From assembly GCA_021818505.1 (NCBI GenBank), contig JAKADX010000014.1, forward strand, positions 1 through 64,000: a stretch of 64,000 nt of DNA, in the 5' to 3' direction. Position 1 is the stretch's first letter, and each line of letters begins with the position of its first letter. The notes beneath the pieces are model-generated. The model was not told the origin of the DNA, made no database searches, and saw nothing but the letters and a program-made list of their open reading frames with translations. The DNA comes from Pseudomonadota bacterium (GTDB lineage Bacteria; Pseudomonadota; Alphaproteobacteria; Acetobacterales; Acetobacteraceae). The position numbers and the translations under genes are program-made. Positions 1 to 64,000 of the stretch are shown here, in pieces.

Positions 1-1
1 G

Positions 2-181
2 CTGGACGACCCGCGCCTGCTGGCGGGCTGGCACGCCCCGGAGGAGGGCTTCCGCTGGACCGACGGCGCCGCCCTGCTCGACGTGACCGGCATCCGCACC
101 CTCGAACTCCGCCTCGCCCCCATCCCCGTGCCTTACGTCGTGCCCGCGACCGTGCCCGATCCCAGACTGGCAACAGGGTGA
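2..181 (+). CDS. C-terminal end of an unidentified protein (5' part outside window)
   Basis: An open frame enters from the left edge and ends at TGA 179-181, giving the last 59 residues. Codon use is strongly GC-biased and matches the neighbouring real genes. The tail contains a W-H-x-P-E segment followed by RWTDGAALL and a Leu-rich stretch. I loosely associate this kind of tail with secreted Hint-type or carbohydrate-related proteins of Acetobacteraceae, but that is only recall and I do not assign a function. The stop lies about 15 bases before the recognisable transposase remnant, so the native 3' end may have been altered by the insertion. Confidence 0.45.
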   Translation: MDDPRLLAGWHAPEEGFRWTDGAALLDVTGIRTLELRLAPIPVPYVVPATVPDPRLATG

Positions 182-193
182 GGAGCGGACACC

Positions 194-651
194 ACGGCAG
201 GCGGCGAGCCGGGCATAGCGGGTCGGCTCGGGCCGGCTCAGTTCCAGCCGGCTCAAGGTGTTCTTGCCGGCGAGCGGCGCGCAGTCGGCCTGCCGGGCCG
301 CAAGCTTGCCGGCGAGGGCGGCCATCACCGGGTCATGGCGCAGCTCGCCGTGGTCGATCGGGTCCCGCGGGTCCGGCTTCGCCGGCCCGCGGGCAGGCTC
401 TCATAGCTGAGCGCGATGCCGACCACGCGCTGCAGCAAGAGCGTCTCGACGGCATGCTCGACGCAGGTCGGGTTGTGGGGATCCGTGAAGCCGGTGGCAA
501 GCCGCCGCGTCAGCCCGATCGCCCGGTCGGCCGCCCTGAGCAGCAGCGCGCCGGCATCCGACGTCAGCCGCCCGCCGTCGAACGCGGCCACCGTGGCCCA
601 GCCTTCCACGCGTGCAAAGTCGAACAGCGTCGGATTACACTCCGTCGGCAC
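194..651 (-). pseudogene. IS1380-family transposase, N-terminal remnant, frameshifted
   Basis: Read on the minus strand, a GTG at 651 preceded by AGAGGAGAT begins a protein resembling the start of IS1380-family transposases: PTECNPTLFDF, then AAFDGG, LTSDAG, a VEHAVETLL segment and QRVVGIAL. After GIALSYES the frame is lost; the family continues in another frame with DHGELRHDPV, LAGKNTLSRLELS and PTRYARLAA, then stops being recognisable near 195. About 140 residues' worth of an approximately 450-residue transposase remain, without the central and C-terminal catalytic parts, so it cannot be active. The frame break is a 35-nt palindromic insertion. The remnant sits immediately downstream of the alpha-E gene (stop at 710). 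Terminal inverted repeats were not identified. Confidence 0.8.
364..393. repeat. REP-like palindrome inserted in the transposase remnant
   Basis: Arm 364-377 (CCCGCGGGTCCGGC) and arm 381-393 (GCCGGCCCGCGGG) are inverted repeats with a TTC loop and one bulged T. Compared with the usual transposase reading (GYED-LN-DHDELRHDP), the DNA here carries about 35 extra bases centred on this hairpin, and 35 is not a multiple of 3, which explains the frameshift. The shape and GC-rich stem resemble a REP or other small mobile palindrome, but no second copy was noticed in the window, so family membership is inference. Confidence 0.55.
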
Positions 652-709
652 CGGGGATCTCCTCTGCTCAGCGACAAGGCTTTGTTGCAGGAGAACTTTC
701 GCCGCCGCT

Positions 710-1732
710 TCAGGTCGATTGAGACTGGTTGTCTGCCGAGGTCGCCACTGTGCGGTTGGCAAGCGGTCGCCAGTCACGAAAGAACGCAGTCCCGATCTCC
801 GATGCGAGCAGGATCAGATCGCGCTGAACGCCGTCAAGAAACTGGTGCAGTCCCTGCGCGATGATCTCCTCGACTTGCCGGCCGAGAAGCGCGGCCCGCA
901 ATTCTTCGATCCGTTCCAGTGCCGGCACCGTGCCGCGCAGCCCGTACCGCCCGCGCAACTGGCCCACTAGCCACTCCATCTGTTCGACGCAGAGAAGTAC
1001 GCTTCGGGGGAACGCCGTATCGGCCAACAGGAACGCCACCACATCGGCGGGTGTGAAGCCAGGTCGCGCCACCCGGCGAAATGCGTGATAGCCGGCCGCC
1101 CCGCGCAACACTGCTCCCCACTGAGTCAGTTCGGCGATCCGGCGCTCCTCGCCCGCTGCCGGCACCAGCAGGTGATAACGGATGTCCAGCAGCCGCGTCG
1201 TCTGGTCGGCCCGCTCGATCAGTCGTCCGAGCTGATAGAAGAACCAGCCCTGATCGCGGAACAACGTGCCGTCAGTGATGCCTGTGTGCGTTTGGACGCC
1301 TTCCTTAAGGAGCCTGCAAAGGCGCGACAGGCGGTCGCCTTGGAGTGCGTCCGGCGCGATTGCGATCATGTCGCGGTGAAAGACATTCAGCTGCATCCAC
1401 ATCTCGGTCGAAATCAGTGGACGCAAGGTGCGAGCGTTGGTCCGCGCGGCGTCGAGACTGGCCGGAATGCTGGTCGGATTAGCACGGTCAAGCAGGTAGA
1501 AGCGCTTGACCGCGTCCGCTCCCGGACGCAAGCCGCGCTCGGCGAAACACGCCTCGTCGGCATTGATGCGCACCAGAGCGAACCAGCTTTCGTCCTCCCG
1601 GCCCGGCGTTTCGAACGTCTGAGTGACATCGAGCAGACGCGCAGTATTCTCGACGCGCTCCAGATAGCGTGCCATCCAGAACAGGCTCTCGGCGTAACGC
1701 GCCAATAGCGGCGTGTCGCGCGTCACGCTCAT
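710..1732 (-). CDS. Alpha-E domain protein (DUF403)
   Basis: A 340-residue helical protein starting LLARYAESLFWMARYLERVENTARLL, the recognisable opening of the alpha-E (DUF403) family, followed by the family's LIERADQTTRLLDI segment near residue 175. Its function is unproven. It is known from comparative genomics as the partner of circularly permuted ATP-grasp proteins and transglutaminase-like enzymes in predicted peptide-ligation systems. The start overlaps the stop of the upstream ATP-grasp gene by 4 nt (ATGA), so the two are almost certainly translated together. Length is normal for the family. Downstream, where a transglutaminase-like gene is often found, there is only the IS1380 remnant. 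Confidence 0.85.
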   Translation of the reverse strand: MSVTRDTPLLARYAESLFWMARYLERVENTARLLDVTQTFETPGREDESWFALVRINADEACFAERGLRPGADAVKRFYLLDRANPTSIPASLDAARTNARTLRPLISTEMWMQLNVFHRDMIAIAPDALQGDRLSRLCRLLKEGVQTHTGITDGTLFRDQGWFFYQLGRLIERADQTTRLLDIRYHLLVPAAGEERRIAELTQWGAVLRGAAGYHAFRRVARPGFTPADVVAFLLADTAFPRSVLLCVEQMEWLVGQLRGRYGLRGTVPALERIEELRAALLGRQVEEIIAQGLHQFLDGVQRDLILLASEIGTAFFRDWRPLANRTVATSADNQSQST

Positions 1733-3213
1733 GGCGTCGCGTCCGTGCCGACGACTGACTGCACCTCGTCCAGCACCCAGGTATCCTTGGACCCGCCACC
1801 TTGTGACGAGTTGACCACGAGGCTGCCTTCCTTGAGCGCCACGCGCGACAGCCCGCCCGGCAGCACCCAGGTGTCGCGTCCGGTGACGGCAAACGGCCGA
1901 AGGTCAAGATGGCGCGCCCGGATGCCCTGCTCGGTCAGCGTCGGCGCCACCGACAACGACACGACCGGCTGGCTGATCCAGTTCGATGGATCGGCTTGCA
2001 AGGCAGCGCGCGCCATTTCGAGTTGAGCGCGCGTGGCACGCGGGCCGATCGTGATGCCGTAACCGCCCGATTCGCCAACCGGCTTCACCACCAGGTGCTC
2101 CAGCCGCGACAGCGTGTAGGCGAGGGCTTCCGATTCGCGGCACATATGGGTCTCGACATTGGCCAGGATCGGATCTTCACCAAGGTAATAGCGGATGATG
2201 CGCGGCATGTAGGCATACACCGCCTTGTCATCGGCCACCCCGGTGCCGACGGCGTTCGCGAGCGTCACGTTGCCGCGGCGCCAGGCGCCGATCAGTCCAG
2301 GCACCCCGAGCAGGGAATCGGCGCGAAATACCTTCGGGTCGAGGAAATCATCGCTGATGCGGCGATAGATCGTGTGAACGGGGCGCCGGCCGGCGGTCGT
2401 GCGCATCCAGACATGGTCGTCGTCCACCTCCAGATCCGCCCCCTCGACCAGCGGCACACCCATCTCGCGGGCCAGGAACACATGTTCGAAATAGGCGGAA
2501 TTGTAGATGCCGGGCGAGAGCAGCACGACCTGCGGATCCGCCACGGCGTCCGGCGCGATCTCCACCATGGCACCGAGCAACCGACGGCCGTAATCGTCCA
2601 CGGGGCGCAAGCGCATCCCGGCCATCAGGTCGGGAAACGTGCGTGACATCAGGTGGCGGTTCTCGACCACATACGACACGCCGGACGGCGTCCGGGCATT
2701 ATCCTCCAGCACCAGAAACGCGCCTGTTGAATCGCGGACGATGTCGATTCCGCAGATATGCACATACGTGCCGAACCGTACGGGGAAATCGCGCATCTCC
2801 GGCCGGAAATTGGCGTTGCCGAACACCAGCTCGGCGGGGACCGTGCCATCGTTGACGATGTGGGCGGCGTGATAAATGTCGTGGAGAAAAGCGTTCAGCG
2901 CCGACACCCGCTGGCGCACCCCTGCTTCGAGCTTGCGCCACTCGGTAGCGGTGACCAGGCGGGGGATACAGTCGAATGGAAGGATGCGATCGATCGCGGT
3001 GGCTTCGGAATAGACCGTGAAGGTGATCCCGAGATCGATCAACTCGGTTTCCGCGGCCGCCGCGCGCGCCCGCAACGCATCGAGTCCGATAGTCGCAATC
3101 CTGCTCCGCAGCGTCGCCGCGGTACCATCGTCGCCGCGACCGGGACTGGTCAACTCGCAGAAGAATCCTCCAGCATCATACGCATCGAACGGGTCGGTCT
3201 CGTTGAGCGTCAT
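1729..3213 (-). CDS. Circularly permuted ATP-grasp protein (DUF404/DUF407)
   Basis: The 494-residue product carries the family landmarks: a DIYH segment, FRPEMRDFPVRFGTYVHICG, a LEDNARTPSGVSY block and a VKPVGESGGYG nucleotide-binding loop. These belong to the circularly permuted ATP-grasp family, predicted to catalyse ATP-dependent amide or peptide bond formation; the substrate is unknown. I chose ATG 3213 (MTLNETDPFDAYD) over an upstream in-frame start at 3315, because the extra 34 residues are not family-like. It overlaps the alpha-E gene by 4 nt. Only these two members of the usual three- or four-gene locus remain. Confidence 0.85.
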   Translation of the reverse strand: MTLNETDPFDAYDAGGFFCELTSPGRGDDGTAATLRSRIATIGLDALRARAAAAETELIDLGITFTVYSEATAIDRILPFDCIPRLVTATEWRKLEAGVRQRVSALNAFLHDIYHAAHIVNDGTVPAELVFGNANFRPEMRDFPVRFGTYVHICGIDIVRDSTGAFLVLEDNARTPSGVSYVVENRHLMSRTFPDLMAGMRLRPVDDYGRRLLGAMVEIAPDAVADPQVVLLSPGIYNSAYFEHVFLAREMGVPLVEGADLEVDDDHVWMRTTAGRRPVHTIYRRISDDFLDPKVFRADSLLGVPGLIGAWRRGNVTLANAVGTGVADDKAVYAYMPRIIRYYLGEDPILANVETHMCRESEALAYTLSRLEHLVVKPVGESGGYGITIGPRATRAQLEMARAALQADPSNWISQPVVSLSVAPTLTEQGIRARHLDLRPFAVTGRDTWVLPGGLSRVALKEGSLVVNSSQGGGSKDTWVLDEVQSVVGTDATP

Positions 3214-3492
3214 GCTTGCCCTATCGCCTGCAGCGATCACGATGCCGCTGTTTGCAGCGCACCAAGCAAACAGCATACCAGGACTGGGAGCATTGCAACC
3301 CCCGGTTTGAACCACATCGCCGAACTGCGGACTTGGCCGACTTCACCCAGGCGGGCTAGAGGATAGCAGCGGAGCCGAAGCCTCGGGAGCGCGCCGGAAC
3401 TTCTGCAGGACCCGTTCCTGCCGACCTGCGGCGCGGGATCGCTCCTCGACGTGCCAGGGTCCCGTCCCACTGCCGCACGCTTGGAGGCCCAC

Positions 3493-3993
3493 ATGCGCCA
3501 CGCCGCCCTAACCCTCGCCGCCGTCACCCTTATCGCGAATACGGCGCTGGCCCCGGTCACCGCAGCCGAACCCTGCGCACGCAACGACGAAAAGCAGGGA
3601 TTCGATGTAGCCAGCCTGAAAAGCGAACTAATGGTGATAGCAATCGCCTGTCAGGCGCAGCCTCGATATAACGAATTCGTGGTACGGTACAAGACAGAGT
3701 TACAGGCTGACGAGCGCGCGTTGAACCGGTACTTTGCCCGTTCTGCCGGACGCCACGCGCAGGAAAGACATGACAACTACATTACCAACCTTGCCAACAC
3801 CCAGTCTGAGGAAGGCGTTCGGCAGGGCACGCTGTTCTGTCCGCAGCACTTGCCGCTGTTTGACGAGGTGATGGCGCTCAAGACCGTCAGGGAATTGCCT
3901 GCGTACGCCCAGGGCAAAGCCCTCGCGCAGCCGATTGCAATCGTCGAGTGCGGGGACCCCAAGCGCAAGATGCGAACGGCGTCCGACAAATAG
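3493..3993 (+). CDS. Secreted protein of unknown function
   Basis: A 166-residue protein with a clear signal peptide (MRHAALTLAAVTLIANTAL, predicted cleavage after VTAA near residue 24). The mature part has four cysteines: CARN at the new N-terminus, IACQ, FCPQ and VECG. A GGAGG sits 6-7 bases before the ATG, which is why this start is preferred over an in-frame start at 3451. The middle of the gene (about 3600-3720) is visibly less GC-rich than its neighbours. No enzymatic motif is recognisable; I believe related periplasmic proteins occur in Acetobacteraceae, but I cannot name a family. It is followed by a strong bidirectional terminator. Confidence 0.7.
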   Translation: MRHAALTLAAVTLIANTALAPVTAAEPCARNDEKQGFDVASLKSELMVIAIACQAQPRYNEFVVRYKTELQADERALNRYFARSAGRHAQERHDNYITNLANTQSEEGVRQGTLFCPQHLPLFDEVMALKTVRELPAYAQGKALAQPIAIVECGDPKRKMRTASDK

Positions 3994-4026
3994 CGCGCGT
4001 CATCCGACGCGGAGTGACCAAAGCAC

Positions 4027-4055
4027 CACGGGGCGGCCTGGCGGGCCGCCCCGTG
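4027..4055. terminator. Bidirectional hairpin terminator
   Basis: A perfect 12-bp stem, CACGGGGCGGCC (4027-4038) pairing with GGCCGCCCCGTG (4044-4055), loop TGGCG. It lies between the convergent secreted-protein gene and the OmpA-family gene. There is no long T run on either side (TTCGCTT on the plus strand), so it is a hairpin-type terminator inferred from stem strength and position. Confidence 0.75.
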
Positions 4056-4080
4056 TTCGCTTCCGTTATGCTGTCCAACC

Positions 4081-5160
4081 CTATTTCAGGATGATCTCGA
4101 CGCGCCGATTCTGAGGCTCGCGCACGCCCGCACCCGTCGGCACCAGCAGATGCGTATCGCCGAATCCCTGCGCGACGATCTCATTCTGCGGCACGCCGTC
4201 GCGGACGAGTTCGGCAGCGACGTTCTGCGCGCGCTGCACCGACAGTTTCTGGTTGTACGCCGGCGAGCCGGATGTGTCGGTGTAGCCGTTCACTTCGATG
4301 CGCGTCAGTTGCACATGCGTCGAGTTCTGCGCTGCCTCGGCGATGATCTGCTTCGCGCGGTCGGTCAGATCGGCCTTATCCCAGTCGAAGAACACGAGAT
4401 AAGTGCGCGCGGGGGCCGGCGCAGGTGCAGCCACCGGTGCCGGGGCCGGAGCGGGCGGCGGCGGCGGCGGCGCGACGTTGAACGCGTATCGCAGCCCCAG
4501 CAGGCCCTGGTAGTTGGCCATGTGCTGGATGTTCATCCGACCCCCGGGCGCGCCCGCGACGTCGAATGACTCACTGCTGAAGTTGGCAAGGTAGCGGAAC
4601 TCGGCAGTGGCCGACAGGCCCGGCACGGCCGAGATCGGGAACGACACGCCCACGATACCCTGCGCGGCACCACTGCCCTGGGTCTTATTGCTGAGGCTGT
4701 ACGGCGTGCCCCCGATCGAACCGCTGAAGCCGTTCAGGGTCGTCCAGTCGTAACCAGCGCCGGCACCGATATACGGGAACATCCAGGGCACACCGATATC
4801 GAAGTCGTAGTAAACATTCACGAACGCCCCGTAGCTGTTATTGGTGCCGGAGCCGGTGATCCCCGCCGCACGGACGTCCTGATTGACATTGAGGTACATG
4901 CCCTCAATTTCGACCCGCAATCCATTGCCGAAGCCGTACCCGACCGCAGCCGGAATCGTAAAGCCCCCACTGTTGGAATGAATGTTAGCGCCAGAGACGG
5001 GAACTGATCCGCCGGGCCCCGACAGCGAATTGATAGTTTGCTGCGCGGGGTAATCGTATCCGGCGCCGAGGCTGACGTAGGGGCCACTTACCGGCTGCGC
5101 CATGGCAACCGCCGGAAGCGCGAGCAACCCCGCGACGACCAGTGACTTCCGGAGCATCAT
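4081..5160 (-). CDS. OmpA-family outer membrane protein
   Basis: A 359-residue protein with a signal peptide ending AVAMA-QP near residue 22. Residues about 25-230 form a beta-barrel of the OmpA/Omp25 type, followed by a Pro/Ala-rich linker (about 231-253). The C-terminal OmpA domain (about 254-359) has the peptidoglycan-binding signature NGYTDTSGS, LSVQRAQNV and NRRVEI. It should anchor the outer membrane to peptidoglycan and may form a small pore. The start is supported by AAAGGAGAGAGACAGC directly upstream. It is transcribed alone, towards the hairpin at 4027-4055. Confidence 0.9.
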   Translation of the reverse strand: MMLRKSLVVAGLLALPAVAMAQPVSGPYVSLGAGYDYPAQQTINSLSGPGGSVPVSGANIHSNSGGFTIPAAVGYGFGNGLRVEIEGMYLNVNQDVRAAGITGSGTNNSYGAFVNVYYDFDIGVPWMFPYIGAGAGYDWTTLNGFSGSIGGTPYSLSNKTQGSGAAQGIVGVSFPISAVPGLSATAEFRYLANFSSESFDVAGAPGGRMNIQHMANYQGLLGLRYAFNVAPPPPPPAPAPAPVAAPAPAPARTYLVFFDWDKADLTDRAKQIIAEAAQNSTHVQLTRIEVNGYTDTSGSPAYNQKLSVQRAQNVAAELVRDGVPQNEIVAQGFGDTHLLVPTGAGVREPQNRRVEIILK

Positions 5161-5663
5161 GCTGTCTCTCTCCTTTGCCTCGTGCGGCGCTTTGTGCGCG
5201 CACCAACGGATTGGGTGACTGTCCGAGCCGTTCCGTTGGCAGCAATTTATGGATCAGGGCCATGCGAGGCCAGCATCCCATACCGCATAGCGGCCAAGCC
5301 TTGCGCTTGCTCCCGCCGCTGTTGCAGCGCAGCAACATGCCGTCGCCGGGAAACCACGATCCTTTCGGCGACCTTTCGACGAGCCAAACGAGGTTTAATC
5401 GAACCCAATCGCGACCACCGCACGGCTCCGACAGGGAATGCAGGAGCGTCGGCTCACCGGACCGGCTGAGATTGGCGCGCCGGACGTTTGGTCGCGGCAC
5501 CCATGATCACGGTCGGCCCGATGCCGACGCAACCCGCGCGGCGGATACGGGCAACATCCGTTTGAGTCGCTGCCACGGTTGCCGAGCGGTGGCGACGACC
5601 GTCTCGTGGCTCGCGCCACGCGTAATGGCAATCCCACGCTTGGCAATGCGGTGCTGTGCACGT
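5161..5663. other. 503-bp intergenic region, no gene recognised
   Basis: Between the OmpA-family gene start and the DUF1491 stop. It must contain the promoter of the OmpA-family gene on its left side. Open frames on either strand have arginine/proline-rich shadow-like composition and no ribosome-binding site. No tRNA, transposase fragment or clear hairpin terminator was seen. Confidence 0.5.
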
Positions 5664-5999
5664 CTAAACAAGCCGCGCCTCGAACGGAGGCAGCAGGTCG
5701 GGGCTTTCAAACTCCAGCACCCACAGGTCCGGGTCAATTCGCACCTGCCGAGCCACGTAGGCGTCCGCCGCTGCCTGATCGACAGGTGCCGGACCAGTGC
5801 CGCGCATCCAGGCCAGTTCGCCTGTGCCAAGCCGCATTTGCCCCAGTACCATGAGGCCATCCCGCCCACGCAGCACCACCAGTATCCCACCGGCATCCGG
5901 GTCACCGCGCCGCAGCACCGCACCGTAGCGGCCAACGGCATTGCCCAGGCGCAGCGCTGCCTGCGCCCAGACTTCCGCCCTGACGCGCGCCTCCGCCAT
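5664..5999 (-). CDS. DUF1491 family protein
   Basis: A 111-residue protein: MAEARVRAEVWAQAALRLG, then LRRGDPDAGGILV, and near the end ARQVRIDPDLWVLEFES. This is the pattern of the alphaproteobacterial DUF1491 family, whose function is not known. The start at 5999 has AGAGGA about 10 bases upstream; a longer in-frame extension to 6287 would run through the divergent small gene and is rejected. It is divergent from the gene at 6066, sharing a 66-bp intergenic region. Confidence 0.8.
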   Translation of the reverse strand: MAEARVRAEVWAQAALRLGNAVGRYGAVLRRGDPDAGGILVVLRGRDGLMVLGQMRLGTGELAWMRGTGPAPVDQAAADAYVARQVRIDPDLWVLEFESPDLLPPFEARLV

Positions 6000-6065
6000 C
6001 GCATGTGTCCTCTTGATGCCACTTGCCCGCACTGCCACAACGGCGCCGGCGCGCAAGAGGATGCC

Positions 6066-6272
6066 ATGGCCAAGCAGATGAGCGAGGGACAGCGTAGTTA
6101 CGAGGCCAAGCGAGCGGCCAAGGCAGGAGTCAGCCTGGAAAAGTGGTTGCAGATGAAGCAGCGCGAACTGCAGGAGGCGGAACGCGCCCGAGCGCAGGCG
6201 GCCGCACCACCCAAGTCGGCCAAGCCGGGCCTGCTTGCCCGGCTGATCGAGCGCGCCCACAAGCCGCTCTGA
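6066..6272 (+). CDS. Small charged protein of unknown function
   Basis: A 68-residue, Lys/Arg/Glu/Ala-rich protein (MAKQMSEGQRSYEAKRAAKAG, ending LLARLIERAHKPL) predicted to be mostly helical. The helical, highly charged central part (SLEKWLQMKQRELQEAERARAQ) suggests a short coiled coil. It is divergent from DUF1491. The start is the ATG at 6066; the same frame is open much further upstream but with no sensible protein. The function is unknown. Confidence 0.6.
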   Translation: MAKQMSEGQRSYEAKRAAKAGVSLEKWLQMKQRELQEAERARAQAAAPPKSAKPGLLARLIERAHKPL

Positions 6273-6441
6273 CACCTCCGCTTCCATTGCGTCATGCCAT
6301 CCAGCCCGCCGAGCCGTCCCGTGGCGGATCGCGTTTGGGGACGCAGGGAGCGGGCGATCAACAAACGCAGCTTGGGCAGGACCGCCACGGCGCGCTGTTC
6401 AGGGTGCAGTGCCTGCGCGTATCGCTCGGTCGTCCGCGTTG

Positions 6442-7398
6442 GTGAGCGGCTGCGACCTCCTGGCCGCGCATGCCGACTGGAGCATCGATCGGCGCAAGCG
6501 ATGGATGACTGTCGCACAGCGCGACGGCAATAATTGGAGCGTTGCTGCGCCTCAATCCGTTGGCGATCCGGCCACGCTGTTTGCGCGCCTCACCGCCCTT
6601 TCCGGCGGATGTCCGGTGGTCTTCGGTGGCGACTTTCCGCTCGGCTTGCCCCGCGCCTATGCCGCCCGCCATGCCCGTGAGCCAAATTTTCCGTCGTTCC
6701 TGCACGCACTCGTCCGGCGGCCCGATTTTTTCACCGTCTGCGAAACGCTCGAACAGGTCCGCCCTGACAGGCCGTTTTATCCAGCCCGTGGCGTGGCAGG
6801 AATGACGCGGGCCCATCATGCGGAGGCGCTCGGTCTCGATGACGCAGACGCCTTGTGCCGTGCCTGCGACCGCGCGACCGACGAGCGGCCGGCCGGGGCA
6901 CCGCTTTTCTGGACACTCGGGGCCAACCAGTCGGGAAAGGCGGCCATAGCCGCTTGGCGCGACCTGCTGCTGCCGGCGCTGGCGACTCCTACGCCGCCGC
7001 TGCTCTGGCCGTTCGACGGGGATCTGCACACGCTCATCGCACCGTCACGGACGGTTGTCGCCGAAACCTACCCGGCCGAGGCGCTTCGCCACTTCGGCAT
7101 GCGGCTGGCCGGCAGCAAGCGCCGTCAGGCCGACCGCCGCGCATTGGCTCCGGCGCTCCGCGCGGCGATGACGCGACTGGGCGCGGTGCCTGACCGGAAC
7201 CTCGACACGACTTTGATGCTGGGGTTCGGCGAGGACCCAGCGGGCGAGGACCGCTTCGACAGCCTCATCGGCGTGCTTTGCGTGATGAACGTACTGAGCG
7301 GCAACCGGCCAGGCAGCGTGCCGGACGACCCTTGGATTCGAACGTGGGAGGGCTGGGTCCTTGGGCAGACCGCCTTGCCCCGGAGCCAGCCCCGTTGA
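6442..7398 (+). CDS. Conserved hypothetical protein, DUF429-like
   Basis: About 318 residues. The pattern FGGDFPLGLPRAYA near residue 60, a later AETYPAEALRHF block and a C-terminal DRFDSLIGVL segment resemble DUF429 proteins, a family with a predicted RNase H-like fold and no established role. The start is uncertain: GTG 6442 (VSGCDLLAAHADWS) is preferred because the protein then begins with an RNase H-like first strand, but GTG 6409 is also in frame and neither has a good Shine-Dalgarno sequence. The product is probably cytoplasmic (no signal or membrane segment). Confidence 0.6.
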   Translation: MSGCDLLAAHADWSIDRRKRWMTVAQRDGNNWSVAAPQSVGDPATLFARLTALSGGCPVVFGGDFPLGLPRAYAARHAREPNFPSFLHALVRRPDFFTVCETLEQVRPDRPFYPARGVAGMTRAHHAEALGLDDADALCRACDRATDERPAGAPLFWTLGANQSGKAAIAAWRDLLLPALATPTPPLLWPFDGDLHTLIAPSRTVVAETYPAEALRHFGMRLAGSKRRQADRRALAPALRAAMTRLGAVPDRNLDTTLMLGFGEDPAGEDRFDSLIGVLCVMNVLSGNRPGSVPDDPWIRTWEGWVLGQTALPRSQPR

Positions 7399-7627
7399 CG
7401 CCTCTGACTGTCGGATCCCGGGATGGCCTCCGCATCCTACCCGACCTCAGGTGAGGATGGTCGGAAGCGCCAACTCCGAACCGACCCGGCCCCTCTGGGG
7501 ATCAGGGAAGCGCAACAATTGATGCCACGTGATTTCAAGCACCCCATCGATCGTGTGGCAGGGAGTTGCGCCCGTCGATGAGAATCGGCCAGTTTGGTCA
7601 GGCAGCAATGAGGCATGCCACCCTGTG

Positions 7628-9091
7628 ATGAACTTCGCGGCATCGATCGGACAGCAAGCGGACGACCGGGTTGTACCCGTCATCCTTTCAGGCGGTTCAG
7701 GCACGCGGCTCTGGCCGGTATCGCGGGAGAGCTTCCCCAAGCAGTTTTGGCCTTTGCTGTCGGAACGCTCGCTCATCGAGGAGACGGCGCGGCGCGCCGC
7801 CGGTACCGGGTTTGCCGCACCGATCGTGATCTGCAACCACGAACATCGATTCCTCGCCGCCGAACAGATGCGTCAGGCCGGCATCGTCGATGCGCGCATC
7901 GTGCTGGAGCCGATCGGTCGGAACAGTGCGCCGGCCGTCGCCGCCGCCGCCCTCCTTGCCGCCGAGGATGATCCTGGTTCCGTGCTGTGGATGATGGCGG
8001 CCGATGCCGCAATCAGCGACGTCCCCGCCCTGCACCGCCTGCTGGCGCAAGCCGTGGACGCAGCGCGACGCGGGCGCATCGTCATGTTCGGAATGCGACC
8101 AACCGCGCCGGAAACCGGCTATGGCTACATCGAGGTCGGCGCGCCGATGCCTGACCTGCCGGAGGTGCGCGAGATTGCACGCTTCGTGGAGAAACCCGAC
8201 GCGGCCACCGCGGCCGCGCTCGTCGCCGACGGGCGGCACCTTTGGAATTCCGGGATGTTCGTGTTCACGGCCGCGGCCATGCTGGAGGAGATGCAGCGCC
8301 ACGCGCCTGCGGTGCTGGACGCGGTTCGCGCCGCCGTCGCCGGCCGTACCCGCGACCTCGATTTCATCCGGCTCGCCGCGGCGCCCTTCGCCGGGTCGCC
8401 CAACATCAGCCTGGACTATGCGATCGCCGAGCGTACCGACCGCGCCGCCGTGGTGCCGGCCGATCTCGGCTGGTCCGATGTCGGCAGTTGGGGTGCGCTG
8501 TGGGAGCTGGGCCGCAAGGACGATGCCGGAAACGTCGCGACCGGGGACGTGCTGCTGGAGGCTGCGCGCCATTGCTACGTGCGCAGCGACGGTATTCTGA
8601 CCGCCGTGGTCGGCCTTCAGGACGCGATTGTCGTCGTGACCGACGATGCGGTACTGGCCATGCACCGCGACCGCTCGCAGGATGTGAAGCACATCGTCGA
8701 TCGGCTGCGAGCGGCCGGACGACGCGAGGCGGCGGAGCACAACCGCTTCTATCGTCCCTGGGGCTTCTACGAAACACTCTTCGCCGCCGATCGCTTTCGC
8801 GTGCACCGCGTGGTCGTCGCGCCGGGGCAGTGCCTGTCGCTGCACAAGCATTATCATCGTACCGAGCATCTTACGGTGCTGGCGGGCACGGCGCTGATGA
8901 CCAGAGACGGTGTGACCCAGCTGACACGCGAGAACGAAAGCGCCGACATGCCGATCGGCTGCCTGCATCGGGTGGCGAATCCCGGCCGGATACCGCTGAC
9001 GCTGATCGAGGTGCAGGCGGGCAGCTATCTCGGCGATGACGACGTGATCCGCGTCGAGGACAACTACGGCCGGGCCACGCCGGGCGGCTAG
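7628..9091 (+). CDS. manC: Mannose-1-phosphate guanylyltransferase / mannose-6-phosphate isomerase
   Basis: A bifunctional 487-residue enzyme of GDP-mannose synthesis. The N-terminal nucleotidyltransferase has the GGSGTRLWP signature (residues 22-30) followed by FPKQFWPL, and a FVEKPD segment. The C-terminal type II phosphomannose isomerase cupin begins at RPWGFYE (from residue 376) and contains HKHYHRTEH. It supplies GDP-mannose for exopolysaccharide or LPS; no glycosyltransferases are nearby, so the pathway end product is not visible. Start ATG 7628 is chosen because homology begins just after it; an upstream GTG at 7529 would add a non-conserved tail. Also known as cpsB/algA-type. Confidence 0.93.
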   Translation: MNFAASIGQQADDRVVPVILSGGSGTRLWPVSRESFPKQFWPLLSERSLIEETARRAAGTGFAAPIVICNHEHRFLAAEQMRQAGIVDARIVLEPIGRNSAPAVAAAALLAAEDDPGSVLWMMAADAAISDVPALHRLLAQAVDAARRGRIVMFGMRPTAPETGYGYIEVGAPMPDLPEVREIARFVEKPDAATAAALVADGRHLWNSGMFVFTAAAMLEEMQRHAPAVLDAVRAAVAGRTRDLDFIRLAAAPFAGSPNISLDYAIAERTDRAAVVPADLGWSDVGSWGALWELGRKDDAGNVATGDVLLEAARHCYVRSDGILTAVVGLQDAIVVVTDDAVLAMHRDRSQDVKHIVDRLRAAGRREAAEHNRFYRPWGFYETLFAADRFRVHRVVVAPGQCLSLHKHYHRTEHLTVLAGTALMTRDGVTQLTRENESADMPIGCLHRVANPGRIPLTLIEVQAGSYLGDDDVIRVEDNYGRATPGG

Positions 9092-9095
9092 CGCG

Positions 9096-9686
9096 CTATC
9101 GATGCCGACGACACAACGTCAACGGCCAGATCAGGTGCGAAATGCGGTCAATATGTTCCTCGGCGCGGATATGCCGGCCGTGGAACAGCAACACGACGGC
9201 GACCGCCGCGGCGAGCGGGATGACGACCCGCATTCCCTGTGGTCGCGGGCCGGCCAGCCACGCCATGACCAGTGCCCCGGCAATGCCAAGCGCCGCCCCC
9301 GCCATCACATCGGAGCGGCTATGGACCTGTAATGCCAGGCGTGTGCCGCCAAACAGCACCGCAAAGACCCCTGCCACCAGCAGGACCGCAACCGCGCGCC
9401 GCGCACCGCCACGGAGTTCCGGCAGGAGCAGCGACAGCAGTCCGCCATAGACCACTGCGGCCGACGCGGTATGGCCACTCGGGCTGTGCAGACCGTGGAA
9501 GGGCAACCAGACGCCACAGGCCGCGAAAACCATCTTCGTCAGCAGGACTATCAGCAGCGTCGCCGGTACGACCAGGATCCAGGCCGCCGCGCCGCGAGGC
9601 CATCCGGCCGCCAGCAAGGCAATCGCCACGGCGACCGCGAGCGGCAGCATCACCGCAAGGTCGGCAAAATCCGTCAGAAACTGCAT
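9096..9686 (-). CDS. PAP2-family membrane phosphatase
   Basis: A 196-residue polytopic membrane protein with about six hydrophobic segments. Acid-phosphatase motifs are present: PSGHTASA (motif 2) and TRLALQVHSRSD (motif 3, [S/T]R-x5-H-x3-D); motif 1 (K-x6-RP) is not clear, with only a Lys before the FAACGVW segment. It probably dephosphorylates a lipid phosphate such as undecaprenyl pyrophosphate, phosphatidic acid or lipid A; the substrate cannot be read from the sequence. Start ATG 9686 is preferred over 9740 because it places the first membrane segment near the N-terminus. Its stop is 4 bp from the stop of manC (convergent). Confidence 0.8.
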   Translation of the reverse strand: MQFLTDFADLAVMLPLAVAVAIALLAAGWPRGAAAWILVVPATLLIVLLTKMVFAACGVWLPFHGLHSPSGHTASAAVVYGGLLSLLLPELRGGARRAVAVLLVAGVFAVLFGGTRLALQVHSRSDVMAGAALGIAGALVMAWLAGPRPQGMRVVIPLAAAVAVVLLFHGRHIRAEEHIDRISHLIWPLTLCRRHR

Positions 9687-9790
9687 GCGGGCGCAACCAT
9701 AGCCGAAAAGACCTGCCTCCGCTCGCGCTGACGACCGCACAGCGGCGTGTCCCGCGCGGATTTCAATCGCGAAGCCCTGAGCGGGCGCAT

Positions 9791-10591
9791 CTACGCCACG
9801 AATTGCTCGGCGATGATGCGCTCGGACAGGCCCTGGTCGGGATCGAACAGGACGCGAACGCGGATGTCCCGGTCCTCACTGACCGCCACGCTGACCACGT
9901 CGCGGACTTCGGTGAAGTCGGCCACCGCCGCGACCGGCCGCTTGTCAGCCTCCAGCACCTCGAACAGCACGTCGGCAGAACTCGGCAGCAGCGCGCCGCG
10001 CCACCGCCGCGGGCGGAACGCGCTGATCGGCGTCAGCGGCAACAGATTCGCCGACAGCGGCACGATCGGCCCATGCGCCGACAGGTTATACGCGGTGGAT
10101 CCGGCCGGCGTGGAAACCAGCACGCCGTCGCAGATCAGTTCCGGCAGTCGCACGCGCCCATCGACGGTGATCCGGATCTTGGCAGCCTGGCGCAGTTGGC
10201 GCAGCAGAGAGACTTCGTTCAGCGCCAGCGCCTCCTCGACCCGTCCTGTGGCGGTCACCGCCGACATGCGCAGCGGATGCAGCACCGCCGCCTGCGCGCG
10301 CGCCAATCGCCCCGGCAGGTCGTCCTCGCTGTACTCATTCATCAGGAAGCCGACCGAGCCGCAGTTCATTCCATAGACAGGCAGACCGCGCCATAGATTA
10401 CGGTGCAATGTCTCCAGCATGAAACCGTCGCCGCCCAGGCACACGATCACGTCGGCCTCGTCGGCCGAACTGTCGCGATACCGATCGATGAGGCGTCCCC
10501 GCGCACCCTGGGCCAGAGGAGTCGGCGATGCCGCGAAAGCGATGCGGCTGAACCGCTGCCCCGGCGGGGCGCCGGTGGCGGCCTCCGTCAC
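9791..10591 (-). CDS. nadK: NAD kinase
   Basis: A 266-residue ATP-NAD kinase that makes NADP+. It has the diagnostic GGDG at residues 53-56, a GFLMNEY segment, the LNEVSL (NE/D) motif and the [10 protein letters not shown] loop. Length is at the short end of the bacterial family, as usual in alphaproteobacteria. The start codon overlaps the stop of the upstream amidase gene by 4 nt (ATGA), indicating translational coupling. Confidence 0.93.
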
Positions 10592-11424
10592 GGGAGCTTG
10601 CGATGGGCGAGCACGGGCATGTCCCGCCGCACCCGCTCCGTCAGGTTCGTGTCAATACGCGCAGTTGCCCAGCCCGCTCCGTCCGATGCGCGCGCGACGA
10701 CAGCACCCCACGGGTCACAAACCAGCGAATGGCCATAGGTAAACCGTGGCCCTCCGCTGCCATCGCTATGGGCCCCGCAGGTCGCCGGCGCGGCCAGCCA
10801 GCACTGGGTCTCGATGGCGCGCGCCCGCAGCAGCACCTCCCAATGGTCCTTGCCGGTTTGCAGCGTGAACGCGGCCGGCAGGAAGATCAGCTCGGCGCCC
10901 GCCCTGCGCAACGCCAGGAACAGTTCGGGAAAGCGCACATCATAGCAGATCGCCAGCCCGACACGCACGCCGTCGGCCTCGCAGGTGACTATCTCGGAGC
11001 CGCTGCCGAAGGTCGCGCTCTCGCGATAACCGGCGCCATCGGGCGTGACGATGTCGAACAAGTGGATCTTGCGGTAGCGCGCAATCTCCCGCCCCTCGGG
11101 ATCGAACACCACGGTGGTATTGAAGAGGCGTTCGCCGTCACGTTCTGCTATCGAGCCGCCATGCACGTGAATGCGTTGGCTGCGCGCGATGCCGCGCAGG
11201 AACTCGTAAGCCGGGCCACCCGGCTGATTGGCAAGCGGCGGTGGCAGCACCTCAGCCGCTGCGAACTTGGTCGCGCGATCGCCGCCGAGGCAGGTCCACA
11301 TCTCCGGCAACCCGACGATGGCGGGACGGTCCGACGCAATGGCGCTGCCCAGCAGCCGATCGGCCTGCGCAAGGTTCTGGTCCTTGTCGTGCCCGACATT
11401 CATCTGCATGACGCTGACGCGCAT
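10588..11424 (-). CDS. Carbon-nitrogen hydrolase (nitrilase superfamily), Nit1/Nit2-like
   Basis: A 278-residue cytoplasmic amidase with the Glu-Lys-Cys triad of the nitrilase superfamily at E41 (LPEMW), K119 (YRKIHLFD) and C160 (CYDVRFPE). The pattern around the Cys and the length fit the Nit1/Nit2 branch, which in bacteria removes the amide from deaminated glutathione or omega-amide oxoacids (a repair function). The exact substrate is inference. Start ATG 11424 has AGGAGG 7 bases upstream; a GTG two codons earlier is less likely. It precedes and overlaps nadK. Confidence 0.85.
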
Positions 11425-11466
11425 CCCCACCCCTCCTGCGGCCCGCCTTACGCTACCGGCGCATGC

Positions 11467-11865
11467 TCATCGCGGCCAGTCAAGGCGTGGTTCCGACCGC
11501 CCGCCGGGACCCCGCATCCGGCGCGGCACATCGTCCTGCTCCCCTACCCAACCCTCCTCGTCGGCCGACGGGCTTACCCGACGGAGCGCTGCGTCCGGCG
11601 AAGGGGTCGGCGGAACTGGCGGGTGCTCCGCACGGTCGGCGTCGGGCGGCACATGCTCGGGCACGGCTCGCAGCCGAAGGGCGAGGCTGCGAATTTCCCC
11701 CTGAATCTCATCAAGCCGCGCATCGATGAGGTCAAGTCTTCCCTTCACGCCGAACACGCTGAACGGCATCAGCAGAAACACCGCCAGATACAACAGAACG
11801 GGCACCAGGACGGCGAGCGGTACCCACCAGGGCAGCCAGTCCGGCAAGACGAAGGGCATGGTCAT
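11467..11865 (-). CDS. Small single-span membrane protein of unknown function
   Basis: A 132-residue protein. The N-terminus (PDWLPWWVPLAVLVPVLLYLAVFLLMPF) is one long hydrophobic segment, followed by a basic/acidic amphipathic stretch (GRLDLIDARLDEIQGEIRSLALRL) likely to form a cytoplasmic coiled coil, then a Pro-rich, Arg-rich disordered tail. It is similar in style to conserved membrane proteins of Acetobacteraceae but has no named family that I can support. It starts 42 bases before the divergently read region leading to the PhnW-like gene. Confidence 0.6.
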   Translation of the reverse strand: MTMPFVLPDWLPWWVPLAVLVPVLLYLAVFLLMPFSVFGVKGRLDLIDARLDEIQGEIRSLALRLRAVPEHVPPDADRAEHPPVPPTPSPDAALRRVSPSADEEGWVGEQDDVPRRMRGPGGRSEPRLDWPR

Positions 11866-11966
11866 GGAGTAAGCCTAGCAGGGGCAGCGGACCAGGGCGA
11901 CACGCGGCCGGAGTGGATCGGCAGCCGAATGCGGGCGACCGGTCGGACGTTCGGAGAAGGCGAACC

Positions 11967-13088
11967 ATGCTCTTACTGATCCCCGGCCCCGTGACCACCC
12001 GGCCGGAGGTCCGTGCCGCTGCGGCGTTGGACTATGCGCCCTGGGACCAGGATTTCCGGCCCATCTATGCCGCGGTGCGCATGGGGGTCGCCGCAGTCGC
12101 CGGCAACGTGCTTGGCAGTCATGCCGTCCTGCCGCTGCAAGGCGCCGGCCATTTCGGCATGGAAGCCGCGCTGCGCACGCTGGTTCCGCCCGACGGGCGC
12201 ATCCTGATCCCACTGACCGGCTCCTACGCGGAACGCATGGCACGGCTGGCACGCGAGATCGGCCGGAGCGTGGTGACGCTGGCCATTCCCCTCGATGTCC
12301 CGCTGGCGCCCGAGCCCGTCGCGGGGGCGCTCGCGCGCGATCCGGCCATCACGCATGTCGGACTCGTCTATTCCGAGACCAGCACCGGCGTCGTCCACGA
12401 TCCGGTAGCGATCGGCGCCGTCGTCCGCACAGCCGGCCGGCGCATCATCGTCGATGCCGTTTCCGCCTTTGGCGCCCTCCCGCTCGACCTCGGCCGCCAT
12501 CCCGAGATCGACGCAGCGGTGTTCACTGCCAACAAATGCCTGGAGGGTCTGCCCGGCCTGTCCATCACGGTCGCACGCCTCGATGCGCTGACGAACGCAG
12601 CGCTCGGCCGGGCCGGAAGTTGGAGTTTCGACCTGCGCGACATCTATGAGGCGGGCGAGCGGGACGGCTGGGGCAGCTTCCGCTTCACGCCGCCGGCACA
12701 GATCGTGGCCGCACTCCGGGTCGCTCTCGAACTCCATGCCGCGGAGGGTGGCGCCCCGGCCCGCCTCGCCCGCTATCGCGCCAACGCCGCGACCCTTTAT
12801 GACGGGATGCGGGCGATCGGACTGACGCCGTGCCTGGGGCGCGACGCGCAAGGGCCGATCGTGGTCAACGTGCTTGCCCCCGACGACGGTCGCTGGTCGT
12901 TGCAGGGGTTCGTCGATTCGCTCAAGACACGCGGTTATCTGATCAGCAATTTCTACAACACCTCCCGGCCGAGCTTCCGCGTCGGGTGCATCGGCGCGCT
13001 CACGCCCAACGACATGCGGGGGTTCGTTGCGGCAGCGGATGCCGCGCTGCGGGCGCTGGACATCCGCAAGCGCGCCCCCGCAGACTAA
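11967..13088 (+). CDS. PLP-dependent transaminase, PhnW-like (2-aminoethylphosphonate-pyruvate family)
   Basis: A 373-residue class V aminotransferase beginning LLLIPGPVTT, with IVDAVSAFGALP (D163) and the PLP lysine K190 in TANKCLEGLPG, the form of the signature that distinguishes PhnW from serine-glyoxylate and alanine-glyoxylate enzymes (SANKCIEG in PhnW). The expected reaction is transamination of 2-aminoethylphosphonate with pyruvate. No phosphonoacetaldehyde hydrolase, transporter or C-P lyase gene is adjacent; instead formate-THF ligase follows after 24 bp. The substrate may therefore differ. Start ATG 11967 is set by homology; an upstream start at 11913 is not conserved. Confidence 0.75.
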   Translation: MLLLIPGPVTTRPEVRAAAALDYAPWDQDFRPIYAAVRMGVAAVAGNVLGSHAVLPLQGAGHFGMEAALRTLVPPDGRILIPLTGSYAERMARLAREIGRSVVTLAIPLDVPLAPEPVAGALARDPAITHVGLVYSETSTGVVHDPVAIGAVVRTAGRRIIVDAVSAFGALPLDLGRHPEIDAAVFTANKCLEGLPGLSITVARLDALTNAALGRAGSWSFDLRDIYEAGERDGWGSFRFTPPAQIVAALRVALELHAAEGGAPARLARYRANAATLYDGMRAIGLTPCLGRDAQGPIVVNVLAPDDGRWSLQGFVDSLKTRGYLISNFYNTSRPSFRVGCIGALTPNDMRGFVAAADAALRALDIRKRAPAD

Positions 13089-13112
13089 CCCGCCTCCGGA
13101 AAGGCCCGAATA

Positions 13113-14783
13113 ATGCCGAGCGACCTTGAGATCGCGCGTTCCGTCCAGCTACGCCCAATCGCCGAGATCGGCGAGCGCGCCGGCATCCCGGCTTCGGCGC
13201 TGCTGCCATACGGGCGTCACAAGGCGAAGATCGACTTCGCGTTCATCGACGCGGCATGCCGGCGCCCTCAGGGGTCCCTGGTCCTGGTCACCGGCATCAC
13301 GCCGACCCCGGCCGGCGAAGGCAAGACCACGACGACGATCGGCCTGGGCGAAGCACTGAACGCCGCCGGTCGGCGGACCATGATCTGCCTGCGCGAACCC
13401 AGCCTCGGCCCGTGTTTCGGCGTCAAGGGCGGAGCGACAGGCGGCGGCTGGGCGCAGGTCGCACCGATGGACGAGATCAATCTGCATTTTACCGGCGACT
13501 TCCACGCCATCACCTCGGCCAACAACCTGCTCGCCGCGATGCTCGACAACCACCTTCAATGGGGCAACCGGCTCGGCATCGACCCGCGCCGGATCACCTG
13601 GCGGCGTTGTCTCGACATGAACGATCGCGCGCTGCGCGACCTCGTTATCGGACTCGGCGGCACCGGCAACGGCGTTCCGCGCGAGGACGGATTCGACATC
13701 ACGGTGGCCTCGGAGGTCATGGCGGTGTTCTGCCTCGCGCGCGACCTCGAGGACCTGCAGGCGCGGCTCGGCCGGGTCGTTGTCGGGACTCGCGGCGACG
13801 GATCGCTTGTCACCGCCGCCGACCTTGACGCGGTCGGCGCCATGGCAGCGCTGCTGCGTGACGCGCTGATGCCGAACCTGGTGCAGACGCTTTCCGGTTC
13901 GCCGGCGCTCGTCCATGGCGGCCCGTTCGCCAATATCGCCCATGGCTGCAATTCCGTCATGGCGACACGGCTCGGCCTCGGGCTCGCCGACGTCGTGGTG
14001 ACCGAGGCCGGATTCGGCGCCGATCTTGGCGGCGAGAAATTCCTCGACATCAAGTGCCGGCTTGCGGGCCTGCGGCCGGGCTGCGCGGTCGTCGTGGCAA
14101 CGGTCCGGGCGCTGAAAATGCACGGGGGCGTGGCGAAGGCCGCCCTCGATCACCCCGACCCTGCCGCCGTCAGCCGCGGTGTGGCGAACCTGCGGCGGCA
14201 TGTCGAGAACATGGGCAAGTTCGGGCTGCCGGTCGTGGTGGCGGTAAACCGCTTCACCTCCGACTCCGATGCCGAGATCGCGGCCGTCAATGCGGCGATG
14301 GCGCCGCTCGGCGTCGCCACCGTCCTGTGCACGCATTGGTCCGATGGCGCTGCTGGTGCCGCCGACCTCGCCGCCGAAGTCCTCGCCGTGCTCGACGCCG
14401 GCCGCGCGGATTTCCGCCTGCTTTATCCGGACACACTGCCGCTCGCCGACAAGATCGGGGTCGTCGCACGCGAAATCTATCGCGCCGCGGAGGTGACGAT
14501 CCCTCCAGCGGTGCTGCGCAAGCTTGCGACCTGGGAAGCCGCCGGATTCGGCAACCTGCCCGTCTGCATCGCCAAGACCCAATACAGCTTCAGCACCGAT
14601 CCCACGTTACGTGGGGCGCCCGACGATCACGCGTTCGAGGTCCGCGATGTCCGTCTGTCAGCGGGAGCGGGGTTCGTCGTTGCGATGGCGGGGGACATTC
14701 GCACCATGCCCGGCCTGCCGCGTGTCCCGGCCGCCTCCGCCATCGGCCTCGATGCCGCCGGGGACATCACCGGACTGTTCTGA
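13113..14783 (+). CDS. fhs: Formate-tetrahydrofolate ligase
   Basis: A 556-residue enzyme (usual length about 555-560) that makes 10-formyl-THF from formate, THF and ATP. The family P-loop [11 protein letters not shown] is at residues 63-73, followed by the [18 protein letters not shown] block and later [16 protein letters not shown]. It feeds one-carbon units to purine and formylmethionyl-tRNA synthesis. It follows the PhnW-like gene closely on the same strand, so the two are probably cotranscribed. Confidence 0.95.
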
Positions 14784-14789
14784 GCAGCG

Positions 14790-15305
14790 TCAGCGGTCGT
14801 AAGCGACAAGCGACTCGAAGGGGATGTCGAGGCGGCTTCGGCCATTCAGGAAAGTCAGTTCGATCAACGCCGTCGCCGCGGGCACGATCGCACCAACCTG
14901 TCGCAGCAGGGCGATACCCGCCGCCATCGTGCCGCCGGTGGCCAGCAAATCGTCCACGATCACGACACGCTGCCCCGGCTCGACCGCATCGGACTGGATT
15001 TCAATCCGGTCGGAACCGTACTCCAGACCATAATCGAGGCCGACGGTAGGCCCCGGAAGCTTGCCACGCTTGCGCAGCATGATGAAGCCGCACCCCAGCT
15101 TGAGCGCGAGTGGCGCCGCCATCAGGAAGCCGCGCGACTCCAGGCCGGCCAGGAGGTCCGGCTGGTAGGCGCGTACCGCCTTCGCCATCCGGCCCATCGC
15201 GACCTGCCAGGCATCGGCATGCCGCAGCAGGGTCGCGATATCATAGAAAACGATCCCGGGCTGGGGGAAATCCGGGATGGAGCGGATGTGCTCCTTGAGG
15301 TCCAT
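14790..15305 (-). CDS. apt: Adenine phosphoribosyltransferase
   Basis: A 171-residue purine salvage enzyme (adenine + PRPP to AMP). It has the opening [18 protein letters not shown] and the PRPP-binding loop [13 protein letters not shown] at residues 114-126. ATG 15305 is set by homology; an upstream frame to 15356 would run into the tRNA CCA end. The gene is convergent with fhs (6-bp gap) and lies directly downstream of tRNA-Pro. Confidence 0.95.
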
Positions 15306-15355
15306 GGCGTGTCCGTCTCCTCGCCGCGGCATTCGGCTTTCAGGCGGGCGGGCCA

Positions 15356-15432
15356 TGGTCGGAGTGAGAGGATTCGAACCTCCGGCCCCTGCGTCCCGAA
15401 CACAGTGCTCTACCAGGCTGAGCTACACTCCG
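15356..15432 (-). tRNA. tRNA-Pro (anticodon CGG)
   Basis: A complete cloverleaf on the minus strand: acceptor CGGAGTG/CACTCCG, D-arm GCTCAGCCTGGTAGAGC, anticodon stem CTGTG/CGCAG around loop TTCGGGA (anticodon CGG) and T-arm with GGTTCGAATCC. The discriminator A is at 15359 and the CCA end is encoded at 15356-15358. Confidence 0.95.
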
Positions 15433-15444
15433 ACGCGGCTCGCG

Positions 15445-15473
15445 CATATAGCGGCCGTGGCACGCGGCGGCAA
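15445..15473 (-). promoter_or_regulatory. Promoter candidate for tRNA-Pro
   Basis: On the minus strand, TTGCCG (15468-15473) is followed after 17 bp by TATATG (15445-15450), 12 bp before the mature tRNA 5' end. Spacing and position are right for a housekeeping sigma promoter. The -35 box sits just beyond the stop of the LOG-family gene. Confidence 0.6.
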
Positions 15474-15478
15474 GCGCA

Positions 15479-16060
15479 TCACAAGCGTGACGGCACGCCC
15501 CGTGCTACCGGCCCCAGCACTGCGAGGCGGGCCAGCAAAGCCGGCACGCCATTCGCGACTTCGTAGAACTCCCTGGCTTCGGCAGGTGCAAAGCCATCGA
15601 CCATGGCACCCTCGATGAGGGCGAGCAGCGTCGCGGCGGACCCCGCCACGTCGCAAATCAGAATCGGCTTGTCGTGTAGGCGCAACTGCCGCCAGGTGAG
15701 GATTTCGAATGTTTCGTCAAACGTGCCAAGACCGCCCGGGAACGAGACGAAAGCATCGGCCAGTTCGAACATACGGCGCTTGCGGGTGTGCATGCTGTCG
15801 GTCACGACCAGCTCTTGCACGCCCTGATGCGCCACCTCGTATTGTTGCAGGAAGTCGGGAATCACGCCGACCACCCGGCCGCCGGCGGCCAGCGTGGCAT
15901 CGGCCAGCGCCCCCATGAGCCCGATCCGGCCACCGCCATAAACGAGTTGCATCCCCGCATGTGCCAGCCCCTGCCCTAGCTGGGCAGCGGCTTCACGGAA
16001 CGCCGGCAGATGGCCGGTCCTCGAGCCGCAGAACACGGCGACGGAGCGGATGGCGGACAT
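15479..16060 (-). CDS. LOG-family protein (nucleoside 5'-monophosphate phosphoribohydrolase)
   Basis: A 193-residue TIGR00730 protein with the Rossmann-like opening AVFCGSRTG, the GGGRIGLMG loop and the catalytic PGGLGTFDETFE motif (from residue 108) following MHTRKRRM. Characterised members cleave nucleoside monophosphates such as AMP or cytokinin nucleotides to the free base. Older databases call it a lysine decarboxylase, which is wrong. The start at 16060 has AAGGAAATGC upstream. Confidence 0.88.
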   Translation of the reverse strand: MSAIRSVAVFCGSRTGHLPAFREAAAQLGQGLAHAGMQLVYGGGRIGLMGALADATLAAGGRVVGVIPDFLQQYEVAHQGVQELVVTDSMHTRKRRMFELADAFVSFPGGLGTFDETFEILTWRQLRLHDKPILICDVAGSAATLLALIEGAMVDGFAPAEAREFYEVANGVPALLARLAVLGPVARGVPSRL

Positions 16061-16218
16061 GCATTTCCTTTCGGTCAGGGCGAAATGAGGGTTTGTCGGG
16101 CATGAAGTCCGCCGGCAAGGGCCGACGCCCAGATTTTTCCACTTTCGCTTGGGTCGGGAGTTGTCAGCCAGGAGACGACATCATCTAACCACCCGTCACC
16201 AACCGGAGAGGCGGACGA

Positions 16219-16680
16219 ATGCGACAGGGAACGACAAGGCTTGTGGCAATGCTGGCAGGCGGCCTGGCCGTGGGTAGCACACTGCTCGCCGTGGCGGCGA
16301 CGCCCGAGCAGATCATCGCCGAGCGACGGGCCAACTACAAGCACATGGGGGAGAATTTCAAGGCGATGAAGGCCGCGATCGACGCCGGGGCCCCAGTGCA
16401 GCCGCTGGCTCCGAAAGCTGCGGAGATCGTCGCGTGGGCGCAGCGCATTCCGACAATGTTCCCGCCGGGGACCGAGACCGGCGGCGGCACTCACGCCAAG
16501 CCCGCGATCTGGACCAAACGCGCCGGCTTCGAGAAGGACGCCGCGACACTGCAAGAGGAAGCCCGGAAACTCGAACAGGCGGCGCAGTCGGGCGACAAGG
16601 CAGCATTCGCGGTGCAGTGGAAGGCGACCGCGCATGCGTGCGGGAACTGCCACGAAACGTACCGATACAAGCTGTCCTGA
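16219..16680 (+). CDS. Cytochrome c'
   Basis: A 153-residue periplasmic cytochrome c'. It has a signal peptide of about 27 residues (cleavage near VAA-TP), a four-helix-bundle pattern including a Met-Gly-Glu helix near residue 43, and the single haem-binding CGNCH at 141-145 close to the C-terminus, the hallmark of the c' class. Known members bind NO and can protect against nitrosative stress. It ends at 16680, immediately against the stop of a convergent cytochrome b561 gene. Confidence 0.9.
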   Translation: MRQGTTRLVAMLAGGLAVGSTLLAVAATPEQIIAERRANYKHMGENFKAMKAAIDAGAPVQPLAPKAAEIVAWAQRIPTMFPPGTETGGGTHAKPAIWTKRAGFEKDAATLQEEARKLEQAAQSGDKAAFAVQWKATAHACGNCHETYRYKLS

Positions 16681-17364
16681 TCAGGCCCTGGTCGCGATCA
16701 GCACGGTCACCGCCACCGCAAGAGCGAGCACCAGCAGCGCCAGCAGCGGGCTCGCGAATTGCGGTGCGCGCGTGGCAGCAGGAAGCCGCTTCTTGCCGGT
16801 GATCATCGGCCTGACCAGGTCATGCCCCTTGACCGCGGCATAGAACGCGATGGCAAGGATGTGCAGGACGCCCGCAGCAATCAGGGCATAAACCGCATCG
16901 GCATGTATGACGGTCAGCAGGTCGCTCGCGTAGCCGCTGATGTGTTTGGCCAGCGGCCCTTCGACGACACCGAGTCCGTCATTGGCCCCCAGGCCGCTGC
17001 CGATCTGAACACCGATCAGCACCAACAGCACCAGCACCATCCACCCTCCGGCGGCATTGTGGCCGACCTGGGTGTCCGGCGTTCGTTCCCTCAGCCGGGA
17101 CAGATGCCGCATCCCGGCCAGAGGGCTGACGAGGAAGCGACCGAAACGGGCGGTGTCGCTGCCAACAAAGCCCCAGACCACGCGGAAGAGGAAAAGCGCG
17201 AGCAGCGCGTACCCCATGTCCAGATGCAGGTCCATCCAGCCGACCTTGGCCGCCACGTAATCGGCCGGCAGCAGAACCACGAGCAGCCAGTGGAATAGAC
17301 GCGTCGGGGCGTCCCACACACGCATCGGCAGATAGAGCATGGTCTGGCGGACGCGCCGGGCCAT
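16681..17364 (-). CDS. Cytochrome b561 domain membrane protein
   Basis: A 227-residue integral membrane protein (RVWDAPTRLFHWLL, then four to five hydrophobic segments) of the prokaryotic b561/Ni-Fe hydrogenase cytochrome b-like type. Haem-ligand histidine candidates are in LFHW, in the LHLDMGY segment and in VIHAD and LHILAI. It probably passes electrons between quinol and a periplasmic partner such as cytochrome c'; the two families are often neighbours. Start ATG 17364 has AGGAG 8 bases upstream. The frame remains open far upstream without protein-like content. It is convergent with the cytochrome c' gene, with adjoining stop codons. Confidence 0.85.
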   Translation of the reverse strand: MARRVRQTMLYLPMRVWDAPTRLFHWLLVVLLPADYVAAKVGWMDLHLDMGYALLALFLFRVVWGFVGSDTARFGRFLVSPLAGMRHLSRLRERTPDTQVGHNAAGGWMVLVLLVLIGVQIGSGLGANDGLGVVEGPLAKHISGYASDLLTVIHADAVYALIAAGVLHILAIAFYAAVKGHDLVRPMITGKKRLPAATRAPQFASPLLALLVLALAVAVTVLIATRA

Positions 17365-17529
17365 CCTTGGACTCCTGTGAAAACGCTTCACCCTGGTCCC
17401 GCGACGGACGCAGCCGCGGGACGCGCGCGATCTCCGAGGTGGCCCGCCATGGCAAGCCGTTGCGTCCCCGGTGACGCGATCGTGATGCCGTGCATTGCAG
17501 ACAAATGATTGGCTGCCTAGTGTCACCGT

Positions 17530-19092
17530 ATGCCGGGCATCGTTCCGATCTCGCCCTGGCGGGGCGCGTGGCGGTCGGCCGTGGCCGGGGTGTTCGCCTT
17601 GAGCATCCTGGGCGGAGCCGCATGGCTTGCCTATCAGCACTTGCAGGACGCCGCGACCGGGCAGGCGCTGCTGGTCACTCCGACAGCCGCGGTCGGCTCG
17701 GCCCAGCAATCCGGGTCGGTGTCGGCCCTTTCGCATGGCGAAGCGACGCCGCACCCGCGAGCGGCGAAGGACGATCACCCCGTCACCGCGACGGCATCCG
17801 AGTCCCCCACGCCCGGCACGGCAAGACAGGGCACACAGTCGGCCGCTCGGGAGAGAGGAAGCCCCGGAGCCTCGCTCCCCTCGCCTCTGCCGCATCCGGC
17901 GGATGCCGCCGCAGAGGACGCTCGGCCCGCGGCGAAGGCGCAGGTTGCCGTATCGGGCGGGGTCTCGCCGCCCGCACGCGCCCCGGGCAGGGAAGCCACT
18001 GCCAATCCCCAGGTTGCGGTCGTGCGGGACGACGGCGCAGTCCCAGCAGGCGATCCTGCCTCCGCGGCCACCTCGCAGGCGCTTCGCGAACCACCGCCGC
18101 ACGTCGCGGGCAAGGCAGCGACCGATGCCGCGCGACCCGACGCGCAGACGGATGGTTCGCCAGCGACGGCCGAGAGCCACGGATCCGGTGGCGACACGGT
18201 GCAGCGGCCCAGCTTTGACATCGTTCGCGTCGCGCCGGGTGGTTCGGCCGTGGTCGCCGGACGGGCCGCACCGGACGCGGACGTGGCACTTCTCGACAAC
18301 GGGCGGGAGATCGGTCGCGCGAAGGCGGATGAAAGCGGCCAGTTCGTGGTCATTCCTGACCAGCCATTGCCAAGCGGCGGGCAGGAACTTGCATTGCGGG
18401 CCGATCGCCCCGGTGCCGACCCCGTCCAGGGCGATGCGCCGGCGCTGCTGGTGGTACCGGAACACAGGAGCACGAGCGCACCGACCGCCGCGACAGGACA
18501 AACGCCGCCAGCCGATGACGATGGCGGCGCCGTTGCCGTGCTTGCGCCGCCGGACGCCGCGCCGCGGCTGCTCACCGTGCCTCCCGACCCTGCGGGTACA
18601 TCCGGCCAGGTGGCGCTGCGCGTCGTGGACTATGACGCGCACGGGACGATCCGGTTCGCCGGCACAGCCCGCCCCGGGACTTCGGTGCGGTTATATATCG
18701 ACAACCGACTGGTTGGAGAAGCTGCAACCGATCCCCAAGGACGCTGGAACCTGGTGCCGCGGGGCGCGGTCAGCGCCGGCGGGCACCAGTTGCGCGCGGA
18801 CGACCTGGGACCGCACGGGCGGGTGCTGTCGCGCGCCGAGGTGCCGTTCCAGCGCGCGGCGTTCGCGGCGGATGATCTGCACGCCGGGCAGGTCGTGGTG
18901 CAGCCACGGCAGAGCCTCTGGCGCATCGCGCGTCATGTATATGGCCGCGGCACACGCTACACGTTGATCTACGAGGCCAATCGCGACCAGATCAGTGACC
19001 CGGACCGGATTTACCCCGGCCAGGTGTTTACCTTGCCGGCGGACACGAGAGCGTCGCCCAAGCCGGACGGACCGACCGTCGGCGCGAAGTAG
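17530..19092 (+). CDS. Membrane-anchored LysM protein with Ig-like repeats
   Basis: A 520-residue protein. Residues about 18-36 form a single N-terminal membrane span, followed by an Ala/Pro/Gly/Ser-rich low-complexity region (about 40-235). Two related Ig-like segments follow (near 240-300 around [19 protein letters not shown], and 355-440 around [19 protein letters not shown]). A C-terminal LysM domain runs from about 455 ([15 protein letters not shown] to [11 protein letters not shown]). It should be periplasmic, bound to peptidoglycan by the LysM domain. The linker suggests a flexible spacer across the periplasm. The function is unknown; the neighbouring psd gene follows after about 100 bp. 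Confidence 0.8.
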
Positions 19093-19193
19093 GCTCCGGC
19101 CATGCCGGCACATCGGCCTGGCGGTCTTGGCGGAGGCAGCTTGCCGCGTCGCCGCCGACTGCCCATAAGCGGGCTGTTCATCAAGGCGCTGCG

Positions 19194-19892
19194 ATGTCCC
19201 TGGCCGCCACCACCCGCCTCCTGCTCGCGCCGCCGCACCCGGCCGGTCACGCGTTCGTGCTCGGTGGCGGCGTCGTCTTCGTGATCGGACTGTTCACGGC
19301 CTGGTGGCTGGCGTGGCTCGGATTGCTGTTCACGCTATTCTGCCTGTATTTCTTCCGCGACCCTGAGCGCGTTCCACCCGGCCGGCCCGGGCTGCTGCTC
19401 GCGCCAGCCGACGGCCGGGTGGTTTCCGTAACCGCCGCCGCGGCGCCCGCTGAACTCGGCCTCGGCACCGCGCCGCGATGGCGCGTCGGCATTTTCCTTT
19501 CGCTGTTCGATGTTCACGTCAATCGCGTTCCCGCCGATGGCACGGTCACGCGGATCGCGTACCGCCACGGGCGCTTCGTCAATGCAAGCCTGGACAAGGC
19601 CAGCACCGAGAACGAGCGCAACGCGCTGGCGATCCGGCTCACGGATGGGCGCGAGATCGGCGTCGTGCAGATTGCGGGGCTGGTGGCGCGACGGATCGTG
19701 TGCAGCGTGCGCGAAGGCGACGCCGTACACGCCGGTGACCGCCTCGGTATCATCCGCTTTGGCAGCCGCACCGACCTCTACTTGCCCGAAGGTGTTCGTC
19801 CACTGGTCGCGGAGGGGCAGACAATGATCGGGGGCGAAACCGTAATTGCCGACCTCAGCAGCGGCTCCGCCCCAGGCGGAGCGTACGCATGA
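19194..19892 (+). CDS. psd: Phosphatidylserine decarboxylase proenzyme
   Basis: A 232-residue short-type (proteobacterial Psd-II-like) enzyme that converts phosphatidylserine to phosphatidylethanolamine. One or two N-terminal membrane segments lead into [11 protein letters not shown]; the body has [11 protein letters not shown] and the self-cleavage site G190-S191 in [11 protein letters not shown], which generates the pyruvoyl cofactor on the new alpha chain. Its stop overlaps the start of pssA by 4 nt, a common arrangement in alphaproteobacteria. Confidence 0.94.
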
Positions 19893-20749
19893 ACGCGCTG
19901 CATCCGCTCCGACCGCAGTCCCTGCGGCGGCTGCGACGCCGGCTACGGCCGCGCCAGCGCCCGCGCTTCCGCGGCCAGTCGTTCAACCGTGTGGTACCCA
20001 ACCTGCTGACCATGGTTGGGCTGTGCGCCGGGTTGACCGCGATCCGCCTGGCGCTGGAGGGGCGCTTCGGGTCCGCCGCGGTTGCCATCACGGTCGCCGG
20101 CGCGATCGATGGGCTGGACGGACGGCTGGCACGGCTGCTCAAGGCGACATCGCGATTCGGGGCCGAATTCGACAGCCTGACCGACTTCCTCTGCTTTGGC
20201 GTGGCGCCAGCCATCGTCCTCTATCTCTGGTCGCTGCAGGCGCTCGGCGGCTTCGGCTTCGTGCCGTGCCTGATGTTCGCGGTGTGCATGGCGCTGCGGC
20301 TGGCGCGCTTCAACGCCGCCCTGGATAGCGGCCCGCATCCGGCCTACGCGTATAACTTCTTCACGGGCGTGCCGGCTCCGGCCGGGGCCGGATTGGCGCT
20401 GTTCCCTCTGTTCGTGGGCATGGAGGCGCACGCGCTGGGGTGGAACTGGCTGCTCGCCGCCGCGCGGTTTCCGCCGTTCTGCGCCATCGTGCTGATTGGC
20501 ACCGCGCTGTTGCTGGTGTCTACCCTGCCGGTCTGGAGCTTCAAGAACTTCAAGGTCCCATCCGAATACGTGCTGCCGCTGCTGCTCGGGACGGGGCTGT
20601 TCGTGGCTCTCCTCCTGGCCGATCCGTGGGCGGCGCTGGCTGCGGCGGGGATCATCTATCTGGGGATGCTGCCATTCAGCGCCCGCAGCTTCCGCAGGCT
20701 TAAGCAGGCAGCCGAGGGCAGCGGAGACTCGGACGAAACGCCTGCCTGA
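19889..20749 (+). CDS. pssA: CDP-diacylglycerol-serine O-phosphatidyltransferase
   Basis: A 286-residue polytopic membrane enzyme that makes phosphatidylserine from CDP-diacylglycerol and serine. The CDP-alcohol phosphotransferase signature is complete: D77-G78-x2-A81-R82-x8-G91-x3-D95-x3-D99. An Arg-rich N-terminus precedes about six to eight hydrophobic helices. It is translationally coupled to psd (ATGA), so phosphatidylserine is made and decarboxylated by one operon. Confidence 0.94.
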
Positions 20750-20994
20750 CCGCGCCACTCGGACGCGCGCGGCAACCAGATCCAGCCCGGCTTCAGGCTG
20801 CGTAGTCAGCACGTCGCGATGGAACGAACCTTCTTATCAATCGGCAAGATAAACTGGGCGTCATCTCTTGCAGCATCATCGGATTGCGTGAGTTTCATTC
20901 ATCCGACAAAGCAACGGATAGCCGCGGGAACCATTATTCTCACATGCCCCGGATGGAATCCTCGTCCGGAATTTCTTCGCATGGGAGAGTCAGC

Positions 20995-22482
20995 ATGAGT
21001 ATTTCTCGCCTGGTACCGCGCGGCGTGCGCGGCGCCCTGCTTGCCGGGTTGTTGAGCAGCACGGCGCTCGCCGGGCTCGGTATCGGCGCCGCGAGCTTCG
21101 CCGAGACCCAGCCGCAACCGGCGCCAATCCAGCCCGCGCAGCCGAACCAGATGCTGCCAAGCTTCAGCGATCTGGTGACCCGCGTGGGTCCGGCCGTGGT
21201 TTCCGTCACCACCGACCTGAAACCGCAGGCGCAGGGCGAGGGGGCGCAGACGCCGTTCGGCATGATGATGCCGCAGCGGCCGCAAGCTGTGGAGGCGCGC
21301 GGCTCCGGCTTCATCATCGACCCTGACGGCGTCATCGTGACCAACAATCATGTGGTGCAGGACGCCAAGTCCGTGAGCATCACGCTGAGCGACGGGACCG
21401 AACTGCCGGCCAAGATCATCGGCCGCGACCCGCGCACCGACCTTGCCGTTCTGCGCGTCAATGCCGGCCACAAGCTCGCCTATGTGGAGCTGGGCAATTC
21501 GACGGACGTGAAGGTCGGCGAATGGGTCGTCGCGATGGGCAATCCGTACGGCCTCGGCGGGACCGTTACGGCGGGGATCGTCTCGGCCCGCGGGCGCGAC
21601 ATCGGAGAAGGCCCCTATGACGACTTCCTGCAGATCGACGCGCCGATCAATCGGGGCAACTCCGGTGGCCCGCTGTTCACCCAGGACGGTCGGGTCATCG
21701 GGGTGAACACGGCGATCCTTTCGCCCACCGGCGGCAGTATCGGCATCGGATTCGCGATCCCCTCGAACATCGTCAAGACAGTCGTCGCCGAGCTGGAGAA
21801 GACCGGGCACGTGACGCGCGGCTATCTGGGCGTCGAAGCGCAGCCGATCTCCCCCGCCATGGCGGCAGCACTGAATTTGCCGAAGCAGAACCCCGAGCAC
21901 GCCGGCGCGCTGGTTGCCCAGGTCGAGTCCGACTCCCCGGCAGCCAAGGCCGGGCTGCAACCGGGTGACGTGATCACGTCGGTCGATGGCAAGGCAATCG
22001 GCAACCCACGCGATCTCGCTCGCAGAATTGCCGCCGTGAAGCCGGGTGACGAGGCGAAGCTTGAGGTGCTGCAGGGTGGACAGACGAAGACTGTCTCGGT
22101 CAACGTCGCCAGCCTGCCGTCCGAACAGCAGGTGGCGAATGCCGGTGCCGCCGGGCAACACGAAGGGGTCGGCCTGGCTCTGGCTCCGATCTCGCCGGAG
22201 CTTCGCAATCAGCTCGATCTGCCGGAGCACATCAACGGCGCCGCTGTGGTGAACGTGAAGCCCGGCTCGCCGGCCGATCAGGCAGGCATCCAGCAGGGCG
22301 ACGTGATCGTGGGCGTCGGGATCCAGGCGGTCAGCTCCGCGCAGCAGGCGGCGCACGCAATCCGGGAGGCGGCGCACCGCAATCATGCCGTCGCGCTGCG
22401 GGTGTTCCGCGATGGACAGACCCAGTTCGTCGCCGTGAACCTGAAAAAGTCCGGCGCGGGCGAGGAGGGCAGCGCCGGCTGA
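20995..22482 (+). CDS. Periplasmic serine protease, DegP/HtrA (Do) family
   Basis: A 495-residue protease/chaperone of the cell envelope. It has a signal peptide (ALLAGLLSSTALAGLGIGA), a trypsin-like domain with catalytic H119 (TNNHV), D149 (RTDLAV) and S223 (RGNSGGP), and two PDZ domains (about 285-370 and 385-480, the second with QQGDVIVGV). Start ATG 20995 has GGGAGAG upstream and gives a proper signal peptide; an upstream frame to 20884 does not. It stands alone after a 245-bp intergenic region in which I could not define a convincing promoter. Confidence 0.93.
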   Translation: MSISRLVPRGVRGALLAGLLSSTALAGLGIGAASFAETQPQPAPIQPAQPNQMLPSFSDLVTRVGPAVVSVTTDLKPQAQGEGAQTPFGMMMPQRPQAVEARGSGFIIDPDGVIVTNNHVVQDAKSVSITLSDGTELPAKIIGRDPRTDLAVLRVNAGHKLAYVELGNSTDVKVGEWVVAMGNPYGLGGTVTAGIVSARGRDIGEGPYDDFLQIDAPINRGNSGGPLFTQDGRVIGVNTAILSPTGGSIGIGFAIPSNIVKTVVAELEKTGHVTRGYLGVEAQPISPAMAAALNLPKQNPEHAGALVAQVESDSPAAKAGLQPGDVITSVDGKAIGNPRDLARRIAAVKPGDEAKLEVLQGGQTKTVSVNVASLPSEQQVANAGAAGQHEGVGLALAPISPELRNQLDLPEHINGAAVVNVKPGSPADQAGIQQGDVIVGVGIQAVSSAQQAAHAIREAAHRNHAVALRVFRDGQTQFVAVNLKKSGAGEEGSAG

Positions 22483-22486
22483 CCGA

Positions 22487-22711
22487 TCAGGCCGTCCCGC
22501 GCGGGACCGGCGCGTCCCGCGCGGACAACCGTACAACCGCGGCGAGCAGGCGCAGCGCCTCTGGTCCGCCGCGGTCGGCGAGACCGCCGATTTCGATTTC
22601 GCCGGCCAGCGCCTCCGCCTGGCCGGCGATCGTTTCCGCGGCACGCCGCATCGCTTCCCGGGCAAGGGCGAGTTGCAGGTCGTCCGGGAGACCATTCCAG
22701 TCGGGGGACAT
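22487..22711 (-). CDS. Small conserved hypothetical protein
   Basis: A 74-residue predominantly helical protein (MSPDWNGLPDDLQLALAREA, then RRAAETIAGQAEALAGEIE). It is Ala/Glu/Leu-rich with no membrane segment or cysteines. ATG 22711 is chosen because GAGG lies 9 bases upstream; a GTG 9 bases further upstream is an alternative. I believe similar small proteins are conserved in Acetobacteraceae, but the function is unknown. It is convergent with the HtrA gene (4-bp gap). Confidence 0.65.
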   Translation of the reverse strand: MSPDWNGLPDDLQLALAREAMRRAAETIAGQAEALAGEIEIGGLADRGGPEALRLLAAVVRLSARDAPVPRGTA

Positions 22712-22817
22712 CGGGTCCACCCTCGTTCAGGCCGTTCTGGCGTGGCACCGCGGATCAGTGCGCGCGGCGGATCGGACGAGCCTAGGCATCGGCGGGTTAA
22801 CGCGGGCTTTGCGCCGG

Positions 22818-23615
22818 TCAGACGAAACGCAGGTCCACGTCGGGCAGCCCGTCGAACGTGACGCGGACCGCGCAGGGGCCGTCGAGCGCGACGGGTGGCG
22901 TGACGCTGCCGAGCAGCACCACCTGCCCGGCCCGCAGCCCGCCAAAAGCCGCCGCGACCACGTCGCCGGCAAGCCATGCGAGGCCGCGGAGCGGGTGGCC
23001 TAGCAGTTCGCTGCCGAGGCCGGCGTTGCGCGTGACACCATCCACCGCGACCCGCCCCTCGATCGCTGTCAGGTCCAAACTGCGCCAGGCCGCGTGCGGC
23101 GCACCGGTGACCGCGGCGGCGTGATAGAACTGGTCTGCGACCACGGTCGCCAGCCCGATCGCCGCGATGTCGCCTATGGGTGGCGGCCCGTAGCGGTTCT
23201 CGACGATCTCGATGGCGGCAAACAGCGAGTCGATCGCATCCGCGATCGCATCGACACTGTATGGACCGGGTGGCAGATCGCGGCCGAGGCGCACGGCCAA
23301 CTCGCACTCGATCAGCGGGCTGCGGAACGTGGCGTAGGGAAGTTCGCATGGCGCGGCGTGGATATCGGCAGCCGCCATGAATCCGGCACAGGGATGGTCA
23401 ATACCGAGGAATGCCTGCATCCGCCGGCCGGTCGCGCCGATCTTGAAGCCGCCGATGGGCAGGGTGCCGCGCCGCTCCGCCACCGCGCGCTGCACGGCGG
23501 CCGCCTGGGCGATGGTACGCGGCGCGATGTCCTGCGGCAACGGGCCCGCGGTCCGGCGAACCGACCGATGCGCCAGCAGCACGTCGGCGGCCGCAAACGG
23601 GTCAAAGCCGATCAT
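22818..23615 (-). CDS. 2-keto-4-pentenoate hydratase-like protein (FAH superfamily)
   Basis: A 265-residue protein. GGFKIGATGRRMQAFLGI, RSPLIECELAVRLGRDLP and the AIEIVENRYG segment fit the hydratase branch of the fumarylacetoacetate hydrolase superfamily (2-oxopent-4-enoate hydratase/decarboxylase), whose metal ligands include the E-x-E of IECE and a later Glu. No other aromatic meta-cleavage genes are present, so the physiological substrate is uncertain. The start overlaps the stop of rlmB by 4 nt. Confidence 0.78.
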   Translation of the reverse strand: MIGFDPFAAADVLLAHRSVRRTAGPLPQDIAPRTIAQAAAVQRAVAERRGTLPIGGFKIGATGRRMQAFLGIDHPCAGFMAAADIHAAPCELPYATFRSPLIECELAVRLGRDLPPGPYSVDAIADAIDSLFAAIEIVENRYGPPPIGDIAAIGLATVVADQFYHAAAVTGAPHAAWRSLDLTAIEGRVAVDGVTRNAGLGSELLGHPLRGLAWLAGDVVAAAFGGLRAGQVVLLGSVTPPVALDGPCAVRVTFDGLPDVDLRFV

Positions 23616-24472
23616 GCGCGCCGACCGAGTTCATAAAGCGCGATCGCGGCGGCGGCAGAAACATTGAGGCTGTCGAGCGCACGGCTGCCGCCGGGCATGG
23701 CGATGCCGGCCAGTTCGTCACAAGTATCGCGCGTCAGCCGGCGCAGGCCCTCGCCTTCGCTGCCCAGCACCAGTGCCACCCGGCGCTGCCTCAGATCCGG
23801 GCCGGAGAGTGTGGTCCCAGACGTCGCGTCGAGACCGACCACCCAACAGCCGGCCGCCTTCAGGGCCACGAGGGTGCGTGCGATATTGACCGCACGCAGC
23901 AGCGGCACGGTCTCCAGCGCACCTGAAGCGGCCTTGGCAAGCGCGCCGGTTTCTTCCGGCGCGTTGCGCTCCTGCGTGATCACTCCGGCCGCGCCGAAGG
24001 CGGCAGCCGAGCGAAGGATTGCGCCGACATTGCGGGGATCGTTCACCTGATCCAGCACCAGAACCGGTCCGGCGCGATCCAGGACCTGGGCGAGTGGCGG
24101 AGGTGCCAGCGGGTCGGCGAGCAGGGCAGCGCCCTGGTGAACCACGTCGCGACCAAGCATCTGGTCGAGCCGGGCCCGCTCCACCCGCTCGGCGCCGATG
24201 GGCCAGGGCGGCGCGAGGCGCGCGGCGATGCTCGCCTCGGCGTCCTCGGTGAGCAGGAGGCGACGCAGGCGACGTGCGGGATTGGCCAGCGCGGCAGCGA
24301 CGGCGTGGGTGCCATACAGCCACACGCCGCCGCGCGGCGCGTTGGCCGCGTGGCGCGATGGTGACGCCGGAGGATGATGCGCGCGCGGACGGCCGTCGCG
24401 CTGGATACGGTCAGGCGGCTGCGCGCGGCCCCCGGCGGCCGGGTGGGCGCGATGGGAATGCGGCGGCTTCAT
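23612..24472 (-). CDS. rlmB: 23S rRNA 2'-O-methyltransferase RlmB-like (SpoU/TrmH family)
   Basis: A 286-residue SPOUT methyltransferase. The Arg/Pro/His-rich N-terminal tail (about 45 residues, probably disordered) is followed by the substrate-binding domain from WLYGTHAVAAAL and the three family motifs: NDPRNVGAILRSAAAFGA, LVLGSEGEGL and LNVSAAAAIALYE. It probably methylates G2251 in the 23S rRNA P-loop; a tRNA target in the same superfamily cannot be excluded. It sits next to divergently transcribed tRNA-Tyr, a frequent alphaproteobacterial neighbourhood. Confidence 0.85.
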   Translation of the reverse strand: MKPPHSHRAHPAAGGRAQPPDRIQRDGRPRAHHPPASPSRHAANAPRGGVWLYGTHAVAAALANPARRLRRLLLTEDAEASIAARLAPPWPIGAERVERARLDQMLGRDVVHQGAALLADPLAPPPLAQVLDRAGPVLVLDQVNDPRNVGAILRSAAAFGAAGVITQERNAPEETGALAKAASGALETVPLLRAVNIARTLVALKAAGCWVVGLDATSGTTLSGPDLRQRRVALVLGSEGEGLRRLTRDTCDELAGIAMPGGSRALDSLNVSAAAAIALYELGRRA

Positions 24473-24528
24473 GACGCAGCCGTATAGCGGGCGCGCCCTC
24501 GTCGGACAATTCGGCCATACGGGGGCGT

Positions 24529-24555
24529 TTGACAGCGCCGGTCGTTGGCGATAGT
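24529..24555 (+). promoter_or_regulatory. Promoter candidate for tRNA-Tyr/tRNA-Gly
   Basis: TTGACA (24529-24534) and GATAGT (24550-24555) separated by 15 bp, with the mature tRNA-Tyr 5' end 14 bp after the -10 box. The -35 is consensus and the position is right; the spacer is shorter than the usual 17 bp, which lowers confidence. Confidence 0.5.
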
Positions 24556-24568
24556 CGCAGCGTCGGCC

Positions 24569-24654
24569 GGAGGGGTGCCCGAGAGGCTAAAGGGGACGGA
24601 CTGTAAATCCGTTGGCGCACGCCTACGTTGGTTCGAATCCAACCCCCTCCACCA
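24569..24654 (+). tRNA. tRNA-Tyr (anticodon GTA)
   Basis: Acceptor GGAGGGG/CCCCTCC, anticodon GTA in the loop of GGACTGTAAATCC, a long class II variable arm (GTTGGCGCACGCCTACG region) and T-arm GGTTCGAATCC. The discriminator A is at 24651 and CCA is encoded at 24652-24654. Confidence 0.95.
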
Positions 24655-24693
24655 CGGCGCGGCCCGGCAACGTCGCAGCGCCGAACGTGTCTC

Positions 24694-24767
24694 GCGGGTG
24701 TAGCTCAATGGTAGAGTCCCAGCCTTCCAAGCTGGCTGTGCGGGTTCGATTCCCGTCACCCGCTCCA
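24694..24767 (+). tRNA. tRNA-Gly (anticodon TCC)
   Basis: Acceptor GCGGGTG/CACCCGC, D-arm GCTCAATGGTAGAGT, anticodon stem CCAGC/GCTGG with loop CTTCCAA (anticodon TCC) and T-arm GGGTTCGATTCCC. CCA is encoded at 24765-24767. It lies 39 bp after tRNA-Tyr and is probably processed from the same transcript. Confidence 0.95.
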
Positions 24768-24810
24768 CGCGCCACACTGGGGTCAAGCCGGACTGCAGCA
24801 GATTGCTGCG

Positions 24811-24885
24811 TGGTGGGCGCGACTGGGATTGAACCAGTGACCCCCACCGTGTCAAGGTGGTGCTCTCCCACTGAGCTACGCGCCC
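24811..24885 (-). tRNA. tRNA-Val (anticodon GAC)
   Basis: On the minus strand: acceptor GGGCGCG/CGCGCCC, D-arm GCTCAGTGGGAGAGC, anticodon stem CCACC/GGTGG with loop TTGACAC (anticodon GAC) and T-arm with GGTTCAATCCC. The discriminator A is at 24814 and CCA is encoded at 24811-24813. It is convergent with tRNA-Gly. Confidence 0.95.
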
Positions 24886-25031
24886 ACAAGCCGCGTCGGC
24901 GGCAGGTTTCCTAAGCGTCCGCCCGACATCGCGCAAGCCCTGTCGTGAGACGTCGCACCCACGCGTAAGACATGCGTCCCGTCCGCCGCGCGCCGCTGTT
25001 TTCGCCCCCCTCGTCGCTATATGATCATTTG

Positions 25032-26129
25032 ATGCCGTTCGATATTCGCGACTTTCCCGCCGGCGCAGAGGCCGCCGCACGCAATCGCCGCCAAGTGGGC
25101 GGATGGCTGTTGACGGTCGCCTTCATGGTGTCCGTCATGGTCGTACTCGGGGGCGCGACGCGGTTGACCGGGTCGGGGCTGTCGATCATGGAATGGGCGC
25201 CGATCAGCGGCGTGCTGCCCCCGCTCACCGACGCCGAGTGGCAACGACTGTTCCATCTGTACGAGCGAATTCCACAGTACGCTCTGTTGCACGAAGGCTT
25301 CGGCCTTGATGGATTCAAGCGGATATTCTGGCTGGAATGGACGCATCGGCTGTGGGGCCGTCTGATCGGCCTCGTCTTCCTGGGCCCATTTGTCTGGTTC
25401 TGGGCGCGCGGCGCGATCGAGCCGCGGCTTCGTCCGCGGCTCGTTCTGCTGTTTGTTCTGGGCGGGCTGCAGGGTGCAATCGGCTGGTTCATGGTCGCGT
25501 CAGGTTTCTTTCCCGACAGCACGGCGGTGTCCCCCTATCGCCTGGTCGTGCACCTGACCCTCGCGCTCGTGCTCTACGTGGCCCTGTTATGGACGGGACT
25601 GTCGGTGCTGCGGCCGGATGCCGAGTCGGCGCCGGCCGCGCCGGTACGTCTCCTGCGCGCTGTGCTGCTGTTGCTGTCGCTCACCATCGTTGCCGGCGGG
25701 TTCACCGCCGGCCTGCACGCGGGCAAGATTTACAACACCTTCCCGTTGATGGACGGACGCCTGGTGCCAGCGGCCTACGCTGATCTGCATCCGTTCCTGC
25801 GCAATCTCACTGATAATGTTGCCGCAGTTCAGTTCGACCACCGCCTGCTCGCGACGACGACAGCGATATTGGCGGCAGTCACCGTCATCCTCGGCTTGCA
25901 CCGCCGACAGCCCCCAACGCTGCGGAACGCGCTTGCGGCACTTGCGGTCGTTGTTTGTATGCAATATTCGCTTGGCGTCGCCACGCTGCTGCAGGCGGCG
26001 CCACCGGGACTCGCGACCGCGCATCAGGCCGGCGCAGTGCTGCTGCTGACCGCTGTCATCGTCAGTCTGCACGCCGCGCGGCGTGCCACGTCCCCGCGCT
26101 CCCTCCAGCTCGTACCGGAGCCGACATGA
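25032..26129 (+). CDS. ctaA: Haem A synthase (COX15/CtaA)
   Basis: A 365-residue membrane protein with eight hydrophobic helices that oxidises haem O to haem A for aa3-type cytochrome oxidase. Landmarks are GGATRLTGSGLSIMEWAPISG in the first periplasmic stretch, a LEWTHRLWGR haem-histidine motif, the HLTLAL helix, the second-half FDHRLLA and a final TAHQAG histidine. It is of the longer proteobacterial type 2 form. ATG 25032 is set by homology; no good Shine-Dalgarno is visible. The stop overlaps the tldD start by 4 nt. Confidence 0.93.
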   Translation: MPFDIRDFPAGAEAAARNRRQVGGWLLTVAFMVSVMVVLGGATRLTGSGLSIMEWAPISGVLPPLTDAEWQRLFHLYERIPQYALLHEGFGLDGFKRIFWLEWTHRLWGRLIGLVFLGPFVWFWARGAIEPRLRPRLVLLFVLGGLQGAIGWFMVASGFFPDSTAVSPYRLVVHLTLALVLYVALLWTGLSVLRPDAESAPAAPVRLLRAVLLLLSLTIVAGGFTAGLHAGKIYNTFPLMDGRLVPAAYADLHPFLRNLTDNVAAVQFDHRLLATTTAILAAVTVILGLHRRQPPTLRNALAALAVVVCMQYSLGVATLLQAAPPGLATAHQAGAVLLLTAVIVSLHAARRATSPRSLQLVPEPT

Positions 26130-27604
26130 GCAACACTTCAGGCCCGCACCCCGGCTTCGCCGACTCGCCGCTGACGATCACTGACAGGCTTTTTTTCCAG
26201 CGCGACGGCGCGACGCTCGCTCGCGACGATGCCGAACGACACGTCAAGACGGCGCTGGCGGGCGCCGACGACGGCGAATTGTTCCTCGAATATCGCGAGA
26301 GCGAGTCGCTGAACCTCGACGACGGGCGCATCCGCTCGGCCGGCTTCGACACCACGCTCGGCTTCGGTCTGCGCGCGGTATCAGGTGAGGCGACCGGTTA
26401 TGCCCATGCCGGTGATCTGTCGGAACAGGCTCTGCGCCGGGCGGCGGAAACGGTGCGCGCGGTGATCGCGGGTCGCTCCGGCACGACCGGCGAACCGCCG
26501 CCTGCACGCAACGCTCGCCTCTACTCTGACGCGAATCCGCTGGCGCTGATGCCGTTCGGAGACCGGGCTGCCCTGCTGGCCGAGATCGACGCCTATGCGC
26601 GCGCACGCGACGCGCGGGTACGTCAGGTGATGGCCTCGCTTGGCGGAGAGTGGCAGGCGGTGCAGATCATCCGCGGCGACGGGCGTCGGGTCGCCGACCT
26701 GCGTCCGCTGGTTCGGCTCAATGTGTCGGTCGTGATGGAGGCAAACGGGCGGCGCGAGACGGGCAGCTACGGGACAGGTGGCCGCTATGCCTATGATCGG
26801 ATCACCGGGGCGCCGACGTGGCGGCATGCCGTCGAGGAGGCTATCCGGCAGGCGACGCTGAACCTGGACAGTCGCGCGGCCCCCGCGGGCGAGATGCCTG
26901 TCGTGCTCGGTCCTGGCTGGCCCGGCATCCTTCTGCACGAGGCGATCGGGCATGGCCTCGAAGGCGACTTCAATCGCAAGAAGACCTCAGCCTTTGCCGG
27001 TCTGCTCGGTGAAAGGGTGGCCTCCTCCGGGGTGACGGTCGTGGATGACGGCACGCTGCCGGATCGCCGCGGCAGCCTGACCGTGGACGATGAGGGCACG
27101 CCCACGTCCCGCACCGTGTTGATCGAGGACGGCATCCTGCGCGGCTACATGCAGGATCGGCTGAACGCGCGTTTGATGGGCGTGCGGCCAACTGGCAACG
27201 GCCGGCGCCAATCCTTTGCGCATGCACCGATGCCGCGGATGACCAACACGGTCATGCTCGCCGGCAACCACGCGCCCGAGGAAATGATCCGTTCGGTCCG
27301 GCGCGGGCTCTACGCCGTCAACTTCGGTGGCGGACAGGTGGACATCACCTCGGGCAAGTTCGTGTTCTCGGCCAGCGAGGCATATCTGATCGAAGACGGC
27401 ATCGTGACCGCGCCGGTGAAGGGTGCGACATTGATCGGCAACGGTCCGGACGCCCTCACCCGCGTGGAGATGGTGGGCGACGACATGGCACTCGACCCCG
27501 GCATCGGCACATGCGGCAAGAATGGCCAGGGCGTTCCGGTCGGTGTCGGCCAGCCGACGCTGAAACTGGCTGGGTTGACGGTCGGCGGGACCTCGGCGGG
27601 TTGA
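26126..27604 (+). CDS. tldD: Metalloprotease TldD
   Basis: A 492-residue member of the TldD/PmbA (U62) family. The zinc-binding HEAIGHGLEGD motif starts at residue 271 (H271-E272-x3-H276), and the C-terminal DNA/peptide-binding region ends PTLKLAGLTVGG. TldD and PmbA together process peptide antibiotics and antitoxins such as CcdA; pmbA is not in this window. It is coupled to ctaA by an ATGA overlap. Confidence 0.93.
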   Translation: MSNTSGPHPGFADSPLTITDRLFFQRDGATLARDDAERHVKTALAGADDGELFLEYRESESLNLDDGRIRSAGFDTTLGFGLRAVSGEATGYAHAGDLSEQALRRAAETVRAVIAGRSGTTGEPPPARNARLYSDANPLALMPFGDRAALLAEIDAYARARDARVRQVMASLGGEWQAVQIIRGDGRRVADLRPLVRLNVSVVMEANGRRETGSYGTGGRYAYDRITGAPTWRHAVEEAIRQATLNLDSRAAPAGEMPVVLGPGWPGILLHEAIGHGLEGDFNRKKTSAFAGLLGERVASSGVTVVDDGTLPDRRGSLTVDDEGTPTSRTVLIEDGILRGYMQDRLNARLMGVRPTGNGRRQSFAHAPMPRMTNTVMLAGNHAPEEMIRSVRRGLYAVNFGGGQVDITSGKFVFSASEAYLIEDGIVTAPVKGATLIGNGPDALTRVEMVGDDMALDPGIGTCGKNGQGVPVGVGQPTLKLAGLTVGGTSAG

Positions 27605-27620
27605 TCGGGATGGGTGGCCG

Positions 27621-29675
27621 TTATTCCGCGACGCCGGCGCGACGCAGCCCGTCGAGATAGTGCTGCTGGTGCTCGGGCACTTCGAACGGACAGCTGCGCA
27701 GGAACCGCCGCAGGGTGAAGCGCGGTTCGATCGCCAGCAACCGCGTCCGCACCCGCGCGGCTTCGCTGTCGAGTCCAAGGTGGCCGAGCGCTGCCAGATA
27801 GGGTTTCCACGCGGCGGAAAAAGCCGGGTTCATCTCGCTGACGGCGCGCCCGATGGACACCGCCGCCGAGTGGTCCCGCCGCAACAGGGCCACGACGCAA
27901 GGGCCGATATCGAAGAAGAATGAGCGCGGATCAAGTGGCGACAGCTTCCTGTATCGCTGGATCCGCCGCTCGCACTCGTCGAGTTCGCCCATGTAGGCAA
28001 AGGTCAGGCCGGATAGTCCCCAGGCCATCGCAAGGCTGGGGTTCAACGCCAGCGCCCGCTCGTGCAGCGTCGCCGCCTCGCGGGGGCGCCGATGCAGGAA
28101 GCTGCGGACATGGCCGGCAATGGTCAGCGCTCTTGCATCCTGCGGATCAAGGGTGATCGCTCGCTCGGCAAGTTGGCCAGCTTGGCTCGCCGCCGCGGTC
28201 GGGTCTTTCGCCCAATCCTGGCCGACCTGCAGGATGTGCCACCAAGCGTGCCAGGCGTTGACAGCCGCGCATCCCCGCTCTCGCTCGACGGCCTGACGCA
28301 GCAATTCTCCCGCGTGCTGAAATACAGGCCGGTCAAGCCGGTCAATCAACCCAATGGCCTGAAGCAGAAGATCGTATGCGCTCGCATTGTCCGGCGCGCC
28401 GCTGGCGGCATGTTGCGCCTCCCGCAGCAGGATCTCCGAATCGATTTGCGCCGCAGCCTCGGCCGCAATTTCGTCCTGCAACGCCAGCAGATCGTCGCCC
28501 ACGTGCTCGAAACGGCGCGACCATACAACCTGGTTACCGGCAAGCAGATCCAGAAGTCGCAAGGAGACGCGCAACCGCCGTTGCGCGCGCAGCACCGTGC
28601 CGTCGAGCAGGTAGCTGACACCGAGTTCCAGCCGGATCGCGTGCTCGTCGCGCGACTCTGCGGTGAAACCGACAAGCGATGTCGATGACACCATGGACAT
28701 CCAGCGGAACCGCGCCAACGCCGCAGTGACTTCCTCGGCGAGCGCGGCCCCGAGATACGCTTCAGCCTCGGTCATGCCGAGCATCTTCAACGGCATCACG
28801 GCGATGCGTACTGCGGCGCGCGGCTCGGCATGCCTCTCGCTGTTCGTCTGGCCGCGCCGCGCGCCTCGCGGATCGACGGGTGGCCCAGAGCGTCCATCCG
28901 TAGGGCGCGACCTTCCGCCAGCACGAATCTCAGTGATGACCTGCGTGGTCTCGTCCGAGGGCTGCGTGTCCAGCAAATCCGAAAGCACTGCCCGACAGCG
29001 CTCGTATGCCTGGATCGCCATGCCGCGCTCGCCGCGTGCCGCGTACGAGCGCATCAGCGCGCGCCAGGCGCCTTCATGAGCGCGGTCGATCGCAAGCAAC
29101 CGCTGAGCGGCCGTTATGGTCGCCTCCGGCTCGGTCTGCTCGCGCAGCAATGTTTCGGCCAAGTGACGCGCCCGGTCACGCAGCCGCTCGCGTTCGCCCG
29201 CCAACCACGCATCGAACGCCGGATCGACGCCATTCAGGTCTTCCAGCAACTCGCCGTCCAGCAGAGACAATGCCGCCGGCTTGGCCGTGGTCGCACGCAG
29301 CACTTCATCCACATCGACCCATGCGGCTCCCGGTCGCAACACCATATGATCGCGCGTCACCACCAGAGCGTTTGCACCGGCTGCGCCGAGCGTATCAGTC
29401 AGTCGGTGGATTTCCTGACGCAGCGAAGCGCGTGCCTGGTCATCCGGTCGGCGGCTCCAGAGCAGTTCAGCCAGCCGTGCCCGGAGGACCGGACGTGACG
29501 CCGACAGGGCCAGCACCGCGAGCACGGCCCGGGCCTTGCGCCCGGTCGGCAGGATGCTCTGACCGTTCAGCGTCCATGCTTCCATCTGCCCGATGAGCCG
29601 AAGTCGGATCGTAACCGAATCGGCTGGCGCAACCGAAGGTTGAACAGGCGGTTCGCGTGATGAGCCCTTGGGCAT
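27621..29675 (-). CDS. SARP/BTAD transcriptional regulator with TolB-like and TPR regions
   Basis: A 684-residue multi-domain regulator. An N-terminal winged-helix (about 22-110; SILPTGRKARAVLAVLAL is the OmpR/SARP-type first helix region) is followed by a BTAD helical domain (about 120-250). A low-complexity linker (about 255-290) and a TolB/adenylate-cyclase-associated-like domain (about 290-410, IAVMPLKMLG to WSRRFEHVGDDLLALQDEI) come next. The C-terminal TPR array (about 470-640) includes the LAERAITLDPQDARALTIAGH and HERALALNP repeats. It probably activates transcription in response to a ligand or partner sensed by the TPR part; the targets are unknown. It is convergent with tldD. Confidence 0.8.
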   Translation of the reverse strand: MPKGSSREPPVQPSVAPADSVTIRLRLIGQMEAWTLNGQSILPTGRKARAVLAVLALSASRPVLRARLAELLWSRRPDDQARASLRQEIHRLTDTLGAAGANALVVTRDHMVLRPGAAWVDVDEVLRATTAKPAALSLLDGELLEDLNGVDPAFDAWLAGERERLRDRARHLAETLLREQTEPEATITAAQRLLAIDRAHEGAWRALMRSYAARGERGMAIQAYERCRAVLSDLLDTQPSDETTQVITEIRAGGRSRPTDGRSGPPVDPRGARRGQTNSERHAEPRAAVRIAVMPLKMLGMTEAEAYLGAALAEEVTAALARFRWMSMVSSTSLVGFTAESRDEHAIRLELGVSYLLDGTVLRAQRRLRVSLRLLDLLAGNQVVWSRRFEHVGDDLLALQDEIAAEAAAQIDSEILLREAQHAASGAPDNASAYDLLLQAIGLIDRLDRPVFQHAGELLRQAVERERGCAAVNAWHAWWHILQVGQDWAKDPTAAASQAGQLAERAITLDPQDARALTIAGHVRSFLHRRPREAATLHERALALNPSLAMAWGLSGLTFAYMGELDECERRIQRYRKLSPLDPRSFFFDIGPCVVALLRRDHSAAVSIGRAVSEMNPAFSAAWKPYLAALGHLGLDSEAARVRTRLLAIEPRFTLRRFLRSCPFEVPEHQQHYLDGLRRAGVAE

Positions 29676-29738
29676 GGGGCAATAAGACTTCGCTCCTGCC
29701 TCCTTGGCAAGCGCTGCTTGCGGCTCCCGCCCGGATGA

Positions 29739-31100
29739 TCAGGCGGCGGCGGCCGCGAAGATCGGCCGGACGTCTTGTCTCCAATCGCCGTGATACAGCG
29801 CGAGCCAGTATTCCGCCTGCGTCGGGGCGCCGGAAACAATCTCCTCGAGAGGTGCCAGAAAGTGCGTTTCGTCCTGGCCATTGGCATCGCGCCGGGAACG
29901 TGCGCGCAGGCCGTCGCGGGCAATCGCAACGATATCGGCGGCCAGCGACCGCAGTGTTCCACCCGCCCACGGCGTGGCCAACCCCAGTTTCGGCACCAGC
30001 GGACGGAGCGCCGCGAACGCTGTCCATGGGTGGGAACGAACGATCGCCTCCGCCGCCGCAAGAGCGGCGTCATCGTACAGCAGACCGACCCAAAGCGCCG
30101 ATTGCGCCAGCATCATCGCCGGTGTGCCGGCATCGGCGCCGCGCATTTCCAGGAACCGTTTGACCCGCACATCGGTGAAGGCCGTCGTCATGTGGTCGGC
30201 GAAGTCACCCACCGTTGCCCGTCCGGCCGGCGTATCCGCCAAGGCGCCTGCCATGAAACGACGGAACGGCACGCCGGCCAGATCGATATACCGGCCATCG
30301 CGGACGACGAAATACATCGGCACGTCCAGCAGCCATTCCACATAGCGTTCAAAGCCGAAGCCTTCATCGAAGAAAGCAGCGGGAATGCCGGTGCGATCCG
30401 GGTCGGTGTCGGTCCACACATGCGCCCGGTACGAAAGGAATCCGTTGGGTCGCCCCTCAGTGAACGGGGAGTTGGCAAACAGCGCCGTCGCCAGCGGCTG
30501 CAGCGCCAGCGACACGCGCAGCTTGCGTACCATGTCGCGCTCGGAGCTGTAGTCGAGATTGACCTGCACGGTGCAGGTACGCGTCATCATGTCGAGTCCG
30601 AGGGTGCCGACGCGCTGCATATAGCGCCGCATGATCGCGTATCGGCCCTTCGGCATCCAGGGCATCTCCGCCCGCGACGCCGTCGGGTGGAAACCGAGGG
30701 GCGCGAAGCCGAGCCCAAGCGGTTCGGCCGCCGCACGCAGGGCCGCAAAATGCTCCGCGAGCTCGTCACGGGTCTGGTGCAGATTGGCCATCTGCCCACC
30801 GGACAGTTCGAGTTGCCCGGCTGGCTCCAAAGAAATAGAGGCATCACCGCGCCGCAGTCCGATCGGGTTGCCACTGTCGAGAATCGGCGACCAGCCGTCG
30901 ATCGCCATCCGCTCCAGCAGCGCCCGAATGCCGTTGGGCGTGTAGGGCGGCGGGCTGAAGTCGGCGTACCGGAAGCCGAACTTCTCGTGCTCAGTGCCGA
31001 TCGCAAACCGCTCCTTCGGCTTGCAGCCGGCCGCTATGTGCTCGGCAAGCTGACGGACCGACGTGATCGGGGTGGCGTCCGCCTCTCCGGGGTTCGACAT
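29739..31100 (-). CDS. gshA: Glutamate-cysteine ligase (GCS2/plant type)
   Basis: A 453-residue enzyme catalysing the first step of glutathione synthesis (glutamate + cysteine + ATP). It has the family opening RFAIGTEHEKFGF, a GWSPILDSG block, SLEPAGQLELSGG and MTRTCTVQVNLDYSSE. This is the alphaproteobacterial/plant lineage, unrelated in sequence to E. coli GshA. ATG 31100 (MSNPGEAD) is set by homology; the frame is open to 31247 without conserved sequence. gshB is not in the window. Confidence 0.93.
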   Translation of the reverse strand: MSNPGEADATPITSVRQLAEHIAAGCKPKERFAIGTEHEKFGFRYADFSPPPYTPNGIRALLERMAIDGWSPILDSGNPIGLRRGDASISLEPAGQLELSGGQMANLHQTRDELAEHFAALRAAAEPLGLGFAPLGFHPTASRAEMPWMPKGRYAIMRRYMQRVGTLGLDMMTRTCTVQVNLDYSSERDMVRKLRVSLALQPLATALFANSPFTEGRPNGFLSYRAHVWTDTDPDRTGIPAAFFDEGFGFERYVEWLLDVPMYFVVRDGRYIDLAGVPFRRFMAGALADTPAGRATVGDFADHMTTAFTDVRVKRFLEMRGADAGTPAMMLAQSALWVGLLYDDAALAAAEAIVRSHPWTAFAALRPLVPKLGLATPWAGGTLRSLAADIVAIARDGLRARSRRDANGQDETHFLAPLEEIVSGAPTQAEYWLALYHGDWRQDVRPIFAAAAA

Positions 31101-31138
31101 TTCGCTCCGTGTGGTTCTGGCGCGGCGTGGTCGATCTC

Positions 31139-31846
31139 TTACCCGCTCCCGGGCGCCTGTAACAGCGCCAGACCCACGATGGCGGCGGTTTCCGCGCGCA
31201 GGATGCCCGGGCCAAGCGTGACTGCCCTCACAAAGGGGTAGCGGCACAGTTCGTCAAGTTCCCGCGGCGAAAACCCGCCTTCCGGTCCGACCAGCAGGCC
31301 GGCCGGTCGTGGCCACCCGCTCAACGGAGGGGCAGCTCTGCGTTCCAATGCGGCGAACAGCGGGCGGTCGGCTGGCCAGGCTCCAAGCACATCGCGAAGC
31401 GGTCGCACGGCGGCTATGCGTGGCACGGTGAGCCGCTCGCTCTGCTCGGCGGCTTCGGTCGCGATGGCCGCCAGCCGGTCCACATTGACCCGCCAAGCGC
31501 CGGTGCGCTCAGTCAGCACCGGCTGCAGCAGCGAGGCGCCCAACTCGGTTGCCTTCTGCACGACGAGGTCGGTTGCGTCCCGCTTCAGCACAGCAAATGC
31601 GAGCCAGAGGTCGGGGCCCCCCAGTTGCGGCCGCAGCAGTCGCTCTACGGCCAGGACGGCTCGGTCGCGATGGAGGGAGACGACGCGCGCCTGCCATTCC
31701 CCGTCAACCCCGTTGAACAAGGACACGCTGTCGCCCGTCGCGCGGCGCATCACGGTGCCGAGATAATGCGCCTGCCCTGGCGTTGCCTGAAGCTCGGCGC
31801 CTTGCGCCAACGGAGATGCGACATGGAGGCGGATTGACCGGGACAT
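31139..31846 (-). CDS. rsmE: 16S rRNA m3U1498 methyltransferase
   Basis: A 235-residue SPOUT methyltransferase. It has an N-terminal PUA-like part (RLHVASPLAQG, HYLGTVMRRATGD), then LAFAVLKRDATDLVVQKATELG, LLVGPEGGFSPRELD and the C-terminal LGPGILRAETAA knot motif. It modifies U1498 of 16S rRNA. ATG 31846 is chosen; the start codon faces that of ubiA across 22 bp, so the two are divergent. It precedes gshA by 38 bp on the same strand. Confidence 0.92.
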   Translation of the reverse strand: MSRSIRLHVASPLAQGAELQATPGQAHYLGTVMRRATGDSVSLFNGVDGEWQARVVSLHRDRAVLAVERLLRPQLGGPDLWLAFAVLKRDATDLVVQKATELGASLLQPVLTERTGAWRVNVDRLAAIATEAAEQSERLTVPRIAAVRPLRDVLGAWPADRPLFAALERRAAPPLSGWPRPAGLLVGPEGGFSPRELDELCRYPFVRAVTLGPGILRAETAAIVGLALLQAPGSG

Positions 31847-31868
31847 GGTGGCGGCGACATTAGCAGCG

Positions 31869-32768
31869 ATGCTCACTCATACCGACATCGCCGCCTCCGG
31901 CTGGGTGGCACGCCTGCCGCGGGGGTGGACGCCCTACGTGCTGCTGGCGCGGCTCGATCGGCCGATCGGTGTGTGGCTGCTGTTCCTGCCGGGATTGTGG
32001 TCGATCCTGCTCGGCGGCCTGCCGCCCTGGGCCACGATACGCCTCGTCGCGCTGTTCGCAGTCGGCAGCGTGGTGATGCGCGCCGCAGGCTGCGTCGTCA
32101 ACGATATGTGGGATCGCGACCTCGATCGTCGTGTCAGCCGCACTGCCGGCCGGCCGCTCGCGGCCGACATGCTGTCAATGCGCCAGGCAGCGACTTTTCT
32201 GCTGGTGCTTCTGCTGATCGGACTGTCGGTTCTGCTGCAACTCAACCTGAGGGCGCAGGCGCTGGGGGCGGCCTCACTCGTACTCGTGGGGCTGTATCCG
32301 CTCGCCAAGCGCGTGACCTGGTGGCCACAACTGGTCATGGGGTTCACCTTCGGCTTCGGTGCGCCACTAGGCTACGTCGCAGCGACCGGGCAGTTCGATG
32401 CCGCGCTCTGCGCGATCTACGCCGCCGCAATACTCTGGGATCTTGGCTTCGACACGATTTACGCCCACCAGGACCGAGAGGATGACGCGCTGATCGGGGT
32501 GCGTTCGACGGCGCGGCTGTTCGGGCGGCAGACGAGCCGGCTCCTCGCCGCCTGCTACGCAGCGACCATCGTGGCCCTCGCCCTCGCCGGGTGGGCGGTC
32601 GGGCTCTCGGCACCATTCTTCGCCGCCCTGGTGATACCGGCGGCCCTGCTGGCCTGGCAGGTGCGACGGCTTGACATCGATGACCCCGCACTCTGCCTGC
32701 GGCTGTTCCGCGCAAACCGGGAGGTAGGACTGGCGGTCGCACTCGCGATCCTGATCGGTCGCCTGTGA
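31869..32768 (+). CDS. ubiA: 4-hydroxybenzoate polyprenyltransferase
   Basis: A 299-residue polytopic membrane enzyme of ubiquinone synthesis that joins 4-hydroxybenzoate to a polyprenyl chain. It has LLARLDRPIGVWLLFLPGLWS in helix 1 and the two Asp-rich motifs NDMWDRDLDRRVSRT and DTIYAHQDREDD that bind Mg-diphosphate. ATG 31869 is preferred; an ATG at 31845 would overlap the divergent rsmE start. The stop overlaps the downstream methyltransferase GTG start by 4 nt. Confidence 0.93.
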   Translation: MLTHTDIAASGWVARLPRGWTPYVLLARLDRPIGVWLLFLPGLWSILLGGLPPWATIRLVALFAVGSVVMRAAGCVVNDMWDRDLDRRVSRTAGRPLAADMLSMRQAATFLLVLLLIGLSVLLQLNLRAQALGAASLVLVGLYPLAKRVTWWPQLVMGFTFGFGAPLGYVAATGQFDAALCAIYAAAILWDLGFDTIYAHQDREDDALIGVRSTARLFGRQTSRLLAACYAATIVALALAGWAVGLSAPFFAALVIPAALLAWQVRRLDIDDPALCLRLFRANREVGLAVALAILIGRL

Positions 32769-33436
32769 CCGGTGCCGCCACGTTCATTGCCGCCCATACG
32801 GCCATCACGACGGCCGCGTTGGTGCCCGAGATCACCCTGCATCTTGCCACGGAGATCACGCCTATCTGGCAGGCGAGCGAGGACTGGCTGCGGGCGCACG
32901 GCACCGAACCCCCGTTCTGGGCCTTCGCTTGGCCGGGCGGGCAGGCGTTGGCGCGTCACATCCTCGACCACCCGGCCGAGGTCGCCGGCAGAAGGGTGCT
33001 GGACTTCGCCGCCGGCTGCGGCGTCGCCGCCATCGCCGCCGCTCGCGCCGGCGCCGCCTTCGTGGAGGCCGCCGAGATCGATCCGCTGGCGGCCGCAGCC
33101 ATCAAACTCAATGCGGCGGCAAACGGCGCTGAGGTCAGGGTGCTCGCCGAGGATCTTGTCGGCACGGTCTGCCGCTGGGACCTGATCCTGTGCGGGGATG
33201 TCTGCTATGAAGCGCCGATGACGCGGCACATTCTGCCCTGGCTGCACGCGATGGCCTGGCAGACCGAAGTGTGGATCGCGGACCCGGGACGCGCCTACCT
33301 GCCTGACAGGGGACTGGCACCTTTCGCGCACTACGCGGTCCCGACCACGACGGAACTGGAGGAACGCACCGAACGCCTGGTGACGATCGCGCGAATCGAC
33401 CCGAGCGCTATTCGCGCGCCAGCACCCGGTCGTTGA
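32765..33436 (+). CDS. Class I SAM-dependent methyltransferase, ETFB-lysine-methyltransferase-like
   Basis: A 223-residue methyltransferase. PPFWAFAWPGGQALARHI precedes the SAM-binding VLDFAAGCGVAAIAAARAGA (about residues 78-97) and AEIDPLAAAAIKLNA; later LILCGDVCYE supplies the post-II motif. The pattern matches the nicotinamide-N-methyltransferase-like/METTL20 group, members of which methylate lysines of electron-transfer flavoprotein beta. The substrate here is inference. It starts with GTG in a GTGA overlap with ubiA. Its 3' end overlaps the convergent phosphatase gene by 29 bp. Confidence 0.8.
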   Translation: MTGAATFIAAHTAITTAALVPEITLHLATEITPIWQASEDWLRAHGTEPPFWAFAWPGGQALARHILDHPAEVAGRRVLDFAAGCGVAAIAAARAGAAFVEAAEIDPLAAAAIKLNAAANGAEVRVLAEDLVGTVCRWDLILCGDVCYEAPMTRHILPWLHAMAWQTEVWIADPGRAYLPDRGLAPFAHYAVPTTTELEERTERLVTIARIDPSAIRAPAPGR

Positions 33437-34070
33437 GGAAAGTTGACAATCCGTGGGCATGGAAGCTGGCACGCAGCGTATGCTCGTCATAATCTTTGCG
33501 CACCCACTCGATGAACGGTTGCTTGCCCTCGCCGGTTGATGCGTAGAGGAGGAAGAATGCGTCGAGCACGCCGGTGCGGGAGCGGTTGAAATGGCCAAAG
33601 CGCCAGGACAACTGGCGCAGTGCGTCACGCGAGCTTCCGCCCTCGAACAGCAATGCGAGGCCGGCGGCAAGCCCGGCGCGGTCGGCGCCGGATTTGCAGT
33701 GGATCAGGGCCGGCGTCGTCATTGAGGTGTAGATGCCGTGAAAGCGCAGAATGCGGTCGCGGTGCGGCGCGCCGCGGCTCTCGAAGGCCATGTCGATGTG
33801 ATCCAGGCCGAGTCTCTCCGCCGCATCCCGGGACAGGGCGTCGGACCCGCAACGCCGATGCCCCCTCAGGTTCACCACCGTTCGCAGGCCGTAGCGCCGG
33901 GTCAGCGCCGCCAGACGCGCTGGCGTCGGGTGGTTGCAACGATACAGCCGACCCGGAATGACGGCGGCAAAATTGTCCCAAACCGTGCGGAAGACCGCAT
34001 GATCGACGAACAGGCTGTCAAGCCAGGCTCGGCGGCGGCCTTCGGGCGTCGATATGTCGCCGGCAAACAT
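33408..34070 (-). CDS. Tyrosine/dual-specificity phosphatase-like protein
   Basis: A 220-residue protein with the CX5R signature HCKSGADRAG (C125, R131) in a DSP-like fold; VVNLRGHRRCGSD upstream is the usual beta-strand with a candidate acid region. The family includes proteins acting on phosphotyrosine, phosphoinositides or small phosphates; the substrate is unknown. It lies 25 bp downstream of sdhB on the same strand, so it is probably the last gene of the sdh transcript. It overlaps the convergent methyltransferase gene. Confidence 0.8.
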   Translation of the reverse strand: MFAGDISTPEGRRRAWLDSLFVDHAVFRTVWDNFAAVIPGRLYRCNHPTPARLAALTRRYGLRTVVNLRGHRRCGSDALSRDAAERLGLDHIDMAFESRGAPHRDRILRFHGIYTSMTTPALIHCKSGADRAGLAAGLALLFEGGSSRDALRQLSWRFGHFNRSRTGVLDAFFLLYASTGEGKQPFIEWVRKDYDEHTLRASFHAHGLSTFLNDRVLARE

Positions 34071-34095
34071 GGCTCGGTCGTCCGTCGCGTGCCGA

Positions 34096-34878
34096 CTAGA
34101 CTTCCCGCTCCAGCAGCAACTGTTTGATCTCCCCGATTGCCTTGGCCGGGTTGAGGCCCTTCGGGCAAGTCTGGGTGCAATTCATGATGGTATGGCAGCG
34201 ATACAGCTTGAACGGGTCCTGCAGGGCGTCGAGACGCCCGCCTGCGGCCTCGTCGCGGCTGTCGCTGATCCAGCGATATGCCGCCAGCAGGACCGCCGGC
34301 CCCAGATAGCGGTCGCCGTTCCACCAATAGCTCGGGCAGGACGTCGTGCAGCAGAAGCACAGGATGCACTCCCACAGTCCGTCCAGCTTCCTGCGCTCCT
34401 CCGGGCTCTGCAGCCGCTCCGCATCGGGCGGTGGCGGGGTATCGGCCTGCAGCCACGGCTCGATGCTGCGCAATTGCGCGTACGCCCGGGTCAGGTCGGG
34501 CACCAGATCCTTCACGACCGGCATGTGCGGCAACGGATAGATACGCACTGGCCCCTTCACCTCGTCGATCGGCTTGAGGCAGGCGAGCGTATTGGTGCCG
34601 TCGATGTTCATGGCGCAACTGCCGCAGATGCCCTCACGGCAGGAGCGGCGGAAGGTCAACGTCGGATCGACCTCGTTCTTGATTTTGATAAGAGCATCAA
34701 GGACCATCGGCCCGCAGGCGTCGAGGTCGATCTCGTAGCTGTCGGTCCGCGGGTTCTCCCCATTGTCCGGATTCCAGCGATAGATCTGAAACGCGCGTAC
34801 GCGCCTTGCGCCTGCAGGTGCTGCAAACGTCTTGCCCGCGCGCACCTTGCTGTTCGCCGGCAGGTTGAATTCAGCCAA
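34096..34878 (-). CDS. sdhB: Succinate dehydrogenase iron-sulfur subunit
   Basis: A 260-residue subunit of respiratory complex II. The [2Fe-2S] cysteines are C80, C85, C88 and C100 (CREGICGSC); C-terminal [4Fe-4S]/[3Fe-4S] cysteines lie in [11 protein letters not shown] (171-181) and [11 protein letters not shown] (228-238). The start is a TTG at 34878 with GAGG 7 bases upstream, which overlaps nothing and fits the family N-terminus. It is separated from sdhA by the inserted GIY-YIG gene. Confidence 0.96.
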
Positions 34879-34889
34879 AGCGCAACCTC

Positions 34890-35432
34890 CTACTGCTCGC
34901 CCAGGCGCTGCCAGATGTCCCTCAACATTTCCTCTTGGGTCGGTCCAAGCAGCTCTGGGTCGCGAAACTGCAGATACTGATCGGCATCACCACCGAATGG
35001 GCCTCCCTGACGGTTCAGGGGCGGTTCCGCACTATATATCAATACGGCTTCAATATGATTGAGTATCCCCCTTGGCCCGTCGCCGATATTCTGATTTAGC
35101 TGCCCCAGACCGTCGCCGTCCTGGCCCGGCCCATCCAGAACAGGGCGCAGCCCGAACCATGAAAATTGATTCCACCTACCGGCAAGGTGGTCTCTTCGAT
35201 GTTGGCCAAGCCGGGTGCGAAGACGCACATTTCCTTCGCCTGTTTGACCGACATAGACAAGCTGATAGTCAGCATATAAAATATAAATGCCGACCTGTCG
35301 TGAAAAATTAACAATCTGGCCAGCATTTCCAGATCTAAAGCCGGCAACCTGACCCGCGTTCCCAGCGCCCACCTCACCCCAGTAGACGTCTTCCGCTTTC
35401 CAAAATAGGCCAAAATTTCTTATTATGGGCAT
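34890..35432 (-). CDS. GIY-YIG nuclease-like protein inserted between sdhA and sdhB
   Basis: A 180-residue protein with a single GIY-YIG nuclease core. G48-I49-Y50 in VGIYILY pairs with Y60-V61-G62 (YVGQTG), and it keeps the other hallmarks: R74 (TRLGQH), H78, the metal-binding E128 (NHIEAVLIY) and N140 (PPLNRQGG). All catalytic positions are present, so it is predicted to be active. About 45 N-terminal residues precede the core, with no DNA-binding domain. The DNA is clearly lower in GC (about 40-50% in sampled 60-bp stretches, against about 65% around it), and the gene sits 20 bp after sdhA and 11 bp before sdhB with its own AAGAAGG ribosome-binding site. I infer horizontal acquisition into the operon; its target is unknown. 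Confidence 0.75.
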
Positions 35433-35452
35433 GTTGTGGCCTTCTTAACCAA

Positions 35453-37264
35453 CTAATACACTCGCTTCTTCGGCGGAAACACCGAGACCTCGTTGGTGAG
35501 CGTCTGCATGCGCACGGGACGATAGTCGAGCCTGACCGCGCCGTCCGCGTCGCACCACGCCAGCGTATGCTTCATCCATCGCTCGTCGTCGCGCTCGGGA
35601 TAATCGTCCTGCGCGTGGGCGCCGCGACTTTCCTTTCGGGCCTCGGCGCCGGCCATCGTGGTCATCGCGCAGGTCATCAGGTTCTGTAGCTCCAGCGCCT
35701 CGACCAGATCGGAATTCCAGATCATGCTCCGATCCGCGACCGACATATCGCCCAGCCGCGACCACAATACATGCATGCGCGACAGGCCTTCGCGAAGGCT
35801 GGCGTCGCTGCGAAATACGGCCGCGTGGCTCTGCATCGTCCGCTGCATCTCCGCACGCAGCACAGCCACCGGCGCACTTCCGTGTGCATGCCGCGCGCGA
35901 TCGAGCCGTGCCAGGGCTTCGTCGCCGGCCTTTGTCGGCAACTCCGGCTGGCTTGCTCCGGGCTGCACCGTCTCGGCCGCGCGGTGAGCGGCGGCCCGCC
36001 CGAACACAACGAGATCGAGAAGCGAGTTAGTGCCCAGCCGGTTGGCGCCATGCACCGAGACACACGCGGCCTCGCCGACCGCCATGAGTCCGGGGACCAC
36101 GGCATCCGGATCGTTGCACGTCGGGCGCAACACCTCGCCGCGGTAGTTCGTCGGAATGCCGCCCATGTTGTAATGCACCGTCGGCAGCACCGGAATCGGC
36201 TGCTTGGTCATGTCCACACCGGCGAACACACGCGCAGTCTCGGAGATGCCGGGCAGCCTCTCGTGCAGCAGATCGGCGCCAAGATGCTCCAAGTGCAGCA
36301 GGATGTGGTCCTTGTGAGGACCACAGCCGCGTCCGGCATTGATCTCAAGCGTCATCGAGCGCGATACCACGTCGCGGCTCGCGAGGTCCTTCGCGGTGGG
36401 CGCGTAGCGTTCCATGAACCGCTCACCCTCGCTGTTCGTCAGGTAGCCGCCCTCACCACGCGCGCCCTCGGTAATCAGGCAACCGGCGGGAAAAATGCCG
36501 GTCGGGTGGAACTGCACAAACTCCATGTCCTGGCATGGCAGTCCCGCGCGCAACACCATACCATTGCCGTCGCCGGTGCAGGTGTGCGCCGAAGTACAGG
36601 ACTGATACGCCCGTCCATAGCCGCCGGTCGCCAGCACCGTCGTCTGGGCGCGGAATCGATGGATGGTGCCGTCCTCAAGGCACCAGGCGATCACGCCGCG
36701 GCAGACACCCTCGGCGTCTACAATGAGGTCGAGGGCAAAGTACTCGACGAAAAACTCGACTTCGTGCTTGAGACTCTGCTGATAGAGTGTGTGCAGGATG
36801 GCGTGGCCGGTTCGATCGGCGGCGGCGCAGGCACGCATCGCCGGCGATTTGCCGTAATCCTTCATGTGCCCGCCGAACGGACGCTGATAGATGCGGCCGT
36901 CCTCGGTGCGGCTGAACGGCACGCCGAAATGCTCCAACTCGTAAACCGCCGGCACCGCCTCACGACACATGTACTCGATAGCGTCCTGATCGCCGAGCCA
37001 GTCCGACCCTTTCACAGTGTCGTACATGTGCCAGCGCCAATCGTCCTCGCCCATGTTGCCGAGCGCGGCACCGATCCCGCCCTGCGCCGCGACGGTGTGG
37101 CTGCGCGTGGGGAACACCTTGGTGATGCACGCGGTCTTCAGGCCCGCCGCACCCATGCCCAGCGTCGCCCGCAGTCCCGACCCGCCTGCCCCCACGACCA
37201 CGACGTCGTAGGTGTGGTCCTCGATCGCATATGCCCCGTTCGAGGGTTTCGAGATCGCGTTCAT
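35453..37264 (-). CDS. sdhA: Succinate dehydrogenase flavoprotein subunit
   Basis: A 603-residue FAD-binding catalytic subunit that oxidises succinate to fumarate. It has the dinucleotide fold [17 protein letters not shown] (about 24-40), the covalent-FAD histidine in [17 protein letters not shown], the EFVQFHPTG block, the catalytic [14 protein letters not shown] region and [21 protein letters not shown]. It starts about 10 bp after the sdhD stop. Confidence 0.97.
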
Positions 37265-37274
37265 CCCCGTCAGG

Positions 37275-37712
37275 TCACCCCGAAAAAGCCAGCTTCAACA
37301 CCGCATAGAGCGCGAGCAGTCCGAGCAGAGCGGCCGCCCCCTTGATCGCCAGCAGCGTCGCCATGCGCAGCCGGTCGGCGTGGACGTAATCCTCCACGAC
37401 CACCTGCAGACCGAGTTGGGCATGATGAAAGGTTGCTATCACCAGGGCTGCGAAAAGCGCAGCATTGACCGGATGCGCCATCCAATGGGCCACCGCCGGG
37501 CGCGCCGCGCCGACAAGATGAAGCACCGAGGCGACGAACCATAACACCAGCGGCACGAGCGCGATCGCGGTCAGCCGCTGGGCCCACCAGTGCCGCGTGC
37601 CGCCATGCGCCGCACCCAGGCCGCGGGCACGGCCAAGCTGACTGCGCATCTCCCGCGCCCTGGGCACCTCCCGCGGGATCTGCGGCGCTGCCGACCTTGC
37701 CGTCTCGCTCAT
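37275..37712 (-). CDS. sdhD: Succinate dehydrogenase membrane anchor subunit
   Basis: A 145-residue hydrophobic anchor with three membrane helices. [19 protein letters not shown] starts the first, [17 protein letters not shown] the second (haem/quinone region) and the last ends LYAVLKLAF. The N-terminal 40 residues are Arg-rich and cytoplasmic. A strong GAGGAGG precedes the ATG. It is 7 bp after sdhC. Confidence 0.93.
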
Positions 37713-37719
37713 CGCCTCC

Positions 37720-38151
37720 TCACATCACCGCAACGCCAACCACCCAGGTCAGCAGGGTCAGCACCGCCGTAGCGATGAGGGCCGCCCAGCCGGTACGATG
37801 GACCTGTGGCAGGGCAAATCCCCAGCCTGCATCCCAGGTCAGGTGCCGCAAGCCCGCGCAAAAATGATACCATAGTGCAGCGGTCCAGCCGAACAACACC
37901 AACAAACCAAGCGGCGAGCGCAGGAAGCCCGAGACAGCCGCGTAAGCGGCGTCGCCGCTCGCCGCCGCGACCAGCCACCACACAAGCAGCAAGGTGCCGA
38001 TCGCCAGCGCGACCCCGGTCATCCGATGCAAAATCGACAGGACCGAGGTGATCTGCGGGCGGTACACTTGAAGATGCGGCGACAACGGACGGCGCACCCT
38101 TGCGCCGTCGCTAGTCCGACCAACCATCTGCGCGTCGCCGTCGCCCGTCAT
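37720..38151 (-). CDS. sdhC: Succinate dehydrogenase cytochrome b556 subunit
   Basis: A 143-residue membrane subunit. PLSPHLQVYRPQITSVLSILHRMTG is the family signature, with H in LHRMTG near the quinone site and a further haem-region histidine in LWYHFCAGLRHLTWD. It has three membrane spans. GGAGG lies about 10 bp upstream of the ATG. It is the first gene of the sdhCDA-(GIY-YIG)-B run; 78 bp separate it from sugE upstream. Confidence 0.94.
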   Translation of the reverse strand: MTGDGDAQMVGRTSDGARVRRPLSPHLQVYRPQITSVLSILHRMTGVALAIGTLLLVWWLVAAASGDAAYAAVSGFLRSPLGLLVLFGWTAALWYHFCAGLRHLTWDAGWGFALPQVHRTGWAALIATAVLTLLTWVVGVAVM

Positions 38152-38229
38152 GCCGGCCGAACCTCCTCGAAGCGGGTCCGTTTCAGCCCCATAGCCGTGC
38201 CGCCGCCGGGGGTCAACGCGCGGATCACC

Positions 38230-38544
38230 TCAGGAGCCGAGCTTGAGCGCCGCGACTCCGGCCAGAATCAATGCAACGCCGGCGATGCGCACGGCGGTGA
38301 GCGGTTCGCCCTCCATGCCGATCCCCCAGAACAGGCCACCTGCGGCACCGATCCCGGTCCACACTGCATACACGGTGCCCATCGGCAGCGCGCGCAGGGA
38401 CTGCGACATGCACCAAAAGCTGGCTGCCATCGCGGCGATGCATGCGATGCTTGCCCCGGGACGGGTGAAGCCATCCGAGCGCTTGAGCAGAATGACCCAA
38501 ACGACTTCGAGCGCCCCGGCAACGGCGAGCCAGGCCCAGGCCAC
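38230..38544 (-). CDS. sugE: SMR-family transporter SugE/Gdx (guanidinium exporter-like)
   Basis: A 104-residue, four-helix small multidrug resistance protein with the essential membrane glutamate E13 (AGALEVVW) and the SugE-like segments FWCMSQSLRALPMGTVYAVWTGIGAAGG. The Gdx subtype exports guanidinium; quaternary ammonium export is the alternative. No guanidine riboswitch was recognised upstream, where asd ends only 6 bp away. The start is GTG 38544 without a strong ribosome-binding site, so it is probably coupled to asd. Confidence 0.88.
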   Translation of the reverse strand: MAWAWLAVAGALEVVWVILLKRSDGFTRPGASIACIAAMAASFWCMSQSLRALPMGTVYAVWTGIGAAGGLFWGIGMEGEPLTAVRIAGVALILAGVAALKLGS

Positions 38545-38550
38545 CGGTGG

Positions 38551-39576
38551 TCAGGCGGCCGGGCGGGCCAGCAGACCTTGCGCCACCACCGTCTCCGCGA
38601 TCTGGACGGCGTTCAGCGCCGCGCCCTTGCGCAGATTGTCGGACACGCACCAGAACGCCAGCCCATGCTCAACGGTCGGATCACGACGGATACGGCTGAC
38701 GAACGTCGCGTCCTCGCCTTGCGCGTCCAGCGGCGTGACGTATCCGCCGTCTTCCCGCTCGTCCAGCACCGTGACGCCCGGCGCCGCACGGAGCACCGCC
38801 CGTGCCTCACCGACGCTGATCGGCTGCGCGAATTCGACATGCACCGCCTCGGCGTGGCCGATGAACACCGGCACGCGCACGCAGGTGGCAAACACCTTGA
38901 TTTCGGGATCGAGGATCTTCCGCGTTTCCACCGTCATCTTCCACTCTTCCTTGGTGGACCCGTCGTCCATGAATCGGTCGATGTGCGGGATGACGTTGAA
39001 GGCGATCTGCTTGGTGAAGTGCTCAGGCTTGACCGGATCGTTCACGAACACCGCCCGCGATTCGGCCCACAGCTCGTCCATCCCCTCTTTCCCGGCGCCG
39101 GACACCGACTGGTACGTCGCGACCACGACGCGACGAACGCCGAAGCGGTCGTGCAGCGGCTTGAGCGCGACAACCATCTGGATGGTGGAGCAGTTCGGAT
39201 TGGCGATGATGCCTCGGCGGATGCGCGCAAGCGCCTGCGGGTTCACTTCCGGCACCACCAGCGGTACGTCGGGTTCCATACGGAAATGGCTGGTGTTGTC
39301 GATCACCAGGCATCCCGCCTGCGCCGCCCGCGGCGCATGGACGGCCGAAACCGACGCGCCGGGGCTGAACAGCCCGATATCCCAGCCGGTGAAGTCGAAC
39401 TTCTCCAGGCTTTGCACCGTCAACACCGATTCGCCGAACGAAACTTGCGCGCCCGCCGAGCGACCCGAGGCGACAGCCGCCACCTCTTTCACCGGGAAGT
39501 TGCGCTCCGCGAGGGTTTTCAGCATCTCGCGCCCGACTGCCCCGGTGGCGCCGACGACCGCGACCCTGTAGCTCAT
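38551..39576 (-). CDS. asd: Aspartate-semialdehyde dehydrogenase
   Basis: A 341-residue NADP-dependent enzyme of the aspartate pathway (lysine, methionine, threonine, diaminopimelate). It has VAVVGATGAVGREML at the N-terminus, the catalytic C129 in ANPNCSTIQMV, a later YQSVSGAGKEGMDEL and the HAEAVHVEF histidine region. ATG 39576 has GAGAGAGG upstream and starts at the Rossmann strand, so the open extension to 39621 is rejected. Confidence 0.95.
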   Translation of the reverse strand: MSYRVAVVGATGAVGREMLKTLAERNFPVKEVAAVASGRSAGAQVSFGESVLTVQSLEKFDFTGWDIGLFSPGASVSAVHAPRAAQAGCLVIDNTSHFRMEPDVPLVVPEVNPQALARIRRGIIANPNCSTIQMVVALKPLHDRFGVRRVVVATYQSVSGAGKEGMDELWAESRAVFVNDPVKPEHFTKQIAFNVIPHIDRFMDDGSTKEEWKMTVETRKILDPEIKVFATCVRVPVFIGHAEAVHVEFAQPISVGEARAVLRAAPGVTVLDEREDGGYVTPLDAQGEDATFVSRIRRDPTVEHGLAFWCVSDNLRKGAALNAVQIAETVVAQGLLARPAA

Positions 39577-39715
39577 AATGCCTCTCTCCCTCCGGCGCCG
39601 GTCTCTCCCGCGGCGCAGCAAACCGCCTAGCGCGTCGGCGCCCGAACTGACAAGCAGACTTCACGCGCACCTGGGGTCCTCACGCCGCAACAGGCCCCGG
39701 CACTGGCCGCGACGG

Positions 39716-40096
39716 CTAATCGGGCTTGCGCGCCCGCTCAAGGGCAGCGAGCCGCGCAGCGGCACTCGCCGTAGCCTCTGCCTCCAGAGCCCGGTATTCG
39801 GCCACGATCGCTGCTCCGGCGGCGGTGAGACGGGCGCCTCCGCCGCCGCTGCCACCGGCCGCCGTTGCCACCACGGCCGTGCCGAGGTGGCGGTTCAGGT
39901 CCTCGACCAGTTCCCACGCCCTTCGATACGACATCCGCAGCGATCTGCCGGCCGCGGAAATCGACCCGGTTTGAGCGATCGCCTCCAGAAGGGCCACTTT
40001 GCCAGGACCGATCCGCGCCCCACAGGCAAGGTCTAGCCGTATGCTCACCCGGTCACGGGGCGGCAAGGCGGTCGCGCGCGAAGGCATCGCGGTCAT
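39716..40096 (-). CDS. ModE N-terminal-type winged-helix regulator (no molybdate-binding domain)
   Basis: About 126 residues with the LysR-like winged helix of ModE: GKVALLEAIAQTGSISAAGRSLRMSYRRAWELVEDLNRHL, then a Gly-rich wing (GGSGGGGARLT) and a helical tail with EYRALEAEATASAAARLAAL. Full-length ModE (about 260 residues) has two C-terminal Mop domains for molybdate, which are missing here. Short ModE-like regulators are known and may sense nothing themselves. No molybdate transporter is nearby. The start is uncertain (40144, 40096 or 40087). Confidence 0.75.
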   Translation of the reverse strand: MTAMPSRATALPPRDRVSIRLDLACGARIGPGKVALLEAIAQTGSISAAGRSLRMSYRRAWELVEDLNRHLGTAVVATAAGGSGGGGARLTAAGAAIVAEYRALEAEATASAAARLAALERARKPD

Positions 40097-40201
40097 GGGC
40101 CGGCACGCTGTCACGTCGCGCCCGGTCGGGCAACCACGACGCATTGAGCCACCGCTGCCGGGCGCGTAGAGATGAGCATCGACCGGAATGGGAGAGTCGC
40201 G

Positions 40202-40555
40202 ATGTCATTCCGTGGGGCAATAATAATCACAGGGATCGCGCTGGCCGCCCTGTCCACAGGCGCACGGGCCGACGTGATCGACGGGGCGTGGTGCCGCGAG
40301 CCGGACGGACGTCTGACCATCGATGGGCCAACCATCGTCACTCCGGCGGGCATCACGACGCGCGGCACCTATTCGCGCCACTATTTCAGTTATGTGGTGC
40401 CCAACGGCGAAAGCGGGGCCGGAACCACGATCGAAATGCGGCTGCTCAACGAGGAAACCATGCAGATGCGGGCGGGGCCCGCCGGGCCGATCGAAACCTG
40501 GCTCCGCTGCAGCCCGGCGGTGAGTTGGCGCGCGGCGGGGACGGCCGGCGGCTGA
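40202..40555 (+). CDS. Small secreted protein of unknown function
   Basis: A 117-residue protein with a signal peptide (FRGAIIITGIALAALSTGARA, cleavage near residue 22). The mature part begins DVIDGAWCREPDGRLTIDG and ends with a second cysteine in TWLRC, so one disulfide is possible. The beta-rich pattern suggests a small lipocalin-like or stress periplasmic protein, but no family is recognised. ATG 40202 is preferred because GGGAGAG lies 5 bp upstream. It is convergent with the Cys-cluster protein gene (3-bp gap). Confidence 0.65.
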   Translation: MSFRGAIIITGIALAALSTGARADVIDGAWCREPDGRLTIDGPTIVTPAGITTRGTYSRHYFSYVVPNGESGAGTTIEMRLLNEETMQMRAGPAGPIETWLRCSPAVSWRAAGTAGG

Positions 40556-40558
40556 TGC

Positions 40559-41005
40559 TTAGGTGTCCGGGCTGTCGGGGGTTGGCGCCTGGCCCCTGCG
40601 CGGTGCCCCCTGGCCACAGGCATCGCTGCCGTGAGTCGCGGGCCACATCAGTCGCAACCCAGGCGCGGCGAGCGGCGACGGTGCATGGCGCACGCAGCGA
40701 CCCGCCTGGCGCCACCACGCGCGAGGCTGATCATTGAAGTCCATCGGCTGCAGCCCGCCCTCGTGGACGCTCGGCATCCAAAAGGCACAGTCCGCGCAGA
40801 CCTGCTGTCCGACGCTCGCGTCCCCTGGCATGCCCTCACCGCACCCTTCGCTGGCGAACGTTTCCGGCCAGTGGGCGACGGTGTCGGTACTCTCGGCCGG
40901 CTCGGGGGCGTACCGGCGGCAGACCCCGCCGTTCGCGTTGTAGGCCGCCCAAAAGCGGCAGGAACCGCAGCGGACAGGCGGAGCCATTCCTTCCCGTCCG
41001 CTCAC
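40559..41005 (-). CDS. Internally duplicated four-cysteine-cluster protein, function unknown
   Basis: A 148-residue protein made of two related units. Unit 1 has C13-x2-C16, C29 and C55; unit 2 has C70-x2-C73, C104 and C130. In both, exactly 25 residues separate the third and fourth cysteine. Both share C-x2-C-x-F-W, C-x-R-x-A-P and C-G-x-G. Each is likely to bind one metal ion (Zn or Fe). There is no signal peptide or membrane span. The start is GTG 41005 with GAAGGCGC upstream; ATG 40987 is the alternative. The function is unknown. Confidence 0.7.
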   Translation of the reverse strand: MSGREGMAPPVRCGSCRFWAAYNANGGVCRRYAPEPAESTDTVAHWPETFASEGCGEGMPGDASVGQQVCADCAFWMPSVHEGGLQPMDFNDQPRAWWRQAGRCVRHAPSPLAAPGLRLMWPATHGSDACGQGAPRRGQAPTPDSPDT

Positions 41006-41204
41006 GATGCGCCTTCGACGTTGAGAGGGTTCATGACCGCCTGATCCTGTTGGGAAAGCACTGGCAGCAGTAAATCCGGCGTCACAGGCGGAAATGCAAT
41101 GGCAAACCGCGACTGGCGGCCGGCGGTGAAACCTGTTTTAATTGTGACCCTTGGCACCCGCTGCTTAACCCGCGGCCGGGGTCGAGCGGGAGCGGTGCAC
41201 GTCG

Positions 41205-41939
41205 ATGATCGAGCAGGAACGGGACGCGGTGGCTGGCCCGGGGCGGCCGGCCCCGGGGCGTAAGCCGAACATACTGTTGGTCGAGGACGACCAGACCATC
41301 GCCGACGAAGTGCGCGATGATCTGATCGGCCGCGGGTACGTCGTCGAGCATATCGGCGACGGTGCCGCCGCCATGCGCGCGGTGCAGTCCCGCCATTTCG
41401 ACCTTCTGATCGTGGACCGTCTGCTGCCGGGGCTGGACGGGCTGACCGTGATCGAACGCGCCCGGGCGCTCGGCATCCGCACGCCGGTCTTGGTATTGAG
41501 CGCGCTCAGCGCAGTCGATGATCGGGTTCGCGGGCTGAAGGCCGGTGGCGATGACTATCTCACCAAGCCGTTCGCCTTCATGGAGCTTGCGGCACGCGTG
41601 GAGGCGCTGCTTCGACGGCCCATCGACATGCGCGAAACCGTCCTGCGCATCGGGCCGTTGGAGATGGATCTGATCGACCGGACGGTTCGCCGCGGCGAGC
41701 GCGAACTCGATCTGCTGCCCCGCGAGTTCAAGCTGCTGGAATACCTGATGCGCCGCCCCGGCCAGCTGGTCACGCGGGACATGCTGCTTGAGGACGTCTG
41801 GCACTACCGGTTTCTGCCGCAGACCAACCTTGTGGATGTGCATATCGGCCGGCTGAGGCGCAAGCTTGACGCTCCCGGCGAACCTCCCCTTATTCAGAGC
41901 GTGCGTGGCGCAGGCTTCATATTCCGTGTTCCAGACTGA
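41205..41939 (+). CDS. OmpR/PhoB-family response regulator
   Basis: A 244-residue regulator: receiver domain (about 21-135) with acidic pocket E27-D28-D29, phospho-acceptor D71 (LLIVDRLLPGLDG), a Ser in VLVLSA and Lys in YLTKPF. The C-terminal winged-helix DNA-binding domain (about 145-244) has LLPREFKLLEYLMRRPGQLVTR, then LVDVHIGRLRRKLD. It is overlapped at its 3' end by the sensor kinase gene, forming a two-component operon. The inducing signal is not visible; closest in style to PhoP/QseB/TctD-type regulators. Confidence 0.93.
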   Translation: MIEQERDAVAGPGRPAPGRKPNILLVEDDQTIADEVRDDLIGRGYVVEHIGDGAAAMRAVQSRHFDLLIVDRLLPGLDGLTVIERARALGIRTPVLVLSALSAVDDRVRGLKAGGDDYLTKPFAFMELAARVEALLRRPIDMRETVLRIGPLEMDLIDRTVRRGERELDLLPREFKLLEYLMRRPGQLVTRDMLLEDVWHYRFLPQTNLVDVHIGRLRRKLDAPGEPPLIQSVRGAGFIFRVPD

Positions 41940-43365
41940 GATCTTTCGTTCGACGCCGTTTCGCCTCGCCGCAGCCTTTGCGGCCGCCATCGCTGCCGTG
42001 ACGCTGTTGCTTTTCGCCTTCATCTACTGGCAGACCGCGATCTTCGAAATAGCGCGGATCGACGCCTTCCTCGAGAGCGAGGCGGCGGTGATCGCGAATG
42101 AAAGCGAGCGCGAGATCGTCCATAGCCTGTCGCACCAGTTGGCCGGCAACCTGATCCGGGTTTCGTTCGCCGGCCTGTTCTCCTCCGACGGCACCCCACT
42201 GGCCGGCAATCTGCGACACATACCGGTCGGGCTGCGCATCGACGGGCTGGCGCACCGAGTGAGCGCCGACGGAATCGAGCCTGACGCGCCGGGCTTCGCG
42301 GTTGTGCGCGCGGTGGCGCGACGGCTTCCTGATGGCAAGGTCCTGGTGATCGCACGGGACATCGAGGTGCTGGACGAACTGCGCGCCCCGGTGCTGAACG
42401 CTCTGGAGCTTGGGCTGATCCCTGCGTTCGTGCTGTCACTCGCCGCCGGCGTGCTGCTCAGCCGGCGCGCTCTCGCCCGCGTGAAGATTGTTCACGAAAC
42501 AATCGAGCGGATCATGCGCGGCGACTTGCACGAGCGCCTTCCGGCGCGCGGCACGCGCGACGACCTCGATCGGCTCGCGGTGAGCGTCAACCGCATGCTC
42601 GACCGAATCGAGCGGCTGTTGCACGAGGTCAAGGGCGTCGGCGACAACATCGCACACGACCTGCGCACGCCGCTGGCTCGCGCCCGCGCAAAGCTGGAGC
42701 GCGGGCGCAACGTGGCGACCGATCTGCCGGCACTGCGCGGGGTGGTCGACACTGCGGTTGCTGACCTGGACCAGACGATCAGCATCATCACGGCGCTGTT
42801 GCGCATCGGGGAGATCGAAACCGGGAGGCGGCGCAGCGGATTCGGCGAGGTGAACCTCGCCGACATAGCGCGCGAGGTGTACGACCTCTATCAGCCCGCG
42901 TGCGAGGAGCGTGGATTGGCGCTGCGGCTCGATATCGCAGAGGCACCAGTCGTGTTCGGCGACGGCGAGTTGCTGATGGAGGCGATCGCCAATCTTGTGG
43001 ATAACGCTGTCAAGTTCACCCCGGCGGGTGGCCGCGTGACGGTAGCGGTGGGACTGGAGGACGGTGCCCCGGCGCTGCGCGTGGAGGATACCGGTCCCGG
43101 GATACCCCTGGGCGAGCGGGAGGACGTGCTGCGCCGGTTCTATCGTGCGGAGGCGAGCCGGAACACAGCCGGTCACGGGCTCGGCCTGAGCATCGTCGGC
43201 GCGATCGTGCGGCTGCACGACTTCAGACTGACCCTGCGGGATGCCAAGGACGGTACCGGCGCAGTGTTCGTCATTCTCGCTCGGCCGCACGACGAGTGTC
43301 CCTCCGCAGACAAGGGGGGAGCACGTGTCAGATCTGCAGACGCAAGGCAGCCCGCGCCGGCGTGA
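41926..43365 (+). CDS. Sensor histidine kinase
   Basis: A 479-residue membrane kinase. TM1 is about residues 14-34 and TM2 about 160-180, flanking a roughly 125-residue periplasmic sensor region. A HAMP linker follows, then HisKA with H244 (NIAHDLRTPLARARAKLE) and a HATPase_c domain with N box (ANLVDNAVKF), G1 (VEDTGPGI) and G2 (GHGLGLSIV). The start is taken as GTG 41926, which overlaps the regulator stop by 14 nt. The gene ends inside a strong terminator hairpin. Confidence 0.9.
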   Translation: MFQTEIFRSTPFRLAAAFAAAIAAVTLLLFAFIYWQTAIFEIARIDAFLESEAAVIANESEREIVHSLSHQLAGNLIRVSFAGLFSSDGTPLAGNLRHIPVGLRIDGLAHRVSADGIEPDAPGFAVVRAVARRLPDGKVLVIARDIEVLDELRAPVLNALELGLIPAFVLSLAAGVLLSRRALARVKIVHETIERIMRGDLHERLPARGTRDDLDRLAVSVNRMLDRIERLLHEVKGVGDNIAHDLRTPLARARAKLERGRNVATDLPALRGVVDTAVADLDQTISIITALLRIGEIETGRRRSGFGEVNLADIAREVYDLYQPACEERGLALRLDIAEAPVVFGDGELLMEAIANLVDNAVKFTPAGGRVTVAVGLEDGAPALRVEDTGPGIPLGEREDVLRRFYRAEASRNTAGHGLGLSIVGAIVRLHDFRLTLRDAKDGTGAVFVILARPHDECPSADKGGARVRSADARQPAPA

Positions 43366-43377
43366 GCCGGCGCGGGC
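43350..43377. terminator. Bidirectional hairpin terminator overlapping the kinase stop
   Basis: A perfect 12-bp stem, GCCCGCGCCGGC (43350-43361) with GCCGGCGCGGGC (43366-43377), loop GTGA, which contains the kinase stop codon (TGA 43363-43365). It serves the kinase gene and, from the other side, the convergent porin gene that stops at 43396. TTCGC follows on the plus strand, with no long T run. Confidence 0.75.
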
Positions 43378-43395
43378 TTCGCAATCCTGCCCCTC

Positions 43396-45117
43396 TTACT
43401 GGAACGGCAAGTAGCGGAAGCTGACGAAGAATACGTTCTCGTTCCCACTCGGCGAAATCATGCTACCTTTGGTTGCGCCAGCACCAGCGAACGCACTGCG
43501 GTCAAGATATTCGTACTGGACGCCCGCCTGCATCGTGCCGAAGCTGCCCTTGAAGAAGCGCCACCAGGCTCCCAACGTCGCTTCGACGACGCCGGAAGTA
43601 TTGGCCGAACACGCGCCGAGTTCCATTTCGCAGCCCGCCAGATCCACCGCTGGGTTGCCGTAGCCATACGCCTTGCCCCCGGCATTGTAGGCCCTGTTGC
43701 CGATTTCCTCGGCACCGCCGTACAGATAAATGTCGATCGACGGCTTCGGATGACCGACGAATCCACCCATGATCTGATATTCGTTGAGCGCCTTGATCCT
43801 GCCGTTCGGGTCGAAGGTCACGTCGGGCAACTGCGCCGAACCATAGCGGCCGATGCCCTGGCCGACCAGACCGTTCAACTGGAAGTCCAGCATCCGGGGG
43901 ATCACCGGCAGGATCATGCCGGCACCGACGCCCTGCCCCGTTGTGGTGTAGTTCTGGCCGGTCCCGGAAGCGGCGTAGGAGACGCGGCCGCTCAGGAAGC
44001 GCAGCAGGCCCCACAACTCATAGTGGCCGAACCCGGGATCGGCGGCGACCTTCGCGATGATGTCCGGAGCCCAGTTGTCGCTATAACTCTGGATCGAGTT
44101 GACGTTCGGGCCGCCGCACTGGGAGTATTCCAGGGTACCGCCACCGATGCCGGTCAGCGCCGGTGCGCCCGTCAGACAGTTCGGGCCGGCCGGCTGGCCG
44201 AAGATGGTCTGTGGCTCCTCGAGCGAAATACCGGCCCAGATGCGATGGTCGTCAAAATCCTTGGTGAGCCGCAACTGGGCCTGACGCTCCCAGTTGAAGC
44301 CGACGACGTACTGTGCGTCGATCGTCAGCGGGATGTTCTCCTGGCGGGGCACCAGACCAACGCGATACGGCGTCGCCAAACTCCATGACTGGCCGCCCAG
44401 GAAATGCAGCCCCGTGTCGGTGTTGTCATAAGTGGCGTAGAAGTGCCGCATCCGGAGCACATAGCTGTTGCTCTGGTTACTGTTCGACGAGCTGCCGGCG
44501 GCCAGGAAATCCGTCTCCATGTAGCTGGACAGCGTCGTCGCGTCGTCCACCTGCCCTTGCGCGAGCAGCGAGAAGCGGCTCTGCTGAGCGGTGAAGCGGT
44601 ATTCGGGTATGTGGTAATTGGGGCTGTTGGGAAACGGGATGTTGCCGTTGAAGCCCGTATCGATGCCCGCCGCCTGGTTGCGGGAGCGATATCCGCCCTC
44701 CGCTGCCGCGAAGCCGCCCAGCGTCACGGTGACACCGCCCACGCGGAACGTGCCCAGAGGCAGTTTCGGCCCTGCCGGTGTCGGCGCCGCCACCGGCAGT
44801 TCGGCCAGCTTGGCCTGAATCGCCTGTTGCTGCGCCGTAGACGCCGCCGAGGCCGCGGTTGCCGCAGCCGCTTGGTCCTGGGCCGCCCTGGCCTGGGCCT
44901 GCGCCGCCGTGGCCTGTTCCTGCGCCGCCTTCAGTTGCTGATCGCGCGCTGCCGACTGAGCCTTCACGCGCGCCAGTTCGGCCTGCAACGCCTTGATCTC
45001 TTTCTCGATTGTCTCAATCTGCGCGTCGGACTGGGCCGCCGCCGGGTGGGTCAGGCTAGTTCCGGCCAGCGCAGTGGCCGCGAGCAGCCCGGCTCTCAAC
45101 AAGGTGCGTTTGCTCAT
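43396..45117 (-). CDS. Outer membrane porin with N-terminal coiled coil
   Basis: A 573-residue protein. The signal peptide (LLRAGLLAATALAGTSLTHPAAAQ) is cleaved near residue 28. Residues about 29-105 are an Ala/Gln/Lys heptad-like coiled coil (IEKEIKALQAELARVKAQ and repeats of QA-A-AQ). A beta-barrel follows, with alternating strands and a terminal FRYLPFQ that ends in an aromatic-hydrophobic signature. The overall shape matches the DcaP-like/alphaproteobacterial porins that trimerise through the N-terminal coiled coil. ATG 45117 has GAGGAA upstream; an upstream GTG at 45150 is rejected. The substrate is unknown. Confidence 0.8.
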   Translation of the reverse strand: MSKRTLLRAGLLAATALAGTSLTHPAAAQSDAQIETIEKEIKALQAELARVKAQSAARDQQLKAAQEQATAAQAQARAAQDQAAAATAASAASTAQQQAIQAKLAELPVAAPTPAGPKLPLGTFRVGGVTVTLGGFAAAEGGYRSRNQAAGIDTGFNGNIPFPNSPNYHIPEYRFTAQQSRFSLLAQGQVDDATTLSSYMETDFLAAGSSSNSNQSNSYVLRMRHFYATYDNTDTGLHFLGGQSWSLATPYRVGLVPRQENIPLTIDAQYVVGFNWERQAQLRLTKDFDDHRIWAGISLEEPQTIFGQPAGPNCLTGAPALTGIGGGTLEYSQCGGPNVNSIQSYSDNWAPDIIAKVAADPGFGHYELWGLLRFLSGRVSYAASGTGQNYTTTGQGVGAGMILPVIPRMLDFQLNGLVGQGIGRYGSAQLPDVTFDPNGRIKALNEYQIMGGFVGHPKPSIDIYLYGGAEEIGNRAYNAGGKAYGYGNPAVDLAGCEMELGACSANTSGVVEATLGAWWRFFKGSFGTMQAGVQYEYLDRSAFAGAGATKGSMISPSGNENVFFVSFRYLPFQ

Positions 45118-45410
45118 CAATTCCTCGACCAGCCAATAGGATGCGATCACCGCACCGTGAGGCGCGGCTCATGGGCACCCTAGTTGCGCGTCGGCAACTC
45201 GTGTGTGGCATGATCGTGACAATTGTGGCGCCCGGCCCGGGGAGCGACTAAACCAGATTATAGGTGTGTCCCGCCGATCCGGCGGCTAATGGCCTGCCAA
45301 GCGACAGGCCAGTTGCGCGTGTTCTGCCGCCGGGACCGCCGGTAGACTGGAGCCGACACAATGGCTGTGGCTGATGGCGGGCATTCGCCCTGCCGGACCA
45401 GGATTGATCG
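45118..45410. other. 293-bp divergent intergenic region
   Basis: It separates the porin and RND operon starts and must hold both promoters. Short inverted repeats are visible: GGCCTG/CAGGCC near 45294-45313 and CCGCC/GGCGG near 45270-45287. None is convincing as an operator without comparison. The adjacent two-component system could regulate it. Confidence 0.4.
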
Positions 45411-48400
45411 ATGATCGGGATCGTCAGCGTCGCGCTGCGGCGCCCCTATACCTTCATTGTGCTGGCGCTGCTGATCATGATCTTCGGCGCGCTCGCATCC
45501 GTGAGCACGCCTACCGACATCTTCCCGAACATCAACATCCCCGTGGTCAGCGTTGTCTGGACCTATAACGGGCTCCCGCCCGACGATATGTCGGGTCGAG
45601 TCGTGTATTATTTCGAACGATCAGTGACCACGCAGGTCAACGACATCGAGCACATGGAGTCGCAGTCGCTCCCCGGCTACGGCGTCGTTAAGATCTTTTT
45701 CCAGAAGACCGTCAATATCAATGCGGCGCTGGCGCAGGTCACCGCCTCCGCGCAGACTGTTCTAAAGCTGTTGCCGGCCGGTATCACGCCGCCTTACGTG
45801 CTCCGCTTCAACGCCTCTTCGGTGCCGATCCTGCAGATCGCCGTCTCCAGCAAAACGCTGCCGGAACAGACGCTATTCGATTACGCGCAGAACTTCATCC
45901 GCCCGCAACTTGCAAGTGTCCCTGGCGCGGCCATCCCCTCGCCGTACGGCGGCAAGGTACGGCAGATCCAGATCGACATCGACGAGCAGGCGATGCAGCA
46001 ATACAGCCTCTCCGCTCAGGATGTCGGCAACGCGCTCGCCCGGCAGAACCAGATCACGCCGGTCGGCACCCAGAAGATCGGGAAGTTCGAATACACGGTC
46101 CAGCTCAACGACAGCCCGATCGCGGTGGCTGATCTGAACGACCTGCCGATCAAGAAGGTCAATGGCACGATCGTCTATATGCGTGATGTCGCGTTCGTCC
46201 ACGATGGCTATCCGCCGCAGATCAACATCGTTCGCGTGAACGGCAGCCGCGCCGTGCTGATGACCATCCTCAAGGTCGGGTCCGCCTCGACGCTGAACAT
46301 CATCAGCGGCATCAAGGACCTGCTGCCGCTCGTGCGTGAGACTCTGCCGCCGGGCATCCGGCTGGATGCCGTGGGTGACCAGTCGATGTTCGTGCTGGAT
46401 GCGGTGACCGGCGTGATGCGCGAGGGTGCGATCGCCGCGGCGCTTACCGGGCTCATGATCCTGGTATTCCTGGGCAGCTGGCGCTCGACGCTCATTATTA
46501 CCGTATCGATTCCGCTTGCGGTGCTGACCTCGATCACGATCCTCTCGGCGCTCGGCGAGACGATCAACGTGATGACGCTGGGCGGGCTGGCGCTTGCCGT
46601 CGGCATCCTCGTGGACGACGCTACCGTCACCATCGAGAACATTAACTATCACCTCGAACAGGGCAAGCAGATCAAGGACGCCATCATGGACGGCGCCCGG
46701 CAGATCGTGGTTCCCGCCTTCGTGTCGCTGCTGTGCATCTGCATCGTGTTTGTGCCGATGTTCTCGCTTGGCGGCGTGGCCGGATACCTGTTCCGGCCCC
46801 TGGCCGAAGCGGTCGTGTTCGCGCTGGTCGGATCGTTCGTGCTCTCCCGCACGCTGGTTCCGACACTCGCGAACTATCTGCTCGCCGCACAGGCACATCA
46901 GACGCATGGCCCCCCAAGTCACGCACTGCCGGCCGCGCCGCGGCCGCGCCGCAGCATTTTCGGCCGCTTTCAGGAGGGATTCGAGCATCGCTTCGAACAG
47001 GTGCGCGGCCGCTATCGCGAGACGCTGGCGTTGGCGCTCGCGCATCCCTGGCGTTTCGTCGCCGGCTTCCTCATCGTTGTGCTGGCGTCGTTCGCCCTGG
47101 CACCCTGGCTCGGCCAGAATTTCTTCCCCTCCACGGATTCCGGGCAGATCAAGCTGCACGTCCGGGCCCAGACCGGCACCCGGATCGAGGAAACGGCGCG
47201 GCTGTGCGATCAGGTCGAGGCGACCGTGCGCGGCGTCATCCCGCCCAATGAACTGACCAGCATTGTCGATAACATCGGCCTGCCGATCAGCGGCATCAAC
47301 ATCGCTTACGGCAACTCGGGCACCATCGGCGTCGAGGACGCCGACATCCTGATCACGCTCGATGCCGACCATGCGCCGACTGCCGACTACGAGCGCCGCC
47401 TGCGCGAAGTACTGCCGCGGCTCTACCCCGGAACCACCTTCTCCTTCCTGCCGGCCGACATTACCACGCAAATCCTCAATTTCGGGCTGCCGGCGCCGAT
47501 CGACGTGCGCATTACCGGTCCCAGCCGGCAGATGGAGAAAAACCGCGCCTACGCGGACGATGTGCTGGCCCGCATGCGACGCGTACCCGGCGTTGCCGAC
47601 GCCCGAATTCAGCAGGCGTTCAACCAACCGACGCTCTACGTGGACGCCAACCGGACATTGGCGGGCCTGACCGGACTGACCGAGCGCGACGTGACCAACA
47701 GCCTGCAGACCGCGCTCGCCGGCAGCATCCAGACGGCGCCGACATTCTGGCTCGACCCGCGCACCGGCGTCTCCTACCCCATCGTCGTTCAGATGCCGCA
47801 GTACGACATCGACTCGATCGGTGAACTTGAGAACCTGCCGATCACGGCCAACGGGCAGACACAGTTGCTCGGCGCCTTGGCAACAGTACGAATCGGCACG
47901 TCGAATGCGGTCGTAACGCACTATAACGTCCAACCCGCGATCGACATCTATGCTGCAGTGCAGGGTCGCGACCTCGGCGCCGTCGCAACCGACGTCAACG
48001 CGATTCTCGACAGCACGAAATCGGCGGTGCCCCGCGGCAGCCAGGTGGAACTCGCCGGGCAGGTGACCACGATGACGAGCGCCTACAGCCAGCTGTTCTT
48101 TGGCCTGGGCTTCGCGATCCTGCTGATCTACCTGGTAATCGTCGTCAACTTCCAGTCCTGGCTGGATCCGTTCGTCATCATTACGGCGCTGCCTGCGGCC
48201 CTCGCCGGCATCGTCTGGATCCTGTTCGCCTCCGGCACCACGCTGTCGGTGCCGGCGCTCACCGGCGCGATCATGTCGATGGGGGTAGCGACCGCGAACA
48301 GCATTCTGATCGTCAGTTTCGCGCGCGAGCAGTTGGCGCTCGGCCGGGATCCTGTCTCGGCGGCACTGGAAGCGGGTTTCACCCGCTTCCGTCCGGTCCT

Positions 48401-48626
48401 GATGACGGCGCTGGCGATGGTGATCGGTATGGCCCCCATGGCGCTCAGCGCCGACCAGAATGCGCCCCTGGGCCGGGCCGTGATCGGCGGATTGGTTTGT
48501 GCTACCATTTCCACCTTGTTTTTCGTTCCAGCCATATTCAGTTTGGTGCATCGCGGCCATGAACAGCCATCGCGACCGGCACCGCCGGTGGCGCAGATTC
48601 AAACGCCCGTTCCGACCCACACCTGA
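45411..48626 (+). CDS. RND-family efflux permease (AcrB/HAE1-like)
   Basis: A 1071-residue inner-membrane proton-driven pump with twelve membrane segments and two large periplasmic loops. The N-terminus is GIVSVALRRPYTFIVLALLIMIFG, TM4 has the proton-relay aspartates in AVGILVDDATVTIENI, and the second-half equivalent is GAIMSMGVATANSILIVSF. It exports drugs, solvents or metals; RND pumps of this sequence type (HAE1) usually handle hydrophobic organics. CAGGA precedes the ATG. It is first in the operon, ahead of its fusion protein. Confidence 0.94.
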   Translation: MIGIVSVALRRPYTFIVLALLIMIFGALASVSTPTDIFPNINIPVVSVVWTYNGLPPDDMSGRVVYYFERSVTTQVNDIEHMESQSLPGYGVVKIFFQKTVNINAALAQVTASAQTVLKLLPAGITPPYVLRFNASSVPILQIAVSSKTLPEQTLFDYAQNFIRPQLASVPGAAIPSPYGGKVRQIQIDIDEQAMQQYSLSAQDVGNALARQNQITPVGTQKIGKFEYTVQLNDSPIAVADLNDLPIKKVNGTIVYMRDVAFVHDGYPPQINIVRVNGSRAVLMTILKVGSASTLNIISGIKDLLPLVRETLPPGIRLDAVGDQSMFVLDAVTGVMREGAIAAALTGLMILVFLGSWRSTLIITVSIPLAVLTSITILSALGETINVMTLGGLALAVGILVDDATVTIENINYHLEQGKQIKDAIMDGARQIVVPAFVSLLCICIVFVPMFSLGGVAGYLFRPLAEAVVFALVGSFVLSRTLVPTLANYLLAAQAHQTHGPPSHALPAAPRPRRSIFGRFQEGFEHRFEQVRGRYRETLALALAHPWRFVAGFLIVVLASFALAPWLGQNFFPSTDSGQIKLHVRAQTGTRIEETARLCDQVEATVRGVIPPNELTSIVDNIGLPISGINIAYGNSGTIGVEDADILITLDADHAPTADYERRLREVLPRLYPGTTFSFLPADITTQILNFGLPAPIDVRITGPSRQMEKNRAYADDVLARMRRVPGVADARIQQAFNQPTLYVDANRTLAGLTGLTERDVTNSLQTALAGSIQTAPTFWLDPRTGVSYPIVVQMPQYDIDSIGELENLPITANGQTQLLGALATVRIGTSNAVVTHYNVQPAIDIYAAVQGRDLGAVATDVNAILDSTKSAVPRGSQVELAGQVTTMTSAYSQLFFGLGFAILLIYLVIVVNFQSWLDPFVIITALPAALAGIVWILFASGTTLSVPALTGAIMSMGVATANSILIVSFAREQLALGRDPVSAALEAGFTRFRPVLMTALAMVIGMAPMALSADQNAPLGRAVIGGLVCATISTLFFVPAIFSLVHRGHEQPSRPAPPVAQIQTPVPTHT

Positions 48627-48640
48627 AAAGCGGACCACGA

Positions 48641-49891
48641 ATGCGTGACACTTCGGAGCAATCCCTCGACCCGGCGCCCCGCCGCTCCCACACCGGCCTC
48701 AAACTGGCCGGAGTGACGGCGCTGATCATCGCTCTCGCGGTTGCCGGCTTTGGCATCTGGCAACGCAACGACCATGAGCGGAAACTGGCGACATGGACTG
48801 ACGCCCAAGCGGTGCCGACGGTCGCGATCGTGCGCCCGCAACCGGAAACCAAGGCTCAGACGCTGACGCTGCCGGGCAATGTCGATGCCTGGTTCGAGGC
48901 GCCGATCTATGCCCGGGTCCCCGGCTATTTGCAGATGTGGTACAAGGATATCGGCGCGCGCGTGAAGGCGGGCGAGCTGCTCGGCGTGATCGACACGCCC
49001 GACCTCGACGAACAGCTTCACCAGGCCAAAGCCGACCTCAATTCCGCGCAGGCCAACCTGGCGCTGGCCGAAGTGACGGCGAAGCGCTGGAAAGCGCTGT
49101 TGTCTTCGTCAGCGGTGTCGCAGCAGTCGGTGGACGAGAAAGTCGCCGACGCAGTGGCGCTTAAAGCGAAGGTGGCTGCCGCGCAGGCAAATGTCGATCG
49201 TCTCAATGCTCTGGAGAGCTTCAAGCGCTTGGTTGCGCCCTTCGACGGTGTGGTGACCGCGCGCAAGACCGATATCGGCGACCTGATCAATGTCGGGGCC
49301 AGCTCCAGGCCTGCGCTGTTCGCGGTTGCCGACATCCACGCCATGCGCGTTTACGTGCGGGTACCGCAGGCCTTTTCCGCCCGGATCGCCGTCGGTATGA
49401 AGGCAAATCTGAGGCTGCCGCAATATCCCGATCAGACGTTCTCGGCGACGGTGCTGACCACCTCCAACGCGATCAACCGAGAGAGCCGCACGGTGCTGGT
49501 CGAACTGGTCGCGGAGAATCCGGACGGCAAACTCTGGCCCGGCACATACGCCGACGTGAGCTTCGACCTTCCGGCCGACACCAAGATCGTGCAGATCCCG
49601 GCGAGTGCGCTGCTGTTCCAGTCCGAAGGCTTGCAGGTCGCAGTGCTCGGCCCGGAGAACAAGGTGGAGATCCGCTCGGTTCGCGTCGGACGCAACTTCG
49701 GCACGATGGTCGAGGTGCTATCAGGCGTCAGTGCCGGCGATCGGGTGATCGACAGCCCACCCGATTCGATCGTTGCCGGGCAACTGGTCCATCCCGAGGA
49801 GCAGAACCCCAACATTGCCCGCGATACCGGAGAGGTCCCGGCGAAACCAACGGCGGCGGCGCGTGGCGATCAGCCCGCGGCCGGCCAATAA
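48641..49891 (+). CDS. RND efflux membrane fusion protein (HlyD/AcrA family)
   Basis: A 416-residue periplasmic adaptor. One N-terminal membrane segment (GVTALIIALAVAGFGIW) is followed by the first lipoyl half (ETKAQTLTLPGNVDAWFEAPIYARVPGYL), a coiled coil (about 130-190) and the second lipoyl half (RLVAPFDGVVTARKTDIGDLINVG). The C-terminal beta-barrel and membrane-proximal region ends near VRVGRNFGTMVEVLSG. It links the pump to the outer-membrane factor. Its stop overlaps the next ATG by one base (TAATG). Confidence 0.92.
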   Translation: MRDTSEQSLDPAPRRSHTGLKLAGVTALIIALAVAGFGIWQRNDHERKLATWTDAQAVPTVAIVRPQPETKAQTLTLPGNVDAWFEAPIYARVPGYLQMWYKDIGARVKAGELLGVIDTPDLDEQLHQAKADLNSAQANLALAEVTAKRWKALLSSSAVSQQSVDEKVADAVALKAKVAAAQANVDRLNALESFKRLVAPFDGVVTARKTDIGDLINVGASSRPALFAVADIHAMRVYVRVPQAFSARIAVGMKANLRLPQYPDQTFSATVLTTSNAINRESRTVLVELVAENPDGKLWPGTYADVSFDLPADTKIVQIPASALLFQSEGLQVAVLGPENKVEIRSVRVGRNFGTMVEVLSGVSAGDRVIDSPPDSIVAGQLVHPEEQNPNIARDTGEVPAKPTAAARGDQPAAGQ

Positions 49892-51360
49892 TGCGGCGTC
49901 TGGCGGCGGTGGCGCTGAGCGGAGCGCTGCTTGCCGGATGCGATCTGGCCCCGCCCTACAAGGCTCCGGTCGTGACGGTGCCGGCCTCCTACCGCGACAC
50001 CGTCATCTGGCGAACGGCCACGCCAGCGGATCAGGCACCAAAGCCCGACTGGTGGCGGGACTTCAACGATCCGACCATCAACAGGCTGGTGGACGATCTC
50101 GACCACAAGAACTTCACTCTCGCCGCAGCCACAGCAACGTTCGATCAGGCGCGGGCCTACGCCGGCGAAGCGGACGCAGGTCTGTTTCCACAATTCGGCG
50201 TGCAGGGCGGTATCTCCAGGACCCAGTACACGTCAAATGAAGCGGGGAAGTCAGATTTTCTGAAGGCTCATGGGCTTCTCCCCGATTTCATAGCGCGCAA
50301 TACGCTTGCTGGCGGACTAACCTACGAGATCGATTTCTGGGATCAGATCCATAACCAGATCGCCGCGGGCGAGGCCACCGCGCAAGCCACTGGCGCCGAC
50401 CTGGCCTTTCTGCGGCTCAGTCTGCAGGCCGAGCTGGTGAACGATTACCTTCTCCTGCGTGGGCTGGACGCCGAGCAGGATCTGCTCAAACACACGGTCG
50501 CGGCGTATCAGCAGGCACTGAATGTCGCGCAGAACCGCTTCATCGGCAAGATCTCACCGGCGATGGATGTGACGCGCGCGCAGACCCAGCTGGAATCGGC
50601 CCGCGCGCAGCTTGACGATGTCGGCGCGCGACGCGCATTGGCTGAGCACGCCATTGCCACTCTGGTCGCGGTGCCGGCGCCAGCCTTCTCGATCCCACCG
50701 TCGCTCGCCCCGATCAAGCTGCCGCCGCTGCCGCCCAGTGTTCCCTCCTCACTGTTGCAGCGCCGACCTGACATTGCGGCGGCGGAGCGTCGTGTCGCCG
50801 CGTCCAATGCGACGATTGGCGTGGCGCGCGCGGCGTTCTTCCCGAATATCGCACTGAACGCGATCGGTGGCGTGCAGTCGAGCAACCTGAACATGTTCAC
50901 GGGACCGGCAACCTTCTTCTCGCTTGGCCCGACGCTGCGACTGCCGGTCTTCGAGGGCGGATTGCTCAATGCGCAGGAGGCGGCGACCATCGCCGCGTTC
51001 AATGTCAGCACGGCCGACTATCGCAACACGGTGGTGACCGCGTTTCAGGAAGTCGAGGACGCACTGGCGCAACTGCACTACTACGGAGTCGAGCAAGCCG
51101 ACGACAAGCGGGCCGTGGCCGCCGCACAACGCACGCTCGACATGGCGATGGCGCTCTACCAGGATGGGGCCACCAACTTCCTCGAAGTCGTGGTGGCGCA
51201 GGAGTCGCTGCTGAGCGCACAGCTGCTCCTGCTGCGGTTGCAGACGCAGTATTTGCAGTCCGGCGTGCGGCTGGTCCGCGCACTCGGCGGCGGTTGGAGC
51301 AATCAAGACCTACCGAAACTCGACCAGATGCCCCTTTACCACGTGGACATCGGACAATAG
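49891..51360 (+). CDS. Outer membrane efflux lipoprotein (NodT/OprM family)
   Basis: A 489-residue TolC-like factor. It starts as a lipoprotein (MRRLAAVALSGALLAGC, lipobox Cys17), followed by DWWRDFNDPTINRLVDD and the OEP repeats with long coiled coils (the QTQLESARAQLDDVGARRALAEH region and the C-terminal AAQRTLDMAMALYQDGATNFLEVV). It completes the tripartite efflux system for export across both membranes. It is the last gene of the RND operon. Confidence 0.93.
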   Translation: MRRLAAVALSGALLAGCDLAPPYKAPVVTVPASYRDTVIWRTATPADQAPKPDWWRDFNDPTINRLVDDLDHKNFTLAAATATFDQARAYAGEADAGLFPQFGVQGGISRTQYTSNEAGKSDFLKAHGLLPDFIARNTLAGGLTYEIDFWDQIHNQIAAGEATAQATGADLAFLRLSLQAELVNDYLLLRGLDAEQDLLKHTVAAYQQALNVAQNRFIGKISPAMDVTRAQTQLESARAQLDDVGARRALAEHAIATLVAVPAPAFSIPPSLAPIKLPPLPPSVPSSLLQRRPDIAAAERRVAASNATIGVARAAFFPNIALNAIGGVQSSNLNMFTGPATFFSLGPTLRLPVFEGGLLNAQEAATIAAFNVSTADYRNTVVTAFQEVEDALAQLHYYGVEQADDKRAVAAAQRTLDMAMALYQDGATNFLEVVVAQESLLSAQLLLLRLQTQYLQSGVRLVRALGGGWSNQDLPKLDQMPLYHVDIGQ

Positions 51361-51363
51361 TCG

Positions 51364-51657
51364 TCAGCGCCGCGACCCCGCGGTGCGTGGAAACGGGACG
51401 ACCACACCGCCCGATCCGTTCGGCGGCCGCGGGGAGACGAGCGGCGGCGCCGGCAGGATCGGCGCGCGCGATGGCGGCGGAGGAATGTTGCGCACCCACG
51501 CGGCATAGGTTCGGCGGGCTTCCTCGCGCTGGGCCGCGATTGCCGCTCTGCGGCGGTGACGCCCACGCCACCAGCGCCGCAGGTCGCCGGAAAAATACAC
51601 ACCGTAGGCGGCGATCCACACGACGGCGGCAACGGCGGCCAGTATCGTGTCGAGCAT
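51364..51657 (-). CDS. Small membrane protein of unknown function
   Basis: A 97-residue protein with one N-terminal hydrophobic span (MLDTILAAVAAVVWIAAYGVYF), then an Arg-rich cytoplasmic stretch and a Pro-rich tail. A strong GGGGAGGACG immediately upstream of the ATG supports it as a real gene. It is convergent with the efflux factor gene, 3 bp away. No family is recognised. Confidence 0.55.
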   Translation of the reverse strand: MLDTILAAVAAVVWIAAYGVYFSGDLRRWWRGRHRRRAAIAAQREEARRTYAAWVRNIPPPPSRAPILPAPPLVSPRPPNGSGGVVVPFPRTAGSRR

Positions 51658-51686
51658 CGTCCTCCCCTGAACGCGCCAGGGCCGGG

Positions 51687-53099
51687 CTAGCGCCCGGTCA
51701 GAATGCGATCGAACAGTTGACGCACCGTCGGGATGAAGCCGTTGCTGTAAAATGGGTCCGTGCCGAAGCGGAAGCCGTTGTGGCCGCTGAACATCAGATT
51801 ATGTTCCATGATCTCGTCGCGATCGGAATCGTGCGCCACGGTCTGCAACGTCTTCTGGATACAGAAGCTGCGGGCGTCGGCCTTCTTCCCAGTGCTGAAT
51901 TCGGGCTCGACCTGCGACCAGTTCGAGAACCTGCATTGGCTGAGGCAGCCCATGCAGGCGACCTGGTCGGCGAGGATTTCTCGCGCTTTTTCGGGCGTGA
52001 CAAAGATCAGCGTGCTGTCGGGGGTTCGCAGCGCCTCCGTAAACCCATGCGCCTCCCACTCCGTGACCCGTCCCAGGTCGGCGGGTGTGAGATAGACGGT
52101 ACGCTTGCGCGGCCCGACCCCGAACTCCGCGAGGTGCTCGCCCACCGGCTCGGCGGTGTAGGCGACCTGACGCTCGTTGCGCTCTCGCAGTTCGCTGATG
52201 AAGGCATTGTTGACTGCTGAGGAATAAAAACCGGTCGGGCTGAAGCGGTTAAGGAAGATGTCGCCTTCCTTCAGCGTCAGCAGCTTTCGCTTCCAGGCAT
52301 CGCCGATCGGGCTTTCCTGTGTGAGCAGCGGGCGGGTGCCGAACTGGAAGGCGATCGGGCCGAGTTCCGGGTTGTCGATCCAGTGCTCCCACTCTTCCAG
52401 CCACCAGACGCCACCGGCCATGATGATCGGCGTCTCTGCCAATCCCGATTCGCGCATCACGTTGCGCAGCGCCAGCACGCGCGGATAAGGATCCTCCGGC
52501 TTGGTCGGGTCCTCGCTGTTGGAGAGCCCGTTATGCCCGCCGGCCAGCCAGGGATCCTCATATACCACGCCGCCGAGCAGCGCCGCCGCCTTGTGGTAAG
52601 CCCGCTTCCACAGCGCGTTGAAGGCACGCGCCGAGGACACGATCGGGTAGTAATGGACATTGAACTTGGCGGCGATGTCCGACAGGCGATACGGCATCCC
52701 GGCGCCGCAGGTCAGGCCATTTATCAGCCCTTTGGCCTGTTCCATGATGCCGGTGATGACTCGCTCGGCCCCGCCCATCTCCCAGAGGATGTTGGCGTGG
52801 ATGCGCCCCTTGCCGCCCGCGATCTCATAGGCGCGGCGGGCCTGCGCAATGCCGCCGGCGATGGCGTAGCGGATGAGCTCCTCGTGGCGCTCGCGCCGCG
52901 TGCGACCGCGATACACCTGCGGTATGCGGTTGCCCTGCTCGTCATAGCTGTCGGCATTGACGGCGCTCATCGTTCCGATGCCGCCGCACGCGGCCCAGTG
53001 CCCGGCGGTGACGCCGGTCGAAATGGCCACGCCCTTGCCGCCCTCGACGAGCGGCAGCAGGTCCATCCCACCCATGCGGATCGCGTTGATGGCCTTCAT
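51687..53099 (-). CDS. Nitronate monooxygenase-like flavoprotein with a C-terminal cysteine cluster
   Basis: A 470-residue TIM-barrel oxidoreductase of the nitronate monooxygenase/2-nitropropane dioxygenase family: MDLLPLVEGGKGVAIST near the N-terminus, the middle IIMAGGVWWLEEWEHW block with the GG of the FMN-phosphate loop, and AFQFGTRPLLTQESP. Usual NMO proteins are about 320-350 residues; here an extra C-terminal part carries C382-x2-C385-x3-C389 plus C413, which suggests an iron-sulfur or zinc site. The flavin substrate is unknown. ATG 53099 is preferred, with AAGGGAT 8 bases upstream. Confidence 0.78.
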   Translation of the reverse strand: MKAINAIRMGGMDLLPLVEGGKGVAISTGVTAGHWAACGGIGTMSAVNADSYDEQGNRIPQVYRGRTRRERHEELIRYAIAGGIAQARRAYEIAGGKGRIHANILWEMGGAERVITGIMEQAKGLINGLTCGAGMPYRLSDIAAKFNVHYYPIVSSARAFNALWKRAYHKAAALLGGVVYEDPWLAGGHNGLSNSEDPTKPEDPYPRVLALRNVMRESGLAETPIIMAGGVWWLEEWEHWIDNPELGPIAFQFGTRPLLTQESPIGDAWKRKLLTLKEGDIFLNRFSPTGFYSSAVNNAFISELRERNERQVAYTAEPVGEHLAEFGVGPRKRTVYLTPADLGRVTEWEAHGFTEALRTPDSTLIFVTPEKAREILADQVACMGCLSQCRFSNWSQVEPEFSTGKKADARSFCIQKTLQTVAHDSDRDEIMEHNLMFSGHNGFRFGTDPFYSNGFIPTVRQLFDRILTGR

Positions 53100-53171
53100 C
53101 ACGGCTATCCCTTCGCGCCTGCGGCCGGGCTACTCCCCCGAACCCGTCATGCCAGTGTAACGCAGGCAACA

Positions 53172-53201
53172 CCCGTCCGCACGCCTCCGCGAGCGGACGG
53201 G
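53172..53201. terminator. Hairpin terminator candidate downstream of pnp
   Basis: A 9-bp stem, CCCGTCCGC (53172-53180) pairing with GCGGACGGG (53193-53201), loop of 12 bases, 13 bp after the pnp stop on the minus strand. No U tract follows, so the terminator assignment rests on position and stem strength only. Confidence 0.5.
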
Positions 53202-53214
53202 CAGACCTCGCGCC

Positions 53215-55380
53215 CTACTCCGCCGCCGCTTCGCGTTCGCGGCGACCGTCACCCCGACCGCCCTTCGGCCCGACCTTCTCGCTGATGTCTTCACCGGTCG
53301 CCTGATCGACCACCCGCATCGACAGCTTTACCTTCCCGCGCTCGTCGAAGCCGAGGACCTTCACCTTCACCGCGTCGCCGACATTGACCACGTCGGTGGT
53401 TTTGGCGACCCGTCCCTGCGTCAGTTCGCTGATATGCACGAGCCCGTCGCGGGAACCGAGGAAATTCACGAAGGCGCCGAAATCCGCCGTCTTCACGACC
53501 TTGCCGGTATAGATGACACCGACCTCCGGCTCGGCGACGATGCCGCGGATCCAGTCGATCGCGGCCTGCGCGCGGTCCGCTTCGGTGGCCGCGATCTTGA
53601 TCGTGCCGTCATCTTCGATGTCGATCTTGGTGCCGGTCTGCTCGACAATCTCGCGGATCACCTTGCCGCCGGTGCCGATGACGTCGCGGATCTTCTCCTT
53701 CGGCACGTTGATGACGTGAATCCGCGGCGCGTTCGCCGCCACGTCGCTGCGCGCCCCGGTCAGCGCCTTGGACATCTCGCCAAGGATATGCAGCCGCCCT
53801 TCGCGCGCCTGATCCAGCGCCACCCGCATGATTTCCGGCGTGATCGACGTGATCTTGATGTCCATCTGCAACGAGGTGACGCCGCGATCGGTCCCCGCCA
53901 CCTTGAAGTCCATGTCGCCCAGATGATCCTCATCGCCGAGGATGTCGGACAGCACCGCGTAGCCGCGATCCTCCTTGATCAGCCCCATGGCGATCCCGGC
54001 CACCGGGCGCGCCAGCGGCACGCCGGCATCCATCAGCGCAAGCGAGCTTCCGCACACCGTCGCCATCGAGGAGCTGCCGTTGCTTTCGGTGATCTCGCTC
54101 ACCACCCGCAACGTGTACGGGAACTTGTCCTTCGAGGGCAGCAGCGGATGCACGGCGCGCCAGGCCAGCTTGCCGTGGCCGATCTCGCGCCGCCCGGGGC
54201 TGCCCATCCGCCCGGTTTCGCCGACCGAGTACGGGGGGAAGTTGTAGTGCAGCATGAAGTGGCGGCGATGCTCGCCTTCCAGCGCGTCGATGATTTGCTC
54301 ATCCTGCGCGGTCCCCAGCGTGGCCACGCAGAGCGCCTGCGTTTCGCCGCGGGTGAACAGGGCGCTGCCATGCGCGCGCGGCAGCACCCCGACCTCGGCC
54401 ACGATGGGGCGCACAGTGCGCGTATCGCGTCCGTCAATACGGTGGCCGGTGTCGAGGATGGCGTTACGGACGATATCCGCCTCCAGCTCTTTGAACAGCG
54501 GCTTTGCCGCCGCCGCGTCCAGCCCCTCGGCCGTCAGTGCTTCGGCGGCCGCCTTCTTCGCCGCGTCGATGCGTTCATGGCGAAGCTGCTTCTGCTGCTC
54601 GCGATAGGCGTCCGTCAGCGCGCCCCGCGCCAGCGCCTCGACGCGGCCGGCCAGCGTCTTGTGCCCTTCGTCCGGCTCCGGCAGCGGCCAGGGCTCCCGC
54701 GCGGCATGCTCCGCGAGCGCGATGATGGCGTCGATGACTGGCTGGAACTGCGCGTGCCCGAACGTCACCGCCCCAAGCATCACGTCCTCGGGCAGTTCCT
54801 GCGCCTCGCTCTCCACCATCAGCACGCCTTCGCGCGTGCCGGCGACCACGAGGTCCAGCTGCGAGAGCTGCGCCTGATCGGGCTGCGGGTTCAGCACATA
54901 CTGGCCATCGACGTAGCCGACACGCGCGGCGCCGACCGGGCCGAAGAACGGGATGCCGGACAGCGTCAGCGCCGCCGAGCAGCCGACCATCGCCACGATG
55001 TCCGGGTCGTTCTCCAGGTCGTGGCTCAGCACGGTCGCGATCACCTGGATCTCGTTGCGGAACCCGTCGGGGAACAGCGGCCGGATCGGCCGGTCAATGA
55101 GGCGGGAGACGAGCGTCTCATGCTCGCTCGGCCGCCCCTCGCGCTTGAAGAACCCACCAGGAATTTTGCCGGCGGCAAAGCTCTTTTCCTGGTAGTTGAC
55201 GGTCAGCGGGAAGAAATCCTGCCCCGGCTTGGCGGTCTTGGCGCCGACGGCGGTGCACAGCACGATCGTGTCGCCATAGCGGACCATCACCGCGCCGTCC
55301 GCCTGGCGCGCGATCTTTCCGGTTTCCAGCACGAGCTTGCGCCCGCCCCAGTCGATTTCCTTGCGGAAGTAATTGAACAT
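53215..55380 (-). CDS. pnp: Polynucleotide phosphorylase
   Basis: A 721-residue 3'-5' exoribonuclease of the RNA degradosome. It has two RNase PH domains ([20 protein letters not shown] first; [42 protein letters not shown]; the second with [16 protein letters not shown]), a KH domain ([20 protein letters not shown]) and an S1 domain ([29 protein letters not shown]). ATG 55380 is set by homology. It follows rpsO after 316 bp, as in most proteobacteria. Confidence 0.97.
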
Positions 55381-55696
55381 CCTGTCGTCCCTGTTCGGAT
55401 GCGCGCGGCGCACGGTGTTCAGGGGCGATCCGTGTCTCCTGCGGGAACGGCGTCTCGGGCTGCATGGGAGCGGCCTGCAACGTGGCGCAGGACCGCGGAG
55501 CCATGTGGCCGGAGGCGCCGTCCAGTCCCCCGCATACGGCAGAGGGTGCCGGATCGACCGTCTGACGGTCCGCCGCTGGCGCGCGGCAGTCCGGGGCTCA
55601 GCCCCGGTCGGCGTTCCCCCGTGTCCCCATGACGCGGGGGTGATGCCGGCGCGACATCATATAGTCGCGCCGGCCGGCAGAACCACTCGAACGCTG
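55381..55696. other. rpsO-pnp intergenic region
   Basis: 316 bp with no gene. It contains the strong hairpin at 55645-55674 just after rpsO. The rest is GC-rich and should include the pnp leader and possibly a secondary promoter; no open frame of credible composition was found. Confidence 0.5.
55645..55674 (-). terminator. Strong hairpin after rpsO (terminator or RNase III site)
   Basis: An 11-bp perfect stem, GCCGGCGCGAC (55645-55655) with GTCGCGCCGGC (55664-55674), loop ATCATATA, beginning 22 bp after the rpsO stop. No U tract follows. In E. coli the equivalent region holds a partial terminator and an RNase III hairpin that controls pnp; the same kind of role is inferred here. Confidence 0.55.
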
Positions 55697-55966
55697 TCAG
55701 CGGCGGAGATTGAGCCGCCCGATCAGCGTCTCGTAGCGGGCCTGGTCCTTCTTCTTGAGGTAGTCGAGCAGTCGCCGGCGCCGTCCGACAAGCACCAGCA
55801 GCCCGCGGCGGCTGTGGAAGTCCTTGGCGTGGGTCTTGAGGTGCTCGGTGAGGTTGCCGATCCGCTCGGACAACAGCGCGACCTGCACCTCCGGGCTGCC
55901 GGTATCGGCGGCTGCGGTGGCATATTCGGTAACGAGCGCCCGGCGGCGCTCCGCGGTAATCGACAT
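55697..55966 (-). CDS. rpsO: 30S ribosomal protein S15
   Basis: An 89-residue ribosomal protein that binds the central domain of 16S r[17 protein letters not shown] and the [19 protein letters not shown] block are typical. ATG 55966 has AGGAG at proper spacing; a second ATG three bases upstream and the frame to 56053 are rejected. It follows truB by 41 bp. Confidence 0.97.
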
Positions 55967-56007
55967 CATCTGCTCCTGGATGAAGGGTTGCGGCGTCGCG
56001 TGCCCGG

Positions 56008-56934
56008 CTAGAGCAGCCGCTCGGGCTTGAGCCAACCATCCTCCAGCCGGCAAAGCCCGATCACGCGCCCCCCCGCCATCGCGCGCGCCAGCCCTCCATC
56101 GGGGTTGGCTGCCTTCGGAATCCGGCCCATCAGCGCAACCAGGCTGATCGCCTGGCCGTGTCCGAGGCCGTAGGCTTCCGCCTCCGTCAAGGCCAGCGCC
56201 GGGATGTCGGCCAGCGCGGTCGCGACGGGGAGCAGGAAGTCCGGGGAAGTCGGCGGGGTATCCTCTGCGCGCGCCAATTTGTCCAGCGGAATCGCGCTTT
56301 CCTCGGTGAAAGGTCCGACCCGCTTGCGACGCAGGGCGGCCACATGGCCCAGGCTGCCGCAGGCCAGGGCGAGGTCGCGGGCAAGGCTGCGCATATAGAC
56401 GCCCTTGCCGGACTGGACCTCGAAGATCGCGGTATCAGCGTCGGGCCGCTCGATCAGCTCGAAGCGGTCCACACGCGCCGGTCGTGCCTCCAGCGCCGGC
56501 GGCGCGCCCGCGCGCGCGAGGTCGTAGGCGCGCTCCCCGGCCACCTTCACCGCCGAATAGGCCGGCGGCACCTGCAAGATGTCGCCGCGGAACTTCTCCA
56601 GTGCCGCCGTGATGGCGGCATCGCTGGGGCGGGCGTCGGTCGTGGCCGTCACCTTGCCGTCGGCGTCATCGGTGTCGCGCGCCTCGCCAAAGCGCAGGGT
56701 GAAGCGATAGATTTTGGTGCCGTCCATCACATAGGGCACGGTCTTGGTCGCTGCACCGAACGCGACCGGCAGAACACCGGTCGCGAGCGGGTCGAGCGTG
56801 CCGCCGTGCCCGGCCTTTTGCGCGTCGAACCAGCGGCGCACGCGGTTGACCACGTCGGTGCTGGTCAGGCCCGGTGGCTTATCCACGATCAGCCAGCCAT
56901 CGAGCTTTCGGCCGCGCGGCTTGCGGTGACGCAT
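56008..56934 (-). CDS. truB: tRNA pseudouridine(55) synthase
   Basis: A 308-residue enzyme that makes pseudouridine 55 in the T-loop of most tRNAs. It has [22 protein letters not shown], the catalytic Asp in [12 protein letters not shown] (D48) and the later [14 protein letters not shown]. The C-terminal part is of the bacterial TruB_C type. ATG 56934 (AAGGA 7 bases upstream) is preferred over the adjoining GTG 56937. Confidence 0.94.
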
Positions 56935-56937
56935 CAC

Positions 56938-57355
56938 AAAGTCCTTCGGAAACGCGGTCCAGGCCGGGTATCCAGCAGGACGGAGGGGCGCGGGGTGAAG
57001 CAGATCGCGCCGCTCATGGCAAGCCGTCCGGAGGCATTACGGCGCCTTCCCAAGGTCTGTGCGCGCCGCCGGTCCTGCCGCGGGCGAGCACCTGCGCAAC
57101 CCCGTGTTCCGTGATTGCAGACGGCGCAAAACTGAAGAACAGCACGAGTGCTAGGTTCAGGTTTCCCCACATCGTGCCGGCGACCATGGCTGGCAGCGAC
57201 TGGCGGCAGGGCCGGCAGGCCGCGCGGATCACGCATCGGCGCGGCCGCACCGGCCGGCGTGCGGTCGAAGCGCCCGACCAGCAGAAGGGTCATCGCCGCC
57301 AGAACGGCACGCCGAGATTCGTCCAGCGGTTCCCGGCCATCGCGTCGTCCCCCCG
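56938..57355 (-). other. rbfA-truB gap with no certain gene
   Basis: A 418-bp gap inside an otherwise compact operon. On the minus strand two short overlapping frames exist: one starts at 57293 (MTLLLVGRFDRTP), and another runs 57250-57014 with a hydrophobic segment (GNLNLALVLFFSFAPSAI). Neither has a ribosome-binding site or full gene-like composition, so I treat it as spacer or a decayed small membrane-protein gene. Confidence 0.4.
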
Positions 57356-57763
57356 CTACTCGAGGTCGCGCAGCACCTCGGGCCGATGAAGCAGTTCGTC
57401 CACGTGCATCGCATAGTCCAGGCTGGTGTCGGCCTGGAACGTCAGGTCGGGCGCGTAACGCAGTCGCAGCGCGTGCGCAACCTCACGCCGCAGGAACGGT
57501 GCGGCATGGCGCAGCGCCGGCAGTTTTTCAGCCACATCCGATCGGCCGAGCCGGGTGACGAACGCGGTCGCGTGGCGCAGGTCGGGGCTGACCCGCACCT
57601 CCGTCACCGTCAGCACCACGGCGGCCAGATCAGGGTCGCGCACCTCGCCGCGCGCGAAGATTCCGGCGAGCACGTGGCGGATTTCCTCCGCCACCCGCAA
57701 TTGCCGCTGGCTCGGCGCGTGTGCCGCGTCATGCGCTGCGCCGTGGCCTCCGCCACGCTTCAC
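57356..57763 (-). CDS. rbfA: Ribosome-binding factor A
   Basis: A 135-residue 30S maturation factor. The segments [46 protein letters not shown] and [19 protein letters not shown]-like residues define the KH-like fold. The start is GTG 57763, forming a GTGA overlap with the infB stop (57760-57762). An in-frame upstream extension inside infB is rejected. Confidence 0.9.
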
Positions 57764-60432
57764 GCCGCCACCATCTCCGTCTCGTAGCACTCCACCACGT
57801 CGCCCTCCCGCAGATCGTGGAAGTTGGCGAATGACAGGCCGCACTCATACCCGCGCGCGACCTCGCGCACGTCGTCCTTGAAGCGCTTGAGCTGGGTCAG
57901 CTCTCCGGTGTGGATCACCACGTTGTCGCGCAGCAGCCGCACGCCGGCACCGCGCTTCACCACGCCCTCCGTCACCATGCAGCCGGCGACCTTGCCGACC
58001 TTGGTGATGTCGAACACGCGGCGGATCTCGGCGTAGCCCAGGAACTTCTCACGTGCCTTCGGTGCGATCTTGCCGCGCACCAGCTTCTCGATGTCATCGG
58101 AGAGGTCGTAGATGATCGAGTAGTAGCGGATATCGACGCCGTCCCGCTGTGCCAGATCGCGGGCCTGGGCCGTGGCGCGCACGTTGAACGCCACCACCAC
58201 CGCGTTCGACGCCTTGGCAAGCTGCACGTCGCTCTCGGTGATCTGGCCGACCGCGGCGAGCAGCACGCGCACCCGCACTTCGTCGTTGGCAAGCTTTGCG
58301 ACCGTCGCCTGGATCGCCTCGGCGCTGCCCTGCACGTCGGCCTTGATGACGAGCGCCACTTCCTTCTGCTCGCCGGCCTGGATGCGCGCGAGCATCTGAT
58401 CGAGCGTTCCGCGCGCCGCGGTGACCGCGCCAGCCGCCTTCTCGCGCAGCTTCCGCTGGCGGAATTCGCTGATTTCGCGCGCACGGCCTTCGTTCTCGAC
58501 GACCACGAACGGCTCCCCCGCCGTCGGCACGCCATCGAGACCGAGGATTTCCACCGGCACCGACGGCCCGGCCTCCTTCATCTGCCGGCCTTTGTCGTCC
58601 AGCATCGCGCGCACGCGGCCCCATTCGGCGCCGGCCACCACGATGTCGCCCTGCCGCAGCGTGCCACGCTGCACCAGCACCGTCGCCACCGGCCCCCGCC
58701 CGCGGTCCAGCCGGCTCTCGATCACCGAGCCTTCAGCCGAACGGTTCGGGTTGGCCCGAAGGTCGAGGATTTCCGCCTGCAGCAGGATCGCCTCCTGCAG
58801 CTTGTCCAGGCCCGTCTTCTTCGTCGCCGACACTTCGACGTCCTGGGTTTCGCCGCCCATTTCCTCGACCACGATTTCGTGGCTGAGCAGCTCCTGCCGG
58901 ACACGGGCTGGATTGGCGTCCGGTTTGTCCATCTTGTTGATCGCAACGATGATCGGCGCCTGAGCGGCTTTCGCGTGGCGGATCGCCTCGATCGTCTGCG
59001 GCATGACGCCGTCATCGGCCGCGACCACCAGCACGACGATATCGGTTACGCTGGCGCCGCGCGCGCGCATCGCCGTGAACGCGGCATGGCCCGGCGTGTC
59101 GATGAACGTGATGCGGTCGCCGCCCGCCAGTTCGACCTGATAGGCGCCGATATGCTGGGTGATGCCGCCGGCCTCGCCGGCCGCGACATCCGTCGCGCGC
59201 AGCGCGTCGAGCAGCGACGTCTTGCCGTGATCGACATGGCCCATCACCGTCACCACGGGCGGCCGCGGCACCAGGTCGGCCTCCGCGTCAGTGGCGCCGG
59301 TCAGCCCGAGTTCCACGTCGTCCTCGGACACGCGCTTGGCGCGGTGGCCGAATTCCTGCACCACGAGTTCGGCGGTGTCGGCATCGAGGCTCTGCGTGAT
59401 GGTCGCCATCACACCAAGCCGCATCAGGGTTTTGATCACGTCGGGCGCGCGGGCCGCGATGCGGTTGGCGAGTTCCTGAACGGTAATGCTTTCCGGCAGC
59501 ACCACCTCGCGCACCACCTTCACCTGGTCGGAGCGCAGCCGTTCCAGCTCGGCCTGCCGCCGCTCACGCTCGCGCTGCCGGCGAACCGAGGCCAGGCTGC
59601 GCACACGATCGTCCTCGCCCTCGATCGCCGCCTGCACATCGATCTTGGCGCCGCGGCGGCGGTCCTCGGTTCCCTTCTTCGCTGCCGGGACCTGCGGCTT
59701 GCGCGCGACCAGGCCTGGGGCAGCGCCGGCGCGACGCACCGGACGACCCTCTTCGTCCTCATCGCCCAGCCGCGGCGCTTTCAGCCGCAGCGTCTCGCCG
59801 GCCGTGGCCGGGGGCGCTGCCGGGGCAGGTCGGCCGGCCGGGCGGACCGGCCGTCGATCCTCCGCGCCACGGGCGCTCGGGCCGGCGCCGGCGGCAGCCG
59901 CCTGGGCCGCAGCCGCCGCTTCGGCGACGCGCCGCGCCTCCTGCTCGGCGCGCTCGCGGGCCTCGTCCTCGGCCCGTTGCCGCGCCTCCTCCTCGGCCGC
60001 CTTGCGTGCCTCGTCCTCGCGCCGCCGGGCTTCCTCGGCGGCGGAGAGAATGGAAATCTTCTCCTGCTCGCGCCGCTCTGCCTCCCGCCGCGCAGCCTCA
60101 CGCTGCTGCTCGGCGAGCGCGCGCTGCCGGGCCGCCAGTTCGGTCGCGGTCAGCGCCCGTCCCGCACCCGCCGGCGGGCGACCCACCGGACCGGGCGCAG
60201 GGCGTGTCGCCGCCGAAGGAGTGCCGGCCGCGGCGCTCGGCAAGGCAGCGCCGGCACCGCCAGGGCCAGGGGCGCGCTTCTTGCGCACCTCGACCTGCAC
60301 GACCTTGGAGCGGCCGTGACTGAAACTCTGTCGGACGGACCCGGCATCCACGGTCCGGCCCAGCTCCATGCGACCCGTCGGCCGCAGCGACAGCCGGCCC
60401 TTGCCCGCGTCCTGATCGTTGCCTTCGCTCAT
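57760..60432 (-). CDS. infB: Translation initiation factor IF-2
   Basis: An 890-residue GTPase that brings fMet-tRNA to the 30S subunit. A long N-terminal Ala/Arg/Glu-rich region ([21 protein letters not shown] type repeats, about 100-250) is followed by an IF2_N segment ([22 protein letters not shown]) and the G domain with [23 protein letters not shown] and NKMDKP. Domains II to IV end near the C-terminus. It starts in an ATGA overlap with the ylxR gene. Confidence 0.97.
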
Positions 60433-61127
60433 CTACCCGCCTGTACCTTGCCTTCGTTCCGCCCGGACCTGCCGGTCGGCCTCCCACCGGCCGGAGGGGT
60501 TCGCAACCCGTCCAGCCGCTCCGCATCCTCGCCGATCCGCACCGCCAGCCGTCCCGCCGCAACCGCGACATGCACGGCGTGGTCCCGCCCGAACACACCG
60601 CCCAGGGCGGCGCCGTCGAGCGGCGTCACCACAGTCCCCTGCCAGCCCCGCAGCAGGCGCGCCCGCTCGTCGGGGCTGCCGTCCGCGGCCTGCACGATCA
60701 GCGCCGCCCGGCCCGTCTCCAGCCACTCCCGCACCTTGGTGAACCCGGCAACCGCCTGCCCGGCACGCCGGGCGAGACCCAGTTGCTCGCCAATCCGTCG
60801 CGCCAACGCCCTCTGCAACCCGGACAGGAGATCGGGAGACACCGTCACCGGACCGCGCGCCGCCCTGGCGAATCCGCCCCGTGTGCGAGCGGTTTCTACC
60901 ACATCGCCAAGCGCACTCAACCAGATTCCCCGCCCGGGCAGCCGTGCACCCAGGTCGGGCACCACTGCGCCGTCCGGCGCGATAACGAACCGAATCATCC
61001 GCTCCTTCGGCAGCCGCGCGCGTGTTACGGCGCAGCGCCGCAAAGGCCCAGTCTGCGGCTCATCGCCCTCTTCGTCTCCGGATGCAATCGGTGCGTCAGT
61101 CGTGGCCTGCCTCCTCCGACCCGCCAT
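60429..61127 (-). CDS. YlxR (DUF448) / L7Ae-like fusion RNA-binding protein
   Basis: A 232-residue protein joining two modules normally encoded separately in Firmicutes. The N-terminal YlxR domain is about 25-95 ([31 protein letters not shown]). The C-terminal YlxQ/L7Ae-like domain is about 110-180 ([32 protein letters not shown]), followed by a variable tail. It is common in alphaproteobacterial nusA operons. It probably binds RNA; the role is unclear. ATG 61127 overlaps the end of nusA by 32 nt; it is the first plausible start. Confidence 0.82.
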
Positions 61128-62649
61128 GCGATGCGGCGGCCGCCTCACCCCCATCGGCAAACCAGTGTGCGCGCGCGGCCATGATGATCTCGTTGGCCGT
61201 GGCCTCGTCCATGTTGGCGGCGCCGATGATCTCGACAAGCTCGTCGGAGGCAAGATCGGCCAGATCGTCGAGCGTCCTGACGCCCTTCTCGCCCAGCGCG
61301 ACCAGCATCGCCGGCGTCAGCGCCTCGATCGCGGCCACTTCATCCGTCACGCCCAACGCCGCGCGTCGCTCGGTCAGTTCATTGTCGCGGCGGATCAGGA
61401 ACTGCTCGGCGCGGCGGATCAATTCATCGGCCACCTGCTCGTCGAAACCCTCGATGGACGCCAGTTCGTCGCGGGGCGTGAACGCCAGCTCCTCGATGCT
61501 GTTGAAGCCTTCCGTCACCAGCAGGCCGGCGATCACGTCGTCCACGTCAAGCGCCTCAACGAACAGCCCGGTGCGGCGGCGGAACTCCTCCTGTCGGCGC
61601 TCGCTCTCCTCGGCTTCGGTCAGGATGTCGATGTCCCAGCGGGTCAGCTGGCTCGCCAGACGCACATTCTGACCGCGCCGTCCGATCGCAAGCGAGAGCT
61701 GGTCGTCCGGCACCACCACCTCGCAGCGCCCACCCTCCTCGTCCATCACCACCTTGGTCACCTCGGCGGGTGCCAGCGCATTGACCACGAACGTCGCGGT
61801 GTTGGCGGACCAGGGGATGATGTCGATCTTCTCGCCCTGGAGTTCCTGCACCACCGCCTGCACGCGAGAGCCGCGCATACCGACGCACGCGCCAACTGGG
61901 TCGATCGACGAATCGCGCGAAATCACCGCCATCTTTGCGCGGCTGCCGGGATCGCGGGCGACCGCCTTGATCTCGATGATGCCGTCGTAGATCTCGGGCA
62001 CCTCCTGCGCGAACAGCTTGGCCAGGAAGCCGGGATGCGTGCGGCTGAGGAAGATCTGCGGCCCGCGGGGTTCCTCGCGCACGTCGTAGATATAGGCGCG
62101 GACACGGTCGCCGTTGCGGAAGCTCTCGCGCGGGATCAGCTCGTCGCGGCGCAGCAGCGCCTCGGCGCGGCCGATCTCCACCATCAGGTTGCCGTACTCG
62201 GTGCGCTTGACCACGCCGTTGATGATCTCGCCCACGCGGTCCTTGAACTCATCGTACTGCTGCGCACGCTCGTATTCGCGCACGCCCTGCACGATCACCT
62301 GCTTGGCGGTCTGTGCGGCGATGCGGCCGAAATCGATCGGCGGCAGCGGATCGACCAGAAACTCGCCGACCTTGATGTCGGGCTTGAACTTGCGCGCGAT
62401 GTGAATGGGGATCTGCGTCTCTTCGTTCTCCACCGTCTCCACCGCCTCCGTCCAGCGGGAAAGCCGGACTTCGCCGGTCTTGCGGTCGATGGTGGCGCGG
62501 ATGTCCTTCTCGTGGCCGTATTTCGCGCGCCCGGCCTTCTGGTACGCCTTCTCTAGGACGTCGAGGACCTTTTCCCGGTCGAGCGACTTCTCGCGCGCAA
62601 CGGCATCGGCCACCAGCAGCAGCTCGGGGCGGGAGATCGCGGTATCCAT
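61096..62649 (-). CDS. nusA: Transcription termination/antitermination factor NusA
   Basis: A 517-residue RNA polymerase-associated factor. It has a NusA N-terminal domain (RPELLLVADAVAREKSLDREKVLDVLE), S1 (about 135-200), two KH domains (VGACVGMRGSRVQAVVQEL and LAIGRRGQNVRLASQL) and acidic C-terminal repeats (IEGFDEQVADELIRRAE, GVRTLDDLADLASDELVEI). It affects pausing, termination and antitermination, and in E. coli regulates its own operon. It follows rimP by 12 bp. GAGAGG precedes the ATG. Confidence 0.97.
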   Translation of the reverse strand: MDTAISRPELLLVADAVAREKSLDREKVLDVLEKAYQKAGRAKYGHEKDIRATIDRKTGEVRLSRWTEAVETVENEETQIPIHIARKFKPDIKVGEFLVDPLPPIDFGRIAAQTAKQVIVQGVREYERAQQYDEFKDRVGEIINGVVKRTEYGNLMVEIGRAEALLRRDELIPRESFRNGDRVRAYIYDVREEPRGPQIFLSRTHPGFLAKLFAQEVPEIYDGIIEIKAVARDPGSRAKMAVISRDSSIDPVGACVGMRGSRVQAVVQELQGEKIDIIPWSANTATFVVNALAPAEVTKVVMDEEGGRCEVVVPDDQLSLAIGRRGQNVRLASQLTRWDIDILTEAEESERRQEEFRRRTGLFVEALDVDDVIAGLLVTEGFNSIEELAFTPRDELASIEGFDEQVADELIRRAEQFLIRRDNELTERRAALGVTDEVAAIEALTPAMLVALGEKGVRTLDDLADLASDELVEIIGAANMDEATANEIIMAARAHWFADGGEAAAASHGGSEEAGHD

Positions 62650-62661
62650 CGGGGAAGCCTC

Positions 62662-63183
62662 TCAGTTGGTCCGGGTTGGGGTTGCCGTGGCTTCGATCAG
62701 GGCGTCAGTGAGCACCAGGCGGGCACGGCGCAGATCGGCGAGCGGCAGTGCGACCTCGTTACCATCGTCCAGCCGCAGCCGGGCGTACTGCGCGTCGGCA
62801 CCAAGCACGACACCGCTGAACCGGCGCCGCCCCGCCATGGGCGGATCGAGTTCGACCCGCGCCAGGTGACCAGCGAAGCGGTTCCAGTCCTTGACACGTG
62901 TCAACGGCCGGTCAATGCCCGGCGAGCTGACCTCCAGCGTCCATTCCCCAGACATCGGATCGGCCACGTCGATCACGGCGCCGAGGGCGCGGCTGATATG
63001 CTCGCAGTCCTCCACCGTCATGGGCGCCGCGTCGGCGCGGTCGGCCATGATCTGCACCGTCGGACGGTCCCGGCCGGAGACGGCGACGCGGACCAGTTCA
63101 TAGCCCATGCCTTCCAGCGTGGGCGTGACGATCTCCGCAAGACGGGCCTCTAGCCCGGTATGACGCGGTTGGTCAGGGTTCAA
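62662..63183 (-). CDS. rimP: Ribosome maturation factor RimP
   Basis: A 173-residue 30S maturation factor, first gene of the nusA operon. It has [53 protein letters not shown] and the C-terminal SH3-like [23 protein letters not shown]. No ATG or GTG lies at the homologous N-terminus; the start is a TTG at 63183, placed directly at the end of the U tract of a terminator-like hairpin, with no Shine-Dalgarno sequence. The arrangement suggests regulated initiation. Confidence 0.93.
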
Positions 63184-63248
63184 AACAAAAAAGGCGGCCC
63201 TTTCGGGGCCACCCTCCGTGATCGGTCGGAAGATGTTTGATTGTCCAT
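63180..63248 (-). CDS. Candidate 22-residue leader peptide upstream of rimP
   Basis: ATG 63248 opens a frame of 22 codons ([20 protein letters not shown], then LF) that reads through the whole terminator hairpin and U tract. Its TGA (63182-63180) overlaps the rimP TTG as TTGA, the kind of overlap seen at coupled starts. The Lys-Gly-Pro-Pro part is encoded by the hairpin itself. Against it: no clear ribosome-binding site, and a promoter-like -10 box (63249-63254) directly before the ATG would start transcripts inside the frame. Confidence 0.3.
63187..63213 (-). terminator. Intrinsic-terminator-like hairpin in the rimP leader
   Basis: On the minus strand, GGxGGCCC pairs with GGGCCxCC (core 63206-63210 with 63196-63200, plus two outer pairs around one mismatch), loop CGAAA. 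It is followed by six T, G and four T ending one base before the rimP coding region. It has all features of a Rho-independent terminator, and sits between the probable promoter and the first gene, so attenuation is likely. Confidence 0.7.
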
Positions 63249-63277
63249 CAGATAGGCGATCCCAGGGCGCGGCGCAA
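63249..63277 (-). promoter_or_regulatory. Promoter candidate for the rimP-nusA operon
   Basis: On the minus strand TTGCGC (63272-63277) and TATCTG (63249-63254) are separated by 17 bp. Transcription would begin near 63241, giving a leader of about 55-60 nt that folds into the terminator-like hairpin just before the TTG start of rimP. Confidence 0.5.
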
Positions 63278-63387
63278 GGGCAGGCAACGGCGCGCCCGAA
63301 GGCCGTATGAAACCACGCCTGCCTGATCGGACTTAATCAGCCGCCGGTGCGCCGCCACATACGGCAGCAGCGCCATGGAGCAAGCAC

Positions 63388-63915
63388 ATGTCGGCAGGAC
63401 ACCGGACCCTGTGGATCGTCATCGCTGACGGCGGACACGCCCGCGTCGTCGTCGCCAAGGACCATCCTGGCCAGTTTGAGACGGACTGGGCGGTCGATTC
63501 GCCGGACGCCCATCATGCGGGGCGCGATCTCGTCAGCGACCGGCCGGGGCGCGTCTTCTCCAGTGCGCGTCGCCCGGGCCGGGCCGGGGGCGGCCTCGCC
63601 TCGGGCCGGGGCACGGAGGGTACGGCCGTGGCGCGCCATGCCCTGGTGCCGCCCAGCGATCCGCGTGAGGAAGCCAAGCGCAGCTTCGCGGAGCTGCTGG
63701 CGCAGTTTCTGGATGACGAAGCCGGGCGCGGCGCGTTCGACGAGCTGGTGCTGGTTGCGCCGGGCCATGTCATGCACGACCTGCGCGCGCGCCTCGGTCG
63801 GCTGGCGAACGAACGCGTGACCGGAACGCTGCTCAAGGACCTGACGGCGATCCCCGACCGCGACCTGTCGCAGCATCTGGCGACGTGGTGGCGTCCGCCG
63901 CGGCAGGGCGACTGA
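63388..63915 (+). CDS. Host attachment family protein (baeRF-like fold)
   Basis: A 175-residue protein: LWIVIADGGHARVVVA at the N-terminus, then the DSPDAHHAGRDLVSDRPGR segment, a basic Gly-rich stretch and LAQFLDDEAGRGAFDELVLVAPGHVMHDLRARL. This matches the 'protein required for attachment to host cells' family, which is related to archaeal/eukaryal eRF1 domain 2-like proteins and of uncertain function. The name derives from one plant-associated bacterium and should not be taken as evidence of host interaction. GGAG precedes the ATG. It is divergent from rimP. Confidence 0.85.
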   Translation: MSAGHRTLWIVIADGGHARVVVAKDHPGQFETDWAVDSPDAHHAGRDLVSDRPGRVFSSARRPGRAGGGLASGRGTEGTAVARHALVPPSDPREEAKRSFAELLAQFLDDEAGRGAFDELVLVAPGHVMHDLRARLGRLANERVTGTLLKDLTAIPDRDLSQHLATWWRPPRQGD

Positions 63916-63926
63916 TCCGCCGCACC

Positions 63927-64000
63927 TCATCGGCGGCACAGGCACCAGAACAGCAGCTTGCGCCCCGCCTGCGCCGCTTTCGCCTCATACCGCGTCGCCG
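63927..64000 (-). CDS. trmB: tRNA (guanine-N7)-methyltransferase, C-terminal end (5' part outside window)
   Basis: The last 23 residues enter from the right edge on the minus strand: TRYEAKAAQAGRKLLFWCLCRR, ending at TGA 63929-63927. The TRYE-x-KA-x-x-AGR pattern is the typical C-terminus of TrmB, which makes m7G46 in tRNA. Its place upstream of rimP-nusA is the usual one in Rhodospirillales, though here the host-attachment gene lies between on the opposite strand. Confidence 0.7.
   Translation of the reverse strand, partial: ATRYEAKAAQAGRKLLFWCLCRR

Follow-up and report, generated by a model that had tools for sequence, protein, structure and literature searches.

The rimP-leader was reported in 2010 by Naville and Gautheret, who describe it as more ubiquitous than any other transcription attenuator and suggest NusA as the factor acting on it (PMC2965389). 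According to that paper, its general form carries a GGGc...gCCC motif and lies 4–130 nt from the gene, and no antiterminator was seen. An example of regulation by NusA is the autoregulation of this protein in Bacillus subtilis, where NusA stimulates termination in its own 5′ leader, as stated in a review on the work of Mondal from 2016 (PMC12288461). In Escherichia coli, the terminators t1 and t2 are placed upstream of rimP by one report (PMC6511841), and another describes that fusions to the rimP 5′ UTR were expressed less in a Rho mutant (PMC7815308), an effect which an intrinsic terminator alone leaves unexplained. A hairpin that shortens the spacing between the Shine–Dalgarno (SD) sequence and the start codon is known from phage T4, where the spacing decreases from 27 to 11 nt in gene 25 and from 22 to 5 nt in gene 38, according to PMC3014915.

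The window analyzed here is a stretch of 64,000 nt from a genome of the Acetobacteraceae, which holds on its minus strand a hairpin and a U tract running into the start codon of rimP. The terminator lies directly upstream of the rimP-nusA-infB genes, its 5′ arm is G-rich and its 3′ arm C-rich, a U stretch follows, and the distance to the gene is short, which agrees in position and anatomy with the rimP-leader as the source outlines it. The stem, however, has the form GGUGGCC...GGCCGCC in the family, and strict GGGC...GCCC is absent from all 96 family loci, so the site is named the Acetobacteraceae variant of the rimP-leader attenuator. Unlike the general form given in that source, the family leader has its start codon inside the U tract, an SD-like 5′ arm and a conserved complementary 5′ element. 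The shortest distance reported for the rimP-leader, 4 nt, may already include such fused cases (PMC2965389). The E. coli locus (L138) resembles the window in having a terminator-like GGGCTTTAGGCCC-T7 upstream of rimP, which also starts there at TTG; it differs in that GGGGGTGGG follows the hairpin just 5′ of the TTG at an ordinary SD spacing, whereas the like run of the window lies inside the terminator arm. The same feedback as in the B. subtilis nusA leader would apply here; the phylum is distant, and no test of it in Acetobacteraceae was found in the literature searched.

An earlier note on this DNA knew of no description of such a site in Acetobacteraceae. This holds for the family, for which none was found, and does not hold for the kind of attenuator, which has been known since 2010. 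The literature search found the leader undescribed by name in Acetobacteraceae or Alphaproteobacteria; species of these groups may stand in the supplementary rimP-leader list of PMC2965389, and the word "rimP" is absent from the main text of the RNA-seq paper on Gluconobacter oxydans (PMC5756330). As far as the literature searched goes, the family architecture, i.e., a start fused to the terminator, an SD-like arm and a complementary 5′ element, is new.

Sampling of the rimP Loci

The rimP loci were gathered from relatives and genome records, with 80 of 331 relatives used. Removal of 7 copies and 7 loci of other families from the 110 loci leaves 96 distinct Acetobacteraceae loci, and in the RimP tree a 100/99 branch separates all 96 from two outgroup rows. 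Outside the family, 72 of the 127 rimP-bearing genomes were examined; these exclude L111, which belongs to the family, and L175, which gave no match. A protein search finds rimP in 190 of 200 family genomes. Three assemblies (G084, G132 and G154) have two rimP matches each, reflecting either contamination or a second copy. A loose hairpin pattern matches in at least 173 of the 200 family genomes; some of the matches listed lie away from rimP, a reversed control pattern matches many genomes too, and this search is not used for the rimP counts. The Rfam family RF01770 (rimP) exceeds its gathering score in 0 of 40 relatives, has no match at E ≤ 1 in the genome of the window, and none in window positions 60000–64000. 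A weak match to snoZ206 (62151–62263, E 0.17) is below the cut-off and was taken as chance.

The Operon, Its Promoter and the Predicted Leader RNA

The gene order by Pfam is RimP, NusA, YlxR, IF2, RbfA, TruB, S15 and PNPase. On the minus strand, rimP (62662–63183, with the RimP_N and RimP C-terminal SH3 domains) is followed by nusA (61096–62649, NusA domains), a ylxR-containing frame of uncertain start (60429–61253), infB encoding IF2 (57760–60432), rbfA, the start of which is also uncertain (57356–57844), and truB (56008–56937). The encoding of NusA in the operon behind the rimP terminator is one of the properties of a NusA-dependent autoregulatory attenuator. The neighbor on the plus strand (63388–63915) is divergent, is Host_attach or release-factor-like (baeRF family 12), and has its upstream region in common with the rimP promoter.

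The promoter read previously as TTGCGC-17 bp-TATCTG is present with identical letters on the minus strand, the −35 element at 63277–63272 and the −10 element at 63254–63249. Its pattern is conserved in the family: CTTG[CA]-17..20-TA occurs in the 73 nt upstream that were searched in 76 of the 96 Acetobacteraceae rimP loci, compared with 0.9 loci on average and at most 4 in 200 mononucleotide shuffles. By a rule of thumb applied to the −10 box, the RNA would start near 63242 and, with an end at 63187–63184, is predicted to be 56–59 nt long; the earlier note had suggested an abortive RNA of about 55 nt. The fold of the rimP leader is better than that of its shuffles, of which 3 in 200 do as well (z −2.53), and the folding signal drops to z −1.53 (16 of 200 as good) when 34 nt of rimP are included. 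A 22-codon minus-strand frame (63180–63248) crosses the hairpin, and its TGA overlaps the rimP TTG. Leader-peptide attenuation by this frame was rejected, as its ATG (63248) lies ahead of where the RNA is predicted to start, and inspection by eye shows the aligned relatives to be without the frame.

The Terminator-Like Hairpin and the Probable Start Codon in the U Tract

The hairpin, denoted P2 (GGUGGCCCCGAAAGGGCCGCC, 63213–63193, minus strand), continues into the U tract T6-G-T4 at 63192–63182, in which T6 occupies 63192–63187, G 63186 and T4 63185–63182. This is letter for letter the GGTGGCCCCGAAAGGGCCGCC at 63213–63193 and the tract described before. A comparison of the upstream region across Acetobacteraceae, which had been proposed as a check, finds the hairpin in 96 of 96 distinct loci, 95 of them with the strict pattern GGTGG-loop-GGCC[GA]CC and one (L023) with a variant; the commonest family tail is exactly TTTTTTGTTTTG (31 of 96). 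In the alignment of 82 family loci, GGTGGCC and most of GGCCGCC are invariant, with the U tract next, and 574 of 574 cells of the P2 stem are paired. Such a nearly invariant stem offers no variation from which covariation within the 82 aligned loci could be scored. Across the rest of the class, a terminator precedes rimP in 63 of the 72 loci examined, 49 of these 63 have the GGGC...GCCC stem (compared with 0 of 96 family loci in its strict form), and one stem position, scored in 54 of the 63, holds T-A in 26, T-G in 21, C-G in 4 and A-T in 3, which includes compensatory change. By a simple terminator scan, the last 10 kb of the window contain 4 sites versus 4.3 in shuffles. The site is thus unremarkable by count, and the case for a terminator rests on conservation. 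The conserved promoter, hairpin, U tract and position back the candidate attenuator of the rimP-nusA operon put forward by the earlier note; a working intrinsic attenuator at the rimP leader is highly likely.

The TTG at 63183–63181 overlaps the U tract, the final two T of which are the first two letters of the rimP start codon, in line with the earlier observation that the two touch. It is the first ATG, GTG or TTG of its open frame, and no other precedes the conserved core. An in-frame start at +7 to +13 after the hairpin, with a frame open to the conserved core, is found in 83 of the 96 family loci (80 TTG, 2 ATG and 1 GTG). Any start codon within this interval occurs in 92 family loci, 84 of which have one in the rimP frame, and the wider interval of +3 to +13 contains an in-frame start in 85 of 96. 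Outside the family, where the hairpin end is defined slightly differently, an in-frame start lies within 3–13 nt of the hairpin in 11 of 72 loci as compared with these 85 of 96, and the candidate starts are mostly located 20–100 nt downstream of the terminator. In 40 family loci, no start other than the near one at +3 to +13 lies 3′ of the hairpin, and in 20 it is the sole start of the open frame in a search reaching 200 nt upstream. Codons 2–12 after the TTG, compared in 43 equally long loci, have mean identities of 0.70, 0.70 and 0.36 by codon position, which is a coding pattern; codons 2–3 show little of it. On the strength of the in-frame near starts and of this pattern downstream of the TTG, the rimP start codon is very probably situated where the U tract ends. 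In 33 of the 84 near-start loci, the hairpin contains a stop codon, often the TAA of a TTAAC loop, that shares the frame of the rimP start and closes it just ahead of the start.

The SD-Like G-Run and Its Complementary 5′ Element

The statement of the earlier note that no SD fits between the hairpin and the start is true of the usual place (−16 to −4), which gives −1.5 kcal/mol in the window, but overlooked that the 5′ arm of the hairpin itself contains a run resembling an SD. This G-run (CGGAGGGU, 63218–63211, minus strand) is the 3′ strand of the pairing P1 described below; it also forms the lower part of the terminator's 5′ arm and is SD-like, with −10.2 kcal/mol against the anti-SD. The anti-SD used for scoring is what we take to be the 3′ end of the 16S rRNA; a search for this end found no match in the genome of the window (18 letters) and one in 20 genomes (16 letters), from which such stretches may be missing. 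At a threshold of −4.5 kcal/mol, an SD at the usual place is found in 0 of the 84 loci with an in-frame near start codon. All 84 carry the SD-like run within the terminator's 5′ arm, 25–31 nt upstream of the start, with a mean of −12.7 and a weakest value of −9.5 kcal/mol, and the arrangement of a distant SD, a hairpin between and an empty usual place is thus present, by the assumed anti-SD, in 84 of 84. The same place in other Alphaproteobacteria has a mean of −7.8 kcal/mol (n = 51), and 19 of the 51 reach −8 or better.

A long SD-start spacing with a hairpin between is shared with genes 25 and 38 of T4; the 25–31 nt of the family would be reduced to about 12 in the window by counting. Unlike the family leader, these two are phage genes, and to our knowledge their hairpin is not a transcription terminator. 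In the window, the terminator is retained in the predicted minimum-energy fold and the G-run is paired within it, with an unpaired probability of 0.1 or less, so that its use as an SD needs unfolding. In G. oxydans, aGGAg lies 3–14 nt upstream in 94% of 973 leaders and TTG makes up 3% of starts (PMC5756330), and a TTG without an SD would therefore be unusual. It is possible, and proposed here tentatively, that the terminator arm serves as the SD of rimP.

Close to where the RNA is predicted to begin, the element AUCUUCCG (63234–63227, minus strand) forms the 5′ strand of P1 and pairs with CGGAGGGU (63218–63211) in 8 of 8 positions. In the family, 576 of 656 P1 cells are paired (88%), compared with 50–64% when either strand is slid by 1–3, and 62 of the 82 aligned loci have 7 or 8 pairs. 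The mean duplex energy is −8.86 versus −7.53 in dinucleotide shuffles, none of 50 being as low. When the 3′ strands are dealt among the loci, the observed value is reached in 186 of 2000 deals, and swaps of strands leave the mean duplex energy unchanged, with 49 of 100 as good. P1 is a conserved, register-specific complementarity without covariation. P1 and the terminator compete for GGU: fold A of the window, with 4 P1 pairs and a 9-pair hairpin, has −22.3 kcal/mol, and fold B, with 8 P1 pairs and a 5-pair upper hairpin, has −19.7 kcal/mol, which places them at most 2.6 kcal/mol apart.

Tandem Copies and Lost U Tracts

Two kinds of natural variants offer contrasts in the leader. Three genomes of one genus (L179–L181) have two tandem hairpin copies upstream of rimP, located in 0-based positions at 154–172 and 363–382 in L179, from 185 and 389 in L180 (reverse), and from 116 and 302 in L181. 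In all three, the copy adjoining rimP has a strong G-run (−12.9 to −13.1 kcal/mol), whereas the outer copy, about 190–210 nt upstream, has an A-run (−7.1 kcal/mol) and no adjoining rimP start. Two other stretches examined beside these have a single hairpin copy each. As all three belong to one genus, the tandem copies are perhaps one event.

The second kind is found among the five loci with GAGGUGG (L005, L020, L046, L065 and L073), in which all seven stem pairs are intact. A T-run of 3 or less in the tail occurs in four of them (L005, L020, L046 and L073) and in 1 of the 91 others, with a Fisher p of 7e-6 that ignores kinship; on the RimP tree, GAGGUGG requires 4 changes, at least 2 of which are forced by well-supported branches, the bootstrap not being settled. 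In L005, L020, L046 and L073, the hairpin and the SD-like run are kept and intrinsic termination has probably been lost. The SD-like runs of the five loci have −14.4, −14.5, −13.8, −10.6 and −10.4, with a median of −13.6 in the other 91. The idea of a better SD where the U tract is lost was rejected, as three of the five runs exceed the median of the other loci slightly in strength and two fall below it.

Proposed Mechanism and Alternative Explanations

In the proposed mechanism, a sigma-70-type promoter would give a leader about 57 nt long, with the intrinsic-terminator-like hairpin and the U tract at its end. RNA polymerase would either stop in the U tract, releasing a short abortive RNA, or read through into rimP-nusA-ylxR-infB-rbfA-truB. 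The choice between stopping and read-through would most likely be tuned by NusA as in B. subtilis, resulting in negative feedback; the chances that NusA is the main regulator of the rimP attenuator are about even. In the read-through mRNA, the G-run may act as a ribosome docking site, with the upper hairpin folding the spacer away and leaving the UUG about 12 nt downstream, comparable to T4 gene 25. The 5′ element, when paired with the G-run, could both hide the SD and shorten the terminator. The whole reading, i.e., a rimP-leader attenuator tuned by NusA in which an antiterminator-like stem, the terminator and a hairpin-bridged ribosome site all use one G-run, is drawn from sequence comparison and is evenly poised between right and wrong.

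Its main competitor is a plain rimP-leader attenuator, where the hairpin only terminates under the tuning of NusA, the G-run is nothing other than the G-rich arm, and the UUG is translated without an SD through the U-rich stretch and S1. G.U pairs are possible between the G-run and the U tract, which extends the stem to 12 pairs, and the 5′ arm of the general motif is already known to be G-rich from the description of its form (PMC2965389). The empty usual SD place in all 84 near-start loci agrees with this explanation as well. So does the persistence of the G-run at −10.2 to −14.5 in those 11 of the 96 family loci for which the closest start lies elsewhere, and so does the lack of a link between the run and start proximity outside the family, where near-start loci are not stronger (10 vs. 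41, p 0.74). A hairpin that only terminates would, however, leave little reason for the tandem copies to differ exactly at the G-run, A-run in the far copy and G-run in the one adjoining the start, or for the hairpin and the SD-like run to persist where the U tract is lost, and the SD-less TTG that it requires would be unusual by the leader figures for G. oxydans (PMC5756330). This explanation is plausible, though somewhat doubtful.

Two further explanations concern the RNA itself and the site. The short terminated RNA could be the main product, acting in trans as a small RNA through the anti-SD-like CUUCC/CUCC of its 5′ element. A pyrimidine-rich 5′ element followed by a terminator is the typical anatomy of a small RNA, and here a conserved element of this type precedes the terminator in a predicted RNA of 56–59 nt; the element is, however, complementary in register to the G-run of its own leader, so its conservation is explicable in cis, and a main role in trans is very unlikely. 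Still less credible is a site without a regulatory role, whether it matches by chance or simply terminates transcription coming from upstream. Apart from the chance-level result of the regional terminator scan, this account faces a conserved promoter just upstream of the hairpin, a divergent upstream neighbor (63388–63915, plus strand), and a position and sequence of the hairpin that are nearly invariant across the family. The reading with a shared G-run can be carried further to a three-way switch, in which the G-run would pair with the 5′ element, with the 3′ arm of the terminator or with the 3′ end of the 16S rRNA, and free 30S subunits would drive read-through while NusA would favor termination. 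Such a switch is improbable.

Implications for the Operon

The tandem copies and the lost U tracts are natural variants that make the idea of a shared arm directly testable. The products of the operon are the transcription factor NusA and factors for the assembly of the small subunit and the start of translation. If the three-way switch were true, the lower terminator stem would be blocked by a 30S subunit bound to the G-run while the start codon is yet to be transcribed, and SD pairing would let the operon of RimP, RbfA and IF2 sense free 30S subunits directly, with no leader peptide involved. If the terminator arm is the ribosome site, one short sequence would couple the transcriptional read-through of the operon with its translation start.
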